A stretch of DNA of 64,000 nt, taken from assembly GCF_914271545.1 (NCBI RefSeq), contig NZ_CAJZAH010000001.1, positions 1,488,001 to 1,552,000 of the forward strand, read 5' to 3'. The translations under genes and the position numbers were made by a program. This document shows positions 1-64,000 of this stretch, one piece after another (within the stretch, counting starts at the first letter, position 1; each line of letters opens with the position of its first letter). The stretch is from Cupriavidus respiraculi (lineage in GTDB: Bacteria > Pseudomonadota > Gammaproteobacteria > Burkholderiales > Burkholderiaceae). The notes beneath the pieces are model-generated. The model worked only from the letters and a program-made list of their open reading frames with translations, did not search any database and was not told where the DNA came from.

Positions 1-14
1 TGCATATCGCCACC

Positions 15-812
15 GTGCCGGCCAATGCGATCGGGACAGCCATCGGCGGCGCAGCGTTTAGTGTCGCCTGTGGCGTTCTCCATATCGTGGCCGGTGTGCT
101 CGCTCGCAGCGAGGGTCTGCAGAAGTTGGCGGCGGCAACGAACGCAAAGGCGAAAATCGACGGCGTCATCCAGAGAATCGATACCGCCAAGAGGCAGCGA
201 GAAGCCGCGGTAGACGATGCCGCCGAAGTCGGCGCAGCGCTGCTGCGGCACGCCGCAAAGAACGAGGACCGCGCGCAGGACGATGCGCGCAAGCAGATCC
301 GGGTCGGCAAATGGCGCATCGGCTACGGCACGATGGCCATCGCGATCGCGGCACTGTCGCTGACATGCTTCGTGATCGCCGGCGGCCTTTCGATGGGCGG
401 TATTGTCATTGCCTTCGTCGGCGGTCTGGTCGTGGCGGGCTGGGTCGGCTATGCCGCCTATCGCAACCGGCAGGACGCGCGCAGGTTGCAGGCGGCAGTC
501 GCGGAGGGCAAGGGCGCCGGGCCCGCGATGCCGCTCGAGGAAGCCATCGCGCGCGCCGTTGTTTATCTCGACCGGAATACCGGCATCGGCAAGGAGGACC
601 GGGCAGGAAGGCGGATGATCAAGCATGCCCTGATGGATATCGGCATGAAGCGCGAGGATTTCTGGGCGTTGCGGTTCTGCGCCGACGACCCCGAAGTCAA
701 GGATTCGGTGGTGGACACCTTGAAAGTCTTGATCCACAACCTTGTCGACGGCGATGGCGCACGCACGGCGCTGGCGGCCAGGGTGAACAGCAAACGTCCG
801 GCCTCGCAATAG
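15..812 (+). CDS. Unrecognised membrane protein, possibly 5'-truncated
   Basis: I do not recognise this 265-residue protein. A GTG codon at 15 can start it, but the frame stays open to the window edge, so the true start may lie outside. It has a hydrophobic stretch at about residues 5-28, a charged, probably helical stretch rich in Lys, Arg, Asp and Ala (about 35-98), and a hydrophobic hairpin-like pair (about 103-147). The last third is soluble and mixed in charge. The layout suggests an inner-membrane or membrane-active protein. No catalytic motif was seen and no neighbour explains its role. Confidence 0.6.
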   Translation: MPANAIGTAIGGAAFSVACGVLHIVAGVLARSEGLQKLAAATNAKAKIDGVIQRIDTAKRQREAAVDDAAEVGAALLRHAAKNEDRAQDDARKQIRVGKWRIGYGTMAIAIAALSLTCFVIAGGLSMGGIVIAFVGGLVVAGWVGYAAYRNRQDARRLQAAVAEGKGAGPAMPLEEAIARAVVYLDRNTGIGKEDRAGRRMIKHALMDIGMKREDFWALRFCADDPEVKDSVVDTLKVLIHNLVDGDGARTALAARVNSKRPASQ

Positions 813-833
813 CGGCTACCGTTTGCAGCTCTC

Positions 834-878
834 GGCCGGCGGTTGCGCACCGCCGGCCCTGTCCCCTCCATGGGACAG
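834..878. terminator. Two tandem hairpins between convergent genes
   Basis: A perfect 10-bp stem (834-843 with 849-858, 5-base loop) is followed at once by a 7-bp stem (859-865 with 872-878). They lie between the stops of two converging genes at 812 and 926. Neither is followed by a clear T-run, so a bidirectional terminator role is inferred from position only. Confidence 0.4.
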
Positions 879-925
879 GGAGTACAGCGTGGTCGGCGCA
901 TCCGCGCCTTGATGCCACGGCTTGC

Positions 926-1903
926 TTACTCCGGCTGAATCCCCGCATCCTTCACCACTTTTGCCCAGCGCGCCACCTCGCTACGCAGGAACGCGCCGAG
1001 TTGCTCGCGGCTGGAGCCTTTCAGCTCGATGCCTTGCGTGCTGAGCCGATCGCGCGTCGCACCATGCTGCAGGGCCTGATTCACTTCCTTTTCGAGGCGC
1101 GCGACGATCTCGGGCGGGGTTTTCGCTGGCACCACCATCGCCCACCACTGGTTCAGTTGCATGCCTGGAAGCCTGGCTTCGGCAGCGGTCGGCACCGTGG
1201 GCAGCGCGGGCAGCCGCGTCGCGCCGGTCACCATCAGCGCGGATAGCTTGCCCGTGCCGAGCAGGCTGCTGCCACTTGCCAGCGTGGCAAAGTGTCCGGC
1301 CACAAGCTGAGCGGCCACGTCGGTGAGGGCGGGAGCCGACCCCCGGTACGGGACCACATCGACCTTGACGTCGGCCTGGGCTTCCAGCAGTTTCGCGGAC
1401 AGATGGCTGATCGATCCATTGCCGCTGGTGGCCATCTGCAACGGCCCCGCCTTGCGTGCGTCGGCCAGGAAGCGCTGGATATCGCCCGCCTTGTAGCGGC
1501 CGCTGTCGGCAAACAGAATCAGTGGCGATTCCCCCATGAGCGAGACGGGCGCGAAATCGCGCAACAGGTCGTAGGGCATCTGCGTGAAGACGGCCGGTGC
1601 GATCGCATGCGGCAGCTCGACCACCGCCAGCGTATAGCCATCCGGCGCCGCCTTCGCGGCGGTCTCCAGACCGATACGCCCGGAGGCGCCGGAGCGGTTC
1701 TCGACCACCACGCTCTGTCCCATGGTTTCGCTCATGCGCTTGGCCAGCGCGCGGGCGAAGGCATCGGTACTGCCGCCGGCCGCCCATGGCACGATCAGGC
1801 GCAGGGGCTTGTCCGGATATGCCGCGTGGGCGGTGGGGCTCAAGGTTGCCGCCAGCAGCAGCAGCGAGGGGACCAGGCCCCGGATGGTCTTGCGTAGCGT
1901 CAT
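926..1903 (-). CDS. Bug-type (TTT) periplasmic solute-binding receptor
   Basis: This 325-residue protein has a Sec signal peptide ending near an AHA-A site (about residue 26) and the Bug/TctC family start of the mature chain, with YPDKPLRLIVPWAAGGSTD. Family members bind carboxylates or related small molecules in the periplasm for TctAB-type transport or for signalling. No TctA/TctB membrane gene is present here, so it is an orphan receptor, as is common in Cupriavidus and Bordetella. The ATG at 1903 precedes the signal peptide and has a GGGAG-like site upstream. It lies 47 bp downstream of the PLP-enzyme gene on the same strand, suggesting an operon and a substrate related to that enzyme. 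The ligand is unknown. Confidence 0.9.
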   Translation of the reverse strand: MTLRKTIRGLVPSLLLLAATLSPTAHAAYPDKPLRLIVPWAAGGSTDAFARALAKRMSETMGQSVVVENRSGASGRIGLETAAKAAPDGYTLAVVELPHAIAPAVFTQMPYDLLRDFAPVSLMGESPLILFADSGRYKAGDIQRFLADARKAGPLQMATSGNGSISHLSAKLLEAQADVKVDVVPYRGSAPALTDVAAQLVAGHFATLASGSSLLGTGKLSALMVTGATRLPALPTVPTAAEARLPGMQLNQWWAMVVPAKTPPEIVARLEKEVNQALQHGATRDRLSTQGIELKGSSREQLGAFLRSEVARWAKVVKDAGIQPE

Positions 1904-1950
1904 GCGAGCGCTCCCTTGTATCAGCGTGAAAAGGCAAACGGCGGGGGGAA

Positions 1951-3147
1951 TCAGACGGATTCGACCTGGAACGGATCGCGCTCGCCCTTGGCGGTCAATA
2001 GCAGCAGAACCTGCTCGGACGATGCGATGCGACCGTCGGCGCGTAGCTGCCGGGCGGCGCTCAACCCTGCACCGGCGCACAGCTCCACCCAGAAACCGGC
2101 GCGGGCCAGTCGCGACACGCCATCGACCGCCGCGTCGTCCCCTACGACCAGAGCACCGCCGCCCGAGCGGCGCACGGCGATTTCCTGCTGGGCGGTCACC
2201 GTTGAGCCGGCGGTGGAGAACTGCGCCGTCTGCCCCGGAAATTCGGCTTGCAGCGAGGCGCCGTCCAGCACGCGAGACAGCCTGGCAAAGGGCTCCACCG
2301 CCCATAGCCGAGGCAAGCGCGGCAGCACGCCGGCTTGCACGAGGTCGCGCAGGGCGCTGTAGATGCCCCACAGCAGGTCGCCCCGCGCGGTTGGCACCAT
2401 GATGTGATCGGGCCGGCAGCCCTGGGCTACCCACTCGAGCGCCACCGCGCGATAGCCTTCCACGCCGAACACCGGGCTGCCGACCGGCGGCACGGTGTAG
2501 TTGGTCAGCGCGAAGGCGCGGTCGCGCTCCACCCGCAGCCGCACGTGGTCCCAGCGCGCGTGGCCGGTATCGAAGGCGACGCGCTTTGCCCCGTAGTAGT
2601 GAAGGGCGCGCGCGAACGGCGTGGGCAGGTCGCGATACGTTGCGACCTCGCAGCGCAAGCCGGCCGCGGCGCAATAGGCCGCGGCGGAGATCGCCGCATT
2701 GCCGCTGGACGCAAGCACCACGGTGTCCGCGCCGATGTCCAGCGCGCGGCTCACGCCCTGCGCGGCCATCCGGTCCTTGTGCGATCCAGTCGGGTTCATG
2801 CCCTCGTGCTTGACCCACAGGGCCGCCACATCGAGATCGCGCGCGAGACCACGCACATCCAGGCAAGGCGTGTCGCCCTCCCCCAGCGAGACACCATGCG
2901 AATACGGCAGCCAGTGGCCCCACCTATAACCTGAGCTTTGTGCCACCGGCGCGGCCGGCAGGCTGTCGTACACCGCCTCGACGCTGCTGGGCCGCCCTGC
3001 CTGCGCGCAGCGCGGGCAGCCGGCGGGCATATCGGCTATGGGATACTCCGCCTGGCACGTGATGCAGCGGAGCTTCGCCAGCCGCGCATTGCGGCGAATC
3101 GGGGACACCGGCGACACGGCCGATGATTTCGGAAGAGGTGTTTGCAT
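1951..3147 (-). CDS. Threonine-synthase-like PLP-dependent enzyme
   Basis: This 398-residue fold-type II PLP enzyme has an N-terminal zinc-ribbon-like C-x2-C...C-x2-C (about residues 27-45). The PLP lysine lies in the motif NPTGSHKDRMA and the substrate-binding loop in SSGNAAISAA. These features fit the threonine synthase family (phosphohomoserine to threonine), but zinc-ribbon members also include lyases acting on diaminopropionate-like or other amino acids. Its pairing with a Bug receptor and a divergent LysR gene suggests an inducible catabolic role rather than housekeeping threonine synthesis. I chose ATG 3147 over an in-frame ATG at 3198 because the latter would leave almost no leader before the divergent LysR gene. 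Confidence 0.8.
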   Translation of the reverse strand: MQTPLPKSSAVSPVSPIRRNARLAKLRCITCQAEYPIADMPAGCPRCAQAGRPSSVEAVYDSLPAAPVAQSSGYRWGHWLPYSHGVSLGEGDTPCLDVRGLARDLDVAALWVKHEGMNPTGSHKDRMAAQGVSRALDIGADTVVLASSGNAAISAAAYCAAAGLRCEVATYRDLPTPFARALHYYGAKRVAFDTGHARWDHVRLRVERDRAFALTNYTVPPVGSPVFGVEGYRAVALEWVAQGCRPDHIMVPTARGDLLWGIYSALRDLVQAGVLPRLPRLWAVEPFARLSRVLDGASLQAEFPGQTAQFSTAGSTVTAQQEIAVRRSGGGALVVGDDAAVDGVSRLARAGFWVELCAGAGLSAARQLRADGRIASSEQVLLLLTAKGERDPFQVESV

Positions 3148-3218
3148 GCGGCGTATGGTAGAGGCCGGCGGCCGCCCCGGGCACCATGCGTCATGCATAT
3201 CGAATAAGCAAAACTAAT

Positions 3219-4127
3219 ATGTCGACGACCACACCGAGCGCTCGTCAGATCGAGATATTCCGCATGGTGATGCGCCTGGGCTCGGCCAAGCGGGCCGCCG
3301 CGGCGCTGCATATCAGCCAGCCCGCGGTGACACAGTTGCTGGTCCAGTTCGAGACGCGCTCCGGGCTGAAGCTGTTCGACCGGCTCAAGGGCAGGCTGGT
3401 GCCGACGCCGGAAGCGCGCGCGCTGATGGCGGAAGTCGAGCGCGTCTACGTGGGGCTGGACATGGTCCAGCGCAAGATCGACATGCTGCGGTCGCATGAG
3501 GACGCGGTCCTGCGCGTCGGCGCCCTCCATGCAATGTCCGCCAGCGTGATGCCCGCGGTGGTATCCGAGTTCCTGCAGCTCTATCCGCGCATGCGTTGCC
3601 AGTTGCTGGTCGACAGCTCGCTGGTACTGCGCGACAGCGTGCTGCAAGGCGGGCTCGATCTGGCGTTCATGGGCAACGAAGCGGACACGAGCGGCCTGGT
3701 GGCCTCGCCGTTCTACGAGGCGACGGCCGTCTGCGTCATGCCAGCGACGCACCCGCTGGCCCATCGGCAGCGCATCGGACCCGAGGATCTGCGCAATGTG
3801 CCACTGGTGGGACTGTCCGAGTCCGATCCGGCGCAGCGCAGCCTCCAGGCGCTGTTCGCGCAAAGCAGCACCGTCCCCCGCTTTGTCGCGGAAACGCCGT
3901 ACAGCGCCACGCAATGCGCGCTGGTCCTGGCGGGCACGGGGCTGGCGATCACCAATCCGCTGGTGGCGCGCGAATATGCGGCACTGGGCCTGCGCGCCGT
4001 GCCTTTCGCGCCCGCCGTGGTGTTTCGCGCGGTGCTCGCCTTTCATCCCGGGCAGGGTCAATCGCGCGCGGTCCAGGCGTTCGTCGGCCTGTGCCGGCGG
4101 CGCGTCGATCAGACGCTGGCGACATAG
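3219..4127 (+). CDS. LysR-family transcriptional regulator
   Basis: This 302-residue regulator has an N-terminal winged helix-turn-helix (about residues 8-65, with SAKRAAAALHISQPAVTQ as the recognition region) and a periplasmic-binding-protein-like effector domain. It is transcribed divergently from the PLP enzyme/Bug receptor pair, the usual LysR arrangement, so it probably controls them in response to their substrate. The start at 3219 gives the normal LysR N terminus; an upstream in-frame ATG at 3186 would add 11 atypical residues. The 71-bp divergent gap must hold its operator, but I found no convincing T-N11-A box there. Confidence 0.88.
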   Translation: MSTTTPSARQIEIFRMVMRLGSAKRAAAALHISQPAVTQLLVQFETRSGLKLFDRLKGRLVPTPEARALMAEVERVYVGLDMVQRKIDMLRSHEDAVLRVGALHAMSASVMPAVVSEFLQLYPRMRCQLLVDSSLVLRDSVLQGGLDLAFMGNEADTSGLVASPFYEATAVCVMPATHPLAHRQRIGPEDLRNVPLVGLSESDPAQRSLQALFAQSSTVPRFVAETPYSATQCALVLAGTGLAITNPLVAREYAALGLRAVPFAPAVVFRAVLAFHPGQGQSRAVQAFVGLCRRRVDQTLAT

Positions 4128-4535
4128 TCGCGCGATGCGAAGCGCCCGCGCCGGTCTTGACGCCCGCGTGGCGCCTCGCATACTCTGTCGCCCAGGCTGC
4201 GTGAATCGATGCCTGTATCGATCCCGCCGTTCCGCCGGCGCAGCCCGCCTCCTTACCAGACGATGACCCGTTCGCGCCCTTCCCGCCGTCATGCCGCCGA
4301 TGCCCTGTGCATCGCCGCGCCGGCCTGCGCGCGTTCGCCGCTCGCTCTGCGTTCGTCCTCTGGTGCCGTGTCTGCCGTGGCTATCGCCGCGAACACGCGC
4401 GCCCTCTCCTCGCTAGCGCTAGACCTACCGATCGGTTGCCGGGCCTAGGGCCCCCGTGGCAGTTCGGCAGCCTCGCGCCACCCGTTTTCCGGATCCGTCC
4501 GGTCTCATTTCATCTTCCCGCGAGGAGGAATTCCC
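4128..4535 (+). other. 408-bp gene-free leader region of leuA
   Basis: No conserved protein gene is visible. An in-frame open stretch ends at the TAG at 4446-4448, and its last codons include three rare CTA leucine codons (4413, 4419, 4425) in a genome that normally uses CTG. The same area holds the palindromes CTAGCGCTAG (4412-4421 area) and ACCGATCGGT (4428-4437 area). A short CCGGA/TCCGG stem lies near 4490 just before a TC-rich run. See the separate leader-peptide entry. Confidence 0.45.
4368..4448 (+). promoter_or_regulatory. Candidate leucine leader peptide (leuA attenuator)
   Basis: From a GTG at 4368 (or 4377) a 23-26 codon peptide ends at 4448. It contains one CTC and three CTA leucine codons near its end, about 90 bp before leuA. 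Leu-rich leader peptides using rare CUA codons control the leu operon of enteric bacteria by attenuation, which is the comparison made here. Against it: no strong ribosome site, a weak terminator-like stem (CCGGA/TCCGG), and two of the CTA codons belong to a CTAG-containing palindrome that could instead be an operator. Confidence 0.35.
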
Positions 4536-6230
4536 ATGCTCCGCAACCCCGCCGCCAAATACCGTCCCGCCGCCACCGTGGACCTCACGGATCGCACCTG
4601 GCCAAATCGCCGCATCGAACGCGCTCCGCTCTGGATGAGCACCGATCTGCGCGATGGCAACCAGGCACTGATCGAGCCGATGAGCGTCGCGCGCAAGCTG
4701 CGCTTTTTCGAACAGTTGGTGAAGATTGGCCTGAAGCAGATCGAAGTGGCTTTTCCCTCGGCATCGCAAACCGACTTCGACTTCGTGCGCATGCTGATCG
4801 AGCAGTCGCGCATTCCCGACGACGTCACCATCGTCGTGCTGACGCAGTCGCGCGAAGATCTGATCCGCCGCACCATCGACGCCGTGCGCGGCGCGCCCCG
4901 TGCCGTGGTGCATCTCTACAATCCCATCGCGCCGGCCTTTCGCCGCATCGTCTTCGGTGCGAGCCGCGACGAGGTGAAGGAGATCGCGCTGTCCGGCACG
5001 CGCCTGATCCGCGCGCTGACCGATTCGCTGCCCGAGACGGCATGGTCCTACGAGTATTCTCCCGAGACCTTCAGCATGACCGAGCTCGATTTCTCGCTCG
5101 AGGTCTGCAACGCCGTTGCCGATATCTGGCAGCCCGATGCCAGCCGCCCCCTGATCCTGAACCTGCCGACAACGGTGGAATGCAGCACGCCCAACGTGTT
5201 CGCCGATCAGGTCGAATGGATGCACCGGCATCTGGCGCGCCGGGCGGATATCGTGCTCTCCGTCCACCCGCACAACGATCGCGGCACTGCGGTGGCCGCC
5301 GCCGAACTGGCCGTGATGGCCGGGGCCGACCGCGTGGAAGGCTGCCTGTTCGGCAATGGCGAGCGCACCGGCAACGTCGATCTGGTGACACTGGCACTGA
5401 ACCTCTACACGCAGGGCGTCGATCCCGGACTGGACTTCTCGGATATCGATGCCGTGCGGCAATGCGTCGAGCATTGCAACCAGCTTCCCGTGCATCCGCG
5501 CCATCCCTATGCCGGCGACCTCGTCTTCACCGCGTTCTCCGGCTCGCACCAGGACGCGATACGCAAGGGCTTCGCCCAGCAGCGGCCCGACACGGTATGG
5601 GAAGTGCCCTACCTGCCGATCGATCCCGCCGACCTGGGCCGCAGCTATGACGCCGTGATCCGCGTCAACAGCCAGTCCGGCAAGGGTGGCATGGCGTATC
5701 TGCTCGAACAGGGCTACGGGCTGTACCTGCCGCGTCGATTGCAGATCGAGTTCAGCCGGGCCGTGCAGCGCATGACCGACGAGAGCGGCGCGGAGGCCAG
5801 TGCGAGCGAGCTGTACGCGCTGTTCCGGCGCGAATACCTCGATGCCGATGGACCGATCCGCTATGTGGGCCACCGGCTGCTGACATCCGCAGGGCGAGAC
5901 GGCGACGTGGAGGTCGAAGCGGTCCTGATGCGCGATGGCAGGGAAGCGACGGTACGCGGCAAGGGCAATGGTCCGATCGATGCGTTCGTGCGCGCGCTCG
6001 GGCTGCCGGTGCGGGTGATGGACTATCACGAGCACGCACTGTCCGCGGGCGCGGACGCACAGGCCGCCTGCTATGTGGAAGTGCGTCTCGGCGATTCGCC
6101 GACCGGCTTCGGTGCCGCGGTCGACGGCAACCTCGTCAGCGCTTCGCTCAAGGCGGTGGTGTGCGGCGTGAACCGGCATCTGCGCGCGATGAAAACCGCC
6201 GACGGCAACAAGGCAGCGCAGGCGGCGTGA
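4536..6230 (+). CDS. leuA: 2-isopropylmalate synthase (long form)
   Basis: LeuA condenses acetyl-CoA with 2-oxoisovalerate to 2-isopropylmalate, the first committed step of leucine synthesis, in the cytosol. The 564-residue protein begins its TIM barrel with the metal and substrate motif [15 protein letters not shown] (about residues 35-49), has [14 protein letters not shown] with the metal-binding histidines and the GNGERTGN loop. It ends with the C-terminal regulatory (LeuA dimer) domain (about 430-550), which binds leucine for feedback inhibition. Length fits the approximately 560-residue subclass found in actinobacteria and some proteobacteria. A strong GAGGAGG ribosome site precedes ATG 4536. 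It stands alone, with a possible leader peptide upstream. Confidence 0.95.
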
Positions 6231-6401
6231 TGGCGCGGCGCGCGCGGGGCTGCCATGTCCCCGCGCGCTGCGCGTCGCGCCGCCGCCACGGCAATCATGG
6301 CCAAAGCGAGCAACGCCCCGCTTCTTGCGTTGGGTCAAAATGCGCAAGCATCACATGGGACACACTCGGCGTCAGATTCCATGACCTGAACGCAGAGCAC
6401 C

Positions 6402-7118
6402 ATGACTTGCCATAACCGTCTTCACGCCGATCTCAACGTCGATTCCTACGTCGATTCCAGCGCTGTCTCGCGCGCCTTCCGTTTCCCTTCGCGCCATCGC
6501 GTTGCCGCCGCCGTGCTGGCCGCCTGCGCGGGCCTTTCGCTGTCGCTGCCCGCGATGGCGGCCGACGCGGATGGCCAGGGCAACTGGATGGTGCGCATGC
6601 GCGTCACCTATCTGGACATGGCGAATAAATCCGACCCCGTCGGCGGCATCGGTGCGTCGGACCGCGTCACCGTCAACAACAAATGGATTCCCGAGCTCGA
6701 CGTCACGTACTTCTTCACGCCGCATATCGCCGCGGAACTGGTGCTGACCGTGCCGCAGAAGCAGGACGTCTATCTCGATGGCAACCGCATCGGCAGCTTC
6801 AAGCATCTGCCGCCGACGCTGCTGTTGCAGTACCACTTCCGCCCGGAGGCGACGTGGCGACCCTACGTTGGCGCGGGCCTGAACTTCACGCGCATCTGGG
6901 GCGCGGACATCGCCGGTGGCGCCATGTCGCTGGACCGCTGGAGCGTCGCGCCCGCGCTGCAGATCGGCATGGACTACCGGCTCACGCGCAACTGGTTCCT
7001 CAATGCCGATGTGAAGAAGGTCTGGCTGTCCAGCGACGTCACGGCCGGCGGCGTCAAGGTGTCCGAAGCGAAGCTGGACCCGTGGCTGTTCAGCGTCGGG
7101 GTCGGCTATCGCTTCTGA
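6402..7118 (+). CDS. OmpW-family outer membrane protein
   Basis: This 238-residue protein has an unusually long N-terminal region (about 54 residues) with a hydrophobic core and AMA-AD cleavage site, followed by the eight-stranded OmpW barrel. Family hallmarks are the PELDVTYFFTPHIAAEL segment, LPPTLLLQYHF, YVGAGLNFT and a C-terminal strand ending in Phe (GVGYRF), the signal read by the BAM machinery. OmpW proteins form narrow hydrophobic channels. The ATG at 6402 is a choice; later starts within the first 30 codons are possible because the leader is long. It converges on the AMP nucleosidase gene 31 bp away. Confidence 0.92.
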   Translation: MTCHNRLHADLNVDSYVDSSAVSRAFRFPSRHRVAAAVLAACAGLSLSLPAMAADADGQGNWMVRMRVTYLDMANKSDPVGGIGASDRVTVNNKWIPELDVTYFFTPHIAAELVLTVPQKQDVYLDGNRIGSFKHLPPTLLLQYHFRPEATWRPYVGAGLNFTRIWGADIAGGAMSLDRWSVAPALQIGMDYRLTRNWFLNADVKKVWLSSDVTAGGVKVSEAKLDPWLFSVGVGYRF

Positions 7119-7149
7119 GACTTGCGCCAGGGATGCCGCAAAGGCGTCC

Positions 7150-8640
7150 CTAGCGGAACGCCGGCTCGTCGAAGCTGCGCAGCTTGCGCGAATGCAGCGC
7201 CTCGACGCCGTTCTCACGCAGGATGCGGATGGCTTCGAGGCCGATGCTCATGTGCTGGCTCACGCGCTGGCGATAGAAGGCGTTCGCCATGCCGCGCAGT
7301 TTCAGCTCGCCGTGCAGCGGCTTGTCCGAGACGCATAGCAGCGTGCCGTAGGGCACGCGCAGCCGGAAGCCGTTGGCCGCCACGGTGGCGCTCTCCATGT
7401 CGATGGCGATGGCGCGCGACTGGTTGAAGCGCGCATACAGCGCCTTGGACTTCAGTTCCCAGTTGCGGTCGTCGGTCGACACCACCGTGCCCGTGCGCAT
7501 CCGGATCTTCATCTCGTTGCCCGACAGGCCCGTCACGCGCGCCACCGCTTCCTGCAGCGCCACCTGAATTTCGGCGATGGGCGGCACCGGCACCCACGGC
7601 GGCAGGTCCTGGTCCAGCACGTGATCATCGCGCACATAGGCGTGCGCCAGTACATAGTCGCCCAACTGCTGCGAGCGCCGCAGGCCGCCGCAATGGCCCA
7701 CCATCAGCCAGCAATGCGGACGCAGTACGGCGAGATGGTCGGTCATGGTCTTGGCATTGGACGGGCCCACGCCGATATTGACCAGCGTCACGCCCAGCTT
7801 GTCCTCGCGCACCAGGTGATATGCCGGCATCTGCGGCAGGGCACGCGGATACAGGCCCTCGGTGGGCTGCGCCTGCCCCAGCTCCTGCACCACATCGCCC
7901 GGCTCCACGAAGCGCACATAGCCTTCGCCGTCGCCGCTGCCCATCAGCGAGCGGCCAAGCGCGACGAACTCGTCGACATAGCGCTGATAGTTGGTGAACA
8001 GCACGAAGCGCTGGAAATGCTGCGGGGCGGTGCCGGTGTAGTGGTACAGCCGCTGCAGCGCCAGGTCGACGCGCTCCGCAGGAAACAGCGACAGGGGCCA
8101 GGCCTCGCCCGGAATGGGCTCGTAGGTGCCGTTGGCGATGGCATCGTCGATGCGGCTCAGCTCGGGCAGCACGAACGAGGCTTCGAGTTCGCGCGCCTGC
8201 GTGTAGCTGATGTCGGTGGTCGATGCCTCGATGACGAAGGGCAGCGGAATCGGTCGCCGGCTGGTTCCCACCACCACCGGCACGCGGTGATAGCGCATCA
8301 ACCGCTCGATCTGGTCGCGATAGTAATCCGCGAGCAGGTCGGGCCTTGTCACGGTGGTGCCATAGACGCCGGGGTACGCCACCGTGCCCCAGGAGGGCCG
8401 GCTGTCGGTCACCAGCGTTTCGAGATTGACGGAGATGCCCAGGTACGGGTAGCAGGCCTGCGCCGCAGAGGGAAGGGGCGCGCCCTGCACGAAGGCGTCG
8501 AAGCGCGCGCGGATCGCGGCGACCGACGCCTCGTAGATATCGTTGATACGAACCAGCGCCGCGTCGGCGTCGGTGAACTCGGCCAACTGATCGGCCGGGT
8601 GGGCGGAAGAGAAGATCGAGGCGTTCATGGCAGCCATCAT
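7150..8640 (-). CDS. amn: AMP nucleosidase
   Basis: Amn hydrolyses AMP to adenine and ribose 5-phosphate and balances adenylate pools. The 496-residue protein has the family N-terminal regulatory domain (to about residue 190) and a C-terminal nucleoside-phosphorylase-like domain with VNIGVGPSNAKTMTDHLA, the glycine-rich VGHCGGLR loop, DMESATVAANGFR (the purine/ribose-binding region) and CVSDKPLHGE. Length is close to the E. coli enzyme. The start at 8640 (MMAAMN) has GGGAG just upstream; ATG 8637 and 8628 are alternatives. It appears monocistronic. Confidence 0.95.
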   Translation of the reverse strand: MMAAMNASIFSSAHPADQLAEFTDADAALVRINDIYEASVAAIRARFDAFVQGAPLPSAAQACYPYLGISVNLETLVTDSRPSWGTVAYPGVYGTTVTRPDLLADYYRDQIERLMRYHRVPVVVGTSRRPIPLPFVIEASTTDISYTQARELEASFVLPELSRIDDAIANGTYEPIPGEAWPLSLFPAERVDLALQRLYHYTGTAPQHFQRFVLFTNYQRYVDEFVALGRSLMGSGDGEGYVRFVEPGDVVQELGQAQPTEGLYPRALPQMPAYHLVREDKLGVTLVNIGVGPSNAKTMTDHLAVLRPHCWLMVGHCGGLRRSQQLGDYVLAHAYVRDDHVLDQDLPPWVPVPPIAEIQVALQEAVARVTGLSGNEMKIRMRTGTVVSTDDRNWELKSKALYARFNQSRAIAIDMESATVAANGFRLRVPYGTLLCVSDKPLHGELKLRGMANAFYRQRVSQHMSIGLEAIRILRENGVEALHSRKLRSFDEPAFR

Positions 8641-8914
8641 ACTCCCGCCGGCCTCGGCCGCGGCGGCGAAGCAAGCCCAGGGCCCCGCGGCTCCGCCCCG
8701 GGCGCCCGCCAAATTGACGCGCCCGCGCACCGTCGCTACACTGCGCGCTCATGCGGCCGGCGGCATCGCCGGCGCGCGGATGGCGCACGGCAACGCCCTT
8801 CCACGGGTTCCTACCTCGCCGTCGTCCCACCACCCGACCATCTCAAAACCTCGCCCGCTCCCCACGGCCGGGAGCGCCGACGAGGCGCTGCACGTTTCGC
8901 AAGGAGAGCCGCCG

Positions 8915-9304
8915 ATGCAGATCCGCAACCTGATGCCCGAGGATATCGAGGCAGCCAGACAGCTACTTGCGGAGAACGGCTGGTCTCACCGGGTGGCCAA
9001 TCCCGAACGGTTCGCGCGTCTGGTCGCCAACTCGCAACGCGTCGCGGTGGCGGTGGACCAGGGCGATATCGTCGGCTTCGCCCGCGCGCTGTGCGACGAC
9101 GTCTCCAACGGCTATATCTCGATGGTGGCCGTGGCGCAGAGCCATCGGCGGCGCGGCATCGGGCGCGCGCTCGTCAGGCATATCATGGGCGACGATCCGG
9201 ACATTACCTGGGTACTGCGCGCCGCGCGCTCTTCCGAGGCGGCATTCTTCGGCCAGCTCGGCTTCACGCCGTCGATGGTGACGATGGAAAGGCGCCGCGC
9301 TTGA
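8915..9304 (+). CDS. GNAT-family N-acetyltransferase
   Basis: This compact 129-residue single-domain acetyltransferase has the acetyl-CoA pyrophosphate-binding motif in VAQSHRRRGIGRALV (Q/R-x-x-G-x-G/A; about residues 71-85) and a GFARAL beta strand before it. The substrate cannot be told from sequence. ATG 8915 has an AAGGAGAG ribosome site 7-9 bases upstream; the frame is open much further 5' but lacks GNAT-like sequence there. It converges with the metallo-hydrolase gene 31 bp downstream. Confidence 0.88.
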   Translation: MQIRNLMPEDIEAARQLLAENGWSHRVANPERFARLVANSQRVAVAVDQGDIVGFARALCDDVSNGYISMVAVAQSHRRRGIGRALVRHIMGDDPDITWVLRAARSSEAAFFGQLGFTPSMVTMERRRA

Positions 9305-9335
9305 GCCGGGTGGCGCGCGCCCTGCCACCAGCCTT

Positions 9336-10370
9336 TCAGCGGTCGGTACGGATGGGCCCGAATTCCACCGGCACCCACGCATAGCCCTTCGCTTCGGCCC
9401 TTACATGGCCAATGCCCGGGAACGGCAGATGCGCGCCGGCCACCCACAAGCGGTTGCGCGCGGCATCGGCGAACAGGCGCTTGCGCGTGCGTACCGCCTG
9501 GCGCGTATCCGTATCGAACTCCAGCGCGACATCCGGGCGGCGGAACTGCACCGCATGGCTGTGCACGATATCGCCCCACACCAGCAGGCTGTCCTTGCCC
9601 GACGTGAACAGATAACCGGTATGCCCCGGCGTATGGCCGGCGGCATCCACCGCGGCCACGCCGGGCACCAGTTCGTCGCCGGCGCGGTAGGCGCGGAGCC
9701 GGTTGGCCTCCCGGTACGGCGCCACGGCGTTGCGCGCCATCTCGAAGAAGGGCCGCGCGGCCTCCGGCGCCTGCTGTGCCTGCGCTTCGCTGAGCCAGAA
9801 GTCGGCGTCGGCCTGGTTCACGTGGAGGGTGGCATTGGGAAACAGCGCCTTGCCGTCGGCCACGAGGCCACACGTGTGGTCGGGATGCAGATGCGTCAGC
9901 AGCACGGTGTCGACCTGGCCCGGCTCATAGCCGGCCGCGCGCAGGTTCTCGGCGATGCGGCCCAGCGCCGGCCCGAAGCAAGACGGGCCAGCGCCCGCGT
10001 CGACCAGGATCAGGTTGGTACCCGTGTGGATCAGATAGGCATTGACCGCTGTCTGCACGCCCGGCGTGGCGGCCACGAACATGCGCGCCAGCAGGGTCTG
10101 CACTTCTCTCGCGCTGGTATTGCGCAGCAGCTTCGGGTCCAGGTCGATATAGCCGTCATAGAGCGCGGTGACCTCGAACTGCCCGACCATCATCCGGTAG
10201 AAGCCCGGCGCCTGCGCCTTGACCTGGGCCGGCGGGGCCGCCGCGGACTGTGCGCCGGCGGGCGCCACAAACGAAACGGCGCCCGCCAGGGCCAGCGCCG
10301 TGAAGACATGGAATGCGGATCGGCCCGCGGTGTTCGGTTGGCGACCAGCGGTCAGGTGCCGTGCTGACAT
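9336..10370 (-). CDS. Exported metallo-beta-lactamase-fold hydrolase
   Basis: This 344-residue protein has a hydrophobic N-terminal export signal (about residues 18-42, ending in AGAQ-SA) and an MBL-fold catalytic domain. The zinc motif is HLHPDHTCG (H-x-H-x-D-H), with the downstream histidine in AAGHTPGHTG and aspartate in VWGDIVHSHA. Exported members of this family include lactonase-like and beta-lactamase-like enzymes; the true substrate is unknown. Start ATG 10370 has AAGGGAG upstream. It lies 111 bp downstream of the Bug receptor stop, on the same strand, but a GC-rich hairpin lies between, so co-transcription is uncertain. Confidence 0.88.
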   Translation of the reverse strand: MSARHLTAGRQPNTAGRSAFHVFTALALAGAVSFVAPAGAQSAAAPPAQVKAQAPGFYRMMVGQFEVTALYDGYIDLDPKLLRNTSAREVQTLLARMFVAATPGVQTAVNAYLIHTGTNLILVDAGAGPSCFGPALGRIAENLRAAGYEPGQVDTVLLTHLHPDHTCGLVADGKALFPNATLHVNQADADFWLSEAQAQQAPEAARPFFEMARNAVAPYREANRLRAYRAGDELVPGVAAVDAAGHTPGHTGYLFTSGKDSLLVWGDIVHSHAVQFRRPDVALEFDTDTRQAVRTRKRLFADAARNRLWVAGAHLPFPGIGHVRAEAKGYAWVPVEFGPIRTDR

Positions 10371-10481
10371 GCGATGCTCCCTTCTTGGTGGAGAGGATTC
10401 GGAGGTTGAAGCCGCCGCCACTGTAGCACCGCATCGTCCGCCCGCGGGCGTTGCCGCGCCCGCGGGCGCCTGTCCCGGGGC

Positions 10482-11444
10482 TTATTCCGGCTGAATGTTG
10501 GCCGCCTTGATGATGCGGCCCCATTTCGTGGATTCGGCCTGCTGGAACTTGGCCAGCTCGGGCGGCGTGGTGGTGAAGACTTCTGTGCCGGTGCTCTGGT
10601 AGAAGTTGGACGCGGTCTCGCTCTTGGCCGCCTTCACCAGCATGGCGTTGAGCTTGGCGATCACCGGCTGCGGCGTGCCGGCCGGGGCGTAGGCCGCGAA
10701 CCAGTAGCTCATCTCGTAGCCCTTGACGCCGGCTTCATCGATGGTCGGCACGTTGGGCGCAAGCGGCGAGCGGGTCTTGCTCGATACGCCCAGCGCCTTG
10801 AGCTTGCCGCTCTTGACCTGCGGCAACCCGGTGGCGTTGTCGGTGATCATCATCTGGATCTGGTTGCCCAGCAGATCGGTGACCGCCAGCGGATTGCTCT
10901 TGTACGGCACGTGCAGCAGCTGCACCTGCGCCATCTGCTGGAACAGCTCGCCGGCGATGCGCGACGACGAGCTGCCGCTGCCGAAGCTGAGCTTGCCCGG
11001 TTCCTTCTTGGCCAGCGCGATGAATTCCGCCACCGTGTTCACCGGCAACTGGGGGTTGACCACCATGATCTGGCCGCCCTTGCCCAGCGCCGTAATCGGT
11101 GCAAAGTCCTTGACCGGATCGTAGGGCAGCTTCTTGTACAGATGCTCGTTCGCGGCGTGTGTGGTGTTGGTGGTGATCAGCACCGTATAGCCGTCGGGCG
11201 AGGCCTTGGCGACGTCGCTGGCCGCGATGAACCCGCTGCCGCCGGGCTTGTTGTCGACCACCACGGTCACCTTGGCGTCGGTGGTGATCGCCTGTCCCAG
11301 CGCACGCGCGAGCTGATCGGTGGCGCTGCCGGCCGCGAACGGCACGACGAAGCGGACGGGCTTGTCCGGGAATTCGGCGCGGGCCGCGCCAGCCAGCATC
11401 AGCAGCGCGGTGGCGGCGATCGAAACCTTGAGGAATCCGGGCAT
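10482..11444 (-). CDS. Bug-type (TTT) periplasmic solute-binding receptor
   Basis: This 320-residue orphan receptor of the Bug/TctC family has a signal peptide cleaved after ARA (about residue 23) and a mature N terminus EFPDKPVRFVVPFAAGSATDQLAR. It has the family motif ASPDGYTVL, a central LHVPYKSN segment, and ends in ANIQPE like the receptor at 926-1903. The two are clear paralogs but diverged. It is the distal gene of the AtuA-like cluster (122 bp after the previous stop). It therefore may import the same type of compound as that pair handles. No TctA/TctB gene is nearby. Confidence 0.9.
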   Translation of the reverse strand: MPGFLKVSIAATALLMLAGAARAEFPDKPVRFVVPFAAGSATDQLARALGQAITTDAKVTVVVDNKPGGSGFIAASDVAKASPDGYTVLITTNTTHAANEHLYKKLPYDPVKDFAPITALGKGGQIMVVNPQLPVNTVAEFIALAKKEPGKLSFGSGSSSSRIAGELFQQMAQVQLLHVPYKSNPLAVTDLLGNQIQMMITDNATGLPQVKSGKLKALGVSSKTRSPLAPNVPTIDEAGVKGYEMSYWFAAYAPAGTPQPVIAKLNAMLVKAAKSETASNFYQSTGTEVFTTTPPELAKFQQAESTKWGRIIKAANIQPE

Positions 11445-11566
11445 GGTGAAGTCTCCTGTCTGAACTTTTCTAGTGAGTCAAAACGCATTGCATTGCGGTG
11501 GTGCTTGCGTGGGCGCGGCGCCAAGCCGGCGCAGGCCATCGCGGCGGAAGCGTGCCTCGCGGCGGA

Positions 11567-11908
11567 CTAGTCCGATTCCATCATGCGAGGCGGAGCGGGA
11601 ATGTCGAGCTGCAGCAGCAGGAAGGCGAGCGCCTTGCCGTGCGTGTCCAGATTCAGCGCGTCGTTGACGCCGCCATCGAGCACGCCGTCCAGCACGAAGT
11701 TCATCGCCTGTATCGAGGGCACGACGTAGCGACGCACGCTGGTGGGGCGGCGGTGGGCGAACAGCGCGCGTACGGCGTCCTCGGTGACATGCGCCAGCAG
11801 ATGATCGAAGTCGCGCGCATCGTAGGCGATGACGCTGATGTTGGAGCGGTCGCCCTTGTCGCCGGTGCGGCCGTGGGCAAGGCGGTATAGCGCAACGGTG
11901 CGGCTCAT
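11567..11908 (-). CDS. AtuA C-terminal-like small subunit
   Basis: This 113-residue protein matches the AtuA-like ferredoxin-fold partner found as a separate small protein or as the C-terminal domain of AtuA proteins. The conserved block ALYRLAHGRTGDKGDRSNISVIAY lies near its start (about residues 6-29). Its ATG at 11908 overlaps the stop of the large AtuA-like gene by 4 bp (ATGA), so the two are co-translated and probably form a complex. In Pseudomonas, atu genes serve acyclic terpene (citronellol/geraniol) use. The local substrate is not evident. Confidence 0.82.
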   Translation of the reverse strand: MSRTVALYRLAHGRTGDKGDRSNISVIAYDARDFDHLLAHVTEDAVRALFAHRRPTSVRRYVVPSIQAMNFVLDGVLDGGVNDALNLDTHGKALAFLLLQLDIPAPPRMMESD

Positions 11909-13269
11909 GGCTCGATCCAGGTATGCGAGGGGGACACGGCGGCGCGCGGCACCAGGCACGACATGGCGTTCAGGCGCCGGCGCAGCGCGGTGCGCACGCC
12001 GCCGCCGCCCGCCGGACCGCAGGTGTAGAGCGCGTTCACCTCGCGCAGCAGGGTATCGGCCACGGCCTTGTCGTCGTGCGCGAGCGCGGCGCGCAACCGG
12101 ACGTCCTGCGCCTGCGCCTCATGGGGCTGTGGCTGTGCGAGCCGCGTGCCGGCATCGTCGGCCAGCACGCTGATCACGCCGATGAGGTCGAAGCGGATAT
12201 TGCCATCGTGGCCGAGCATGGCCATGCGCTTGCGCACGATATCGGCGGCCAGGCGGGCCCGCGCGGCCGCGTTCGGGCCCGCGTACGAGATCTCACCCTC
12301 CGCGATCCAGCCGCCTTCGTAGAACAGGTTGGCCTTCAGGCTGTCCGGCCGGGCGCGGCCGGCGATATTGCGCACCGCCACGCGGTCCGGGCCGAGCTGC
12401 TCGACCGTGACCGCGCTGATATCCGCGACCACGTCCGGCGTCAGGTACGCCGCCGGGTCGTGGACTTCGTACAGCAGCTGTTCCTTGACCGTGCGCAAGT
12501 CGACGCAACCGCCTGTATTGGCGGCCTTGGTGATCTCGATGTCGCCGTCGGCATCCAGGCGAACAATGGGATAGCCGACCGCATGCACGTCCGGGACGTC
12601 CTTCATGCCCGGGTCGGCGAAGTAGCCGCCGCTCGCCTGGGCGCCGCACTCGAGCAGATGGCCGGCCATGGTGGCGCGGGCGAGGCGGTCCCAGTCCTGC
12701 CACGACCAGCCGAAATGCGCCATCGCGGGCCCGACGGCGAGCGCGGGGTCCGCGACGCGCCCGCACACCACCACCTGCGCGCCGGCGGACAGGGCCTGCG
12801 CGATGGCCTGGGCGCCGATATAGGCGTTGGCACAGACGAAGCGCGCCTCGGGAAACGACTCGCCGACGATGCCGCGCAGCAGCGCGCGGCCATCGGCATG
12901 CGAGAGATCGTCGCCCTCGACCACCGCCACCCGCGGCGCGGGCAGGCCCAGCTCGGCAGCCAGCGCCTGTACGCGCCGGGCGGCGGCGCGCGGATTGGCC
13001 GCGCCGAAGTTGCCGACGATAGGAATGCCGTTGGCCAGGCACAGGCCCAGCACCGGCGTGAGCAGCGCATCGAGCAGCGGCTCGTAGCCATGCGCGGGAT
13101 CGTTGCGCCGCGCCAGTTGGGCCAGCGCCAGCGTGCGTTCGGCCAGCGTCTCGAAGATCAGCGCGGCGGGGCCGCCCGCAGCGATCAGCGTGCGCACGAC
13201 TGGCAGGGCGGCGTCGATACGGTCGCCCGAGAAACCGGCGCCCGAACCGATCAGCAGGGGAACGGTCAT
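11905..13269 (-). CDS. AtuA-like large protein (DUF1446 family)
   Basis: This 454-residue protein belongs to the acyclic terpene utilisation AtuA family. Recognisable blocks are the N-terminal LLIGSGAGFSGDR, GNFGAANP, VCGRVADPAL, HLLECGAQASGGYFADPG, and the late GGWIAEGEISYAGPNA. The biochemical function of the family is not settled. The local cluster is AtuA-large, AtuA-small, Bug receptor, with a divergent LysR regulator 165 bp upstream: a self-contained uptake/catabolism unit without the rest of a terpene pathway, so I would not assume terpenes as substrate. The ATG at 13269 is well supported by the family N terminus. Confidence 0.85.
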   Translation of the reverse strand: MTVPLLIGSGAGFSGDRIDAALPVVRTLIAAGGPAALIFETLAERTLALAQLARRNDPAHGYEPLLDALLTPVLGLCLANGIPIVGNFGAANPRAAARRVQALAAELGLPAPRVAVVEGDDLSHADGRALLRGIVGESFPEARFVCANAYIGAQAIAQALSAGAQVVVCGRVADPALAVGPAMAHFGWSWQDWDRLARATMAGHLLECGAQASGGYFADPGMKDVPDVHAVGYPIVRLDADGDIEITKAANTGGCVDLRTVKEQLLYEVHDPAAYLTPDVVADISAVTVEQLGPDRVAVRNIAGRARPDSLKANLFYEGGWIAEGEISYAGPNAAARARLAADIVRKRMAMLGHDGNIRFDLIGVISVLADDAGTRLAQPQPHEAQAQDVRLRAALAHDDKAVADTLLREVNALYTCGPAGGGGVRTALRRRLNAMSCLVPRAAVSPSHTWIEP

Positions 13270-13388
13270 GGTGGCGATGCCAGAAGGCAGCGAGACAGCA
13301 TAGTGGAAACCACCGGGGGCGCGCGGGTTGGGCGGGCACAGCGGCTGGTGATGGCATTCTAGGCCCGCGCCCCATTCCCGAAAAACGG

Positions 13389-13403
13389 ATTATTTGGATT
13401 AAT
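13389..13403. promoter_or_regulatory. Candidate LysR operator (T-N11-A)
   Basis: The 15-mer ATTA-N7-TAAT is a T-N11-A interrupted dyad typical of LysR binding sites. It lies 32 bp before the LysR start at 13435 and about 120 bp before the divergent AtuA-like operon, in an AT-rich patch that stands out from its surroundings. Confidence 0.55.
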
Positions 13404-13434
13404 CTATCGATCCGTCAAATGAATTCCGCCGTCC

Positions 13435-14331
13435 ATGAACCTCTCGGTCAAGCATCTGCGCGCCTTTGTCGCGCTCGCCGCGCACCGCAACTTCACGCGC
13501 GCGGCGCAGGCCTGCCATCTGTCGCAGTCCGCGTTCAGCGCGTTGATCCAGACGCTGGAGGAGCAGGCCGGCGCGCGGCTGTTCGAACGGACCACGCGTT
13601 CGGTGGAGCTCAGCGTCGAGGGCAAGCGCTTCGAGGACGTGGCGGCGCGCCTGCTCAGCGATTTCGAGACGGCGTTCGCCGAGCTGCGCGACCATGCCGA
13701 GCGCCGCAAGGGCCGGGTCGCGATCGCGGCGCTGCCTTCCATCGCCGCCGGCGACCTGCCGCCGATCCTGGCCGCTTTCCGCCAGCGCTATCCCGGCATC
13801 GCGATGGAGCTGTTCGACCTGCTGGCCGATGGCTGCATCGACCTCGTGCGGCGCGGCCGCGTCGACCTGGCGCTGGCACCCGCACCGGCGCAGGACCGTG
13901 ACCTGCGCATCGAGCCGCTGATCGCCGATACGTTTCACCTCGTGTGTCCGGCGGACCATCCGCTGGCCAGCCGCAAGCGCATTCCGCCGCAGGCGCTGGC
14001 CGGCCTGCCGTTCATCCAGCTCTCGCGCACCAGCAGCGTGCGCCAGCACCTGGATGCCGCGCTGCATCCGCTCAAGCTCAACGGCGTGATGGAGGTGGAG
14101 CACCTGGCCACCGTGGCGGGATTGGTGGCGGCGGGGCTGGGCGTGACCGCGGTGCCCGCGCTCGCGCTGTTCCAGTTTCGCCTGGAGGGCCTGGCGGTCA
14201 GGCCGCTGCAGATGCCTTCGCTGGTGCGCGACATCTGCCTGATACGGCTGAAGGACCGGGGCGATTCCGCCGCGGCGGCGGCGATGGTGGAGTGCCTGCA
14301 CGCCCATTTCGGCAAGCGGCGGGCTTCGTGA
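13435..14331 (+). CDS. LysR-family transcriptional regulator
   Basis: This 298-residue regulator has an N-terminal helix-turn-helix (residues about 4-62, NFTRAAQACHLSQSAFSALI) and a co-inducer domain with VAIAALPSIAAGDLPPIL at its start. It is divergent from the AtuA-like/Bug operon and is its likely regulator, with a T-N11-A dyad between them. It converges on the SDR gene with a 22-bp gap. ATG 13435 gives the standard LysR N terminus. Confidence 0.9.
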   Translation: MNLSVKHLRAFVALAAHRNFTRAAQACHLSQSAFSALIQTLEEQAGARLFERTTRSVELSVEGKRFEDVAARLLSDFETAFAELRDHAERRKGRVAIAALPSIAAGDLPPILAAFRQRYPGIAMELFDLLADGCIDLVRRGRVDLALAPAPAQDRDLRIEPLIADTFHLVCPADHPLASRKRIPPQALAGLPFIQLSRTSSVRQHLDAALHPLKLNGVMEVEHLATVAGLVAAGLGVTAVPALALFQFRLEGLAVRPLQMPSLVRDICLIRLKDRGDSAAAAAMVECLHAHFGKRRAS

Positions 14332-14353
14332 TGGCGCCGTGCCGAAATGCGGC

Positions 14354-15121
14354 TCAGAAGTGTGCCAGGTAGCCGCCGTCGACCGCCAGCACATGGCCGG
14401 TGATGTACGAGGCCGCGGGCGAGGCGAGGAACACCGCCGCGCCGGCGACCTCGTCCGGCTGGCCCCAGCGGCCAAGCGCGGTGCGCTGCCTGAGCCAGTC
14501 CGCCACGCTTTCGTCGGCCACCATCGGCTGGTTCGGCTCGGTGGCGAAGTAGCCGGGGGCGATGGCGTTGACGGTGACGCCGTCGCGGCCCAGGTCCGCG
14601 GCCATCGCGCGCGTCAGCGCATCGAGGCCGCCTTTCGTTGCGGGGTACAGCACGTCGCCCGCGCGGGCCACCTGCCCCGCGATGGAGCTGACGTTGACGA
14701 TGCGGCCGTAGCCGCCGCGCCCCATCCGCGCCGCCGCCTGCCGGCACAGCGCATAGGGCGCGACGAGGTTGGTTTCCAGCATCTCGCGCAGGTCTGCCGC
14801 GCCCAGATGCGCCATGGTCTGGCGGTTACGGGCGCCGGCATTGTTGACGAGGATGTCCAGTCGCGCGTGCGCTGCGTCGATGCGTTCGAAGGCGCGCGCG
14901 CCGGCCGCCTCGTCGGTGATGTCCAGCACCAGTGCCTCGGCGCTGCCGCCGCGATCGCGCAGCATCGCCACGGCGGCATCGACACGCTGCGCACTGCGCG
15001 CGGCGACGATGACATGGGCGCCGGCATCGGCCATCCCCGCCGCGATCGCCAGACCCAGGCCTTGGGCGCCGCCGGTCACCAGCGCGACACGGCCTTGCAG
15101 GGAAAAGAGTGAGGTCGTCAT
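14354..15121 (-). CDS. Short-chain dehydrogenase/reductase
   Basis: This 255-residue classical SDR has the Rossmann motif TGGAQGLG (about residues 18-25) and NNAG at about residue 91. The catalytic serine lies in NVSSIAG and the catalytic pair in YPATKGG (Y-x3-K). The tail AVDGGYLAHF is typical of the gluconate 5-dehydrogenase/3-oxoacyl reductase-like branch. It would catalyse an NAD(P)-dependent alcohol/ketone conversion on a small sugar acid or similar. ATG 15121 gives the normal SDR N terminus. No operon partner points to the substrate. Confidence 0.9.
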   Translation of the reverse strand: MTTSLFSLQGRVALVTGGAQGLGLAIAAGMADAGAHVIVAARSAQRVDAAVAMLRDRGGSAEALVLDITDEAAGARAFERIDAAHARLDILVNNAGARNRQTMAHLGAADLREMLETNLVAPYALCRQAAARMGRGGYGRIVNVSSIAGQVARAGDVLYPATKGGLDALTRAMAADLGRDGVTVNAIAPGYFATEPNQPMVADESVADWLRQRTALGRWGQPDEVAGAAVFLASPAASYITGHVLAVDGGYLAHF

Positions 15122-15155
15122 CCGCGGAAATATACCGCAGGCCCGGATGCGACAA

Positions 15156-15181
15156 GGGCGCCGCACGCGCGTGCGGCGCCC
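15156..15181. terminator. Perfect 26-bp GC palindrome
   Basis: Eleven-base arms (15156-15166 and 15171-15181) flank a GCGC centre that is itself palindromic. It lies after the stop of the DUF1269-type gene and 35 bp upstream of the SDR start on the same strand. It could end transcription of the former, but it lacks a long U-run. Confidence 0.4.
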
Positions 15182-15229
15182 TCGTGGGTCAGCCTGTGGG
15201 CCGGGCGCGTCCGGCCCAGTCGCAGCGGC

Positions 15230-15742
15230 TCAGGGGAACGCAGGCACCGCGGGGTCCATGCCCGCGAAACGCGCCTCCGGATGCTTGCTGCGCAGCAGCG
15301 TTTCGATTTCCTCGCAGCGGCCGCGCGGCACGTCCACCATCAGCAGGATGCGTCCGTCCTCGATATCACCCTGGAAGGACTTCAGCCGGCTGTTGGGTGC
15401 GGAACTGCCGATCATGCTGGAGGCCCACGCGCCGAACACCGCGCCCAGCACGGCGAGCACGCCGACCAGTCCCCACTGCGGCGTGTCGCTTACGATCGGG
15501 AACATCGCCACCACGACACCGGCCGCCACGCCCACCGCACCGCCGACCATCAGGCCCATCTCGGCGGCATGCACGATATCCGAGGTCTGGAACAGATTGG
15601 CTTCGTGCAGCCCGGTCATGTCCTCGCCATCGCGCGCGACGAAATGGATGTGCCTGTTCTCGATTCGCGCCAGCAGCAGGTCGTCCATGGTGCGACGCGC
15701 GCTGGTCGTGTCGGGTAGCAGCCAGAATATCCGTTTGCGCAT
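15230..15742 (-). CDS. DUF1269-type membrane-associated protein
   Basis: This 170-residue protein has no signal peptide. A glycine-rich hydrophobic pair of segments (about residues 64-88 and 93-114, GGAVGVAAGVVVAMF and LVGVLAVLGAVFGAWASS) sits between two small alpha/beta halves. The second half ends with ILLMVDVPRGRCEEIETLL, like the flanking ferredoxin-like folds of DUF1269/general stress-like proteins. The function is not established. The gene is separated from the secretion operon upstream by 239 bp and a large hairpin, so it is probably transcribed on its own. Confidence 0.75.
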   Translation of the reverse strand: MRKRIFWLLPDTTSARRTMDDLLLARIENRHIHFVARDGEDMTGLHEANLFQTSDIVHAAEMGLMVGGAVGVAAGVVVAMFPIVSDTPQWGLVGVLAVLGAVFGAWASSMIGSSAPNSRLKSFQGDIEDGRILLMVDVPRGRCEEIETLLRSKHPEARFAGMDPAVPAFP

Positions 15743-15912
15743 GGCTCTCTCCTTAACTCATGCTCTCGCCGACCGTCCCGAATCTTGCCCGGCGGCGCGC
15801 CTGACATCGGGCCGGAGTTATCTCGTTGTACGCCACGAGACCCGCAAGCGCAAGCAGACACGGCGCCCCGCCGGGCACCGTGCCTGCCTCGCGTCACGTC
15901 CTCGAATGGACA

Positions 15913-15952
15913 AGCGCCGCGGGGCCGTCACGACGGTGACGGACGCGGCGCT
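15913..15952. terminator. Long hairpin after the secretion operon
   Basis: Outer arms AGCGCCGCG/CGCGGCGCT (15913-15921 and 15944-15952) and inner arms CCGTCAC/GTGACGG form a long two-part stem with a 4-base loop. It lies 30 bp after the stop of the FapF-like gene. It is a plausible transcription end or 3'-stabilising structure, without a clear U-run. Confidence 0.5.
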
Positions 15953-15981
15953 GCGAACTTGCGCTGTGGGTAAGGCGCGGC

Positions 15982-17403
15982 TCAGAAAGTGATAGGCAGC
16001 CGCACGTTGACCTGCAGGTCCGGCGTATCTCGGGTGAGGCCCGCGCCCACCGACAGGTTCAGCGTATAGCGGTCGTTGAAGCGGTACGAATAGCCGACCA
16101 GCAACGTGCCCTGCGTGATGCGCACCGAGCCGGGGACGCGTTGGCCGTTCTGCTTGGTCGGCCAGATGATGGCCTGGTCGTAGCCGATGCTGAAGGAGGC
16201 CCGCTCGTTCAGCGACAGGCCCATGCCGAAGTTGAAGCCGAAGATATCGCCCGGCGCGATCTTGCCCAGCGACTCGGTCTCGCCGTTGAGCACCGTGCGG
16301 CTGACGTTGTCGCGCGAGAAGTTGTGCAGATAGCTGAAGCTGCCGAAGAACACCGCCGGATCGCTCGGCAGCAGCCACGTGATGCCGGGCTGGATCGCGT
16401 GAAAGCCCGTACCGGTCGGCAGGCCCAGCGGCAGGCCCGTGCCCGTGGTGTTGCCCACGCAGCGCTGCACGCAGTCGGTCACCACCTCGAACGGGCTCTT
16501 GCCGGTATTGGACTTGTAGCGCAGCCAGCCGACGAAGTACGGCATGCGCTCGTTGCCGTAGTTGAGCTGGTAGCGCAGCGTGGCCTCGACATCGCCCAGG
16601 CCGCTGCCGCTCGCGTCGAATACGTTGTCCACGGCGGTGCCGGTAAAGACCTCGCGGCTGATGGTCGAGCCCGAACTGCGCACGTACGGCACCTTGGCCT
16701 CGATCTCCAGGCGCTTGGTGATGCCGTAGCGCAGCGCAACGGAGGCGACATACGTCGACGTCTTGACCTCGCGCACGTCGATCAGGCCGATCAGGATGGC
16801 CGGAATGACCGAATAGCCGACCAGCGCCACGCGGTTGTTCGACGAATAGCCGTACTGGAACGCCGGCTCCACCACCAGCTTGCCCACCGGCGTCAGCACG
16901 CCAGGCTGGTCGAAGATCGGGGCGATTTCCGGTGGCCGCGTATCGGACTCGGGTGGCTTGCCCACCGGCTGCTGGGCATCGGCCTGCGCCACGGTCACGT
17001 CGCCCTGCCTTGGCGGGGGAGCGGCCTGCGCGTTCGTGGGCACGCCCGTGGTGTTTGGAATGCCCGTCATGCCGCTGGCGGCGGCAGGCGCCGTGGCCGC
17101 GCCCGTGGCGATATCGCCGCCCGTCACGCCGGTACCGGGGCCGCGCTGGCCGCCCCGCTTGTTCGACAGCACATCGACGCCCAGCACGCTGCGCAGTTCG
17201 CGGATGGTGGCCTCCTGCTCGGCCATCGAGCGCTTCATGGCCTCCAGCGCCGCGGCCTGCTGCGCGACCTCCTTCTTCAGCGCATCGAGCCGCGCCGCGG
17301 TGGGCCCGTCGTCGGGCGCTGTCTGGGCCTGCGCCAGACCCCCGAGCAATAGCAACGTCGAGCACCCCGCTTGCCGGATGCCCCGCAGTGACTTGTTCTT
17401 CAT
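15982..17403 (-). CDS. FapF-like outer-membrane secretion barrel
   Basis: This 473-residue exported protein has a signal peptide (to about residue 27, AQA-QT) and an N-terminal coiled coil (about 34-75, with ALKKEVAQQAAALEAMKRSM). A Pro/Gly/Thr-rich linker follows (about 80-165), then a beta-barrel domain of alternating polar/apolar strands ending in VRLPITF with terminal Phe. Coiled coil, linker and barrel is the architecture of FapF, the trimeric outer-membrane pore that secretes Fap amyloid subunits in Pseudomonas. Identity is inferred from architecture and from the neighbouring C39 peptidase. GGAGG precedes ATG 17403; the in-frame ATG at 17460 lacks such a site. It is the last gene of the operon. 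Confidence 0.75.
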   Translation of the reverse strand: MKNKSLRGIRQAGCSTLLLLGGLAQAQTAPDDGPTAARLDALKKEVAQQAAALEAMKRSMAEQEATIRELRSVLGVDVLSNKRGGQRGPGTGVTGGDIATGAATAPAAASGMTGIPNTTGVPTNAQAAPPPRQGDVTVAQADAQQPVGKPPESDTRPPEIAPIFDQPGVLTPVGKLVVEPAFQYGYSSNNRVALVGYSVIPAILIGLIDVREVKTSTYVASVALRYGITKRLEIEAKVPYVRSSGSTISREVFTGTAVDNVFDASGSGLGDVEATLRYQLNYGNERMPYFVGWLRYKSNTGKSPFEVVTDCVQRCVGNTTGTGLPLGLPTGTGFHAIQPGITWLLPSDPAVFFGSFSYLHNFSRDNVSRTVLNGETESLGKIAPGDIFGFNFGMGLSLNERASFSIGYDQAIIWPTKQNGQRVPGSVRITQGTLLVGYSYRFNDRYTLNLSVGAGLTRDTPDLQVNVRLPITF

Positions 17404-17569
17404 GGCGTCTTCCTCCCGGGACGGCGGACTGTTGTGCAGGAGTCCGCGACCTGCCTGCATGGCATTCGCTCCTTGCCTACCTCATCGCGTTTCCTCTCGT
17501 TTTCGGGCCGGTCTCCGCGCCGGCCTCATGCTTGCCGCATGGCTTGGTACCGCGGGCCCGCCTTCCCCC

Positions 17570-18481
17570 TCACCTCGCGCTCGCCGCCCGCAGCAGCGCG
17601 TTCTGCAGTGCCGATCCCGCGACCTGCGCGCGGAACGCCTGCAACGTGTTCACGCCCGCGTCGATGGTCAGCAGGCTCTGGATTTGCTGGTTGCTCAGCG
17701 TGTTCTGGATGACGGTGGCCGGCGAACTGGCCAGGGCGGCGGGATTGAAGCTGTTGCCCGGCCCGTTCTGGATGAGGTTCAGCAGACCGTTGGTGGCGAC
17801 CGTGCCGGTGGCGGTGGCGATCACCGATGGCGGCGGCACGGCGGCGGCCGCGGCAGTGCCGGGGCTCGGCGCGGCGGTGCTGGCGGTGCCCGGCGTGGCG
17901 GAGCCCGTGCCCGGCTGTCCGGCGCTGGCGGTCGCGCTGCCGGTGCCCGGTGTACTGCTGCCGGTGCCCGGGCTGCCGGGGTTCGACGTGGTGGTGCCGT
18001 TGCCGCCGAGCGCGGCGTTGACGGCCGCCGTGGCCGTGGCCCCGGCGTTCGCCGCGCCCTGCAGCGCCGCCGCCAGGCGGCCCGCCTGTTCGGCCGTGAT
18101 GCGGCTCACATCCGGAATCGTCAGGCTGGTCGAAACCACCAGGTTGCCGTTGACATAGACGGCGCGCTCGATGCCGAAGGACACCTGCAGGCCGGCCGCC
18201 TCGAAACCGCCGCGCAACTGCTCCAGGCGCTCCTGCGCGACCGGCGTCCAGCCCGCCATCAGCGTTCGCGATGCGCCGACTGCGATCGGCGAGGGTTGCC
18301 ACGCAGCGCTCGGCGCGGGCGCATCCGCGACATCCGCGTCCAACGCGTTGGCCGCTGGCGCGGCGCTGGCCCAGGCACTGCCGCAGCAGGCCAGCCCCAC
18401 GCCGAGCAGCATGGCTGCCGCCGGCGAGGCCGCGCCGCCGCGGCGCGCGCGCGGGGTCATGGATAAACGGTGGTGGTCCAT
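17570..18481 (-). CDS. Exported putative C39 substrate with RGG motif
   Basis: This 303-residue protein has a hydrophobic export signal (about residues 17-39). At 81-92 it carries a double-glycine-like site: V81 (-12), L86 (-7), L89 (-4), R90 and G91-G92. The next block, VSFGIERAVYVNGNLV (about 99-115), is conserved-looking. Then comes a low-complexity region of PGTGS/PGTA repeats (about 168-220) and a C-terminal part with TVIQNTLSNQQIQSLL (about 259-274). The motif is what bacteriocin-type C39 peptidases cut after, and a C39 gene lies 12 bp upstream. I infer it is processed and exported or displayed with the Gly-rich protein. Its function as subunit, nucleator or accessory is unknown. Confidence 0.75.
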   Translation of the reverse strand: MDHHRLSMTPRARRGGAASPAAAMLLGVGLACCGSAWASAAPAANALDADVADAPAPSAAWQPSPIAVGASRTLMAGWTPVAQERLEQLRGGFEAAGLQVSFGIERAVYVNGNLVVSTSLTIPDVSRITAEQAGRLAAALQGAANAGATATAAVNAALGGNGTTTSNPGSPGTGSSTPGTGSATASAGQPGTGSATPGTASTAAPSPGTAAAAAVPPPSVIATATGTVATNGLLNLIQNGPGNSFNPAALASSPATVIQNTLSNQQIQSLLTIDAGVNTLQAFRAQVAGSALQNALLRAASAR

Positions 18482-18493
18482 GATGCGGTATTC

Positions 18494-19186
18494 CTAGAAA
18501 TCTCCCACGCCGTGCTTGGGCATGACGGTGAAGAACAGACTGTCCCGGTTCACGCCCATCCAGTAGGGCCCGCTGGGCGCCACGCGCCAGTCGGCATACT
18601 GGTTGAAGCGCGCGCGGTCGGTCCGGTTGTGGATCACGAACAGCAGGTTGCTGTCCCAGATGCGCTCGAAGTGTTCGCGCGACAGTGCGCGCGTGCCCAT
18701 GGCCGGGTCTCCCACCAGAACCCGGTTGCCGCGCACCCCCTTGACCACGACGAAGTGGTGATAGCCGTTCTCGACGATCAGCACGATCGCCGGCACCTGC
18801 GTTTCCTCGAGCTTGGACAGGGGCAGCTCGTAGCCATCGGCCAGAAAGCCACGCGCTTCCAGAAAGCGCTTCATGTCCAGCAGCGAGAACCCTTCCTGCC
18901 GGATCTTGGCCTGGTTGCCCCGCAGGTACATCTCCTGGAACACTTCCTGTTCCGTGACGGGATAGCCGTACTGGTAGGTCAGCAGCGTAGCGATCGCCGC
19001 CGAGCCGCAACTGAAGTCGTACTGCTGGCGCACCGTGGTGCGAAAGCGCGCTTCCTTCAGGCTGACCGTGCGCACGCGGTATTCGCCGCCGACGCCCGGC
19101 ACGACGGCCTCGCCGGCATGTCCGGCAGGCGCGCCCAGCGACGCGCCCAGCAGCACCGCCAGCAACATCGAACCACGCACGATCAT
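18494..19186 (-). CDS. C39-type cysteine peptidase (FapD-like)
   Basis: This 230-residue protein has a Sec signal peptide (about residues 1-24, GHAGE) and a papain-fold C39 domain. The catalytic cysteine is in QYDFSCGSAAIATLL (about residue 58), the histidine in YHHFVVVKGV (about 142) and the aspartate in LVGDPAMG. C39 peptidases usually cut after GG leaders in ABC transporters; stand-alone periplasmic forms occur in Fap operons as FapD. The two neighbouring exported proteins contain GG-type sites. The start at 19186 overlaps the previous stop by 4 bp, so translation is coupled. Confidence 0.9.
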   Translation of the reverse strand: MIVRGSMLLAVLLGASLGAPAGHAGEAVVPGVGGEYRVRTVSLKEARFRTTVRQQYDFSCGSAAIATLLTYQYGYPVTEQEVFQEMYLRGNQAKIRQEGFSLLDMKRFLEARGFLADGYELPLSKLEETQVPAIVLIVENGYHHFVVVKGVRGNRVLVGDPAMGTRALSREHFERIWDSNLLFVIHNRTDRARFNQYADWRVAPSGPYWMGVNRDSLFFTVMPKHGVGDF

Positions 19187-19635
19187 GGCCGGAACTGCAC
19201 GTTGAGGATGGTCGCGTTCTGGATCAGCACGTTGGCCCCGCTGTTCTGGATCACGGTGGGCAAACCCGCGGAATTGGAGAAGGCGCCGTCGCTGATGGCG
19301 TTGGTGCCGGTGACGATGCGGTTCGCGTAGTTGTCCGCCACGGTGCCGGACAGCCGCATGTCGTTGACCACGACCTCGGCGCCGCCGCGGATATCGTCGA
19401 GACGATTGCCGTCGACGGGCTTGCCGAAAGCGGACAGCGCCGGCGCGGGCTCGTCCTGCGGCGTGGTGGAAGCCGGTACCGCCACGCCCGTGAGGGAGGG
19501 AATGCCGGTGTAGTGCGCGATCGCCGCGATCGCGGGGGTTGGCCCGTCGGGCTGCGGCTCGGCCAGGACCGACAGCCCGGGCCAAAGCAGAAATGCCATC
19601 GACAGCGTGCCGACGGCGGTACGGACCGGTCGCAT
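19183..19635 (-). CDS. Small exported GG-motif protein, relative of the Gly-rich protein
   Basis: This 150-residue protein has a signal peptide (cleavage near AEPQ, residue 25-26). A double-glycine-like site has V74 (-12), L79 (-7), I82 (-4), R83 and G84-G85. The part after GG contains RLSGTV (94-99) and ends with a QNSG...LIQNA...NVQF block (130-148). The Gly-rich protein at 19845-21284 has RLSGTV and a QNSG...LVQQA...VQANL C terminus. The two thus look like a short and a long version of one family, as amyloid minor and major subunits often are. GGAGG precedes ATG 19635. It is translationally coupled to the C39 peptidase. Confidence 0.78.
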   Translation of the reverse strand: MRPVRTAVGTLSMAFLLWPGLSVLAEPQPDGPTPAIAAIAHYTGIPSLTGVAVPASTTPQDEPAPALSAFGKPVDGNRLDDIRGGAEVVVNDMRLSGTVADNYANRIVTGTNAISDGAFSNSAGLPTVIQNSGANVLIQNATILNVQFRP

Positions 19636-19715
19636 GGTGCGCCTCCTACGAACCCTGGCGGGCGATTCCGACGGTACGCCTTGCCAGGTACGACTGGACG
19701 TCTGGGTGAACGGAC

Positions 19716-19741
19716 GCCCATCCGCGCTAGCGCGAACGGGC
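19716..19741. other. Intercistronic hairpin below the Gly-rich gene
   Basis: An imperfect 12-bp stem (two mismatches) is centred on the perfect palindrome GCGCTAGCGC, in the 209-bp gap between the Gly-rich gene and the next gene of the operon. Such a stem could slow read-through or protect the upstream message, giving more major subunit than downstream machinery. This is inference. Confidence 0.3.
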
Positions 19742-19844
19742 ATCCCGTCGTGTCAGCCCGACACGTGCATGGTGCGGCGGCGGCGGACGCCGGGTCCGTT
19801 CGCCACCGCGCATACACGCATCGCGCTTCCCGCGCGGTTTCGCC

Positions 19845-21284
19845 CTACCTGCCGACCGCCAGGTTGGCCTGCACCGTGACCGCCTGCTGCACCAGCGCGC
19901 CAAGCCCGCTGTTCTGGTTGGCGATCATGATGCCGGCTGCCGACTGGCCCACGCTGGTCATGGCGTTGGACATGTTGAAGGTGCCCGCGTCGGCCACTGC
20001 CATGCCGCCCGCGCCACCCACGCCGCCCGTCGCGCCATTGCCCACGCCACCGGTGCCGCCCGCGCCGGCGCCGCCGGCTCCGCCCGCACCGCTGGATGCG
20101 CCCACGGCGCCAGCCGCGCCATTGCCGGCGGTCGAGCTGCCGTTGGTCGCCTGGGTCGACGCATCACCATTGGTTGCCGCGCCGCCCGCGCCGCCGTTGC
20201 CCGCCACGCTGTTCTGCGTGCCGCCCGCGCCGCCGGTTCCGGTGCCGGTGCCAGCCGTCGCCGTTGCAGCGCCGCCGGTGCCCGCGCCGCCAGCGCCGCC
20301 GGTGCCGGTGCCGGTGCCAGCCGTCGCGGTGGTCGCGCCGGTGGTGCCCGTACCGCCTGCGCCGCCAGATGCCGCGGAGGTGCCGCCGGTCGGCGACGCC
20401 GCGCCGGCGGTGCCCGAGCCCGCGGCGCCATCGCCCACGCCGACGCCCACGCTCGCGCCCAGCGCGCCGCCCGAGCCCGCGGCCGCATAGCCGCCGCGGC
20501 CGCCCGTGGCCGAGCTGCCCGAGCCGCTGTCGCCACCCGTGCCGCTACCCGCCGCGCCACGCGAGCCGACGCCCAGGCTCGCACTGAGCGCATAGCCGCC
20601 ATTGCCGCGGCCATTGCCACCGTAGCCGCCCGTGCCGGAGGCCTCGCCACCATTGCCGCCGCGGCCTGCCGTGGCGCTGCCATTGGTGGCGGTACCCGCC
20701 GTTGCGCTGCCGTTGGTGGCATTGCCGCCCGCGCCGCCGTTGCCGCCCGCGCCGCCATTGCCGCTGTTGCCGCCATTGCCGCCGGTGCCGCCGGCCGCCA
20801 TGCCGCCCGTGCCATTGCCGCCATTACCACCGGTGCCGCCCGCGGCGTTGCCGGTCTGCACGGCGATATTGCCCAGGTGCGCGATCGACATGCCGCTCAC
20901 CGTGCCCGACAGGCGCGTGGTCGCGACCGCCCGGCTGGTGTTGAAGGCATTGCTGAAGTTGGCGGTGGCCGAGCCGCCGTTGGCGGCGGCGTTGCCATAG
21001 CCGCTATCCATCCGCACGCGGTTGGTGTTGTCCGCGTTGGTCTTGGTGCGCGTGCTGGTGGTGGTGCTGGAGTCGGTGTAGCTGCTGCTGTCCTGGTAAG
21101 CGCTGGAATATTCGCTGGCTTGCGGCCCGTCTCCCGTCTGCGTCGATACTGCGGTTGCGGTTTGCGTGTTGTTGCCGTCGATGCGGCGAACGTCACTGTT
21201 GGTGGTCGGATCGGCGGCCATGGCCTGGCCGCCGATGGCGCCAAGCGCCATGGCGATAGCCGACGCTAGTAAGGTCTTATTCAT
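19845..21284 (-). CDS. Gly/Ala-rich exported low-complexity protein
   Basis: This 479-residue protein starts with a clear signal peptide (cut near AMA-AD, residue 23-24). A Ser/Thr/Asn/Gln-rich region follows (30-120). RLSGTV is at 124-129. A Gly/Ala tract of about 290 residues (about 142-435) is built from GGNGG, GGAGG, GTATAGTGTG and GSGSS units, like mycobacterial PGRS regions. It ends with a QNSG...LVQQA...VQANL block (457-475). It is first in the operon and the probable main secreted subunit of a surface fibre or adhesin. The tract looks like an expansion between motifs it shares with the 150-residue protein downstream. It lacks the GG cleavage motif. GGGAG precedes ATG 21284. Confidence 0.78.
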   Translation of the reverse strand: MNKTLLASAIAMALGAIGGQAMAADPTTNSDVRRIDGNNTQTATAVSTQTGDGPQASEYSSAYQDSSSYTDSSTTTSTRTKTNADNTNRVRMDSGYGNAAANGGSATANFSNAFNTSRAVATTRLSGTVSGMSIAHLGNIAVQTGNAAGGTGGNGGNGTGGMAAGGTGGNGGNSGNGGAGGNGGAGGNATNGSATAGTATNGSATAGRGGNGGEASGTGGYGGNGRGNGGYALSASLGVGSRGAAGSGTGGDSGSGSSATGGRGGYAAAGSGGALGASVGVGVGDGAAGSGTAGAASPTGGTSAASGGAGGTGTTGATTATAGTGTGTGGAGGAGTGGAATATAGTGTGTGGAGGTQNSVAGNGGAGGAATNGDASTQATNGSSTAGNGAAGAVGASSGAGGAGGAGAGGTGGVGNGATGGVGGAGGMAVADAGTFNMSNAMTSVGQSAAGIMIANQNSGLGALVQQAVTVQANLAVGR

Positions 21285-21939
21285 ACGAAGCTCCCAGGAG
21301 AATGTCACAGCGGCTCAGCCCGGCGCCGGCGTCTGATTGGGTATCCGCCGGCAGCAGGTAGCGGTCTGGCACGCGGCCAAACCGGCATCGCCTGCGCATA
21401 ATCAGTGCCAGCGGATTTGCGCAAAGCCGCAAGTCCTTTAAATACAACGCCCGGCAAACGCGGCTGGTCCCTGGAAACGGCCAACGCAATGCCCTCAGGC
21501 GGCCCGCTGGCTGTGAACCGCATCACACATGTCACAACTCTGAGACAGCGACCGCAGTGCAACAAGGTTTGCTGCGACGCAACGCGCACGCGTCGATCCA
21601 CGGCGGTGCACAGGCTGGCCGCGGACCTTGCGGTATCCGCACGCGAGTATCGGATTTGAAACAACATCGCCTCGGTGTCCCCGCCGCCGCTCGGCCCGGC
21701 GCGCCTTGTGGGGATGTCTGTCTCCCGTCGCACATACCGCTTTGCGCTGTGTGCGCCGCAGCGTTGTGGCGCATACCAGATCCACGGTGGCGTTCGCGCG
21801 TCACACCCCGGAGGTCTCGCAAACCGGCGCCCCGCAAGGGATTCCGGCGTGTGGCCATGGCGCGACGCAACTAGGTTCTATGTCTGATTTAAAGTACATT
21901 AAGGTATTTCGGACGTGTCATCTCTCCCCAAGGGAAGCC
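21285..21939. other. 655-bp divergent regulatory region
   Basis: No conserved gene is visible between the Gly-rich operon (minus) and the GntR gene (plus). It is less GC-rich in places than its surroundings. It contains a sigma-54-type promoter sequence for the secretion operon (see 21396-21410) and an AT-rich segment near 21885-21910 just before the GntR gene. Such a long control region suits a tightly regulated surface-structure operon. Confidence 0.5.
21396..21410 (-). promoter_or_regulatory. Candidate sigma-54 (RpoN) promoter of the secretion operon
   Basis: Read on the minus strand the 15-mer is TGGCACTGATTATGC: a perfect TGGCAC -24 element, the required GG-N10-GC spacing, and TGC at -12. 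Transcription would start near 21384, leaving a leader of about 100 bases before the Gly-rich gene start at 21284. Sigma-54 promoters need an enhancer-binding activator, which is not seen here. Confidence 0.5.
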
Positions 21940-22719
21940 ATGAGTGAAGCCGTCGTTCCCCTGTATCACCAGATTTACGTGGTGCTGCGTCAACAGATCG
22001 TGGAGGGCCGCTTCGGCCAGGGCCCCCTGCCCGGTGAAATCGATCTGGCCAAGCAGTTCCACGCGTCGCGCGTGACGATGCGGCGCGTGTTCGACCGCCT
22101 GGTTCAGGAGGGACTGGTGCGCAGGCACCGCGGCCTGGGCACGTTCGTCAATCCGCATCCGGTCAAGCCCGCCCAGGTGGAGGATCGCCCCTCGAGCCTG
22201 CTCGACAACCTGATCGACATGGGCGAGAAGACCGCCGCCAAGCTGATCGCGATGGACGAGGTGCAGGCCACCCCGGAGGTCGCGCAGGCGCTCGCGCTGC
22301 AACCCGGCGACCCGGTGGTCAAGGTCGTGCGCGTGCGGCACTACCAGGGCCGCCCGCTCTCCCATATCACCGTCTACCTGCCCGCCGACGTGGGCCGCCT
22401 GCTGACCAGCGAGCGCCTGGAGACGGCGCCCATGCTGCGGTTGCTCGAAGCCGGGGGGGTCCAGCTGGGGCGCGCCACGCAGGTGGTGTCCGCGCGCCTG
22501 GCCGACGTGGTGGTGGCCCCGCTGCTGGAGGTGCCGGTCGGCGCGGCGCTGCTGGCGGTGCGCCGGGTCGTGAAGGACAAGTCGGGGCGGCCGGTCCAGT
22601 TTCTTCTGGGCCAATACCGTCCCGACCGCTATGAATACCGTATGGAACTGTCGCCCGCGGGCGGCGACAGCGCCAACGTATGGGTGGAAAACGGCGTCCG
22701 CTCGGGACTGCGCGATTGA
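21940..22719 (+). CDS. GntR/UTRA-family transcriptional regulator
   Basis: This 259-residue HutC-type GntR regulator has an N-terminal winged helix (about residues 5-70, EIDLAKQFHASRVTMRRVFDRLVQEGLV) and a UTRA effector domain (about 90-245, chorismate-lyase-like fold) that binds a small ligand. It lies 61 bp upstream of a Bug receptor and LeuC/LeuD-like subunits in the same direction and probably controls them. AAGGGA precedes ATG 21940; an in-frame ATG at 21880 would add 20 residues and is less likely. Confidence 0.88.
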   Translation: MSEAVVPLYHQIYVVLRQQIVEGRFGQGPLPGEIDLAKQFHASRVTMRRVFDRLVQEGLVRRHRGLGTFVNPHPVKPAQVEDRPSSLLDNLIDMGEKTAAKLIAMDEVQATPEVAQALALQPGDPVVKVVRVRHYQGRPLSHITVYLPADVGRLLTSERLETAPMLRLLEAGGVQLGRATQVVSARLADVVVAPLLEVPVGAALLAVRRVVKDKSGRPVQFLLGQYRPDRYEYRMELSPAGGDSANVWVENGVRSGLRD

Positions 22720-22780
22720 GCGATCGCGCGAATCCGCAGCCGAGGGCGAACCCGATAACGATTCGATGGAGACCATGCCC

Positions 22781-23797
22781 ATGTCGCTTGACACAGTTGC
22801 CAAGACCCGCCTGTCCGGCCGCCAGCGTCGGCGCGCCACCGCCACGCTGACCATTCCGCTGCTCGCCGCGCTGCTCGCCCTGCCGGGCATGGTCCGCGCC
22901 GAGATAGCCGGCGGCAAACCGATCCGCCTGCTGGTGGGCGCCCCGCCGGGGGGCACCACCGATACGCTGGCGCGCGCGCTCGGGCAGGAAATGGCCAAGG
23001 TGCTGAACCAGACCGTGGTGGTGGAGAACCGCCCCGGCGCGGGCGGCAATATCGCCGCCGACATGGTGGCCAAGGCCGCCCCGGACGGCAGCACGCTGCT
23101 GATGAGTTTCACCAGCCACACCATCAACGCCTCGCTGTACAAGAAGCTGCCGTTCGACCCGGTGGCCGACTTCACGCCCATTACGCTGGTGGCGACGGTG
23201 CCCAGCGTGCTGGTGGCCGCGCCGAGCCTGCCCGCCTCCGATATCCCGCAGCTGATCAAGCTGGCCAAGGCCCAGCCCGGCAAGCTGAACTTCGGCATCG
23301 GTTCGGTGGGCTCGTCGCTGCATATGGCCGGCGACATGTTCAAGATGATGACGGGCACCTATATCGTCAACATTCCCTACAAGGGCACAAACCCCGCGCT
23401 GACGGACCTGCTGGCCGGCCAGGTCGACCTGATGTTCGCCAGCACGATCAACGTGCTGCCGCACGTGAAGGCCGGCAAGCTGAAGGTGCTCGGCGTGACC
23501 AGCCCCGCGCCGCTGCCGCAGTTTCCGGGCGCGGCGCCGATCGGCGCGACGGTCAAGGGCTTCGAGTCCAATGCATGGTTCGGCCTCTTCGGCCCGGCCG
23601 GCATGCCGGCCGAGGTCACGCAGGCGCTGTACCAGGCCGCGCGCAAGAGCCTGGACAACCCGAACGTGACCAAGCGGCTGGAGGCGGACGGCGCCCAGCC
23701 GGTCGGCAATTCGCCCGAGACCTTCGGCGCGTTCGTGCGCCAGGACATCAAGCGCTGGGCCACCGTAGTCAAGTACTCGGGAGCCACCGTCGAATGA
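22781..23797 (+). CDS. Bug-type (TTT) periplasmic solute-binding receptor
   Basis: This orphan Bug/TctC receptor of about 338 residues has a rather long leader (hydrophobic core at about 22-37, cut near VRA-EI). The mature N terminus contains GKPIRLLVGAPPGGTTDTLARALG, and family motifs AAPDGSTLL and IPYKGTNPALTDLLAGQVD follow. It sits between a GntR regulator and LeuC-like and LeuD-like genes. Its stop overlaps the next start by 4 bp, so the imported compound is likely the substrate, or a precursor of the substrate, of that hydro-lyase. Starts at 22766 and 22775 are also in frame; 22781 has GGAG at the best distance. Confidence 0.9.
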   Translation: MSLDTVAKTRLSGRQRRRATATLTIPLLAALLALPGMVRAEIAGGKPIRLLVGAPPGGTTDTLARALGQEMAKVLNQTVVVENRPGAGGNIAADMVAKAAPDGSTLLMSFTSHTINASLYKKLPFDPVADFTPITLVATVPSVLVAAPSLPASDIPQLIKLAKAQPGKLNFGIGSVGSSLHMAGDMFKMMTGTYIVNIPYKGTNPALTDLLAGQVDLMFASTINVLPHVKAGKLKVLGVTSPAPLPQFPGAAPIGATVKGFESNAWFGLFGPAGMPAEVTQALYQAARKSLDNPNVTKRLEADGAQPVGNSPETFGAFVRQDIKRWATVVKYSGATVE

Positions 23798-25095
23798 CGT
23801 CCCCCGGCCACCCCGCCCCCGCCACGCTCGCGCAGAAGCTGGTGGCCCGCGCGGCCGGCATGGAGGCGGTCGTGCCGGGCACCGTGGTGACCTGCCGCGT
23901 AGACCTTGCCATGTCGCACGATTCCAGCGGGCCGCGCCGCGTGGCGCCCCTGCTGCGCGAACTCGGCGCCAAGGTGTGGGATCCCGAGCGCTACGTCATC
24001 GTGACCGATCACTTCGTGCCGGCCGCCGATCCGGAAGCCGAAACCATCGTGCGCTTTGCCCGCGACTGGGCGCGCGATGCCGGCCTGCGCCATGTCATCG
24101 ACGGCGAGGGCATCTGCCACGTGGTGCTGCCCGAACGCGGCCACGTGCTGCCGGGCCGCTTCATCGTCGGCGGCGACAGCCACAGCCCCACCGGCGGCGC
24201 CTTCGGCGCCTACATGTTCGGCATCGGCGCCACCGAGATGGCGGGCGTGCTGGCCACCGGCGAAATCTGGCTGCGCGTGCCCCACACCATCCGGCTGCAC
24301 TGGAACGGGCGCCTGGCCGACGGCGTGTGCGCCAAGGACATGATGCTGTTCCTGTGCGCGCGCCTGGGCATGGGCGGCGGCCGCTACGAGGCCGTCGAGT
24401 TCAGCGGCGACGCGGTGACCGCGCTGCCGATGCAGGAGCGCATGACGCTGACCAACATGACGGCGGAACTGGGGGCGCAGACCGGCCTGATTGCTCCCGA
24501 CGACACCACGCTGCGGTGGCTGGCCGACACCGGCGTCGCTCCGCAAACGCTCGCGGCCATCGACGTGGCGCACTGGCGCACCGATGCCGGGGCGGCGGTG
24601 CTGGAGGACCATCGCTTCGACGCCGCGACGCTGCCGCCGCAGGTGGCCGCGCCGCACTCTCCGGCCAACAGCGCGCCGGTGGAGCAGGCGGCCGGCGAAG
24701 TCATCGACATCGCCTATCTTGGCGCCTGCACTGGCGCCAAGCTCGAGGACATGCGCATGGCCGCGCGCGTGCTGCGCGGGCGGCGCATCGCGTCGGGCGT
24801 CACGCTGCAGGTCGCCCCCGCTTCCTTGCGCGACCAGCAGCAGGCCGAACGCGAAGGCACGCTGGCGGCGCTGCGGGATGCCGGGGCCCAGTTGCTGCCC
24901 AATGCCTGCAACGCCTGCGCGGGCTACGGCCCCACCCGCTTTGGCGCCAGCGCGCGGGCCATTGCCTCCACCGCCCGCAACTTCCCGGGGCGCATGGGCG
25001 ATGCCGGCAGCGCGGTCTGGCTGGGCTCGCCGCTGACGGTGGCGGCCTCCGCGGTGGCCGGCCGCATCACCGATCCGCGCACCATGCTGTCATGA
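23794..25095 (+). CDS. LeuC/aconitase-type hydro-lyase large subunit
   Basis: This 433-residue protein resembles 3-isopropylmalate dehydratase and homoaconitase large subunits. It has the N-terminal LAQKLVARAAG, the DHFVPAAD loop, the conserved GDSHSPTGGAFGAYMFGIGATEM block and [4Fe-4S] ligand cysteines (YLGACTGAKLEDM and the later NACNACAGYGPTRFG). The family isomerises or hydrates hydroxy-acids in the cytosol. The context (GntR, Bug receptor) points to catabolism of an imported carboxylate rather than leucine synthesis. Substrate unknown. The start overlaps the receptor stop by 4 bp. Confidence 0.88.
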   Translation: MTSPGHPAPATLAQKLVARAAGMEAVVPGTVVTCRVDLAMSHDSSGPRRVAPLLRELGAKVWDPERYVIVTDHFVPAADPEAETIVRFARDWARDAGLRHVIDGEGICHVVLPERGHVLPGRFIVGGDSHSPTGGAFGAYMFGIGATEMAGVLATGEIWLRVPHTIRLHWNGRLADGVCAKDMMLFLCARLGMGGGRYEAVEFSGDAVTALPMQERMTLTNMTAELGAQTGLIAPDDTTLRWLADTGVAPQTLAAIDVAHWRTDAGAAVLEDHRFDAATLPPQVAAPHSPANSAPVEQAAGEVIDIAYLGACTGAKLEDMRMAARVLRGRRIASGVTLQVAPASLRDQQQAEREGTLAALRDAGAQLLPNACNACAGYGPTRFGASARAIASTARNFPGRMGDAGSAVWLGSPLTVAASAVAGRITDPRTMLS

Positions 25096-25616
25096 GCCAG
25101 ATGTCCCCTCTCCGCGCCGTTACCGCCTCCGCCACCGGACGCATCTGGCGCTTCGGCGACAACGTCGACACCGACGCCATGGCGCCCGGCACCTACATGA
25201 AGCTGGGGATCGAAGAGATTGCGCGCCACTGCCTCGAAAACCTGCGGCCGGAATTCCCGGCGCAGGTGCGCGCGGGCGACCTGCTGGTAGCCGGCGAGAA
25301 CTTCGGCGTGGGCTCGTCCCGCGAGCAGGCGCCGCAGGCACTGCGGCAACTGGGCATCGCCGCGATCGTCGCGCCCTCGTTCGCCGGACTGTTCTACCGC
25401 AATGCGCTGAACCTGGGGCTGCCGGCGCTGGTTTGCCGGGACACCGCCGCGCTCGCGGACGGCGCCGAGGCCACCCTGGACCTGAACGCCGCCACGGTGG
25501 TGCTGGGCGATGGCCGCCGCATTGCGTGCGAACCGATTCCCGGCTTCCTGCTGGCGATGCTGCGCGCGGGCGGATTGATTCCGCATCTGAAGGCGCGGCT
25601 GGGCGCGGGCGTCTAG
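25092..25616 (+). CDS. LeuD-type hydro-lyase small subunit
   Basis: This 174-residue swivel-domain subunit partners the preceding large subunit, with an ATGA overlap. Family signatures are WRFGDNVDTDAMAPGTYM at the start and GENFGVGSSREQAPQAL (residues about 62-78), which binds substrate, followed by VAPSFAGLFYRNALNLGL. Together the two make a heterodimeric aconitase-like enzyme. Assignment to isopropylmalate, citraconate or another substrate cannot be made from sequence alone. Confidence 0.9.
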   Translation: MSQMSPLRAVTASATGRIWRFGDNVDTDAMAPGTYMKLGIEEIARHCLENLRPEFPAQVRAGDLLVAGENFGVGSSREQAPQALRQLGIAAIVAPSFAGLFYRNALNLGLPALVCRDTAALADGAEATLDLNAATVVLGDGRRIACEPIPGFLLAMLRAGGLIPHLKARLGAGV

Positions 25617-25641
25617 CAGGCGCGCGCCGCCGCGGCGCGCA

Positions 25642-26358
25642 CTACGACGGACCGACCTCGTCCGATGGCGCCTGCATCGCCCGCGCCTCGGCCAGCAGCG
25701 CGATCACCTCCGCGTCCTCGGTCTGGTTGAAGTCGACATAGAACGCGCCGACCGCCCCGAAGCTTGGCGGCACATCGAGGCAGACGACCTCGTCGGCTGC
25801 AGCGCGCAGGGTGTTCAGTCCCTCCTCCGAGCCGACCGGCACGGCCGCCACGACATGGCTCGCGCCGGCCATGCGGGCCGCTTCGAGCGCGGCGCGCAGC
25901 GTGGCGCCGGTTGCGACCCCATCGTCCACCACGATGACCGCGCGGCCAGTCATGGCCGTGACCGGTGCTCCGCCGCGGTAGCGCTGCCGGCGCCGCGCGA
26001 TCTCGTCCAGTTGACGGCCGCGCTCGGCGTCGAAGGTCCCGCTGTCCAGCAGCCGCCGGGTCCAGGCATCGTCGTTCGCCACCGTATGGGGCGCACTGCC
26101 CGCGGCATCGCCTTCCACCACCGCGCCCAATGCCAGTTCCGGATATCCCGGCGCGCCGATCTTGCGCACGATCAGGATGTCCAGCACTGCGCCGATGGCC
26201 CGGGCGACCTCGAACGCCACCGGCACCCCGCCGCGGGGCAGCGCCAGCACCAGCGGCGGCGCACGGTCCGGCGCGGCGCCGTATCCCAGTTCGCGCAGAC
26301 GGCGACCCAGGTATTGGCCGGCCTCGCGCCGGTCCGCAAAGCGGGATGGCAGTTGCAT
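25642..26358 (-). CDS. Phosphoribosyltransferase-fold protein
   Basis: This 238-residue PRTase-like protein has the PRPP-binding loop VIVVDDGVATGATLRAALEAAR (about residues 141-162) and an N-terminal LVLALPRGGVPVAFEVA segment. It belongs to the family often annotated as putative phosphoribosyltransferases, sometimes linked to stress or fused to dienelactone hydrolase-like domains. Substrate unknown. ATG 26358 gives the family N terminus (FADRREAGQYLGRRL); an in-frame ATG at 26454 is less likely. It converges with the LeuD-like gene. Confidence 0.85.
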   Translation of the reverse strand: MQLPSRFADRREAGQYLGRRLRELGYGAAPDRAPPLVLALPRGGVPVAFEVARAIGAVLDILIVRKIGAPGYPELALGAVVEGDAAGSAPHTVANDDAWTRRLLDSGTFDAERGRQLDEIARRRQRYRGGAPVTAMTGRAVIVVDDGVATGATLRAALEAARMAGASHVVAAVPVGSEEGLNTLRAAADEVVCLDVPPSFGAVGAFYVDFNQTEDAEVIALLAEARAMQAPSDEVGPS

Positions 26359-26456
26359 CACGGTCTCCTGTGGCGCGGTGTACCGCGAAAGGCCCCTTCT
26401 CCGAGCCAATATGTTGCTTCCGCCATAAAACATTCCGTTACAATGCGGATGCAATT

Positions 26457-26472
26457 AAGAACGATTCGTATT
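26457..26472 (+). promoter_or_regulatory. Fur-box-like sequence before the TonB receptor
   Basis: The 16-mer AAGAACGATTCGTATT matches about 10 of 16 positions of the half-symmetric Fur consensus GATAATGATTATCATT and resembles betaproteobacterial Fur sites. It lies 80 bp upstream of the receptor start. Iron repression would fit the siderophore-receptor family. Confidence 0.4.
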
Positions 26473-26552
26473 TCTCAACACATCGTTCTGTCGGCGCCCG
26501 GCCTTTTCGGCGTCCCGGAACGAGGCTCTTCCAAAATATAGACAGATTCACC

Positions 26553-28719
26553 ATGACCAAGCGCGCTCCTGCCTGCCGCCGCCACCACGCCTTTCGTCTG
26601 ACCACGCTTGCCCTCGCCCTGCAGGCCGCCGGAACCGCCCTCGCCCAGGAACAGGCGAACCCCGAGGCCGCGACGCAGCTGCCCTCGGTGACCGTACGGG
26701 CGGACGCCGGCAACGAAAGCCCGACGGGTCCCGTATTCGGCTTCGTGGCCAAGCGTGCCACCACCGCCACCAAGACCGACACGCCGGTCATGGAGACGCC
26801 GCAGTCCATCTCCGTGATCACCCGCGACCGCATCGAGGCCCAGGGCGCGCAGACCATCCAGCAGGCCATCGGCTATACCGCCGGCGTCACGGCCGGCGTC
26901 TATGGCAACGACAACCGCGGCGACTGGGGCAAGTTCCGCGGCACCGACTTCACGCAGTACCAGGACGGCCTGCTCAATCAGGTGGGCTTCTACAACAACG
27001 TGCGCACCGACGTGTACGCGCTGGAGCGCATCGACGTGCTGCGCGGTCCGTCGTCGATGCTGTTCGGCCAGGGCGCCGTGGGCGGCATCCTGAATCTGGT
27101 CAGCAAGCGGCCGCAGGCCGAGGCCGCGCGCGAGATCGGCGTGCAGTTCGGCAACAACAACCGCAAGCAGGTGCAGGCGGATCTGACCGGCCCGCTCGAT
27201 GCCGAAGGCAAATGGCTGTACCGCCTGGTGGCGCTGGCGCGCGACAGCGATACGCATATCGACTATGCCCAGGACAACCGCTACCTGATCGCGCCGTCCC
27301 TGACGTGGCGCCCGAACGCGGACACCTCGCTGACGCTGCTGGCCAACTTCCAGCGCGACGACAGCAACACCACGGCGGGCTTCCTGCCCTGGCGCGGCAC
27401 GCAGATCGCCAATCCGGCCGGCCAGATTCCGGACAGCTTCTTCGTCAGCGAACCGGGATACGACCGCTTCCGGGCGGAGCAGGCCGCCATCGGCTACCAG
27501 TTCGAGCACAAGGCCAACAGCGTGTGGACGCTGCGGCAGAACCTGCGCTACTCGCACAGCAAGGTGGACTACCGCAGCATCTATGCGGCGGGCTTTACCG
27601 GCGCCACGCACGGTTGGGTGCCCGGCAGCGACACCATGCTGCGCCGCACGGTCTATATGAACCAGCCCACGCTGGACAACTTTGCGGTGGACACGCAGGC
27701 CCAGGCCAATTTCGCCACCGGCCCGATCGGCCACACGCTGCTGACCGGCATCGACTACCAGCACTCGGAAATCACGGGCCGCACCGGCTCCGGCGGCACC
27801 GCCGCGCCCATCAACGTGTTCAATCCCGTGTACGGCAACTTCACGCCGCCGACCACGATCCGCGACCTGAACCCGAGCACGCAGGCGCAGACCGGCCTGT
27901 ACATGCAGGACCAGATCTCGTGGAACAAATGGCTGCTGATGCTGGGCCTGCGCTACGACATGTCGCGCGCCTCGCAGGACAACACGCCGTCGGCCTCGCG
28001 CGACGACAATGAACTGACCAAGCGTGCCGGTCTGATGTACCGCTCGGACCTGGGCATCAATCCGTATGTCAGCTACTCCGAGTCGTTCCAGGGCCAGGCC
28101 GGCTTCAGCCAGTCCGGCCGCCCGTTCGATCCGCTGCGCGGCAAGCAGTGGGAAGCCGGTATCAAGTACCAGCCGCCGGGCAAGAACGCGATGCTGACGG
28201 TGGCCGTGTTCGACATGCGCGATCGCTGAACAACCAGTGGGATTCTGCTGGCCAATTACACCTACCTGGGCCACCGCTTCGACTTCCAAAGAACCGCAAG
28301 GTGGCCGGCGTGGTGAACGGCGTGCCGGAGACCACGCAGGTGGGCGAGGCCCGCACGCGCGGCGTGGATGCGCGCGTGATCGCCGGCACCGCGGCCGAAC
28401 TGGACAAGCGCCTGGCCAGCGTGCCGTCCAACATGGCGTCGCTTGAACTTGTACGTGGCCCAGAAACGACGTGCCGGGCTTCTCGACGGGCGCGGGCGTG
28501 CGCTATATCGGGCCGAGCTATGACGGCGCGGACAACAACAAGGTCGGCGGCGTGACGCTGTTCGACGCCATGGTCGCCTACGACCGCGGCCCGCTGCGCC
28601 TCGCGCTGAACCTGACCAACCTCGCGGACAAGGAGTACGTGAGCACCTGCCTGACCCGCGGCGACTGCTACTACGGCGCGCGCCGCACCATCGTCGGCAG
28701 CGCCACGTATCGCTTCTGA
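26553..28719 (+). pseudogene. TonB-dependent siderophore receptor, broken by frameshifts
   Basis: The first 558 codons (26553-28229) encode a signal peptide, a plug domain (SVITRDRIEAQGAQTIQQAIGY; RIDVLRGPSSMLFGQGAVGGILN) and most of a siderophore-receptor barrel. The frame then stops at TGA 28227. Receptor sequence continues in frame 2 (about 28286-28445) and in the remaining frame from about 28451 to the stop at 28719, ending in ATYRF. Single-base insertions are apparent near 28244, 28443 and 28465. A block encoding NNQWD/LLANYTYLGHRFDF lies about 120-170 bp too early. It once took up a ferric chelate through TonB. This is either a recent pseudogene or a sequencing/assembly fault. Confidence 0.85.
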
Positions 28720-28764
28720 TCCGCTTGCCAGCTCTCTCGGGATCCCATGGACGGATTCTGTTGC

Positions 28765-28790
28765 GCTCCCCCTCGGGGGAGCTTTTTTTT
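28765..28790 (+). terminator. Rho-independent terminator
   Basis: A 7-bp stem GCTCCCC/GGGGAGC (28765-28771 and 28776-28782) is followed by eight T residues. It lies 46 bp after the end of the TonB receptor remnant, and the end of the converging YihY gene is at 28875. Confidence 0.9.
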
Positions 28791-28874
28791 GCTTGTTCGC
28801 CGCAGGGCGCGATATCCGGTGCCTGTCGCGCTTAGTGGTGCTGCGGTCCTGCCCGGCCGCGGCAGCGCGGACCG

Positions 28875-29834
28875 TTACCCTTGCTCTCCGCCCCCGCCTC
28901 TGCCGCGCAGCCGCGAAAGCGGAGAAGACGCGCCATGCGTATGGAACGCGTCCGGACCGCCTTCGTCCGATGGCCCGGCGACGCCGCGCTCGAACTCGGC
29001 GATGACCTGCGCGCCGAGCAGCAGCAGCGTGGCGGCGATCTCCAGGCTCAGCAGCACGATGATGGCGGTGGTGAGCGAGCCATACACGCGGCCGACCTGC
29101 GACAGCGTCGCGAAATACCACACCAGCACGTGCCGGGAGATTTCCCACAGCACCGCCGCGGTCATCGCGCCAATGAGCGCGTAGCGCACCGACAGGCGCC
29201 CCACCGGCATCACCAGATAGATGGACGTGAGCAACAGCACTTCCCCGCCGAGCCCGAGCAGGTAGAGCAGCGTCCCCGAGAGCCGGTCCAGCGACCAGTC
29301 GCGGCCGAGCACTTCCACATGGCGCTCTCCAATGGTCTGCAGGGCGCCCGCGACCAGCGTCACCATCAGCAGGCCCACGCTGAGCACGAGGATGTAGCAG
29401 TACGGGAGGATCGCCGACACGAGGAAATGCCGGCGGCGGATAGCGACCCGGTGCACGAAGATCACCGACATCGCGTTCTCCAGCACCGTGAAGGCCAGCG
29501 AGCTGAAGAAGATCATGGTCGCGAGCAGCACCCATCCGATCACGCCGCGGTTGGCCATGAAGCTGGCCAGTTCTCCGGTGAGCGCGCGCGACTGCCCAGG
29601 GATCAGCCATTCCAGATAGCGCGACAGCGTTGCCAGCAGCGCCTCCGGCGCGACGATATGCGACAGCCCGATCAGCATCAGGATCAGCAGCGGCACGATC
29701 GACAGCAGGGCGTAGTAGGCGACCGCGCCCGCCAGCAGCAACCCCTGGTTGGCGCGGAAATTACTGAGCGTCAGCAGCACGAAGCGGCCGGGGTGCTTGA
29801 GAACCGCGCGGGTACGCGCATCGATGATCGGCAT
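28875..29834 (-). CDS. YihY/BrkB-family inner membrane protein
   Basis: This 319-residue multispanning protein has six hydrophobic segments in the family pattern. Typical blocks are GAVAYYALLSIVPLLILM (about residues 36-53), the FFSSLAFTVLENAMSVIF block (about 108-125), the ILPYCYILVLSVGLLMVTLVAGALQ segment and VGRVYGSLTTAIIVLLSLEIAATLLLLGAQV. Once called a tRNA-processing RNase BN, the family's role is now unclear. The last 35 residues are polar and low-complexity. Divergent from the acylase gene. Confidence 0.9.
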   Translation of the reverse strand: MPIIDARTRAVLKHPGRFVLLTLSNFRANQGLLLAGAVAYYALLSIVPLLILMLIGLSHIVAPEALLATLSRYLEWLIPGQSRALTGELASFMANRGVIGWVLLATMIFFSSLAFTVLENAMSVIFVHRVAIRRRHFLVSAILPYCYILVLSVGLLMVTLVAGALQTIGERHVEVLGRDWSLDRLSGTLLYLLGLGGEVLLLTSIYLVMPVGRLSVRYALIGAMTAAVLWEISRHVLVWYFATLSQVGRVYGSLTTAIIVLLSLEIAATLLLLGAQVIAEFERGVAGPSDEGGPDAFHTHGASSPLSRLRGRGGGGEQG

Positions 29835-30101
29835 GGCTGCGGCGCTGGGAATCGGTGGCCTGGAAGTCGGTGGCGGCGGCGGTCCAACCCTGTCCGGCGC
29901 GGCCCGCCGCTTCGCGCCCAGTGGGCAATGTGTGCCATCGCGCGGCGCATGGCAAGAGGAGCTTGTCCTACGGCGCGCGGCAGTTTTCGTGCGATGACCG
30001 CACCGTTGGCGGCGCGGCCACCACAGGGCGCGGACATTTCGCTATTGTTGTCTGGCCCCGCGGTGGGCATTCCATAACAAGCCGTCCAACGGAGACATAC
30101 C

Positions 30102-32531
30102 ATGCAACTCGCAACCGCTCCTCGCGCCCTGGCGCTGGCCATTGCCATCGGCATCGCCCCGGGTTTCTCATGGGCCGACAGCCGGCCCGCCGGCGAGCGC
30201 TTCGACGCGCCCGGGCTCGAGAAGCCCGCCACCATCCTGGTGGACCGCTGGGGCGTGCCGCATATCTATGCGAATACGCTGTACGACGCCTTCTATGCGC
30301 AGGGCTTCGTCGCCGCGCGCGATCGCCTGTGGCAGATCGACCTGTGGCGCAAGCGGGGACTGGGCGAGATGGCGCGCGACTTCGGTCCGGCCTACGTGGA
30401 GGGCGATCGCATGGCGCGCGCCGTACTGTACCGGGGCGACATGTACCGCGAATGGCTGGCCTACGGCTCGGACGCCAAGCGCGTCGCCGAGGCCTTCGTC
30501 GCCGGCGTCAATGCCTATGTCGCGCTGACCGAGAGCCGGCCCGAGCTACTGCCGGCGGAATTCCGCCAGCTGCGCTACAAACCCGCGCGCTGGCGCGCCG
30601 AGGACATCGTGCGCATTCGCCACCACGGGCTGACGCTGAACTTCACCGGCGAAACGGACCGCGCCCAGCTCTACTGCCAGGCCAAGGGCGAGGCGCCGCG
30701 CGCCGACTGGCTGCGGCGGGAACTGGACCCGCCGATCGAGCCGCGCCTGCCCGAAGGGCTGGACCCCTGCGCCATTCCGGCGGCAGAACTGAAGAAGGCC
30801 TATGGCCTTGCCACCGCGCCGGCCCGCTTCCCCAAGGAGGCGTGGACCACTGCCGATGCCGCCACCAGCGCCCACGAGCTGTATGCGATGGCGGAGGCGG
30901 ACAGCGACACCGCGCGCAGCCTGGGTTCGAACAACTGGGTGATCGCCGGCAAGCGCACGCAAAGCGGCCGGCCCATCCTCGCCAACGACCCGCACCGCTC
31001 GCACGGCGCACCGAGCCTGCGCTACATCAGTCATCTGAACGCCCCGGGCCTGTCCGCCATCGGGGCCGGCGAGCCCTTCCTGCCGGGCATCTCGATCGGC
31101 CACAACGGCACCATCGCCTTTGGCCTGACGCGCTTCTACATGGACCAGGAAGACCTTTACGTCTACGAGACCAATCCGGCCGCGCGCAACGAGTACAAGT
31201 ACAAGGGCCGCTGGGAACCGATGGAAACCGTCACCGAGGAGATCGCCGTGCGCGGCGAGGCCGCGCCGCGCAAGGTGACCATCGACTTCACCCGCCATGG
31301 CCCGGTGCTGCATGCGGACGCGGCCACCGGCCGGGCATGGGCGCTGCGCGCGGCATGGCTGGACCAGGGCATGGCGCCTTACTTCGGCTCGATGGACTAT
31401 ATGCGCGCGCAAAACTGGGACCAGTTCCGCGCGGCGATGAACCGTTGGGGCGCGCCGGGCGAAAACCAGGTCTACGCCGATCGCGGCGGCAATATCGGCT
31501 GGCTGCCGGGCGGGCTGACGGTGGTGCGCCCGAACTGGGACGGCCTGTTTCCGGTGCCGGGCGATGGCCGCTACGAATGGGCGGGCTATCGCAACATGGA
31601 CGAACTGCCTTTCGCCTATAACCCGGCCGCAGGCTATGTGGTCACGGCCAACGAGAACAATATTCCGCCTGACCACCCCGCCGCCCGCGCGGGCATCGGC
31701 TACGAATGGAGCGATACCTCGCGCGCGCGCCGCCTGAAGGCGCTGGTGGGGGCGGCGCCCATCTCGTCGCTGGCCGACTCGATGGCGTGGCAGAACGACA
31801 CCGTCTCGCTGCCCGCGCAGCGCGTCGTGGCGCTGCTGCCCGGGCTGGAAAGCGCCGATCCGCAGGTGGCCCGCGCGCTCGGCCTGCTGCGCGGGTGGGA
31901 CGGCAACCTGCGCGCCGACAGCGTGCCGGCCGCGCTGTTCGAGATCTGGTTCAGCAACCATCTGCGGGCGGCCGTGGTGCGGGCCGCGCTGTCCCCCGAG
32001 GCGGCCAAGCTGGTCGGCGCAGGCGATGCCGCCCGCGTGCTCGCGGCGCTGGAGCAGCCGCAGCCGTGGATGCCCATGGCGCGCCGTAACGAGATCATGC
32101 TGGCCTCGCTCAAGAGCGCCATGGCCGAACACGAGCGCCGCTCGGGCGGCGAGAAGCTGGTCGCCTGGGGACAGCTGCACCGCGCCATCTTCGAGCATCC
32201 GTTGTCCGCCATCTCCGACGAGGCCACGCGCCAGCGCTACAACGTCGACGCGGGCGGCATCGGCGGCTCGGCCTTCACGCCGATGAACACGAGCTACCGC
32301 AACAGCGACTACCGGCTCACCGCCGGAGCGTCGTTCCGCATGGTGCTGGACGTGGGCAACTGGGACGCGGGACGGGTGATCAATACTCCAGGGCAGTCGG
32401 GTGACGCGGCCAACCCGCACTATCGCGACCTCGCACCGGTGTGGGCGAGGAGCGAGTACTTCCCCCTGCTTTACACGCGCAAGGCCGTGGAGAAGGAAAG
32501 CCGCCAGCGGCTGGAGCTGGTGCCGCGCTGA
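30102..32531 (+). CDS. Penicillin-acylase-family N-terminal nucleophile hydrolase
   Basis: This 809-residue exported precursor has a signal peptide (about 1-25, SWA-DS). Residues about 26-275 form the alpha chain (ILVDRWGVPHIYA near its start) and a spacer. The beta chain would start at S276 in LGSNNWVIAG, the autocatalytic Ser-Asn-Asn-Trp site of this Ntn family. Later motifs include ILANDPH, PGISIGHN and NENNIPPDH. Family members hydrolyse amide bonds of penicillins, N-acyl-homoserine lactones or lipopeptides in the periplasm; which one applies is undetermined. The length matches the aculeacin/AHL acylase branch. A GGAG site precedes ATG 30102. Confidence 0.9.
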   Translation: MQLATAPRALALAIAIGIAPGFSWADSRPAGERFDAPGLEKPATILVDRWGVPHIYANTLYDAFYAQGFVAARDRLWQIDLWRKRGLGEMARDFGPAYVEGDRMARAVLYRGDMYREWLAYGSDAKRVAEAFVAGVNAYVALTESRPELLPAEFRQLRYKPARWRAEDIVRIRHHGLTLNFTGETDRAQLYCQAKGEAPRADWLRRELDPPIEPRLPEGLDPCAIPAAELKKAYGLATAPARFPKEAWTTADAATSAHELYAMAEADSDTARSLGSNNWVIAGKRTQSGRPILANDPHRSHGAPSLRYISHLNAPGLSAIGAGEPFLPGISIGHNGTIAFGLTRFYMDQEDLYVYETNPAARNEYKYKGRWEPMETVTEEIAVRGEAAPRKVTIDFTRHGPVLHADAATGRAWALRAAWLDQGMAPYFGSMDYMRAQNWDQFRAAMNRWGAPGENQVYADRGGNIGWLPGGLTVVRPNWDGLFPVPGDGRYEWAGYRNMDELPFAYNPAAGYVVTANENNIPPDHPAARAGIGYEWSDTSRARRLKALVGAAPISSLADSMAWQNDTVSLPAQRVVALLPGLESADPQVARALGLLRGWDGNLRADSVPAALFEIWFSNHLRAAVVRAALSPEAAKLVGAGDAARVLAALEQPQPWMPMARRNEIMLASLKSAMAEHERRSGGEKLVAWGQLHRAIFEHPLSAISDEATRQRYNVDAGGIGGSAFTPMNTSYRNSDYRLTAGASFRMVLDVGNWDAGRVINTPGQSGDAANPHYRDLAPVWARSEYFPLLYTRKAVEKESRQRLELVPR

Positions 32532-32536
32532 AGCGG

Positions 32537-32568
32537 GCGCCGCCCCGCGGTTTTCCCCGGGGCGGCGC
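32537..32568 (+). terminator. GC-rich hairpin after the acylase gene
   Basis: A 10-bp perfect stem GCGCCGCCCC/GGGGCGGCGC, extended by one G-C pair, lies 6 bp after the acylase stop. No T-run follows, so it is a possible but not typical terminator. Confidence 0.4.
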
Positions 32569-32638
32569 GGCAAGCGGCAAATATCGATTGACTCCGCCCC
32601 TATACCATCCTATAACCATCCCAGTGGATGTTAATTGG

Positions 32639-33082
32639 ATGGATATGTCAAAAGAAGCGGATCAAAGCTCACTTCCCCTCGCGCCGCGCCCCAAGGGGGG
32701 CGATACCGAGAAAATCACCATCAATCTCGGACCGGTCGATCTTGGCCAGATCGATCTGCTGGTCGAGGAGGGGTTTTATTCCAACCGGACCGACCTGATT
32801 CGCACGGCCATTCGCAATCAGCTCGCCCTTCACGCGCAGGCGGTCAGCGAAACGGTGACCCGACGGGCCCTCGTGCTCGGCCTGCAGCACTTCTCGCGTC
32901 AGGACCTCGAGGCCGCCCAGGCGGCGCACCAGCGTCTGGACATTCACGTGCTGGGGCTTGCCAGCATCGCCACCGACGTCACTCCCGAACTTGCCCTCGC
33001 CACCATCAACTCGATCGTGGTGCTGGGTGCCTTCCATGCGCCTGCCGCCGTCAAGACGGCGCTGGCCGGGCGCATCCGCTGA
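32639..33082 (+). CDS. Ribbon-helix-helix (CopG-like) regulator
   Basis: This protein of about 147 residues has a ribbon-helix-helix-like segment at about residues 22-60: ITINLGPVDLGQIDLLVEEGFYSNRTDLIRTAI, with the beta strand then the two helices. A longer C-terminal helical part follows. It sits 27 bp upstream of the PHB-depolymerase-type esterase, in the same direction, and probably autoregulates the pair. Start choice is uncertain: ATG 32639, ATG 32645 and GTG 32624 are all in frame. Confidence 0.75.
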   Translation: MDMSKEADQSSLPLAPRPKGGDTEKITINLGPVDLGQIDLLVEEGFYSNRTDLIRTAIRNQLALHAQAVSETVTRRALVLGLQHFSRQDLEAAQAAHQRLDIHVLGLASIATDVTPELALATINSIVVLGAFHAPAAVKTALAGRIR

Positions 33083-33109
33083 CCGCGGATCGCCAAACCG
33101 GAAAACCCG

Positions 33110-34222
33110 ATGAAAATGAACGAAGACTTCCTCGCGTCGATGCAGGAAGCCATGCAGATCCTGCGGACCAGCGGTCCGCTCGAAGCGACAGAAGCGATCC
33201 AGCGCGCGCTGCGCGGCGGGGATGCGGGCGTGTCCGCCCCTGCGCCGGCCGGTCATGCGGCCATCGCAGAGCCGGCGCGGCGCGACGCCGCCGCCCGGGA
33301 TCACGACGCACCGCGCGCCCGTGCAACCGCGCGCACGCAGGCACATCCCCAGCGCCACACGGACGCGCAGGCCAGTGGCCACTTCAGCAGCCGCACCTAC
33401 GCCGGCGCCACCGGCAAGCGCGACTACAAGCTCTATGTGCCCGGGGGCTACGGGAACGAGCCCGTGCCCCTGATCGTCATGCTCCACGGCTGCACGCAAG
33501 ATGCCGACGATTTCGCCGCGGGCACGCGCATGAATCTGCTTGCCGAACAGCACAACTTTCTGGTGGCATACCCGATCCAGCCGGCCAGCGCCAACCCTTC
33601 CAAGTGCTGGAGCTGGTTCAAACCCGGCGACCAGCAGCGCGATCGCGGGGAGCCGGCGCTGATCGCGGGCATTACGCGCGAAGTCATGTCCAGCTACCGG
33701 GTGGATTCGCAGCGCGTGTATGTGGCGGGCCTGTCCGCCGGCGGGGCCATGGCCGCCGTGATGATCCAGACCTATCCGGAACTGTACGCGGCCGCGGGGG
33801 TGCATTCGGGCCTGCCCTATGGCAGCGCGCAAGACCTGCCCTCGGCGCTGGCCGCGATGAAGGGTGGCAAGGGCGGCGCGGGCCGGCGCAGGCCGGCCGC
33901 CAGCAGCGCGGCGCCGCGCCGGCCCGTGATCGTGTTCCACGGCGATGCCGATACCACGGTCCATCCCGCCAACGGCGGACGTGTCCTGCAAGGCTTCGAC
34001 CACGCCGCGGCGGGCGCGCGGCATGCCCAACCAGGCGGGCGTCCTTACACGCGGCACGAACTGCGCTCCGCGGATGGCATCGAGGCGGAACAGTGGATCG
34101 TCCATGGCGCGCCGCACGCATGGGCGGGCGGCAGCAGCCGGGGGTCGTACACCGATGTCGATGGACCGGACGCCAGCGCGGAAATGGTCCGGTTTTTCCT
34201 GGCCCATCCGGCCCGCCCGTAG
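33110..34222 (+). CDS. PHB-depolymerase-family esterase (LpqC-like)
   Basis: This 370-residue alpha/beta hydrolase has an N-terminal low-complexity Ala/Arg/His-rich part (about 50-90) and no clear signal peptide. The hydrolase core includes YKLYVPGGY, the oxyanion region [14 protein letters not shown], the nucleophile in [11 protein letters not shown] (Ser about 209), an Asp in [11 protein letters not shown] and His in GAPHAWAGG. The family covers poly-3-hydroxybutyrate depolymerases and feruloyl esterase-like enzymes. No phasin or PHB gene is beside it. It follows the RHH gene by 27 bp. Confidence 0.9.
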
Positions 34223-34339
34223 CCGGCGAGCGTCGTCCTGTTCCTACAGGGCTTTCAGCGCCGGGCCTAACCAGCCGACCGGGCATGCGGGCTATCGTAG
34301 AGCCATATCGGCGGCCGTCGCCGCCGCGGAGGGCATGAC

Positions 34340-34522
34340 ATGATCAGAACCGCGATAGTGATAATGACCAGTGCCTTTGCGATTGCGCTGACCGGCTGCA
34401 CGGCCGCCGGCGCGGTGGCAGGTGGCGTCGCCGGCCACGAACTGAGCGACGGCAGCCCTTGGGGCACGATCGGTGGCGCCGCCGTGGGTGGCGTGATCGG
34501 CCACGAACTGGGCAAGGACTGA
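34340..34522 (+). CDS. Small glycine-zipper lipoprotein
   Basis: This 60-residue protein has a signal peptide ending in the lipobox ALTGC (Cys20). The mature part carries glycine-zipper repeats (AGAVAGGVAGHELS...GGAAVGGVIGHELGKD), in which the GG-x4-GHEL unit occurs twice. Such proteins sit in the outer membrane or periplasm; function unknown. It is followed by a good terminator, so it is a single-gene unit. Confidence 0.8.
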   Translation: MIRTAIVIMTSAFAIALTGCTAAGAVAGGVAGHELSDGSPWGTIGGAAVGGVIGHELGKD

Positions 34523-34563
34523 CCGGCCGCGCACTTCGCTGTCGGTCTCCGGGCCGCCGCACC

Positions 34564-34594
34564 AGCGCGGGTCTCGTACCCGCGCTTTGTTTTT
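34564..34594. terminator. Rho-independent terminator (bidirectional position)
   Basis: A 9-bp perfect stem AGCGCGGGT/ACCCGCGCT (34564-34572 and 34578-34586) with a CTCGT loop is followed by TTTGTTTTT. It ends the small lipoprotein gene (stop 34522) and lies near the stop of the converging BLUF gene. Confidence 0.88.
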
Positions 34595-34608
34595 GGCGCG
34601 GCAGCCCG

Positions 34609-35052
34609 CTAATACATCGGGCGGTCCGATGCGCGCGTGACGATGGACGCGCCGGCGATCAGCTCGCCCAGCAACGCCAGCGAGGCGCGTCCGCTGCTTT
34701 CATAGGGATCGAAGTGCGCCTGGGGCGAATACTTGAGCATGGTTGCCACGTTGACCTTGCTGGTATTGACATGCCCCATCGCCCACCCGGCGAACTCGCG
34801 CTCCAGGATTTCCTCGTAGTGCAGCAGCACCAGGTCGTGGTGGCGGGGATCGCGCGCGATCGCCTGGTACAGGTGCGATACCGCCATGCGCCCGCCCTCC
34901 AACGCTTGCAGGAACATGCCGTTGCCATGGCAAAGCACGCCCGTGATGCCGTTGCGGGCATTGTTTTCCAGGCTGGTGGCCAGGATGTCCTCCATCAGCG
35001 TGGCGGGCGCGGGCTCGCTGGCGCGGCTCGCGTAAAGCAGACGTACGAGCAT
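34609..35052 (-). CDS. BLUF-domain blue-light sensor
   Basis: This 147-residue protein is a short-type BLUF photoreceptor that binds flavin and senses blue light. The key residues are at the expected spacing: Y7, N31, Q49, W90 and M92 (AppA Y21, N45, Q63, W104, M106). RLLYASRA at the start and the GITGVL...FLQALEGG block are diagnostic. About 50 residues follow the sensor core, with no enzymatic output domain, so it must act through a partner. It starts 12 bp after the folE stop and is probably co-transcribed with it. Confidence 0.93.
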   Translation of the reverse strand: MLVRLLYASRASEPAPATLMEDILATSLENNARNGITGVLCHGNGMFLQALEGGRMAVSHLYQAIARDPRHHDLVLLHYEEILEREFAGWAMGHVNTSKVNVATMLKYSPQAHFDPYESSGRASLALLGELIAGASIVTRASDRPMY

Positions 35053-35064
35053 GGCGGCGCCTCC

Positions 35065-35832
35065 TTAGCGTCGGTTGAGATTGAGCAGCGTCAGGAATTC
35101 GCGCCGCAGGCTGTCATCCTTCAGGAAAGACCCGCGCATGACGCTGTTGGTCATCTTGGCATCGGTGTCGCGCACGCCGCGCCAGTGCATGCAGAAGTGC
35201 TCGGCTTCCATCACGATGGCCAGCCCGTCCGGCTTCATCTTCTCCTGCAGCAGGTCGGCCAGCTGGCTCACCGCTTCCTCCTGGATCTGCGGCCGGCACA
35301 TGATCCATTCGGCCAGCCGCGCATACTTGGACAGCCCGATCAGGTTGGAATGCTGGTTGGGCATCACGCCCACCCACAGCTTGCCCAGGATCGGGCACAG
35401 GTGGTGCGAGCAGGCGCTGCGCACCCGCATCGGCCCGACGATCATCAGCTCGTTGAGCTGCTCGACGTTGGGAAACTCCGTCACGTCCGGCGCATGGACA
35501 TAGCGGCCGGCGAAGATTTCCTTCAGGTACATCTTGGCGACGCGGCGCGCCGTCTCCTGCGTATTGTGGTCGTTGTCGACGTCGATCACCAGGCTGCGCA
35601 GCACCTCGGTCATCCGCTCTTCCACCTCGTCCTGCAGCGCCTGCAGTTCGCCCGGCTCGATATAGCGCGAGATATTGTCGTTGGCGTGGAAGCGTTGGCG
35701 CGCCGCCTCGAGCCGGGCGCGAATGCGCGCCGAAACGAGGGGCCCGCCGGCCGGGGCGTGAGCGCCATCGGCGTCGTCGGGCTTTGCCGCGCGCGCGCCG
35801 CGCGCGTTCAGCGTGGGATCCATGTCGGTCAT
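35065..35832 (-). CDS. folE: GTP cyclohydrolase I
   Basis: FolE converts GTP to 7,8-dihydroneopterin triphosphate, the entry to tetrahydrofolate and other pterins. The 255-residue protein has a roughly 50-residue N-terminal extension that is Ala/Gly-rich, then the catalytic domain. Zinc ligands are C141 and H144 in RSACSHHLCPILG and C214 in EHFCMHWRG. IGLSKYARL and QIQEEAVSQLADLL are also typical. It is first in a two-gene unit with the BLUF sensor. This suggests a light-linked second folE (pterins serve as photolyase/cryptochrome antennae), not the housekeeping copy. Confidence 0.93.
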   Translation of the reverse strand: MTDMDPTLNARGARAAKPDDADGAHAPAGGPLVSARIRARLEAARQRFHANDNISRYIEPGELQALQDEVEERMTEVLRSLVIDVDNDHNTQETARRVAKMYLKEIFAGRYVHAPDVTEFPNVEQLNELMIVGPMRVRSACSHHLCPILGKLWVGVMPNQHSNLIGLSKYARLAEWIMCRPQIQEEAVSQLADLLQEKMKPDGLAIVMEAEHFCMHWRGVRDTDAKMTNSVMRGSFLKDDSLRREFLTLLNLNRR

Positions 35833-36162
35833 CCGAAGTTGTCCAGCGAAATGCTAACTGGCAAGGCGGCCCATGCCGCGTCGCCGGCCGCCGCCCGCGT
35901 GCAACGGCCCGGCGCAACGGCAGGATCGATGCAAAATCGCAGCGGCGATCACATTGGACTATATGGGTCCCGTCGCAGTGCCGCAACCACCGTACGGCGG
36001 AGCGCCCGATTTGGCGGCCGGGGGCCGGAATTGACGACAAAAGCGGAACAGTGTGTTCTTCGCCGCCCGGATTTTCTTTGGGACGGGGTTGGCTACCATG
36101 CTTGGCATGCGACGGCAATGCCGTCATACCCTTTCATCAGCACGCAAACCAGCAGGCATACC
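35833..36162 (+). other. 330-bp region upstream of folE and of a small ORF
   Basis: No conserved gene is visible. It must hold the folE promoter (minus) and the promoter of the 53-codon ORF (plus). Next to the latter are two adjacent inverted repeats: CATGC-TTG-GCATG (36097-36109) and GACGGCA-A-TGCCGTC (36111-36125). A TTGACG -35-like hexamer lies near 36029. Confidence 0.5.
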
Positions 36163-36324
36163 ATGTCCCAGCAGAACAACCAGCACGACACCGAGGCGCA
36201 ACAGGCCGACTTCGACCTCGACATCCCGCAAGGCTCGCTCGAAGCGGCCGCGTTCGCCGAATTGCCCTATACGTTCGCGCGCGGCGGCACCTGCGCCCGC
36301 TACTACAACGAGTTCTTCGGCTGA
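36163..36324 (+). CDS. Small unrecognised peptide, possible modified-peptide precursor
   Basis: The 53 codons run from ATG 36163 to TGA 36324. The peptide has an acidic, Gln-rich front half (about residues 1-30) and an ending with GGTCARYYNEFFG, including a Gly-Gly, a single Cys and aromatic residues. This leader-plus-core look is seen in some ribosomally made peptide precursors, but no radical-SAM, cyclodehydratase or protease gene is nearby, so this remains speculative. Two inverted repeats 38-66 bp upstream support it being expressed. I do not recognise a family. Confidence 0.5.
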   Translation: MSQQNNQHDTEAQQADFDLDIPQGSLEAAAFAELPYTFARGGTCARYYNEFFG

Positions 36325-36388
36325 ACGCGGCGACGAGGCGGCGCCGGGCCGCCGCCTCCCCGCAAGGAGCCCTCGCTCGATCCGTCTC

Positions 36389-36832
36389 TCAATACGTCTT
36401 GTAGGGCAGGAACTTGCCCGACATCTCGATGCGCACCCGGTCCCCATTGGGATCGGCCTCGCGCTGCAGGTCCATGCGGAAATCGATGGCGCTCATGATG
36501 CCGTCGCCGAATTCCTCGTGGATCAGCGCCTTGAACGTCGTGCCATAGACGCTGACCAGTTCGTAGAAGCGGTAGATCAGCGGGTCGGTCGGCACCGTGG
36601 TCGGCAGCGAACCCTTGTACGGTACGGTCTTGAGCCAGGGCTCGGCTTCCGGCGGCAGGCCGAAGATCTCCATCACGGCCCGGGCGCCGGCGTCGTCGAA
36701 GACCATCTGGCCCAGGCACGCGGCCGTCGTCCATTCCTTGCTCTTGCCGACCTTGTCGGCGACCTGGGCCCAACTGATGCCCTTGCTGACCTTGGCTTCG
36801 ATGATCAGGTCGGTAACGTCGCTGCGGTTCAT
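36389..36832 (-). CDS. cynS: Cyanate hydratase (cyanase)
   Basis: CynS converts cyanate and bicarbonate to ammonia and two CO2 in the cytosol. The 147-residue protein has the N-terminal DNA-binding-like helical domain and the catalytic C-terminal domain. Catalytic R88 and E91 lie in YRFYELVSVYG and S114 in GIMSAIDF, at a constant 8-residue offset from E. coli R96, E99 and S122. It is the last gene after a three-part ABC importer, giving an uptake-and-degradation unit for cyanate nitrogen. No carbonic anhydrase gene (cynT) is present here. Confidence 0.97.
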   Translation of the reverse strand: MNRSDVTDLIIEAKVSKGISWAQVADKVGKSKEWTTAACLGQMVFDDAGARAVMEIFGLPPEAEPWLKTVPYKGSLPTTVPTDPLIYRFYELVSVYGTTFKALIHEEFGDGIMSAIDFRMDLQREADPNGDRVRIEMSGKFLPYKTY

Positions 36833-36868
36833 GGTTTGTCCTCTCGGTGTCGTAGGCGGAATCGGAAA

Positions 36869-37747
36869 TCAGGCGATGCGGGCCAGCGGCGGGCCGGACG
36901 CCGCCGGCGCGGGCTGCGGCTCGCTGCCGGGAGACACCACCGGGGGTTCCGCGGGCGCGCGCCCGCCGGCGTAGCCGTTCGCGCGCGTGACCAGGAAGTC
37001 CACCAGGTGGTTGCGGATCGCGTAATAGCGGGGGTCGTGGTGCAGCGTGGCGCGCTGCCGGCTGCGGGGCAGGACGTTGCGCACCACCTCGGCGATGCCG
37101 GCGCGGGGTCCGTTGCCCATCAGCAGGATGGTGTCCGCAAGCAGGATCGCCTCGTCCACGTCGTGCGTGATCATGAAGACCGTCTGTCGCGTGGCCGCGC
37201 AGATGCGCAGCAGCTCGTCCTGGATGGTGCCCCGCGTGAGCGCGTCGAGCGCGCCGAACGGCTCGTCCAGCAGCAGCATCTTCGGTTCGATGGCGAAGGC
37301 CCGCGCGATGCCCACCCGCTGCTTCATGCCGCCCGACAGCGCGGACGGCTTCTTGTCGATGGCATGCGCGAGGCCGACCATCTCCACGTAGCGCTCGACA
37401 TGCGCGTCGACCTGCGCCGCATGCCACTGGGGCCAGCGCGACCGCACGGCGAAGGCGATATTGCGGCGAACGGTGAGCCACGGCATCAGCGCGTGTCCCT
37501 GGAACACCACGCCGCGCTCCAGGCTCGGCCCGGCGATCTCGCGCCCGCCCATGATCACGTGGCCCTCGCTGGCCGCTTCCAGCCCGGCCAGCACGTTGAG
37601 GATGGTGGTCTTGCCGCAACCGGAATGGCCGACGATGCAGACGAACTCGCCTTGCGCGATGCCGAAATTGACGCGCTCGAAGACCGTCGTGTCGGCACCG
37701 GGATAGCGCTTGGCCAGCGCCTCGACCTTCAGGAAAGGTTGTTCCAT
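36869..37747 (-). CDS. Nitrate/cyanate-type ABC transporter ATPase
   Basis: This 292-residue ATP-binding subunit has Walker A GHSGCGKTT (about 45-53), the Q-loop FQGHALMPW, the signature LSGGMKQRVGIARAF and Walker B MLLLDEPFGALD followed by the H-loop THDVDEA. It belongs to the NrtD/SsuB/TauB group. The C terminus carries a Pro/Ala-rich tail of about 35 residues. It lies 5 bp after the permease stop and 36 bp before cynS, and it energises the importer made of the permease and the binding protein upstream. Confidence 0.93.
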   Translation of the reverse strand: MEQPFLKVEALAKRYPGADTTVFERVNFGIAQGEFVCIVGHSGCGKTTILNVLAGLEAASEGHVIMGGREIAGPSLERGVVFQGHALMPWLTVRRNIAFAVRSRWPQWHAAQVDAHVERYVEMVGLAHAIDKKPSALSGGMKQRVGIARAFAIEPKMLLLDEPFGALDALTRGTIQDELLRICAATRQTVFMITHDVDEAILLADTILLMGNGPRAGIAEVVRNVLPRSRQRATLHHDPRYYAIRNHLVDFLVTRANGYAGGRAPAEPPVVSPGSEPQPAPAASGPPLARIA

Positions 37748-37752
37748 GCGCC

Positions 37753-38682
37753 CTACTCCACGTAGCTGACCAGCTTCTGCAGGCGCGCGAACATCATGTC
37801 CAGCGCCATGCCGACCACCCCGATCATCAGGATGGCGAAGATCACGTTGGCGAGCGACAGGTTGTTCCACTCGTTCCACACGAAATAGCCGATGCCGGTG
37901 CCGCCCACCAGCATCTCGGCGGCCACGATCACCAGCCACGCGATGCCCATCGAGATGCGCATGCCGGTCAGGATGGTGGGGGCCGCGGCCGGCAGGATGA
38001 CCTCGCGCGCGCGGCGCCAGGCGGACACCTCCAGCGTGCGCGCCACCGCCAGCCATTCGCGCCGCACCGTCGCCACGCCGAACGCCGTATTGGTCAGCAT
38101 GGGCCAGACGGAGCAGATAAAGATCACGAAGATGCCGCTGATCGACGAGTCCTTGATCGTGTAGAGCGCGATCGGCATCCAGGCCAGCGGCGAGATGGGC
38201 TTGAGCACCTGGATGAAGGGGTTCAGCGCGCGGAAGGCGAGCGGCGACATGCCCACCAGAAAGCCCAGCGGCACCGCCACCAGCGCGGCCAGCGCAAAAC
38301 CGAGGCCAACGCGCGCGAGCGACCAGCCGAGCTGGATGCCGATGCCCTTGTCATTGGGGCCGTTGTCATAGAACGGCTGCGACAGGTTGGCGGCGATGGT
38401 GCGCCCCAGCGCTGCCGGCGTGGGAAAGCCGCTGGACGGCTGCTCGGCACCGGCCGCCGCCCCGGGGTCCTTGCCGAGCAGCTTCATGTACTCGATCTGC
38501 TCCGCCGTGTACTGCTGGGCGACCGTGGCGGCCGGCATGGTGGCGACGTGCCACACGCCGAGCACGGACAGCAGGATCAGCAGCGACAGCAGCGCGCCCT
38601 GGATGGCAAGCCGCGACGAAGCGGACAGGCGGCTGGCGCGCGCCTGGGCAGGCGGGCGGCGGACGGATTCGGGCAGGGACAT
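37753..38682 (-). CDS. Nitrate/cyanate-type ABC transporter permease
   Basis: This 309-residue inner-membrane permease of the NrtB/CynB-like group has a first transmembrane helix at about 24-45, a periplasmic loop (about 46-105) and five later helices. The EAA-type cytoplasmic loop is in LEVSAWRRAREVILPAAAPTILTGMRISMGIAW, the contact with the ATPase. KPISPLAWMPIALYTI is also family-typical. It lies 20 bp after the binding-protein stop. Confidence 0.93.
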   Translation of the reverse strand: MSLPESVRRPPAQARASRLSASSRLAIQGALLSLLILLSVLGVWHVATMPAATVAQQYTAEQIEYMKLLGKDPGAAAGAEQPSSGFPTPAALGRTIAANLSQPFYDNGPNDKGIGIQLGWSLARVGLGFALAALVAVPLGFLVGMSPLAFRALNPFIQVLKPISPLAWMPIALYTIKDSSISGIFVIFICSVWPMLTNTAFGVATVRREWLAVARTLEVSAWRRAREVILPAAAPTILTGMRISMGIAWLVIVAAEMLVGGTGIGYFVWNEWNNLSLANVIFAILMIGVVGMALDMMFARLQKLVSYVE

Positions 38683-38702
38683 CGCGGGCTCCGGGACGGC
38701 TT

Positions 38703-40127
38703 TCACGTGCGGCGGATCGGAAAGCTGGCCAGATACGCGTCGGGGCGCGCCGGGTCGAACTCCTTGCCCATGATCCGGAAGCGCGGATACGCGCCATCCG
38801 GCACGGTCTGTCCCAGCGACTTCATGGCCTGCCGGGCGTCGGTGAGCAGGAACACCTTCTCGGCGATCTGGCGGTAGTCGACCTCGCCCTTCACATAGCC
38901 CCAGCGCTTCATCTGCGTGAGCATCCACACCGCCATCGACTGCCAGGGAATCGGATCGAAGTCCGCGCGGTCCGGCACCTCGCGCACATTGCCCAGGCCG
39001 TCGGCGAAGCGCCCGGTGAGTACCTGCGCGACCACGGTCTCCGGCTGGTTCAGATAGGCCTGCGGCGAGATCACCTTGGCGATCAGCGGGCGGTTCTTCG
39101 GGTCGCACGCCATCGCGGAGGCGGTCAGCACCGAGCGGTACAGCGCCGCGAAGGTGTTGGGATGGGCGCGGATGAAGTCGGCGGACGTGCCAAAGGCGCA
39201 GCAGGGATGGCCGTTCCACAGATCGCGCGTGAGCACGTGCAGGAAGCCCACCTCGTCATACACGGCACGCTGGTTGAACGGGTCCGGACCGAGGAAGCCG
39301 TCGATATTGCCGGCACGCAGGTTCGCCACCATCTCCGGCGGCGGCACCACGCGGATCTGGATGTCCCGGTCCGGGTCCAGCCCCGCTTCTGCCACGTAGT
39401 AGCGCAGCAGAAAGTTGTGCATCGAGTAGTCGAACGGCACCGCGAAGCGAAAACCCTTCCACTGCTTCGGATCGCGCTTGTCCTTGTGCCGCACCGACAG
39501 CGTGATGGCCTGCCCATTGGTGTTCTGGATGGTGGCCACGTTCATCGGCACCGGGTTGGATCCCGCGCCCAGCGTCATCGCCAGCGGCATCGGCGACAGG
39601 AAGTGCGTGGCGTCGTATTCGCGGTTGAGCATCTTGTCGCGGATCAGCGCCCAGCCCGCGGTCTTGACGACCTCCACGTTCAGGCCCTGCTCGCGATAGA
39701 AGCCCAGCGGATGCGCCATGATCAGCGGCGTCGCGCAGGTGATGGGAATGAAGCCGATCTTCAGGTCGCGCTTTTCCGGCGCGCGCTTTTCCTGGGCCAT
39801 TGCCTGCAGCGCATGCAGCGGCAGCACGCTGGAGATGGCCGCCATGGCCGTGCCCCGGCCCACGGCGCGCAGGAACCGCCGGCGCACGGCCTCCTGCGGG
39901 AAGATGGCCTTGACCAGCGCAGCCTCGAGAAGGCGGTTGGAGAGCGCTTCCGCGTTCGTGGCCTCCGTGCCCGGCCGTACCGCGCGCGCCATCGCGGCAT
40001 CGTGATCGGCCGTGCTGGCATGCTGCCCGCAGGCGCAGCCGGCCAGCAGCGGCCGCTCGGCGTCGTAGGGGTCAGGCAGGTCGTGCGCGGACGCGGCGGC
40101 GCGTCCCTCTGGCTTGACAGCGGTCAT
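38703..40127 (-). CDS. NrtA/CmpA-type ABC substrate-binding protein
   Basis: This 474-residue binding protein is related to NrtA/CynA. A long N-terminal part (about 1-80) precedes a twin-arginine-like site RRRFLRAVG (about 82-90) and hydrophobic helix, suggesting Tat export about 80 residues in. The binding domain has LKIGFIPITCATPLIMAHPLGFYREQGL and GPDPFNQRAVYDEVGFLHVLTRDLW. The cynS neighbour makes cyanate the likely ligand, though nitrate is possible. The first 80 residues contain a Cys-x-Cys and His and are unusually long; a later start within them is possible. Confidence 0.9.
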   Translation of the reverse strand: MTAVKPEGRAAASAHDLPDPYDAERPLLAGCACGQHASTADHDAAMARAVRPGTEATNAEALSNRLLEAALVKAIFPQEAVRRRFLRAVGRGTAMAAISSVLPLHALQAMAQEKRAPEKRDLKIGFIPITCATPLIMAHPLGFYREQGLNVEVVKTAGWALIRDKMLNREYDATHFLSPMPLAMTLGAGSNPVPMNVATIQNTNGQAITLSVRHKDKRDPKQWKGFRFAVPFDYSMHNFLLRYYVAEAGLDPDRDIQIRVVPPPEMVANLRAGNIDGFLGPDPFNQRAVYDEVGFLHVLTRDLWNGHPCCAFGTSADFIRAHPNTFAALYRSVLTASAMACDPKNRPLIAKVISPQAYLNQPETVVAQVLTGRFADGLGNVREVPDRADFDPIPWQSMAVWMLTQMKRWGYVKGEVDYRQIAEKVFLLTDARQAMKSLGQTVPDGAYPRFRIMGKEFDPARPDAYLASFPIRRT

Positions 40128-40260
40128 GGCAGCTCCCCGGCTGGTTGGTCAATGTGTTGCGCCTTTGCGCAGGCGAATCTCTTGTGGCTCCCATGCTAGG
40201 GACGATGGCCTCGGCCCGGTATCGCGCCAGCAGGGAAAGCGCTGTCGTGGCGCACGTGAT

Positions 40261-40286
40261 GCCCTGTAGTGCCAGCACTACAGGGC
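40261..40286. promoter_or_regulatory. Perfect inverted repeat upstream of the cyanate operon
   Basis: Twelve-base arms GCCCTGTAGTGC/GCACTACAGGGC are separated by CA. It lies 134 bp before the importer start at 40127 and 14 bp after the response-regulator stop. Inner 7-2-7 geometry (GTAGTGC-CA-GCACTAC) matches the spacing used by NarL-type regulators. It could be the operator for the adjacent response regulator; no U-run supports a terminator. Confidence 0.5.
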
Positions 40287-40299
40287 GGCCACCACGGGC

Positions 40300-40944
40300 C
40301 TATGCCTCGAGCAGGTTCTGGCGTACCGCGTACAGCGCGAGTTCGACGTCGTTGCGCACGCCGGTCTTCTCGAGGATCCGCGCGCGGTAGGTGCTGACGG
40401 TATTGGGGCTGAGCGCCAGCGCCTGCGCGATCTGCCCCACGGTATTGCCGGCCGCGATCAGGCGGAACACCTGGTATTCGCGGTTGGACAGCGTCTCGTG
40501 GGCCTGCCGCCCCGCCATCTCGCTGATGGCGGCGGCCAGCGCCTCCGCGATGGCGGGCGTCACATAGACCTTGCCGGCCGCCGCCTTGCGGATGGCGGCC
40601 ACCAGTTCCTCCGTATCCGCACTCTTGTTCAGATAGCCGGCGGCGCCCAGACGGATCGAGCGCACCGCGTACTGCTTGTCCGGATAGGTGGACAGCATCA
40701 GCACCGGCAGCCGGGGCATCTCGCTCTTGAGCTGGCGCAGCACGTCCAGCCCGTCGCGGCCGGGCATGGCGATATCGAGCAGCAGCACGTCGGCCGGGCA
40801 CGGATTCGCCTCGCGCAGCAGGCGCACCGCCTCCGGGCCATCGGCCGCTTCCGCCACCACGCCGATATCGTCCGCATCGGCCAGGATCTGGCGCAGGCCC
40901 TCGCGCACGATACGGTGGTCGTCGCAGATCAGTACCCGGATCAT
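40300..40944 (-). CDS. NarL/FixJ-family response regulator
   Basis: This 214-residue regulator has a receiver domain with acidic pair D8-D9, phospho-acceptor D57 in VLLLDIAMPG and Lys in GYLNKSAD. The LuxR-type helix-turn-helix is at about 146-206 (LSNREYQVFRLIAAGNTVGQIAQALALSPNTVSTYRARI). Its ATG at 40944 overlaps the kinase stop by 4 bp. It is phosphorylated by the adjacent kinase and may control the cyanate importer operon just downstream, given the palindrome between them. Confidence 0.95.
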   Translation of the reverse strand: MIRVLICDDHRIVREGLRQILADADDIGVVAEAADGPEAVRLLREANPCPADVLLLDIAMPGRDGLDVLRQLKSEMPRLPVLMLSTYPDKQYAVRSIRLGAAGYLNKSADTEELVAAIRKAAAGKVYVTPAIAEALAAAISEMAGRQAHETLSNREYQVFRLIAAGNTVGQIAQALALSPNTVSTYRARILEKTGVRNDVELALYAVRQNLLEA

Positions 40945-42191
40945 GCTGCGTTCTCCTCGCGGCAATGCGGCTCGTGACCGGATGCGGGCGCCCGCGTGTC
41001 CGCGGGCATCGTCAGCCGCACCGTGGTGCCCGCGCCGGGGCGGCTGTCGATCTGCACCGTGCCGCCGAAGTGCGACGCGCGCTCGCGCATGCCCAGCACG
41101 CCGTAGGCGGCGGCGCGCTCGAAGGCGGCGGCGGGCGCCCCGCGGCCGTCGTCCCGCACCTCGATGCGCAGGCCGTCGGCGCCGGCGCGCACGCCGATGC
41201 GCACGCTGCGGGCCTGCGCGTGCCGCGCCACGTTGGACAGCATTTCCTGGAAGATGCGGAACACCGCGATGGCACGGGCGCCTTCAGGCGCGGCGGTGCC
41301 CTCGTCGATATCGAAACGCCGCACGCAGCGCAGCTCCGCGCTGTCGGCGAACTCCTGCGCCTGCCACTCCAGCGCGGCCCACAAGCCCTGGTGGTCGAGG
41401 ATCGACGGGCGCAGGTCGGTCATGATGCGGCCGACGTTGTCGACCGCGTTGTCGATCAGCGTTCCCATGCGCCGGCATTTCGCCAGCCATTCCGGGTGGG
41501 GCGCCAGCCGGTGCGCGAGCCAGTTCACATCCATCTTCAGCGCCACCAGCAGGCTGCCGAGTTCATCGTGGATCTCGCGCGCGATGCGCGTGCGTTCGTC
41601 CTCGCGCACGCTGTCCAGGTAGGCCGACAGCTCGCGCAGCTGCGCCAGCGCGTCCGACAGCGCGCGCGTGCGCTGCTCCACGCGCCGCTCCAGCAGATCG
41701 TTGGCCTGGCGCAGCAGTTCCTGCGCCCGCTGCCGTTCGGAGATGTCGACGAAGGTCACCACCGCGCCCAGCACCGTGCCTTCGTCGATCACGGGGTGCG
41801 AGGAATATTCCGCATGGAAGCTGCTGCCGTCGGCGCGCCACATCACCTCGCTGTCGATGCGGCAACCGTGGCCGGCGCGAAAAGCGTTGAAGATATGGCA
41901 ATCGCATTCGGCATAGCGGCTGCCGTCGGCGCGGGTATGGTGGACCAGCGCATGCATGTTGCGGCCGGCCATCTGCGCCGGCGTGTAGCCCAGCATGGCG
42001 GCGGCGGCGCGGTTCGCGTACATGCAGCGGCCCGCCGTGTCGACGCAGTAGATCCCTTCCCCGGTCGATTCCAGCAGCAGGCTCAGCCGCTCGTGCCATG
42101 GCGCGCCGTCCACGGCGCTGGCGGGCACGGCGCTGGCGGGCACGGCGTGGGCGGGCGAATGCGGCACGGCAAGCAGGGACGGGGGCGACAT
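40941..42191 (-). CDS. PAS-domain NarL-type sensor histidine kinase
   Basis: This 416-residue cytosolic kinase has no transmembrane segment. After a Pro/Ala-rich start it has a PAS domain (about 34-155, LLESTGEGIYCVDTAGRCMYANRAA). A coiled coil follows (about 155-205), then the HisKA_3 dimerisation domain with the phospho-His in IAREIHDELGSLL, and an HATPase with EMLSNVARHA, VRDDGRGAP and GVLGMRERA. Several Cys in the PAS domain (AECDCHIF, GHGCR) could bind metal or sense redox, but this is a guess. GGAG precedes ATG 42191; it couples to the response regulator downstream. Confidence 0.93.
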   Translation of the reverse strand: MSPPSLLAVPHSPAHAVPASAVPASAVDGAPWHERLSLLLESTGEGIYCVDTAGRCMYANRAAAAMLGYTPAQMAGRNMHALVHHTRADGSRYAECDCHIFNAFRAGHGCRIDSEVMWRADGSSFHAEYSSHPVIDEGTVLGAVVTFVDISERQRAQELLRQANDLLERRVEQRTRALSDALAQLRELSAYLDSVREDERTRIAREIHDELGSLLVALKMDVNWLAHRLAPHPEWLAKCRRMGTLIDNAVDNVGRIMTDLRPSILDHQGLWAALEWQAQEFADSAELRCVRRFDIDEGTAAPEGARAIAVFRIFQEMLSNVARHAQARSVRIGVRAGADGLRIEVRDDGRGAPAAAFERAAAYGVLGMRERASHFGGTVQIDSRPGAGTTVRLTMPADTRAPASGHEPHCREENAA

Positions 42192-42720
42192 GGGCGGGCT
42201 CCGCGAGAGGGGCCTGCGCATCGCGCAAGCACCATGCCATCCGCGCATGCCGCCAAGGCCGCCCTGACGGCCGGCCGGTGCACCGTCGGGGACCGGCATG
42301 CGCACCGCGCCAGGGCATGGCACCCGGCGCAGGAGACCCCGCTGCACCACCGTGCGTACCCGTTTCTGCGGGGAGGCCCGGGCCGACGCGTCGACCGTAC
42401 CCGTTTCTGCGGGGCGCCGAGGCGCGTTCTCGCCGTCATCGGCGTCGGCGCCGGTCTCCGATCCGTGCGGCTCGTATTACGGCTGTAACGCCACATTACG
42501 CCGTGCCCGCATGCCACGGTGCCGCCACCCTGTCCCCTGGCGCCGCCAAAAGCCGCGCAACCCCGCACCGGCAAGGATCGGGCGCATTCCACGCGGCATT
42601 CGCGGCGGCACGGCTCGCGGCCGCGGCTTGTGAAACAGCCTTACAAGTGCAACCGCCCGCACCCGATACGTGCCACTACATTCGAGCCATGTTCAACGCG
42701 CCCTTCTCAGGAGCACACCC
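42192..42720. other. 529-bp gene-free region with direct repeats
   Basis: No conserved gene was seen. A 19-bp sequence, CGTACCCGTTTCTGCGGGG, occurs twice at 42355-42373 and 42396-42414, 41 bp apart. Farther on, TTAC-N4-GTAA (42477-42488) overlaps GTAA-N7-TTAC (42485-42499). These look like operator sites for the divergent kinase gene or the small His-rich genes. Confidence 0.5.
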
Positions 42721-42840
42721 ATGAAACGCACCCTGTCCCTTGCCGTAGTCCTGTCCACCGCGGCGGTGCTGCTCTCGGCCTGCATCGTGGTGCCGCACCA
42801 CGGCGGAGGCCATCGCCACCACCATCACCACCGCTATTGA
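42721..42840 (+). CDS. Very small His-rich lipoprotein
   Basis: The 39 codons encode a signal peptide ending in the lipobox LLSAC (Cys21) and an 18-residue tail with nine His residues (HHGGGHRHHHHHRY). It would be anchored in a membrane by its lipid, with a metal-binding tail. The sequence before the ATG (CAGGAGCACACC) is nearly the same as that before the next gene, showing a duplicated translation start region. Function unknown; nickel, zinc or copper binding is inferred from His content only. Confidence 0.65.
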   Translation: MKRTLSLAVVLSTAAVLLSACIVVPHHGGGHRHHHHHRY

Positions 42841-42900
42841 GCGGCCCTCGCCGGCCACCGCAACCGCGCCCGAACAAACCCATCCTTGCAGGAGCACACC

Positions 42901-43185
42901 ATGACCCGCCAACTGCTGATCGCACTCGGAACCCTTGCCGCCGGCGCCATGTTCGGCATCGTCACGCCCGCCCAGGCGCATTCTGACCATGACCACCGGG
43001 ATCGCTACCAACGCCACGAGCGTCACCATCCGGTACCGCCCCATGCGCGTCCCTACGTGCGCCCGGTCCACGGCCACGCCCATGACCATCGCATGTCGCG
43101 CCCGGGACATCGCTGGGTGCCCGAGCGCTGGGTACGCGACCGGCACGGTCACCTGGTGAAGCGGCCGGGGTACTGGGTACGCTGA
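42901..43185 (+). CDS. Small exported His-rich protein
   Basis: This 94-residue protein has a signal peptide (cleaved about AQA-HS, residue 26) and a mature part full of His, Arg and Pro (HSDHDHRDRYQRHERHH, HGHAHDHRM). It ends with WVRDRHGHLVKRPGYWVR, which resembles the YXWVPGHWxxR-type repeats of small periplasmic proteins. Likely periplasmic and metal-binding; no enzymatic motif. It starts 60 bp after the His-rich lipoprotein stop, in the same unit, and is followed by a strong terminator. Confidence 0.78.
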   Translation: MTRQLLIALGTLAAGAMFGIVTPAQAHSDHDHRDRYQRHERHHPVPPHARPYVRPVHGHAHDHRMSRPGHRWVPERWVRDRHGHLVKRPGYWVR

Positions 43186-43232
43186 ATACGGCGCACCGAC
43201 GACGCCTGATCGTCGCGACGTGATGGAAGGGA

Positions 43233-43261
43233 ATGCCGGCCGGTGGGCCGGCATTTTTTTT
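43233..43261 (+). terminator. Rho-independent terminator
   Basis: A 9-bp perfect stem ATGCCGGCC/GGCCGGCAT (43233-43241 and 43246-43254, GGTG loop) is followed by about eight T residues. It closes the His-rich gene pair and insulates them from the exopolysaccharide cluster. Confidence 0.92.
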
Positions 43262-43430
43262 CCATGACGCGCCGCGCGCCTTGCTGTGGCGCCGGCACAA
43301 CCGCCCCTTGCCCGGCGTGCACGCCTGTGTGCCCTATCCAACAGTGACCCGCTGACAGCGCCAGTACATTGACCCTCGACAACCGCCGGAGCGGAACAGA
43401 CCGCATCCGCCGCGGCATATGGAGAGCGTC

Positions 43431-44855
43431 ATGGCTAAGGACAATGAGATCGTACCGGTCGTGCTATGCGGCGGCACAGGTTCGCGCCTGTGGCCGCTGT
43501 CGCGCGACGGGCATCCCAAGCAGTTCCTGCGGTTGCTCGGCGAGCGTTCGCTGCTGCAGGATACGTTGCTGCGCGTGCGGGAGGTTCCCCACATCGCCGC
43601 GCCGATTCTGGTCAGCAACGAAGCGCACCGCTTCGTGGTGGCCGAACAGGCGCGCGAAATCGGCTGCGAGCCCGCGGCCATCATGCTCGAGCCGCATGCG
43701 CGCAATACCGCGCCGGCGGCCGCGGTGGCCGCGCTGCGCGCCCGGGCGAACGGCGCCGATCCGATTCTGCTGGTGCTGCCGTCCGATCACCTGATCCGCG
43801 ACCACGAGGGCTTTGCCCGCGCGGTGACCGCAGCCAGCGCCGCGGCCGCGGCGGGCGCCATCGTCACGCTCGGCGTGGTGCCCACCTTCCCGGCGACCGG
43901 CTACGGCTATATCAAGGCGGTGCCCACCAATGTCACCGAGCTGCTGTCGGTGTCGCGCTTCGTCGAGAAGCCGTCGCTGGAGCAGGCCACCGACTATCTG
44001 GGCGAAGGCAACTGCTTCTGGAACAGCGGGATGTTCCTGTTCCGCGCCTCGGCCTACCTGGCGGCGCTGCAGGAGTTCGCGCCCGCGATCCTCGATGCCT
44101 GCAAGCAGGCGGTGGAGCGCGGCCAGATGGACCTGGACTTCTGCCGGCTCGACGGCGCAGCCTTCGAGGCGTGCCCGTCGGATTCGATCGACTACGCGGT
44201 GATGGAGCACGTGCGCGGCGCGCAGATGGCCCCGCTCGCCTCCGACTGGAGCGACGTCGGCTCGTGGGACGCCGTCTGGAAAGCGGCCGACAAGAACGCC
44301 GACAACAACGTCGCGATCGGCAACGTGGTCACCCACGGCGCGAAGGACTGCATGGTTCACGCGTCGCACCGGCTCGTGGCCATCGCGGGGCTGGACAACG
44401 TGATCGTGGTCGAGACCCCCGACGTCGTGATGGTGGTCCACAAGGACCACGCCCAGGACGTGAAGCATCTGGTGGAAGGACTGCGCGCCCAGGGACGCTC
44501 CGAGGCCACCCAGCACCGTCAGGTGTACCGCCCCTGGGGCTCGTACGACTCGGTGGACAACGGCCAGCGCTACCAGGTCAAGCGCATCAGCGTCAAACCC
44601 GGCGCCAAGCTGTCGCTGCAGATGCACCACCACCGCGCCGAACACTGGGTCGTGGTCTCCGGCACCGCGCGCGTGCGGCGGGGCGAGGTCGAGTACCTGC
44701 TGACCGAGGACCAGTCCACCTATATCCCAATCGGCGAGACACACAGTCTCGAAAACCCCGGCCGGATCCCGCTCGAACTGATCGAGATCCAGTCCGGTTC
44801 CTATCTTGGCGAAGACGACATCATAAGGATGGCAGATATCTATGGGCGCACATGA
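43431..44855 (+). CDS. manC: Mannose-1-phosphate guanylyltransferase/mannose-6-phosphate isomerase
   Basis: This bifunctional type II enzyme (474 residues) makes GDP-mannose. The N-terminal nucleotidyltransferase domain begins with [20 protein letters not shown] (about 12-31), and EKPSLEQA is also visible. The C-terminal isomerase cupin has the signature [21 protein letters not shown] (about 390-410). It is the first gene of the exopolysaccharide block and feeds the Gmd/Fcl branch to GDP-fucose. GGAG lies 6-7 bases before ATG 43431; an in-frame ATG at 43419 is possible. Confidence 0.96.
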
Positions 44856-46068
44856 TCTTGAGCCACTGGGCCAGCTTCCGGCCGTGGACCTTCAACTCGA
44901 CACCGGCACCGGCGACAGCCAGCAGGGACGCGGCGGCCAGCGCACCAAGCGCGCGCTGATCACCGGCATCACCGGTCAGGACGGCGCCTATCTTTGCGAG
45001 CTGCTGCTGGGCAAGGGCTATGAGGTGCATGGCATCAAGCGCCGCAGCTCGCTGTTCAACACGGACCGCATCGACCACCTGTACGAGGATCCGCAGCGCC
45101 AGGACCGCCGCCTGTTCCTGCACCACGGCGACATGACGGACACGTCCAGCCTGGTGCGCGTGGTACAGCAGTCGCAGCCCGACGAGATCTACAACCTCGC
45201 GGCGCAGAGCCACGTGGCGGTCTCGTTCGAGGAGCCGGAGTACACCGCGAACACCGACGCGCTCGGTACGCTGCGCCTGCTCGAGGCCGTGCGCATCCTG
45301 GGCCTGGAGAAGACCACGCGCTTCTACCAGGCATCCACCTCGGAGCTGTACGGCCTGGTGCAGGAGATTCCGCAGAAGGAAACGACGCCCTTCTACCCGC
45401 GCAGCCCGTACGCGGCGGCCAAGCTCTACGCGTACTGGATCACGGTGAACTACCGCGAGGCCTACGGCATGTATGCCTGCAACGGCATCCTGTTCAACCA
45501 CGAAAGCCCGATCCGCGGCGAGACGTTCGTGACCCGCAAGATTACGCGGGCCATTGCCCGTATCGCGCTGGGCCTGCAGGACACGCTGCATCTGGGCAAC
45601 CTGTCGTCGCTGCGCGACTGGGGACATGCGCGCGACTACGTGGAAATGCAGTGGCTGATGCTGCAGCAGAACGCGGCCGAGGACTTCGTGATCGCCACCG
45701 GCGAGCAGCACAGCGTGCGCGAGTTCGTGCAGCGCGCGGCGGCCGAACTGGGCATCACGGTGCGCTTCGAGGGCAGCGGGGTCGACGAGGTGGGCGTGAT
45801 CGACAGCATCGACAACAGCCGCCAGACCGTCGCCCCGGGGCGCAAGGTCGGCGACGTGATCGTGCGGGTGGACCCGCGCTACTTCCGTCCCACCGAGGTC
45901 GACACGCTGCTGGGCGATGCCACCCGCGCGCGCGACCGCCTGGGCTGGACGCCGCGCATCTCGTTCGGCGAGCTGGTGAGCGAGATGATCAGCGCCGACT
46001 ATTCCGCCGCACGCCGCGACGCCCTGTGCAAGCTGGCCGGATTCCGCGCCTACGACCATCATGAGTGA
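44842..46068 (+). CDS. gmd: GDP-mannose 4,6-dehydratase
   Basis: Gmd removes water from GDP-mannose to give GDP-4-keto-6-deoxymannose. The 408-residue protein has the NADP Rossmann motif [15 protein letters not shown] (about 43-57), KRRSS binding residues, the catalytic Ser/Thr in ASTSELYG and the [15 protein letters not shown] active-site YxxxK. It is about 35 residues longer at the N terminus than usual, because the start at 44842 lies 14 bp inside manC. A shorter form starting inside this leader is possible, though no better ATG exists. Confidence 0.95.
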
Positions 46069-46161
46069 GACCGCGCGGCGCCCCGTGCGCCGCGCGCATG
46101 ATCTTCCAACAACAAACCGGACCGCGCGCCGCCTGGCCGGCGCCGGCAACGGAGCAAGGCC

Positions 46162-47466
46162 GTGAATCGAATCCTGCGCGGCATCGGCGCCAACGCCTTC
46201 GGGCAGGCCGTCACGGTCGTGACCCAGCTTCTGAACGTGCCGCTGTTCCTGGCCACGTGGGGAGCGGACCGCTATGGCATCTGGTTGATGCTGATCGCCG
46301 TGCCGGTCTATCTGGGCCTGGCGGACTTCGGCTTTACCGGCGTCGCGGTCAACCGCGTGGTGATGAACGTGGCCGCGGGCAAGCAGCGCGCCGCGCTGAC
46401 CGCCTACCAGTCGGCCCTTGGCCTGCTGCTGGCGATCGGCGTGGCGCTGCTGTGCCTGTCCGGCGGCGTCGGCGCGGCCCTGGGCGCCCAGATCCAGCAA
46501 TGGACCGGGCTTGGCCGCATGGAGGCCGTGCTGGCGATGCTGATGATCGCCGTGCAGGTCTTCGGCTACATGCTGGTGCTGCTCGTGCACGGCGTCTTCT
46601 ACAGCAGCGGGCGCTATGCCGAGGCGATGCTGTGGCTCAACGTCTTCCGCCTGCTGGAGTTTGGCGCACTGGCCGCCGCCGTGCTGGTGTTCAAGGGCGG
46701 CTTCCTGATGCTGCTGGCCTTGCAGGCCGCCGGCCGCGTGATCCTGCTGGCGGTGCTGTACGCGCGCATGCTGCGCTTCGCCCCGTGGGGCCGCTTCGGC
46801 CTGTCCCACTTCTCGCGCGACGAAATCAAGGACATGTTCCTGCCCGCGCTCGCCTTCAACGCGTTTCCGATCGGCAACGCCCTCAATATGCAGGGGCTGG
46901 TGCTGTGCGCCGGCTTCCTCTTCGGTCCCGCGGTGGTTGCCTATTTCAGCGCGATCCGCACGCTCTCGCGCATCCCTTACCAGCTCGGCCAGCTGATCAG
47001 CCAGGCGCTGTCGCCCGAGATCGGGCGGCTCTACGGCCAGCGCAACGCCACGGCGCTGCGCGCGCTGTACCGCCATGCCCTGGCCGCATCCGTGGGCCTG
47101 GCCACGGCCTGCGCCATCGTGCTGTACGTGGCCGGCGACTGGATCTGCAACTACTGGACGCACGGCAAGCTGGTGCCGCAGCACCCCGACTACAGCTGGC
47201 TGCTGCTGGCGGCGGTGGTCAATTCGCTGTGGACCACGGCGTCCGTCATGGTCACCTCGACCAACAACCACGCGCGGCTGTCGCTGGTGTTCCTGGGCGC
47301 CAATGGCGGCGGCCTGCTGGTCGCGCTCGCCGCCGGGCCATGGCTCGGCCCCTCGGCGGTGTCGCTGGGCGTGCTGGTGACCGAAGCCATCGTGCTGATG
47401 GTGCTGCTGCCGCAGATCCAGGCGTTCGCCAAGCACGGGATATCGGGCGCATTGGCGCGCCCTTGA
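46162..47466 (+). CDS. Wzx-like polysaccharide flippase
   Basis: This 434-residue integral membrane protein has about twelve hydrophobic segments in the oligosaccharide flippase (MVF/PST) pattern. It opens with a GTG start and the family's N-terminal helix (AFGQAVTVVTQLLNVPLFLATWG). It has GVAVNRVVMNVAAG, YAEAMLWLNVFRLLEFG and VVAYFSAIRTLSRIPYQLGQLI. It would move undecaprenyl-linked repeat units across the inner membrane. GGAG precedes GTG 46162. It is separated from gmd by 93 bp. Confidence 0.88.
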   Translation: MNRILRGIGANAFGQAVTVVTQLLNVPLFLATWGADRYGIWLMLIAVPVYLGLADFGFTGVAVNRVVMNVAAGKQRAALTAYQSALGLLLAIGVALLCLSGGVGAALGAQIQQWTGLGRMEAVLAMLMIAVQVFGYMLVLLVHGVFYSSGRYAEAMLWLNVFRLLEFGALAAAVLVFKGGFLMLLALQAAGRVILLAVLYARMLRFAPWGRFGLSHFSRDEIKDMFLPALAFNAFPIGNALNMQGLVLCAGFLFGPAVVAYFSAIRTLSRIPYQLGQLISQALSPEIGRLYGQRNATALRALYRHALAASVGLATACAIVLYVAGDWICNYWTHGKLVPQHPDYSWLLLAAVVNSLWTTASVMVTSTNNHARLSLVFLGANGGGLLVALAAGPWLGPSAVSLGVLVTEAIVLMVLLPQIQAFAKHGISGALARP

Positions 47467-47592
47467 GGCGCGGCGCGCCGCGCATTCCAAGGGTTCATCG
47501 CGCCCGAAAACGATAGAGCGGCAACCTTGATGGAATGCAGCAGGAAGAGCCGCGAGCAAGCTTGCGGCTCTTCCTCCTCTTCTATCCCGCTC

Positions 47593-48272
47593 ATGACGAA
47601 CGAAAGCGACGCTTCATACAAGCTGCTCTTCTCCACGCCCGAATTTGTACGCGAACTGATACGGGGATTCTCTATACCGGACAGCGGACATGGACGGCAG
47701 CCACCGACATCGCCGCGCTGATTGCGCAGATGCCGGATACGGTTTCAAAATACCAGCCCAGGCTGTCCTATCTGCTGATCGATCGCAACCAATACCGGCA
47801 AGCCGATCTGGTCAAGATGAACAACCTCGTGGCCTGCGCCATTGGGCTGGAACAACCTGCCAGCAAGGAGACGTGTTCGGCGCTGATCGCTCAACTGCGG
47901 CTGATGGTCGGGACCAATGTCCCACTCACGCAAGTTGTTGTGCGATGGATGCGCGGGCTGGCTTTGCGCCACAGCAAGAGTTCATCGGTACCGCCCGTTT
48001 TGGCGGAAGCGGCTTTCAACAATCTGAAGGAATTCGAAATGACATGGGGACACCTTTTTGAACAGGAGCGGCAAGAAGGTCGGCAAGAGGGCCGAAAGGA
48101 GGGGCTACAGCAAGGCCAAGCTTTGGCGCTGCGCAAGCTATTGGTTCGGCGCTTCGGCAGCGTTCCACCGGAAATCGCTGGCCGTATCGACGTGGCTGCG
48201 CCGGAGCAGCTCGATGTGTGGTTGGATCGGGTTTTCTACGTGGACAGCCTGGCCGAAGTCTTCCGCGAATAG
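47593..48272 (+). pseudogene. Rpn-family nuclease remnant with internal deletion
   Basis: The first codons (from ATG 47593, MTNESDASYKLLFSTPEFVRELIRGF) match the N terminus of Rpn/PD-(D/E)XK recombination-promoting nucleases. About 80-85 residues of catalytic core then appear to be missing. The later frame (about 47667-48272, from GILYTGQRTWTAATDIAALI) matches the family's middle and C-terminal part, including QERQEGRQEGRKEG and a DUF4351-like end. The two parts are in different frames joined at GGGATTC near 47664. This indicates deletion by short homology, so it is inactive. It may mark a past insertion into the polysaccharide cluster. Confidence 0.75.
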
Positions 48273-48339
48273 CGCAACACCCCCCTACGACCGGACCGGC
48301 GGTGGGCAGCATGTGACTGCCTGCCGCCTCGCATCCCGC

Positions 48340-49014
48340 TCAATTGATATACCCGGCCTCGCGCTGGAAGTACGCCAGATCTTCCGGCAACTCCTGCACG
48401 GCCTTGGCCGGGCAGCCGCCATACAGCATATGCGGCGCCTCCATGCTGCGGTTCAGCACCGCGCCGGCGGCGAGCACGGAGTAGTCCGGCAGCGACGAGC
48501 CGGGCAGCAGTACCGACCTGGTCCCGACGAAGCAATAGGCACCGATGGTCACCGGCGCGCAACGCTGCTTCGATTCGCGGATCGATACGCTGTGCGTCAG
48601 GATCTGGCTGCGGTAGCCGGCGAAGGTGGTGTAGGGGCCGAGCGTGACGGTATCGGTGCAGTCGATCAGATGCCGCGACGTCACCGCGGCGTGCCGGCCG
48701 ATGATCAGCGCCGGATCACGCCCCACGGCATCGCGGAAATGCGGCGAGTCGGTCAGGCCGACGGGAAAACCCGAGACCCAGTTCAAGCTTCCAAGAATGG
48801 CATGCTCGCCGAGCGCCACGCGCCGCAGGCCCTTGATCACCGTGAGGTGCGAGATCACCGCATGCGGGCCCATCTCCAGTTCGTCGCACAGCACCACCGA
48901 CATGCCGATGCGCGCGGTGGGATGGATGCGGTAGCCGCATACCGCGCCGAGCACGCGGCGGCGCAGCGGCCAGGGCATGGCCAGTGAAAGCACGGACACT
49001 AGCTGCTTGATCAT
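48340..49014 (-). CDS. Left-handed beta-helix acyltransferase
   Basis: This 224-residue hexapeptide-repeat acyltransferase has imperfect [LIV]-G-x4 repeats, seen as IHPTARIGMSVVLCDELEMGPHAVI, ALGEHAILG and VTIGAYCFVGTRSVLLPGSSLPDYSVLAAGAV. It is of the WcaF/WbbJ-like acetyltransferase type that decorates polysaccharide sugars, but does not show the usual WcaF motifs. Its start overlaps the GT2 stop by 4 bp, so it is co-translated with the GT2/Wzy pair. Confidence 0.85.
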   Translation of the reverse strand: MIKQLVSVLSLAMPWPLRRRVLGAVCGYRIHPTARIGMSVVLCDELEMGPHAVISHLTVIKGLRRVALGEHAILGSLNWVSGFPVGLTDSPHFRDAVGRDPALIIGRHAAVTSRHLIDCTDTVTLGPYTTFAGYRSQILTHSVSIRESKQRCAPVTIGAYCFVGTRSVLLPGSSLPDYSVLAAGAVLNRSMEAPHMLYGGCPAKAVQELPEDLAYFQREAGYIN

Positions 49015-49814
49015 TGCGATCTCCCGAACACCGGGCCCTTGAAGACCCGTTCCAGCGTGGCGCGCGGATTGGCCAGGTGCTTCGCCACGCGATAACAGGC
49101 CAGCGGCACGACATCGAGCCGATGCCAGTCGCGACCGACGATCTTGCGGAACATCCGGCGCTCGAACTGCTCGTGCGCGTCGGCCAGCCGCGCCGACCCG
49201 GTAATGGATTCCGCGTAGACGCGGTAGCAGCTCATGAAGTCGGGCACGTTGCGGAACACCGCGCCGGCCAGCGCCATGTCGATGGCCAGCTCGCCGTCCC
49301 AGTTCGAGCGGTTCTCCACGTTGAACCCGCCCGCCGCATGAAAGGCGCGTGCGCGGAAAAACGTCGAAGGCTGGATGGCGATGGCCGAGCCATAGGCGGC
49401 CGGGCGCAGGCCGAAGCGGTCCGAATAGACGCGCCGCAACCGCTTGCCGGCGCCGTCGATCACATAGCCGTTGCCGCAGATCACGTCCCAGTCGCGGTGC
49501 CGCTCAAAGTACTCGACCGCCTTTGCGAATGCGCCAGGCAGGAACACGTCGTCCGAGTTCAGGTAGCAGTAGATATCGCCGGTCGCATGCGCGAAGCCCT
49601 TGTTCAGTCCATCGCCCGGCCCGCGGTCCGGCTCGAGCAGCTGCACGGCGATATGGGGCGCGTAGCGCGCGATGATGTCGCGGCTGCCGTCCTTGGAGCC
49701 CGGGTCGACCACGATGTACTCGATCTCGCAGCCCTGCTGCTCGATCACCGAGCGGATGGCCGCCTCCAGATACGGCGCCTGATTGAACGACACCGTGACC
49801 ACGCTGATTTTCAT
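49011..49814 (-). CDS. GT2-family glycosyltransferase
   Basis: This 267-residue GT-A fold transferase starts ISVVTVSFNQAPYLEAAIRSVIEQ and has the nucleotide/metal motif in YCYLNSDDVFLPGAF (DD about 94-95). It has no C-terminal membrane helix. It adds one sugar to the lipid-linked repeat. ATG 49814 overlaps the Wzy-like stop by 4 bp, and its own stop overlaps the acyltransferase start by 4 bp. Donor and acceptor unknown. Confidence 0.92.
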   Translation of the reverse strand: MKISVVTVSFNQAPYLEAAIRSVIEQQGCEIEYIVVDPGSKDGSRDIIARYAPHIAVQLLEPDRGPGDGLNKGFAHATGDIYCYLNSDDVFLPGAFAKAVEYFERHRDWDVICGNGYVIDGAGKRLRRVYSDRFGLRPAAYGSAIAIQPSTFFRARAFHAAGGFNVENRSNWDGELAIDMALAGAVFRNVPDFMSCYRVYAESITGSARLADAHEQFERRMFRKIVGRDWHRLDVVPLACYRVAKHLANPRATLERVFKGPVFGRSQ

Positions 49815-51076
49815 CGCTGTTTTCCTTCGCGCAGGGCGATTCCGTGGTGCCAGGCAAACAACAGGCCGACGAAGACGGCCGATCCCCAGCGATGCTCCGC
49901 CGAGAACGGCGAGAAGAAGATGTCCCACACGAGCTGAGCCATCATCACGAAGAAGTAGATGGGCAGCACGCGCATGTTGCGCACGAACACGGCCAGCGCC
50001 CGTCCCATCAGGCAGATCCAGAACACACCGCCCAGGATGCCGCTCCACACCAGGCCCCCCATCAGGAAGGAGTGGGCCGGGATCAGGTCGTTGTCGAACA
50101 CCTCGAGCTTGTCGTTCAGCGAGGCGCCCATCTGGTAGACGAGCACACTGTAGGCATCCTGGTAGCCGTTGCGGTCCACCGCCCACGATCCATGGCCGAG
50201 CCACGGCGAATCGAGGAACGCGCGCACCGATACCAGGATCTCGGAGCGCCCGCCCAGCAGGATGCCCAACTCGCTGGTGGCCTGCACCGTGTACTTGTGC
50301 ACGGCTTCCGGCGTGAGGAAACCGAAATCGCCGGCATGCGCGAAGATCACCGACAGCACGGAATTGAGCGCCGCCATGGCCACGGCCAGCGCGACGAAGA
50401 TCGCGGCGATGCCGCCGGGCGTCTTCACCACGCCGGTTACGTAGCGGGCCAGCGCGGAGCGGCGGCCGAAGTACACCAGCAGCGCGATCAGCGGCAGCCC
50501 GGCGGCACTGCGGAAGTCGAAGATGGCCGAGACCACGGCATAGGCGCCCAGGCACACCATGATCCGCAACATGCCGGCGCGCGCCATCGACAGATAGGCC
50601 AGCAGCAGGATCAGCACGGGGCTGGCATAGCCCCATTTCCAGGGATTGAACAGCATGTCCTCGGTGGGCGCCCGCGCCATGCTGACCATCTCGCTCAGCG
50701 CCAGGCCAATCAGGAAGAACCAGATCCGCCGTGACGAGCCCTCCCCGAAGTGGTTGCCGATCGCATAGATCGTCAGGAAGAAGACGCCCGGCGCCAGCAC
50801 GCCCTTGAGCGATGTCATCAGCGGCGTGCCGTTCACCACGTCCGACATGGCCTGGGCCGCGGCCCACATCAGCGTCAGGGCAAGCAACGTGACATAGGCG
50901 CGCGGAATCCGCAGCGTCGAGAGCAGCGCCAGCGCGTAGCAGGCGGCGATGAACTCGCCGACGAACACGTCGCCGATCACATTGAGCTTGATCGCCGCGA
51001 CCGCGCCCAGCGCGAGATACAGCACCGGCCGGGTCGACTGCGTCGCGACAGGGGGGGAATAGGTGGATTGCAGCAT
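49811..51076 (-). CDS. Wzy-like polysaccharide polymerase
   Basis: This 421-residue multispanning protein has about ten hydrophobic segments and a large central periplasmic loop (about 240-330, including GHGSWAVDRNGYQDAYSVLVYQMG). The pattern fits O-antigen/exopolysaccharide polymerases, which join repeat units at the outer face of the inner membrane. Wzy proteins are poorly conserved, so the call rests on topology and context. The start at 51076 has only a weak ribosome site; an upstream ATG (51124) is possible. It is first in the GT2/acyltransferase trio. Confidence 0.78.
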   Translation of the reverse strand: MLQSTYSPPVATQSTRPVLYLALGAVAAIKLNVIGDVFVGEFIAACYALALLSTLRIPRAYVTLLALTLMWAAAQAMSDVVNGTPLMTSLKGVLAPGVFFLTIYAIGNHFGEGSSRRIWFFLIGLALSEMVSMARAPTEDMLFNPWKWGYASPVLILLLAYLSMARAGMLRIMVCLGAYAVVSAIFDFRSAAGLPLIALLVYFGRRSALARYVTGVVKTPGGIAAIFVALAVAMAALNSVLSVIFAHAGDFGFLTPEAVHKYTVQATSELGILLGGRSEILVSVRAFLDSPWLGHGSWAVDRNGYQDAYSVLVYQMGASLNDKLEVFDNDLIPAHSFLMGGLVWSGILGGVFWICLMGRALAVFVRNMRVLPIYFFVMMAQLVWDIFFSPFSAEHRWGSAVFVGLLFAWHHGIALREGKQR

Positions 51077-51445
51077 GTGACCGCCCGGAGTGAAATAGGG
51101 CGCGGCGGCGCGTTTGGCATGCATCGCGCACGTCCGCGGAACAGGAACCGACGCATGGGCGGTTCCCGGCCTGGATTGCATGACGGCAAGATGAACCCGA
51201 GCCCGGGCCGCATCTGTACGTTGCCCCACACCGCCTCGTGCGCGGCGGGCCGCGGTGCCCTTCCCCGGTCCGCTCTGCCGCCGATTGTGCGGCAACCCAC
51301 AGTCCCCCGCGACATGGCGCGCTAGATTGCCGTACACGTCCTGCGGCCGGCGGCATCGCCATGCCGCCGTGCGTGCATGCGGGAGCGGTCGTCCGTCTCC
51401 CGCAGCTCTGTCCAGACACGGCCAACAGCACTGACAAGAGAAGCC
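51077..51445. other. 369-bp divergent promoter region
   Basis: No gene is visible between the Wzy-like gene (minus) and fcl (plus). It should hold two promoters. A sequence with TGGC at -24 and the GG-N10-GC spacing of sigma-54 (TGGCATGCATCGCGC, 51115-51129, plus strand) may occur by chance in such GC-rich DNA. Confidence 0.4.
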
Positions 51446-52447
51446 ATGAATCGATCCTCCTCCCGCATTTTCGTTGCCGGCCATCGCGGCATGGTCGGCG
51501 GCGCCATCGTGCGAGCCCTGCAGGCAAACCCGGACGCGCAGGTCGTCACGCGCAGCCACGCCGAGCTCGACCTGTGCGACCAGGCGCAGGTCCAGGCCTT
51601 CTTCGAGCGCGAGGGGATCGACCAGGTCTACCTGGCCGCGGCCAAGGTGGGCGGCATCCACGCGAACAACACCTATCCCGCCGAGTTCATCCACCAGAAC
51701 CTGATGATCGCGGCCAACGTGGTGCATGCGTCCTGGCGCAGCGGCGTCCAGCGGCTGCTGTTCCTGGGCTCCAGCTGCATCTATCCGGCCCTTGCCGCGC
51801 AGCCCATCCGGGAAGACGCGCTGCTGACCGGCCCGCTGGAGCCCACCAATGCGCCCTATGCGATCGCCAAGATCGCCGGCATCAAGCTGTGCGAGAGCTA
51901 CAACCGGCAATACGGCACGGACTACCGCTGCCTGATGCCGACCAACCTCTACGGCCCGGGCGATAACTACCACCCCGACAACAGCCACGTGATTCCCGGC
52001 CTGATCCGGCGCTTTCACGCGGCCCGTCTCGATGGTGCCGAGGAAGTGATGGTGTGGGGCACGGGCACGCCGCTGCGCGAATTCCTTTACGCCGACGATC
52101 TGGGCCAGGCCTGCGTCCACGTCATGGACCTGGACCGGGACACCTACCTGCACCATGCCGGCGCGGCCGGCTTCTTCAACGTGGGCAGCGAAGACGAGGT
52201 CAGCATCCGCACGCTGGCCGAGCTGGTCGCGGAAACGGTCGGTTATCGCGGCAGGATCGCATTCGACAGCAGCAAGCCCGACGGCACGCCACGCAAGCGC
52301 CTGGACAGCGGGGCGATCGCGGCCACCGGCTGGCGTCCGACCGTGGCGCTCGCCGCGGGCCTGCGCCTCGCCTACGAGGACGCGCTGCGCAGCCGCCGCC
52401 TGCCGGTCGCCCCGGCGGAACCGGCGCTGCTGGCGACCGGCACCTGA
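51446..52447 (+). CDS. fcl: GDP-L-fucose synthase
   Basis: This 333-residue epimerase/reductase converts GDP-4-keto-6-deoxymannose to GDP-L-fucose with NADPH. It has the Rossmann motif [13 protein letters not shown], the conserved [15 protein letters not shown], the catalytic S/C in LGSSCIYP, the YAIAKIAG active-site YxxxK and [20 protein letters not shown]. Its presence with Gmd defines a fucose-containing polymer. AGAGAAGCC precedes ATG 51446; an in-frame ATG at 51377 is less likely. Confidence 0.96.
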
Positions 52448-52509
52448 TCCGCCCCTCCCGGCGCCGCCTGGCGCGCCGCCCACGTAGCCCAAGGAGTCGT
52501 TCCGGCGCC

Positions 52510-53772
52510 ATGAAGATTCTTCTGTACTGCCTCAACTATTCCCCCGAGCTGACCGGCATCGGCAAGTACACCGGCGAGCAGGCCGAATGGCTGGCGGCCC
52601 GCGGCCACGATGTGCGCGTCATCACCGCGCCGCCCTACTACCCGGCCTGGCGGATCGGCGCGGGCTTTCGCGCGTGGCAGTACCGCCGCGAAAGCCGCGG
52701 CGGCGTGCATGTCGCGCGCGCCCCGCTGTGGGTGCCGCGGCGGCCGTCCGGCCTGAAGCGGCTGGTGCATCTGGCCAGTTTCGCGGCGAGCAGCCTGCCG
52801 CTGTTGTTTGCCCAGTGGCGCTGGCGCCCCGACGTGCTGTTCGTGGTGGAACCCCCGCTGTTCTGCAGTCCGGCCGCGCTGCTGTTCGGCCGCCTGAGCG
52901 GCTGCAAGACGTGGCTGCACGTGCAGGACTACGAGGTGGACGCCGCCTTCGCGCTCGGCCTGCTCAGGCAGCCGCTGCTGCGCCGGCTGGCCACGGCCCT
53001 GGAGCGCGCGGCGATGACGCGCTTCGACTGCGTCTCGACGATCTCCGAGGCGATGCTGCGGCTGGCGCGGGAGAAGGGCGCCGATGCCGCCCGCACGCTG
53101 CTGCTGCCCAACTGGGTCGATGTCCAGGGCCTGCGCCCGAGCCGCGGCAGCCTGCACCGGCGCCGGCTCGGCATTCCGGCCGACGCCGTGCTGGCGCTGT
53201 ACTCGGGCAACATGGGCAACAAGCAGGGACTGGACGTGCTGGCCGACGCGGCGCGCCGGCTCGCGCATCGCCCGGACATCCACTTCGTGTTCTGCGGCGA
53301 CGGCGCCGGCCGCGCGGAACTGGAGGCCGCTTGCGCCGGACTGGCACAGGTCCACTTCCTGCCCCTGCAGTCGGCCCAGCGCTTCCCGGCGCTGCTGTGC
53401 GCCGCGGACATTCACCTGCTGCCGCAGCGCGCCGACGCGGCGGACCTGGTGCTGCCATCGAAGCTGACCGGGATGCTGGCCAGCGGCCGCGCGGTGGTGG
53501 CCACCGCGCATGCCGCCACGGAACTCGGCCGCCTGCTGGCCTCGTGCGGCGTGATCGTGCCGCCCGGCGACGGCGGCGCACTCGCGGACGCCATCGGCGC
53601 GCTGGCGCGCGACCCCGACCGGCGTGCCGAACTCGGCGCGGCCGGGCGTGCGTGGGCCGAGCGCCATCTGGATCGGGAGGCGGTGCTCGCCCGCCTGGAG
53701 CAGCAACTGCTTGCCCTGTGCGGCACGCCCGCGCCGCGGCCCGTGCCGGCGATCGGCGTGCCCGGGGAGTGA
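52510..53772 (+). CDS. wcaI: WcaI-like glycosyltransferase (GT4)
   Basis: This 420-residue GT-B transferase of the colanic-acid WcaI family (fucosyltransferase in E. coli K-12) begins KILLYCLNYSPELTGIGKYTGE. It has the family's PPYYPAWRI, SGNMGNKQGLDVL and LLPQRADAADLVLPSKLTGMLASGR with the nucleotide-binding region near the C terminus. Following directly after fcl, it is the best candidate for transferring the fucose made by Gmd/Fcl. ATG 52510. Confidence 0.9.
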   Translation: MKILLYCLNYSPELTGIGKYTGEQAEWLAARGHDVRVITAPPYYPAWRIGAGFRAWQYRRESRGGVHVARAPLWVPRRPSGLKRLVHLASFAASSLPLLFAQWRWRPDVLFVVEPPLFCSPAALLFGRLSGCKTWLHVQDYEVDAAFALGLLRQPLLRRLATALERAAMTRFDCVSTISEAMLRLAREKGADAARTLLLPNWVDVQGLRPSRGSLHRRRLGIPADAVLALYSGNMGNKQGLDVLADAARRLAHRPDIHFVFCGDGAGRAELEAACAGLAQVHFLPLQSAQRFPALLCAADIHLLPQRADAADLVLPSKLTGMLASGRAVVATAHAATELGRLLASCGVIVPPGDGGALADAIGALARDPDRRAELGAAGRAWAERHLDREAVLARLEQQLLALCGTPAPRPVPAIGVPGE

Positions 53773-53923
53773 ACCCGCGCGGCCCCGGTATCTGTGAGTT
53801 TGCGCACCGAACACCATGCCGGAGGCCGCGCATGCTTCGCGACAATGGCGCGCGTTTCGCGCGTCCGGCGCGCCGCATCGGCCGTTGGGCGGCAATGATC
53901 CACCTACTGACTCCGACACTTCC

Positions 53924-54487
53924 ATGCTAATCGCACAAGACGACCCTTCCATGGGCCCTTCCTTCTCGCTCGGCAATCGGGTGCAGCGGCAGTTGTGGAA
54001 CTGGGTCTGGCTGTTCCTGTTCCGCCCCAGCCCGCGCTTCGCGCACGCGTGGCGCTCCGCGCTGCTGCGCCTGTTCGGCGCCAGGCTCGGCCGCCATGTC
54101 CATGTGTATCCGAGCGTGAAGATCTGGGCGCCGTGGAACCTGCACATCGACAACAACGTTGGCGTGGCCGACGGCGTGACGCTGTACAACATCGAGCGGA
54201 TCGAGATCGGCGAGTACGCGGTGATCTCCCAGGGTTCGCACCTGTGCACGGGCTCGCACGACTACAACAGCTACAACTTCCAGCTGGTGGCATCGCCGAT
54301 CGTGGTCCAGGCGCGGGCATGGGTCTGCGCGGAGGTCTTTGTGGCGCCGGGCGTGACGATTGCCGAAGGCGCCGTCGTGGCGCCGCGCTCGGTCGTGACC
54401 CGCTCGCTGCCCACGTCGTGGACGGTCTATGCGGGAACGCCCGCCAAGCCCATCAACCGGCGCAAGCATCCCGCGGCACAACGCTGA
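53924..54487 (+). CDS. wcaF: WcaF-like acetyltransferase
   Basis: This 187-residue left-handed beta-helix acetyltransferase of the colanic acid WcaF type has an N-terminal region with the aromatic NWVWLFLFRPSPR followed by hexapeptide repeats (YPSVKIWAPWNLHIDNNVGVADGVTLYN, EIGEYAVISQGSHLCTGSHDYNS, VAPGVTIAEGAVVAPRSVVTRSLP) and YAGTPAKPINRR. It O-acetylates a sugar, probably fucose. The start at 53924 is uncertain; 53951 is also in frame. It lies 151 bp after wcaI. Confidence 0.88.
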   Translation: MLIAQDDPSMGPSFSLGNRVQRQLWNWVWLFLFRPSPRFAHAWRSALLRLFGARLGRHVHVYPSVKIWAPWNLHIDNNVGVADGVTLYNIERIEIGEYAVISQGSHLCTGSHDYNSYNFQLVASPIVVQARAWVCAEVFVAPGVTIAEGAVVAPRSVVTRSLPTSWTVYAGTPAKPINRRKHPAAQR

Positions 54488-54595
54488 GCGGCACCACGCC
54501 GGGCGACATGGGCCAGTGACGACCAACCACGGGTAACGAGGGCTGCGGGGCCGTCTTTCCGACACGCGTGTCCCGGCTCCACGCTGGCGCGCGCG

Positions 54596-55768
54596 TCAGC
54601 CGGCCAGTTCCAGCACGATGTCCTGATACGTCGTGGCAAAGCGGCGGCGGCGTTCGTCCAGGTCCGCGCGGCCGTGTTCCGCGTTTGCGCCCGGCACGTC
54701 CTCTGCGTGCCTTTCCGCCAGCACCGCCGCGATCCCGTCGGCCAGGGCTTCGGCATCGTCCGGCGCGAAGTAGCTGCCGCGGGCCGGAGCCTGTTCGCGA
54801 TGCACGGGAATGTCGGACAGCAGGATGCGCTTGTCCAGCGACTTCGCTTCCTCCACCGTCGTGCTCCAGCCCTCGAAGCGCGAGGGGTTGATCAGCGCCA
54901 CCGCGCCGCGCATCAGGCCCAGCAGGTCGGCGTAGGGAACCACGCCGAGGATGCGGAAGCTGTCCTCGAGGCCGGCCTGCGCGATGCTGTGCTGGAGCTG
55001 GCGGCAGTATTCGGGATTGCGCGGGTCCAGCGTATTGCCGGTGGCCAGGACGGTGGCCCGCTGCCCGCGTTCCTTCAGCACCCTCAGGGCTTCGATGGCG
55101 ACGCGGTGGTTCTTGTGCACCCACAGCTGGTTGGGCAGGTGGAAGTACGGCCCCGAGAAGCCGTACCGCCGTTCCAGTTCGGGCACCGCCGTCGCCTGCG
55201 CGCCCGCATCGGTGTCCAGGCTGGCGACGAACTGCAGCACGCGCGCCCGCGCCGCATCGGCCGGATGCCGGCGTTGCAGGTCGCCACGCGCATGGTGGCT
55301 GCTGACGAGGATGCGCGCCGAGCCGCGGCAAATACCTTCGAACAGCCGCTCGCGCTGCGCGATGTCGTCGGCGGTGAACAGCTCGGGCAGGTGCAGATGC
55401 TGGAAGTCCGGGATCCAGCCCAGCGTGGGCACGCGAGAACGCCTGCCCAGCGGCCGGTGGTGCGACAGCACCGCGACGCCCTCGCGCGCCAGGCGCCACT
55501 CGAACCAGGCGTCGCGGCCGGTGGCGCGGAACCAGGCCTGCCGCGCCAGGCGCGACGGATGGCGGTCATCGAGCAGCGCGGTGCGTACCACGCGAAAGGG
55601 CGGCAGACCCTCCAGCAGGTCCGCCGGCGTACGCTCTCCGGTAAAGATGATGGGCTCGATCCTGCGCGCTTCCAGAAGCGCGATGGCCCACAGCAGATTG
55701 CGGTAGTAGCTGATGCCGCCGAGCCAGCCCCGGTCCTGGAACGCGAACACAAAGCCGACGCGGATCAT
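54596..55768 (-). CDS. GT4-type glycosyltransferase
   Basis: This 390-residue GT-B transferase has an N-terminal VGFVFAFQDRGWLGGISYYRNLLWAIALLE and the C-terminal donor-binding region with NPSRFEGWSTTVEEAKSLDKRILLSDIPVHREQAP (E-x7-E). Its start at 55768 overlaps the stop of the epimerase gene by 4 bp. Donor and linkage unknown; the nearby epimerase may make its sugar nucleotide. Confidence 0.88.
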   Translation of the reverse strand: MIRVGFVFAFQDRGWLGGISYYRNLLWAIALLEARRIEPIIFTGERTPADLLEGLPPFRVVRTALLDDRHPSRLARQAWFRATGRDAWFEWRLAREGVAVLSHHRPLGRRSRVPTLGWIPDFQHLHLPELFTADDIAQRERLFEGICRGSARILVSSHHARGDLQRRHPADAARARVLQFVASLDTDAGAQATAVPELERRYGFSGPYFHLPNQLWVHKNHRVAIEALRVLKERGQRATVLATGNTLDPRNPEYCRQLQHSIAQAGLEDSFRILGVVPYADLLGLMRGAVALINPSRFEGWSTTVEEAKSLDKRILLSDIPVHREQAPARGSYFAPDDAEALADGIAAVLAERHAEDVPGANAEHGRADLDERRRRFATTYQDIVLELAG

Positions 55769-56700
55769 GCGGCAAGCTCCCGGGACTGCGCGAACCAACG
55801 GGCATAGCGCCCGATGCCCAGCTCCATGTCGACCGCCGGCGCCCAGCCCAGCGCGTACGTGCGGCCCATATGGGCCTGCAGGCACGGCGGATCGCCGACC
55901 CGGGCCTGGTGCGAAAAGGAAGGCGTGGCCTGCACGCCAAGCGCGCCGTACAGCAGCAGCAGCGCCTGCCTGACGGTCGTCGGCCTGCCGCTGGCGCCGT
56001 TGAAGATCGGGCACGCGGGCGTGGCGTGCGCCGCCACGGTGGCCAGCAAGCGCGCCGCGTCCTCGGCATGCATCCAGTCCCGGCGTTCGTTGCCGGTCCC
56101 GGCATAGACGTGATCGCCGCGCTCGATCTTGCAGCAAGCGTCCCATAGCAGCTGCTTGCGCAGCCCCTCGCCGTAGAGCGAGAAGAGCCGCACGATGGCC
56201 ACCTTCAGCCTGAAATGCCGCGCATAGGAGATGCACAGCTGCTCGGCCATCAGCTTGTGCGTGCCATAGGGCGAAGCCGGTGCGCTCGCCAGGTACGGCA
56301 TGCTCTCGTCGACGGGATCGCAGGTGCTGTCGCCGTACACCGCCGCGCTCGAGGGATAGACCACCACGCAGGACGGGCAATGCTGGCGCGCGAATTCCAG
56401 CACGGCCGCGGTCGAACATACCGTGCTGCCGTAGTCGCGCAGCGGATCGCCCAGCGAGTTCGCCACCGAGCCGCTGCCGGCGCAGTGCACGATCAGGTCG
56501 GGCCGCACATCCAGCGCCACCAGCGTCTGCAGATTGACTTCGCCGCTGTGCCATTGCATGCCCGCGGGCAGCGGTTCGCCGCTGCCGCAGCTGCCGCGGC
56601 CGATACCGGTCACGCGCCACCCTTGCTGCAGGTAATGTTGCGCTACGAAGCGGCCGAGGAAACCTCGCGCGCCCGTCACGAGCACCGTGTTGTTTGCCAT
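55765..56700 (-). CDS. NAD-dependent sugar-nucleotide epimerase/dehydratase
   Basis: This 311-residue extended SDR has the Rossmann motif VTGARGFLGRFVAQHY at its start, DLIVHCAGSGSVANS, the catalytic serines in YPSSAAVYGD and the YxxxK in SPYGTHKLMAEQL. It is of the UDP/GDP-sugar epimerase-4-reductase type. It forms a two-gene unit with the GT4 gene downstream (ATGA overlap), and its product is probably that enzyme's donor or a precursor. The exact sugar cannot be told. Confidence 0.87.
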   Translation of the reverse strand: MANNTVLVTGARGFLGRFVAQHYLQQGWRVTGIGRGSCGSGEPLPAGMQWHSGEVNLQTLVALDVRPDLIVHCAGSGSVANSLGDPLRDYGSTVCSTAAVLEFARQHCPSCVVVYPSSAAVYGDSTCDPVDESMPYLASAPASPYGTHKLMAEQLCISYARHFRLKVAIVRLFSLYGEGLRKQLLWDACCKIERGDHVYAGTGNERRDWMHAEDAARLLATVAAHATPACPIFNGASGRPTTVRQALLLLYGALGVQATPSFSHQARVGDPPCLQAHMGRTYALGWAPAVDMELGIGRYARWFAQSRELAA

Positions 56701-56891
56701 TGTTATCGGTCGGATCGAAGGGTTTCCCGGCGTGCCCCGGCCAGCTGGCGATGAGGGGCACGAGTGCGGCGCACCGTCGTGCGCTCCGCTGTCACTTTAC
56801 GCACTGCCGCACCGCTGCACTGTGGGATAGCCCTCATAGTCGCGCCGGCCACCGATCCGCCATGGCGCCGTGGCTCGATGCCGCCGCCGCT

Positions 56892-58037
56892 TCAATGGCA
56901 GGAGGCCTGCAGCAACGCGCGTACGCGGCGCCCTGCCGCGCCCCAGTTCAGACGCTGCGCATACTCGCCATAGGAGGTCTGGCACAGTCGCATATAGGCC
57001 GCGGGCTCGGACATCAGCGCCCCGATGTAGTCGCAGTACGCCTGCGGATCGGCGTCGAGATCGAAGGTCATGCCGTTGCGGCCGTCCCGTACCACGGTGC
57101 ACACGCCGCCGGTGCGCGTGGCGAGCGAGGGCAGGCCAAACGAGCTCGCCTCGGCGAACACCACGCCGAAGCACTCCGCCCGCGACGGCACGATCAGGAA
57201 ATGCGCGCCGCTCATCAGCGCGTCGAACTGGTGGCGCCCCGCCTCGCTGGCCTTGGAGATGAAGCCATGCAGCTTGACGAAGGGCGGCGGCTCGAAGGGC
57301 GGCTGGCAGCCGACCACATGCAGCTCGGTCGCAATGCCCTGCCGGTTCAGCAGCGACGCCACGGCCAGCGCCGTGTCGCCACCCTTGCGCTCCCAGTCCA
57401 CGCCGACCAGCAGCAGCCGGCAGACATCGCCGCGGCGGGCCCGCGCGATATGCTCGATGTCGGCGCTGCCGCGCGCACAGTCGACATTGGCGCCGAACGG
57501 CACGACCTTGACCTTGGCAGGGTCCACATCGTAGTGCCGCAGTGCCGTGGCGGCGGCCCATTCCGAGCTGTAGATCGCGACGCTGGCGCGCGTGAGCGCC
57601 TGCTGCTCCAGCCGGTTGCCGGTGCGTACCGTCTCGGCGCAGAAGTTGCTGAAGTTGGGATAGAAGCCGAGCATGCCGGCGAAGCAGGCGTCGGTCCAGA
57701 AGGCGATGGGCTTGTCCGACTCCAGGCACGCGATCGGCAGCGTGCCGGGACTGAACACCACGTCGCAGTCGGCGCAGCGCAGGCAGCGCTCGGCGTGATG
57801 GGCATAGCGCCGCGCCACCGAGGGCGCGCGCTCGCGCTGGTAAGTGCGCGCGAGCAGCCGCCGGTAGGCGACCGTCTTCACGCGCTGGTAAAAAGTGAGC
57901 GCGCGTCCCGCGCTCAGCTTGTCGATCACCTCGGTCTCGAGGTTGCTGGCGCGCAGCGCGCGCAGTATGTAACGGGCGGAACCGGACCAGGCATGCGGAT
58001 CCGATGTGTCATAGGTGGTGAGAAAAGCGACTTTCAT
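56892..58037 (-). CDS. GT4-type glycosyltransferase
   Basis: This 381-residue GT-B transferase begins MKVAFLTTYDTSDPHAWSGSARYILRAL. A central RLLLVGVDWERKGGDTALAVASLL (donor domain start) and PSRAECFGVVFAEASSFGLPSLA (E-x7-E) mark the GT4 family. It contains a Cys pair C-LRC-ADC in the N-terminal half, seen in some members. It lies 23 bp after the GT2 stop. Substrate unknown. Confidence 0.88.
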   Translation of the reverse strand: MKVAFLTTYDTSDPHAWSGSARYILRALRASNLETEVIDKLSAGRALTFYQRVKTVAYRRLLARTYQRERAPSVARRYAHHAERCLRCADCDVVFSPGTLPIACLESDKPIAFWTDACFAGMLGFYPNFSNFCAETVRTGNRLEQQALTRASVAIYSSEWAAATALRHYDVDPAKVKVVPFGANVDCARGSADIEHIARARRGDVCRLLLVGVDWERKGGDTALAVASLLNRQGIATELHVVGCQPPFEPPPFVKLHGFISKASEAGRHQFDALMSGAHFLIVPSRAECFGVVFAEASSFGLPSLATRTGGVCTVVRDGRNGMTFDLDADPQAYCDYIGALMSEPAAYMRLCQTSYGEYAQRLNWGAAGRRVRALLQASCH

Positions 58038-58060
58038 CGGATCCGCCTCCTGGCTGGCCG

Positions 58061-58891
58061 TCATAACGGCAATTGCATGGCCCTGCGCTGCTGTTCCTCG
58101 ACCTTGAGCACGACCATGTACTCGTAGATCGCGATCAGCACGCAGTAGTGGAATCCGGCCTTGCCGTCGATAAAGCCGAGCCGGAGCAGGTACAGGTGAA
58201 TGAAGCGGGCCACGGGCCGCAGCGGCAGCCGGAACGACAGCTCCTTGAGCGCACGCCGGCGCGCGGGTGGATCGCGCACCAGCAGCGAGGAGAAGCGGAA
58301 GTCGTCTTCCTTCAGGCTGCGGATCGTCTCCATGGCTTCGCCCATCGAGTATTTGTTGTGCTTGTCGAACCAGGCATCGAAGCCCTTGTTGAAGCTGAAG
58401 TGCAGAAAGTGGTTGTCCAGGAAGCCGACGGTGCCGTCCACCACTGGCGCGGGATTGACGAGCCGCTCCCAGCGCACGCGGTCCGGCTGGAAGAAGCGCA
58501 GCACCCAGATCGGATAGCCGCCAGCGAAGCGGATCCACTTGCCGAGGAAGAAGTTCTTGTAGCGGACGCGATAGGCCACGTGGCCGCCCTCGGGTCGGCC
58601 TGCGATCGCCCGCAGCTCGCCCGCCAGTTCCGGGCTCACCACTTCGTCGGCGTCGGAGTAGTAGACCCACTTGTGCTTGAACTCGATGTTCTCGTTGGCC
58701 CAGTTCTGATGGGCCGACCAGTTGTCGAACTTGCGATAGAACACGCGCGCGCCGTATTGCTTGGCGATCTCGACGGTACGGTCGGTGCTGTGCGAATCCA
58801 GCACCACGATATCGTCGGCCCAGGACACGGATTCCAGGCAGCGGGCGATGTTCTTCTCTTCGTTGAGGGTAAGAATCAGGATCGAGACCAT
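58061..58891 (-). CDS. GT2-family glycosyltransferase (WaaE/KdtX-like)
   Basis: This 276-residue GT-A transferase starts VSILILTLNEEKNIARCLESVSWADDIVVLDSHSTDRTVEIA, with the DSD metal motif in YSDADEVVSPEL. The FFLGKWIRFAGGYPIWVLRFF block is typical of the WaaE-like subgroup that adds a hexose or related sugar to a core or repeat. No membrane segment except a moderately hydrophobic C terminus. It forms a chain with the deacetylase (53 bp gap) and the GT4 downstream. Confidence 0.9.
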   Translation of the reverse strand: MVSILILTLNEEKNIARCLESVSWADDIVVLDSHSTDRTVEIAKQYGARVFYRKFDNWSAHQNWANENIEFKHKWVYYSDADEVVSPELAGELRAIAGRPEGGHVAYRVRYKNFFLGKWIRFAGGYPIWVLRFFQPDRVRWERLVNPAPVVDGTVGFLDNHFLHFSFNKGFDAWFDKHNKYSMGEAMETIRSLKEDDFRFSSLLVRDPPARRRALKELSFRLPLRPVARFIHLYLLRLGFIDGKAGFHYCVLIAIYEYMVVLKVEEQQRRAMQLPL

Positions 58892-58944
58892 GGCGTCGTC
58901 TCTGCGGTTAGCGATGGGGACATCGGTACGGGCCCATGGCTGGG

Positions 58945-59709
58945 CTACGACTGGCCATAGCGCGTGAGCTGCACGCCGTTGCGCGCCAGCGCGGCGCGCA
59001 GATCGCCGGCATCGATCAGCGGCTCGGCCTCGCACTTGCGCCAGGACTCGGCATACCCCGGGTGCACCGAGATCTCGGTGACCCCATCGCGCAGCAGGTC
59101 GGGCAGGCGGGCGGCCCAGCCGTCATCGTCATGGTTGATGGCGCCGTAGTAGTGCGTATGCCGCAGGCCCGCGAAGTACAGATGGCAGTAGTTGTTCATC
59201 ACCGCCTGGCGCGGATTGGCCGCGAAGTAGAAATTCTGCGGACGCCGTACCCAGTCCAGCCCCGCGCGCGCCATCTCCCGCCGCAGCGCGCTGATCACCA
59301 CCGGGAACTTGTGCAGGTGGCCGTGGCTGTCCACATGGGTCACGTGCACGCCGTTGTCGCGCAGCTCCTCCAGTTGATGGCGGAACTCGCGCGCGATGTC
59401 TTCTTCCGACAGCATCCACGCGAGCGCACGCACCCGTTGGCGATTGCTCTCCCGAAATACCCGGCCGCGCGTGCACAGCGACGGCGCCGACCCCGCCAGT
59501 GGCGGATGGCCGTCGACCATGTTGAAGTGCAGGCCGAACGAGCAGCGCTTGCGATTACGGCGGGCATACTCGAAGGCCTGCGCCGATGCCGGGCGCCCGG
59601 TCATGATGGTGGCGCTGGTCAGCAGCCCCGCTTCGAAGCACGCCACTGTGGCGTGATAGGTATCGTCGTCCCAGCCGAAATCGTCGGCGTTGATGATGAG
59701 CTTGCGCAT
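58945..59709 (-). CDS. ChbG/HpnK-family (YdjC) carbohydrate deacetylase
   Basis: This 254-residue protein has the family's N-terminal IINADDFGWDDDT (metal Asp-Asp), the LHFNMVDGHPPL histidine and the VTHVDSHGHLHKFP motif. YdjC members remove acetyl groups from N-acetylated sugars such as chitobiose or the hopanoid glucosamine. Here it lies 13 bp after a GT gene in the polysaccharide cluster, so it may deacetylate an N-acetyl sugar during repeat assembly. It lacks a signal peptide. Confidence 0.88.
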   Translation of the reverse strand: MRKLIINADDFGWDDDTYHATVACFEAGLLTSATIMTGRPASAQAFEYARRNRKRCSFGLHFNMVDGHPPLAGSAPSLCTRGRVFRESNRQRVRALAWMLSEEDIAREFRHQLEELRDNGVHVTHVDSHGHLHKFPVVISALRREMARAGLDWVRRPQNFYFAANPRQAVMNNYCHLYFAGLRHTHYYGAINHDDDGWAARLPDLLRDGVTEISVHPGYAESWRKCEAEPLIDAGDLRAALARNGVQLTRYGQS

Positions 59710-59722
59710 TGCTTCCTCCCCG

Positions 59723-60895
59723 TTAGCAAGCCTGGGGCACGCCGTCGGCGTGGCCCTGGATGATGTTCAGCAACCGTTCTCCGACCTGGTTGCTTTGGAA
59801 CCGCCTTGAGAAGCTGGCCCGCGCCGCCGCACGCATGCGATCGCGCGCCGGTTCGTCCATGGCCAGCCAGCGGCGCAGTGCGGCCTGCGCGCCTTCGACG
59901 GTGTCGTCGCTGACGATGCCGGCGCCGTCGCTCTGGATCTCGCGCCAGATATTGACCTTGTCCGAAATGAGCACCGGCACGCCGCAACCCATCGCCTCGG
60001 CCACCGCCACGCCGAAGTTCTCCTGGTGCGAGGGCAGGCTGAACACCTCGGCGGCGTGGAAGGCGCCCCACTTCAGTTCGCCCGACAGCATGCCGGTCCA
60101 CAGCACCCGGTCCGCGACCCCGGCGCGCACCGCCAGCGCCTCCAGCGACTCGCGCAGCGGCTGCGCGCCGGGCCCCACCATGACCAGATGCAGCGACGGG
60201 TCTTCCCCGGCGATGCGCGCAAAGGCCTGGATCAGCAGGTCGCACCCCTTCTTTTCGTGGATGCGGCCGAAGAACAGCACGATGCGCTTGCCTTCCAGTT
60301 GCGGATAGGCGGCGAGGAAGCGCGCACGCAGCTGGGCCTTGTCCTGCGGCGGCAGCGCCGTGCCATACGAGGCGATGCGTTCGGTGCAGCGGTAGAGCGG
60401 AAACGAGCCGCGGGCCCGCAGGCGCTCCTCGTCGCAGGTAAACAGCACGGCGCGCGCGCGGCGCAGCACCCAGCATTCGCCGAGCAGCCAGTACAGCGAC
60501 TTCTTCAGGTGCTTGAGCGGGTAGCGCTGCTTGAACCAGGGATCGAGCATGCCGTGGGTGAAGACAAAGTAGGGCACGCGCTTGCCGCGCAGCGTCAGCC
60601 ATGCGGCAATGCTGTGGAACTGCCACAGCCCCTCGATGATGATGGCGTCGTACTCCTCGCAATGCGCCTTGAGCCAGCCGAGCAGCCGCGTATTGAAGGT
60701 GTATGTCAGCACCGAAGGGCCCAGCGCGATGACATTGAGTTCGCTCTCGCGCACGTAAGGGGCATCGGGGGCGTCGCCGCAGCAGACATCCACCCGCACG
60801 CCGCGCTGGGTCAGCGGAATGCTCAACTGGCGCAGCCCCTCGATCGGCCCGCCGCCCGCGGGATTGATGGTGGCGATGAGATGAAGCAGCTTCAT
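59723..60895 (-). CDS. GT4-type glycosyltransferase
   Basis: This 390-residue GT-B transferase begins KLLHLIATINPAGGGPIEGLRQLSIPL. It has FVFTHGMLDPWFK, VLFFGRIHEKKGCDLLIQAF (donor domain) and SLPSHQENFGVAVAEAMGCGVPVLISD (E-x7-E). It is first in the minus-strand operon with the deacetylase, GT2 and GT4 genes, starting at the border of the long 819-bp control region. The in-frame ATG at 60934 is less likely. Substrate unknown. Confidence 0.9.
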   Translation of the reverse strand: MKLLHLIATINPAGGGPIEGLRQLSIPLTQRGVRVDVCCGDAPDAPYVRESELNVIALGPSVLTYTFNTRLLGWLKAHCEEYDAIIIEGLWQFHSIAAWLTLRGKRVPYFVFTHGMLDPWFKQRYPLKHLKKSLYWLLGECWVLRRARAVLFTCDEERLRARGSFPLYRCTERIASYGTALPPQDKAQLRARFLAAYPQLEGKRIVLFFGRIHEKKGCDLLIQAFARIAGEDPSLHLVMVGPGAQPLRESLEALAVRAGVADRVLWTGMLSGELKWGAFHAAEVFSLPSHQENFGVAVAEAMGCGVPVLISDKVNIWREIQSDGAGIVSDDTVEGAQAALRRWLAMDEPARDRMRAAARASFSRRFQSNQVGERLLNIIQGHADGVPQAC

Positions 60896-61045
60896 GGCTC
60901 TGACCTTCTCGTCTGGCGCAGCAACGGCCGGCATGCCGTGCCGGCGGGGCTCGCTGTGTCGTTATGGTTTCCACGCGGCGCCAATGCGGGGGCGCCGGTT
61001 CGGGAATGGTCGAAGCTTAGGAGCGCGCCCGGACCCGTCTCTGTT

Positions 61046-61067
61046 CGTTGGCGCACCGTTGGTGCAC
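61046..61067. repeat. Tandem 11-bp direct repeat
   Basis: CGTTGGCGCAC (61046-61056) is followed immediately by CGTTGGTGCAC (61057-61067), differing at one base. The 11-bp step is one helical turn, as expected for side-by-side binding of a regulator. Confidence 0.55.
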
Positions 61068-61303
61068 CGGGTCGGCCAGGGTGGAAGCGACCCCTCGCGC
61101 AGCGGGGATTCTCCGCCTTTGCCCCTCTCATCCTGATGACGGAGGGCGCCTCATCCTTTTGGCGCGATCGGAACCGGCGAACTCATCCGCCGTTGGGGAA
61201 AGCGCACCGCGGCGGCGCACGTGGCGCTGTTACAGCGTTGAACCCGGGGCCGGGTCGTTACGTGCGGTGGCACACCATACGACGGGTCTTTAGCCTGCTG
61301 TCA

Positions 61304-61319
61304 GTTTCAACGCTGAAAC
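61304..61319. promoter_or_regulatory. Near-palindromic operator candidate 1
   Basis: GTTTCAACGCTGAAAC has 6-base arms (GTTTCA/TGAAAC). A close copy lies 33 bp downstream and a weaker one, GTTACAGCGTTGAACC, 75 bp upstream (61229-61244). The spacings are near whole helical turns, so all could face the same side of DNA. Confidence 0.55.
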
Positions 61320-61336
61320 ATTAAGGCCGGAGCGCT

Positions 61337-61352
61337 GTTTCAATGTTGAAAC
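61337..61352. promoter_or_regulatory. Near-palindromic operator candidate 2
   Basis: GTTTCAATGTTGAAAC has 7-base arms (GTTTCAA/TTGAAAC) and shares the pattern GTTTCAAYGYTGAAAC with the site at 61304. It lies 118 bp upstream of the -35-like element at 61470. Confidence 0.55.
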
Positions 61353-61469
61353 TCGGGGGTGTGGATTAATTTTCACCCTTTTGGTTAGGCTGCTATCGGT
61401 TACCGGCGCTTCATTTCCGGATTATGAAAAGCGGTATCTAGTCCTTTTTGCAAGCGCAGCAAAGCTGAC

Positions 61470-61498
61470 TTGATTTCAAAAGATTCAGCCCATAAGAT
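61470..61498 (+). promoter_or_regulatory. Possible sigma-70 promoter
   Basis: TTGATT (61470-61475), a 17-bp spacer and TAAGAT (61493-61498) match 4 of 6 bases of each consensus hexamer. It faces the regulator gene at 61715. Confidence 0.4.
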
Positions 61499-61714
61499 GG
61501 CCTAAACGCATTAAAGATAAATCGTTTTGGGGTGGGGAATCAGGGTCGGCTCCTGGCATGCAGCGCGTCTTTGGGAGCGAAGGACGCGCTAGATTTGCGG
61601 GATCCAGGACTTGCCTGAACGGCTCGGTCGGTACGCCATTCGTACCGGTGGCATCAGGCGTCCTTAGTGTGTTCAACCTGTTCTCCGCTGCGAACATACG
61701 GGGGGAACAACAAC

Positions 61715-62683
61715 ATGAACGCACTGCTGATCGAGAGCCATCCTTTGCTAAGGCTTGGCTTGTATCGGATGCTGGAACGCATCGAGGGCATCGACCAGGT
61801 CATCACGGTCGACCCGGCCGACATCTCGCTGCTGGACGGCGCCTACGGAGATACCGACCTCATGATCTTCGGCATGCCGCCGGACGTCGAAGCGGGTTGG
61901 CAGCTGCTTGGCGACGTACGGCGGGTCCTGAGCGCCCAACGGGTGCTGCTGCTGTCGGACACCATCCCGCTGCAGGTACCCACCACCGTCATGACGCAGG
62001 GCGTGTGCGGCTGTCTGCCAAAGACCGCCTCGCTCGCCGTGCTCGAGGCGGCCATCCGGCTCGCCATGGTCGGCGGCTATTTTGTCCGCGGCCACGGCGC
62101 CCAGGCGCTGTCGCCGGCGCCATCGCTGGGCATCCCGCTGCCAGCCGGCGGCCATGGGGGTCCGGTCGGCGCGGGCGCGCCGCCCAGCTCGCGCGCCTCG
62201 GCGCCCGCACTCCCCACGCCGGCGATCCACGCGGCCAATCATCCCGCCACGCTGGCCACCGCGCGCGGCCCGACCGGACAGGCGCGCGCGGTGCCGTCCG
62301 TGGCGATGCGCGCGGCCGCCGCCGCGCCGGAGCCGGCCGCCGAGACCACTCACTACGACGAGGCCGAGATGCTGCAGATCACGCCGCGCCAGTACGAGGT
62401 GCTGGTGCTGCTCGCACGCGGTCATCCGATCAAGACGGTCAGCCGCATGCTCAATATCTCGGTGGCCACGGTCAAGAGCCATGCCTGCACGCTGTACCAG
62501 CGGCTGAAGGTGCGTAACAAGGGCGAGGCCGTGTACACCGCGCTGCAGCGCGGCGCCAAGCTCGAATGGGTCAGCGGCGACGGCACGGCCACGCGCGCCA
62601 CGGTGACGCGCATGCCGCGACCCGCAGCCGTGGCGGAGCGCACCAACGCCACGCCGATCCAGGCGGCGGTGGCCATGCGCTGA
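61715..62683 (+). CDS. NarL-type regulator with degenerate receiver
   Basis: This 322-residue protein has a receiver-like N terminus (1-125), a long Ala/Pro/Gly-rich linker (about 126-215) and a LuxR-type helix-turn-helix (about 223-285, ITPRQYEVLVLLARGHPIKTVSRMLNISVATVKSH). The usual phospho-acceptor aspartate is replaced by G53 (DLMIFGMPPD) and the usual acidic pair is E7-S8. The Lys in GCLPKTAS remains. It probably works without phosphorylation, perhaps sensing by another route. It lies 302 bp before wza in the same direction and is the likely regulator of this locus. ATG 61715 follows GGGGGAAC. Confidence 0.88.
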   Translation: MNALLIESHPLLRLGLYRMLERIEGIDQVITVDPADISLLDGAYGDTDLMIFGMPPDVEAGWQLLGDVRRVLSAQRVLLLSDTIPLQVPTTVMTQGVCGCLPKTASLAVLEAAIRLAMVGGYFVRGHGAQALSPAPSLGIPLPAGGHGGPVGAGAPPSSRASAPALPTPAIHAANHPATLATARGPTGQARAVPSVAMRAAAAAPEPAAETTHYDEAEMLQITPRQYEVLVLLARGHPIKTVSRMLNISVATVKSHACTLYQRLKVRNKGEAVYTALQRGAKLEWVSGDGTATRATVTRMPRPAAVAERTNATPIQAAVAMR

Positions 62684-62984
62684 CGCCGCAGCGCAAGCTC
62701 CGACGACTGGCACGGCGGGCCGGGACCAATGTCCCGGCCCGCTTTGCTTTTGCGCGCCGCCTTGCCCCGCCTTGTGCCGCGCTTCGCGCCGCCAGCTCAC
62801 CCTTCTCTGCCCGCCGCGTGGCGCGTTTCGGCCGCGGGCGACCGTGCTGTGTCAACGCGCAACATCACCGCGTGATCAATGTGGGACAGCGCACCGATAC
62901 CCCGCCCCCGCGCGCTCAGCATTCGAGCATCGGGGGACATGGCCTGTCGCTGTGTCTATTTGCAATAAGCAGGGGGAGCTTGTC
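62684..62984 (+). other. 301-bp region between regulator and wza
   Basis: It holds the terminator of the regulator gene (62715-62752), and the remainder must contain the wza promoter. No clear -35/-10 pair or further gene was recognised in it. Confidence 0.5.
62715..62752 (+). terminator. Rho-independent terminator
   Basis: A 12-bp perfect stem GCGGGCCGGGAC/GTCCCGGCCCGC (62715-62726 and 62731-62742, CAAT loop) is followed by TTTGCTTTTG. It separates the regulator from wza. Confidence 0.85.
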
Positions 62985-64000
62985 GTGAACACAACCAACG
63001 AAGGTCAACAATCCATCGCCACCAGCAAGCGCGGCAGCCGCTGGCTGCTGGCCATCGCCGCACTGGGTGCCACCGTCATGCTGGGCGCATGCTCGAGCTC
63101 GCCGGGCATGTACTTCGACGCCAAGGCACCGGTCAGCGCTATCGGCCCGGACGCGGTGCCCAAGATCACTCCGATCACGATGGACCTGGTCAAGGAACTG
63201 CGCGCGAGTGTCAAGCGTGGCAACGAGAACATCGACGAACTGTTCGCCACGCCGGAGCCGTATCGCATCGGCCCCGGCGACATCATCTCGGTGGTGGTGT
63301 GGGACCACCCCGAACTGGTGTTTCCCACGCAGACCTACAGCATCGGCCAGGGCTACGAACTGCCCGCCGTCGGCGGCAGCGCCAACGTGCCGGGCTACGT
63401 GGTCAGCGCGCAGGGCGACATCCAGTTTCCCTACGCCGGCGTGATGAAGGTCTCGGGCCGCACCGCCAACGAGGTGCGCGAACAGATGGCCAAGGCCCTG
63501 TCGCGCGTGGTGCGCGATCCGCAGATGACCGTCCGCGTGCTGGCCTTCCGCAGCCAGCGCGTCTATGTCGACGGCGAGGTCAAGACCCCCGGCATGCTGC
63601 CGATCGACGATGCCCCGATGACGCTGGTCGAGGCGCTGAACCGCGCCGGCGGCGTGCTCACGCAGACCGGCGATGCCAGCCGGGTGCGCATCACGCGCGG
63701 CAAGCAGAGCTGGTACGTCAACATGCCCGCGCTGCTGTCCAAGGGCATCGACCCGTCGCGCATCCTGCTGCGCAACGGCGACATCGTGCGCGTGGAGCAG
63801 CGCGAGGACAGCAAGGTCTTCGTCACCGGCGAAGTGCTGCGTCCCAGCGCGCTGCTGATGCGCAATGGCCGCATGACGCTGAACGAGGCGCTGGGCGACG
63901 CGGGCGGCGTCAATCCGAACTCGGCGAGCGCCGAGCAGATCTTCGTGATCCGCAAGTCCGAGACCGGTGGCGAGCCGCACGTGTTCCACCTGGATGGCAC
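62985..64000 (+). CDS. wza: Polysaccharide export lipoprotein Wza (3' end beyond window)
   Basis: The frame begins at GTG 62985, with GGGGGAG 6-8 bases upstream, and stays open to the window end (338 codons visible). It encodes a lipoprotein signal with lipobox MLGAC (Cys36). The polysaccharide biosynthesis/export (PES) domain starts YRIGPGDIISVVVWDHPEL (about 93-111). Two soluble ligand-binding (SLBB) modules follow (from about 180, QRVYVDGEVKTPG, and about 280, KVFVTGEVLRPS). Wza forms the outer-membrane channel of Wzy-dependent export; the partner Wzc should follow outside the window. Confidence 0.93.
   Translation, partial: MNTTNEGQQSIATSKRGSRWLLAIAALGATVMLGACSSSPGMYFDAKAPVSAIGPDAVPKITPITMDLVKELRASVKRGNENIDELFATPEPYRIGPGDIISVVVWDHPELVFPTQTYSIGQGYELPAVGGSANVPGYVVSAQGDIQFPYAGVMKVSGRTANEVREQMAKALSRVVRDPQMTVRVLAFRSQRVYVDGEVKTPGMLPIDDAPMTLVEALNRAGGVLTQTGDASRVRITRGKQSWYVNMPALLSKGIDPSRILLRNGDIVRVEQREDSKVFVTGEVLRPSALLMRNGRMTLNEALGDAGGVNPNSASAEQIFVIRKSETGGEPHVFHLDG

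Follow-up and report, generated by a model that had tools for sequence, protein, structure and literature searches.

Five minus-strand genes, g1 to g5, in a Cupriavidus respiraculi window (the whole stretch of 64,000 nucleotides that was analysed) probably encode a self-contained, FapD/E/F-like system for secretion across the outer membrane, one with its own cargo. We put the probability of this reading at roughly 0.7. The sequence comparisons given below support the view that the set is a distinct branch of Fap-type secretion, separate from the genome's own Fap operon. Its putative product may be cross-beta amyloid, another Gly-rich fibre, or a coat on the surface. A literature search at the level of titles and abstracts, with most subscription journals outside its coverage, returned no recognised description of the five-gene set.

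Results

The locus and its conservation

The original prediction called five genes on the minus strand and expected them to belong together. All five open reading frames (5/5) were confirmed at their coordinates (Table 1), those of g2 and g3 overlapping by 4 bases (ATGA). In a genome scan, the five genes were found together in 75 of 80 loci (the best 80 of 314 relatives), and the order g1-g2-g3-g4 was kept in each of the 75; the remaining 5 loci are truncated. The HMMs used to search for the genes were derived from same-family members. C. metallidurans CH34 also has the full set of five. Conservation of this extent is far beyond chance. It spans many environmental Burkholderiales and Lysobacteraceae. 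Within the genus, g5 is present in 22 of 24 genomes (this one included), and its best match in each of the other genomes is 77-87% identical, with one exception at 70%. Some of the loci L058-L089 duplicate genomes already represented by L030 and L032-L057, and identical proteins were counted once in the motif counts below. The first g1 set omitted g1 of L046, whose choice of start shortened the protein. Nine loci from gamma-proteobacterial cousins were also considered, one of which (L148) has fragments of the C39 peptidase and barrel only.

Table 1. Features of the five-gene locus and the region upstream of it (window coordinates)
Feature	Position	Strand	Basis
g1 (479 aa), Gly/Ala-rich exported protein, putative main subunit	19845..21284	-	ORF; no family match; conserved ends, low-complexity centre
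g1 Gly-rich central region, residues 126-446, 39% Gly, 37 GGX units	19947..20909	-	
g1 C-terminal module, about residues 430-479, common to g2	19848..19997	-	hhalign
g2, exported precursor, 150 aa, presumed minor subunit or nucleator	19183..19635	-	ORF; conserved gene order
g2 predicted C39 cleavage site LDDIRGG, residues 79-85	19381..19401	-	LxxxRGG in orthologues; leader profile
g3, exported C39 cysteine peptidase, FapD/FilB-like, 230 aa	18494..19186	-	Pfam, NCBIfam, alignment
g4, exported protein, remote FapE homologue, 303 aa	17570..18481	-	hhalign to FapE
g4 predicted C39 cleavage site LEQLRGG, residues 86-92	18206..18226	-	LxxxRGG in orthologues; leader profile
g5, FapF-type outer-membrane barrel, 473 aa, with N-terminal coiled-coil-like stretch and linker	15982..17403	-	FapF homology, tree
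Sigma-54-type promoter TGGCACTGATTATGCG upstream of g1	21395..21410	-	Pattern TGGCAY-N7-GC
Inverted repeat TGTCTCA-N4-TGTGACA, possible activator-binding site	21530..21547	-	Upstream conservation

Signal peptides were assigned to the five proteins by eye, as was the coiled coil of g5, from its heptads. No family in Pfam or NCBIfam matched g1, g2, or g4 at E <= 10, curlin repeats of Pfam included, and no PHROGs family matched these three cargo proteins at E <= 0.01. Rfam gave no match above the gathering score within the window.

The peptidase and the barrel

The searches agree with g3 being a stand-alone C39 peptidase akin to FapD and with g5 being a relative of FapF, both below the NCBIfam cut-offs. 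The g3 protein matches the C39 family of Pfam (PF03412; 4.9e-25) and the NCBIfam model for FapD (NF058616; 4.6e-41, 140 bits, below the cut-off of 330, which the FapD of the genome's own fap-like set, at 202, also fails to reach). It matches the model for FilB nearly as well (1.7e-39, 136 bits; cut-off 475). Cys60, His144, and Asp160, which we take to be the catalytic residues, are invariant across 9 aligned sequences. Residues 154-472 of g5 match the crystallised FapF (7.9e-27), and the protein matches the NCBIfam model for FapF (5.1e-39, 134 bits; cut-off 700, with the own-genome fap-like FapF also below it at 365) far better than that for FilC (1.2e-11, 45 bits; cut-off 630).

The claim that the locus is a distinct branch of Fap-like secretion is well borne out by the tree of FapF-type barrels and less so by that of the C39 peptidases. 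Neither a barrel from outside the FapF kin nor a lack of linkage among the five genes, either of which would have spoken against the original prediction, was observed. In the former, barrels of the window type and of the gamma-proteobacterial cousins form a branch separate from Fap and Fil-like barrels (99/99), the latter being a far branch (100/100). In the latter tree, g3 lies outside the Fap rows, and window-type, cousin, and Fil-like peptidases fall on one side (89/99). The group labels in both trees (Fap, Fil-like, cousin) were assigned in this analysis from gene neighbourhood and score, the Fil-like label from gene neighbourhood.

Relation to the Fap operon

A first alternative is that g1-g5 is no more than a divergent version of the Fap amyloid operon, with g1 as FapC and g2 as FapB, and makes Fap fibrils. 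The presence of counterparts of FapD, FapE, and FapF speaks for this, as does a weak likeness of g2 to the Fap repeat (15.7%, 0/60 shuffles as high; 3.8% and 2/60 when cousins are added) and to the repeat-like part of FapE (44.4%, 0/40 shuffles as high). The likeness to the Fap repeat falls as sequences are added, and g2 as a proven Fap repeat was rejected. Against the idea, the same genome carries, about 72 kb away, a separate fapABCDEF-like set that matches all six NCBIfam Fap models, each below its cut-off and FapA weakly (3e-5), while the window proteins match only the models for FapD and FapF. Neither g1 nor g2, nor g4, matches those for FapB or FapC, both of which are matched below cut-off by the own-genome operon. 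Taken with the supported separate branch of g5, this makes a diverged Fap operon unlikely.

The main subunit had been predicted to differ from FapC, and so it appears: the comparison of g1 with Fap repeats was equalled by 25/60 shuffles (24/60 with cousins), which is chance level, and g1 was rejected as a homologue of FapC. An amyloid nature of g1 therefore cannot be inherited by homology. Kinship of g1 with the mycobacterial PGRS proteins was likewise rejected, as the likeness is one of composition only, with no match in Pfam or among solved structures. The absence of FapA, also predicted, holds for the five proteins g1-g5, none of which matches the FapA model; the available part of one source has FapA absent from many true Fap systems as well (PMC3792158).

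g4 as a probable remote homologue of FapE

Besides the C39 peptidase and the FapF-type barrel, a further likeness to Fap lies in the protein encoded by g4. Although g4 has no match to the NCBIfam model for FapE, profile comparison indicates that it is a remote homologue of FapE. Around the leader motif, hhalign gave 86.9-91.3% over 27-32 columns, with shuffles as high in 0/60, 0/60, and 0/40 cases. Trimmed sets gave an E of 1.5e-6 (0/60 shuffles as high), and untrimmed proteins, with FapE picked by gene position alone, 9.6e-7 (0/40). The C-terminal parts of the two proteins are weakly alike (14.1%, 0/50 shuffles as high).

Double-glycine leaders

The proteins g2 and g4 fit the double-glycine leader rule known from bacteriocins, that is, hydrophobic residues at -4, -7, and -12 and GG at -2/-1 of the predicted cleavage site. 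The motif LxxxRGG is found in 87 of 89 distinct orthologues of g2 (the two exceptions, both of window type, have RGR or RGA) and in all of the distinct orthologues of g4 (91/91). Hydrophobic residues occupy -4, -7, and -12 in 82, 100, and 98% of the 89 g2 proteins and in 82, 100, and 90% of the 91 g4 proteins, and Gly occupies -1 in 98% and 100%. Ahead of the Leu of the motif, the only positions conserved at 70% or more are Met1 and Val74 in g2 and Met1, Ala31, Trp78, and Val81 in g4. These leaders predict the sites at which g3 would cut. Among 6 cousin loci, 3 have GR instead of GG at the end of the g2 site, which counts against the pattern.

The same leader pattern, ending in Gly-Lys/Arg, is found in 23 of 24 FapE proteins selected by position, the exception being that of L154. 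The FapE set behind the leader profile (n=22), which also served in the comparison of trimmed sets above, was selected on both gene position and the motif; the R at -3, G at -2, K/R at -1, and Y/F at +1 of that profile are fixed by construction. The predicted site ends in GG in g2 and g4 and in GK/GR in Fap.

A module common to the cargo proteins

Cutting at the predicted site would leave a mature g2 of 65 aa, which brings to mind a second alternative, somewhat less probable still: an exporter of small double-glycine peptides, bacteriocin- or Nap-like, in which the Gly-rich protein is a mere carrier or coat. There is precedent in the nap island of Neisseria, where NapP, a C39 peptidase, and NapF, a homologue of FapF, are paired with the GG peptides NapA-C (PMC11798529, from the part available). 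The peptides described there are small, cationic, and autolysis-promoting, and that part of the source notes no Gly-rich major protein. Against a peptide exporter, the C-terminal module of g2 is common to g1 and g4, which suggests co-assembly rather than release. The likeness of the g1 C-terminus to g2 reached 70.6% in hhalign, and 95.6% (E 1.1e-8) when cousins were added, with 0/60 column-shuffled controls as high in each case; that of the g4 C-terminus to g2 reached 85.9% (0/50 shuffles as high), and to g1 a weak 1.2%. Confidence in the structural model of g2 is low (pLDDT 68).

Last, a putative pilus system of the Fil type (FilA-F of Acinetobacter and gamma-proteobacterial Fil-like loci) has in its favour the pairing of a C39 peptidase with a FapF-related barrel, the near equality of the FilB and FapD scores of g3, and the common side of the C39 tree, but the low FilC score of g5, the far branch of the Fil-like barrels, and the different partner genes in the Fil-like loci inspected make it very improbable.

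The upstream region

The sigma-54-type pattern TGGCAY-N7-GC (N8 with A/T was also allowed) is present in 30/30 upstream regions of the Cupriavidus group, whose alignment had been viewed before the pattern was drawn up, and in 30/41 regions of other families, which are an independent test and of which 11 lack it. The corresponding frequencies in shuffled sequence are 0.67% and 0.39%, by plain shuffling throughout (an earlier dinucleotide version was partly plain). No sigma-70 promoter was found in 15600-22000, and 2 intrinsic terminators were detected against 3.5 expected. Further upstream, the exact repeat TGTCACA-N4-TGTGACA occurs in 28/30 regions of the Cupriavidus group as against 2/41 of the others. 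In the genome itself, the inverted repeat is found at 2 places with at most 1 mismatch.

Discussion

How might a FapD/E/F-kind system with its own cargo work? The sequence upstream suggests that a sigma-54 promoter, perhaps with the upstream activator site, switches the operon on. Sec would then carry all five proteins into the periplasm, going by their signal peptides. There, g3 would cut the pro-regions off g2 and g4 at LxxxRGG, a prediction that draws on the leader pattern of the two proteins as well as the break in their conservation. Trimmed g2 and g4, together with uncut g1, would cross the g5 barrel, as the example of FapF suggests. At the surface, g2 may seed or cap polymers of the Gly-rich g1 by means of the module the two have in common, and g4 may act as FapE does.

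The available parts of two sources state that the substrate of FapD is unknown (PMC5557850; PMC6173800). In the branch described here, g2 and g4 both bear an obvious double-glycine leader and are candidate substrates of the peptidase, and the alignment with g4 indicates the matching residue in FapE as the predicted FapD site. It is tempting, if distinctly tentative, to go further. Perhaps the FapD family is a class of exported leader peptidases that read one pattern (hydrophobic at -12, Leu at -7, hydrophobic at -4, Gly at -2) with a last residue specific to the branch: GG here, GK/GR in Fap, and GQ in Fil, where FilA-like proteins ahead of the peptidase have a leader-like pattern ending GQ in 5/6 cases, judged by eye. 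Cutting of FapE- and FapB-like partners would then license export through barrels of the FapF type. Here, the arrangement may have been recruited for a Gly-rich fibre unlike Fap, with a terminal module still recognisable and a centre that varies by lineage (GGX here; Asn/Asp/Ser/Thr-rich or Gly/Asn-rich in the gamma-proteobacterial cousins). The branch itself also suggests that FapD/FapF machinery can export cargo that differs widely in chemistry.

The C39 peptidases of ABC exporters resemble g3 in peptidase fold, judged by sequence, and in leader pattern, but g3 is stand-alone and exported, and its predicted leaders sit behind Sec signals.

Five genes distinct from the genome's own Fap operon

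The five minus-strand genes of the original prediction are present as open reading frames where it placed them (see table), and two of its assignments hold: g3 is a C39 peptidase, and the barrel of g5 aligns with solved structures of FapF (7.9e-27). The N-terminal stretch of g5, read by eye, is heptad-like and passes into a low-complexity linker. The remaining genes encode exported proteins: g1, rich in Gly and Ala, the small g2, and g4. None of the three matched a Pfam or NCBIfam model at E <= 10 or a PHROGs family at E <= 0.01. The structure model of mature g2, of low certainty (pLDDT 68), has two strands, at 42-47 and 50-55.

The same genome has a second set, fapABCDEF-like, some 72 kb past the window operon and about 30 kb past the end of the window. 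Its products match the NCBIfam models in order (FapA 3e-5, FapB 8.1e-20, FapC 2.7e-22, FapD 5.8e-60, FapE 5.4e-15, FapF 3.9e-109), all six below the curated cut-offs. With this set as positive control, the window operon matched only FapD and FapF, more weakly than the control did, and, as first supposed, none of its five proteins matched the FapA model that the control does match. FapD and FapF HMMs are described as poorly specific in PMC3792158. The window operon is not the Fap operon of its own genome. Three of the 24 same-genus genomes have a FapD/FapF pair of the fapABCDEF-like kind.

Locations of the operons and single genes discussed (C1, contig of the genome itself; L029 and L031, loci fetched from genomes)
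Feature	Location	Strand	Remarks
Window operon, g1-g5	window 15982-21284	minus	
Genes next to the window operon	window 21628-25616		GntR-type regulator-, Bug-type solute receptor- and aconitase-type subunit-like genes (by eye)
fapABCDEF-like set	C1:1581697-1586624 (= L029:5698-10625)		
Sigma-54 enhancer-binding regulator-like gene	L029:3986-5671		beside the fapABCDEF-like set (by eye)
Solitary second g5 paralogue	L031:8606-10075		67% identical to window g5, without the other four genes; the same genome also carries the full operon

Conservation of the gene set

Counting the genome itself, g5 is present in 22 of 24 same-genus genomes, the two without it being 54% and 97% complete, and all 22 operon loci examined in the genus carry the five genes in identical order. 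A genome scan with the C39 alignment gave 314 encoding relatives, the best 80 of which were used for synteny. The five genes, which the original prediction had grouped as one operon, stay together in 75 of these 80 loci, as judged by HMMs of all five; in the other 5, the C39 gene is close to the end of a short contig. The order g1-g2-g3-g4 on one strand is kept in all 75 complete loci, with g5 downstream on the same strand (53), convergent behind g4 (7), or divergent before g1 (15). Among the named hosts are Cupriavidus, Paraburkholderia, Pararobbsia, Pandoraea, Polaromonas, Variovorax, Rhodoferax, Massilia, Noviherbaspirillum, Lysobacter, Luteimonas, and Pseudoxanthomonas. In C. metallidurans CH34 the whole set resides on the 2.58-Mb second replicon, and six Paraburkholderia loci have a duplicated g1. 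Among 398 genomes spread across the phylum, 86 had some C39 match, and the window-type profile scored above 300 bits in 7 of those, the genome itself and same-genus genomes among them.

A separate branch

In the FapF tree (53 rows, with group labels assigned by us and long branches flagged by the program, including the join of the Fil-like rows), the 18 Fap rows cluster together (98/90), 20 window-type rows cluster with 8 gamma-proteobacterial cousins (99/99), and a third cluster consists of 7 rows resembling the Acinetobacter Fil putative pilus system (100/100). The C39 tree (63 rows, unrooted, one row very long) is concordant, with lower support: the window-type group stands at 89/90, the same with cousins at 82/79, and these together with the Fil-like rows are set apart from Fap at 89/99. 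That the window operon is a distinct branch of Fap-type secretion, as had been suggested, is well supported.

Of nine cousin loci (L140-L148), eight encode a g4-like protein and six a g2-like one; in the g1-like proteins of these loci, Asn/Asp/Ser/Thr or Gly/Asn take the place of the abundant Gly/Ala of window-type g1. One of them, L147, has the g1-g2-g3-g4 cassette in tandem duplicate with a single barrel gene. The Fil-like loci L150, L153, and L174 (also L151, L152, L157, L170, and L171) carry a C39 gene and a FapF-related barrel; by eye, a leader-like pattern ending in GQ is seen in 5 of 6 FilA-like proteins, and L150 and L153 have two large LuxR/MalT-like regulators upstream.

Kinship of the exported proteins

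Profile-profile comparisons were judged against column-shuffled controls. g4 matched FapE at 86.9% (E 4.1e-6), and at 90.2% (E 1.5e-6) with cousins added, and in neither case did any of 60 shuffles score as high. The untrimmed comparison, in which FapE proteins were selected by gene position alone and circularity was thereby removed, gave 91.3% (E 9.6e-7; 0 of 40). The aligned part comprises 27-32 columns around the leader site. Because these matches beat the shuffled controls, g4 appears to be a remote FapE.

The comparison of g2 with the C-terminus of g1 gave 70.6%, or 95.6% with cousins (0 of 60 shuffles in each), so the two proteins share a terminal module. The g4 C-terminus matched g2 at 85.9% and g1 at 1.2% (0 of 50 for both). 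g2 matched FapE at 44.4% (0 of 40) and the Fap repeats at 15.7% (0 of 60), or 3.8% with cousins (2 of 60), so that g2 may possibly contain a Fap-type repeat. The same comparison of g1 with the Fap repeats stayed at chance level (0.5%; reached by 25 of 60 shuffles, or by 24 of 60 once cousins were added), and no such repeat was seen in g1.

Predicted leader cleavage

Of 89 distinct g2 proteins, 87 have the motif LxxxRGG, as do all 91 distinct g4 proteins, 3 of them twice; among 83 g1 proteins it occurs in just 1. Few positions are conserved before it in g2 and g4, and conservation is good after it. Counted from the predicted cut, -7 is Leu in 100% of both, -4 is hydrophobic in 82% of both, and -12 is hydrophobic in 98% of g2 and 90% of g4. 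In FapE (22 proteins), -4 is hydrophobic in 73%, -12 in 100%, and -8 is Glu in 91%; L/M-xxx-[RT]G[KR][YF] occurs in 23 of 24 FapE proteins selected by position. The pattern is that of the double-glycine leaders of bacteriocins, which are cut by C39 peptidases. The data strongly predict that g2 and g4 are processed at the double glycine, and one FapE residue would be the prime candidate for the FapD target site. According to PMC5557850, FapD is an active periplasmic peptidase, its target was left open with FapE suspected, and no peptides came from the first ~70 residues of FapE.

In five g4 orthologues (L040, L067, L068, L071, and L048), a segment ending in LxxLRGGF occurs two or three times per precursor, as if several cuts in one precursor were possible.

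The likely product

Co-located fapD and fapF homologues are reported from five further phyla (PMC6173800). The nap island, a worked-out case (PMC11798529), resembles the window operon in having both a C39 peptidase and a FapF homologue. A search of literature listings found no description of the g1-g5 gene set. By analogy, the product of the window operon is likely to be a fibre, which may or may not be amyloid.

Upstream signals

All 30 Cupriavidus-group regions upstream of g1 contain the sigma-54-type pattern TGGCAY-N7-GC, and so do 30 of the 41 from other families, as against 0.67% and 0.39%, respectively, in shuffled sequence; before g2, g4, or g5 it occurs in at most one region per group. 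About 137 bases further upstream is the inverted repeat TGTCACA-N4-TGTGACA, exact in 28 of 30 Cupriavidus-group regions (the other two have one or two changes) and in 2 of 41 from other families. At one mismatch, it occurs at one other place in the genome, among ribosomal protein genes. The activator of Fap in P. fluorescens is a c-di-GMP-sensing enhancer-binding protein (PMC13101488), and a biofilm regulator of Burkholderia is under the control of RpoN with BerB (PMC5552954); for the window operon, a link to c-di-GMP would be only an analogy. The genome's fapABCDEF-like set is also preceded by a candidate sigma-54-like site.
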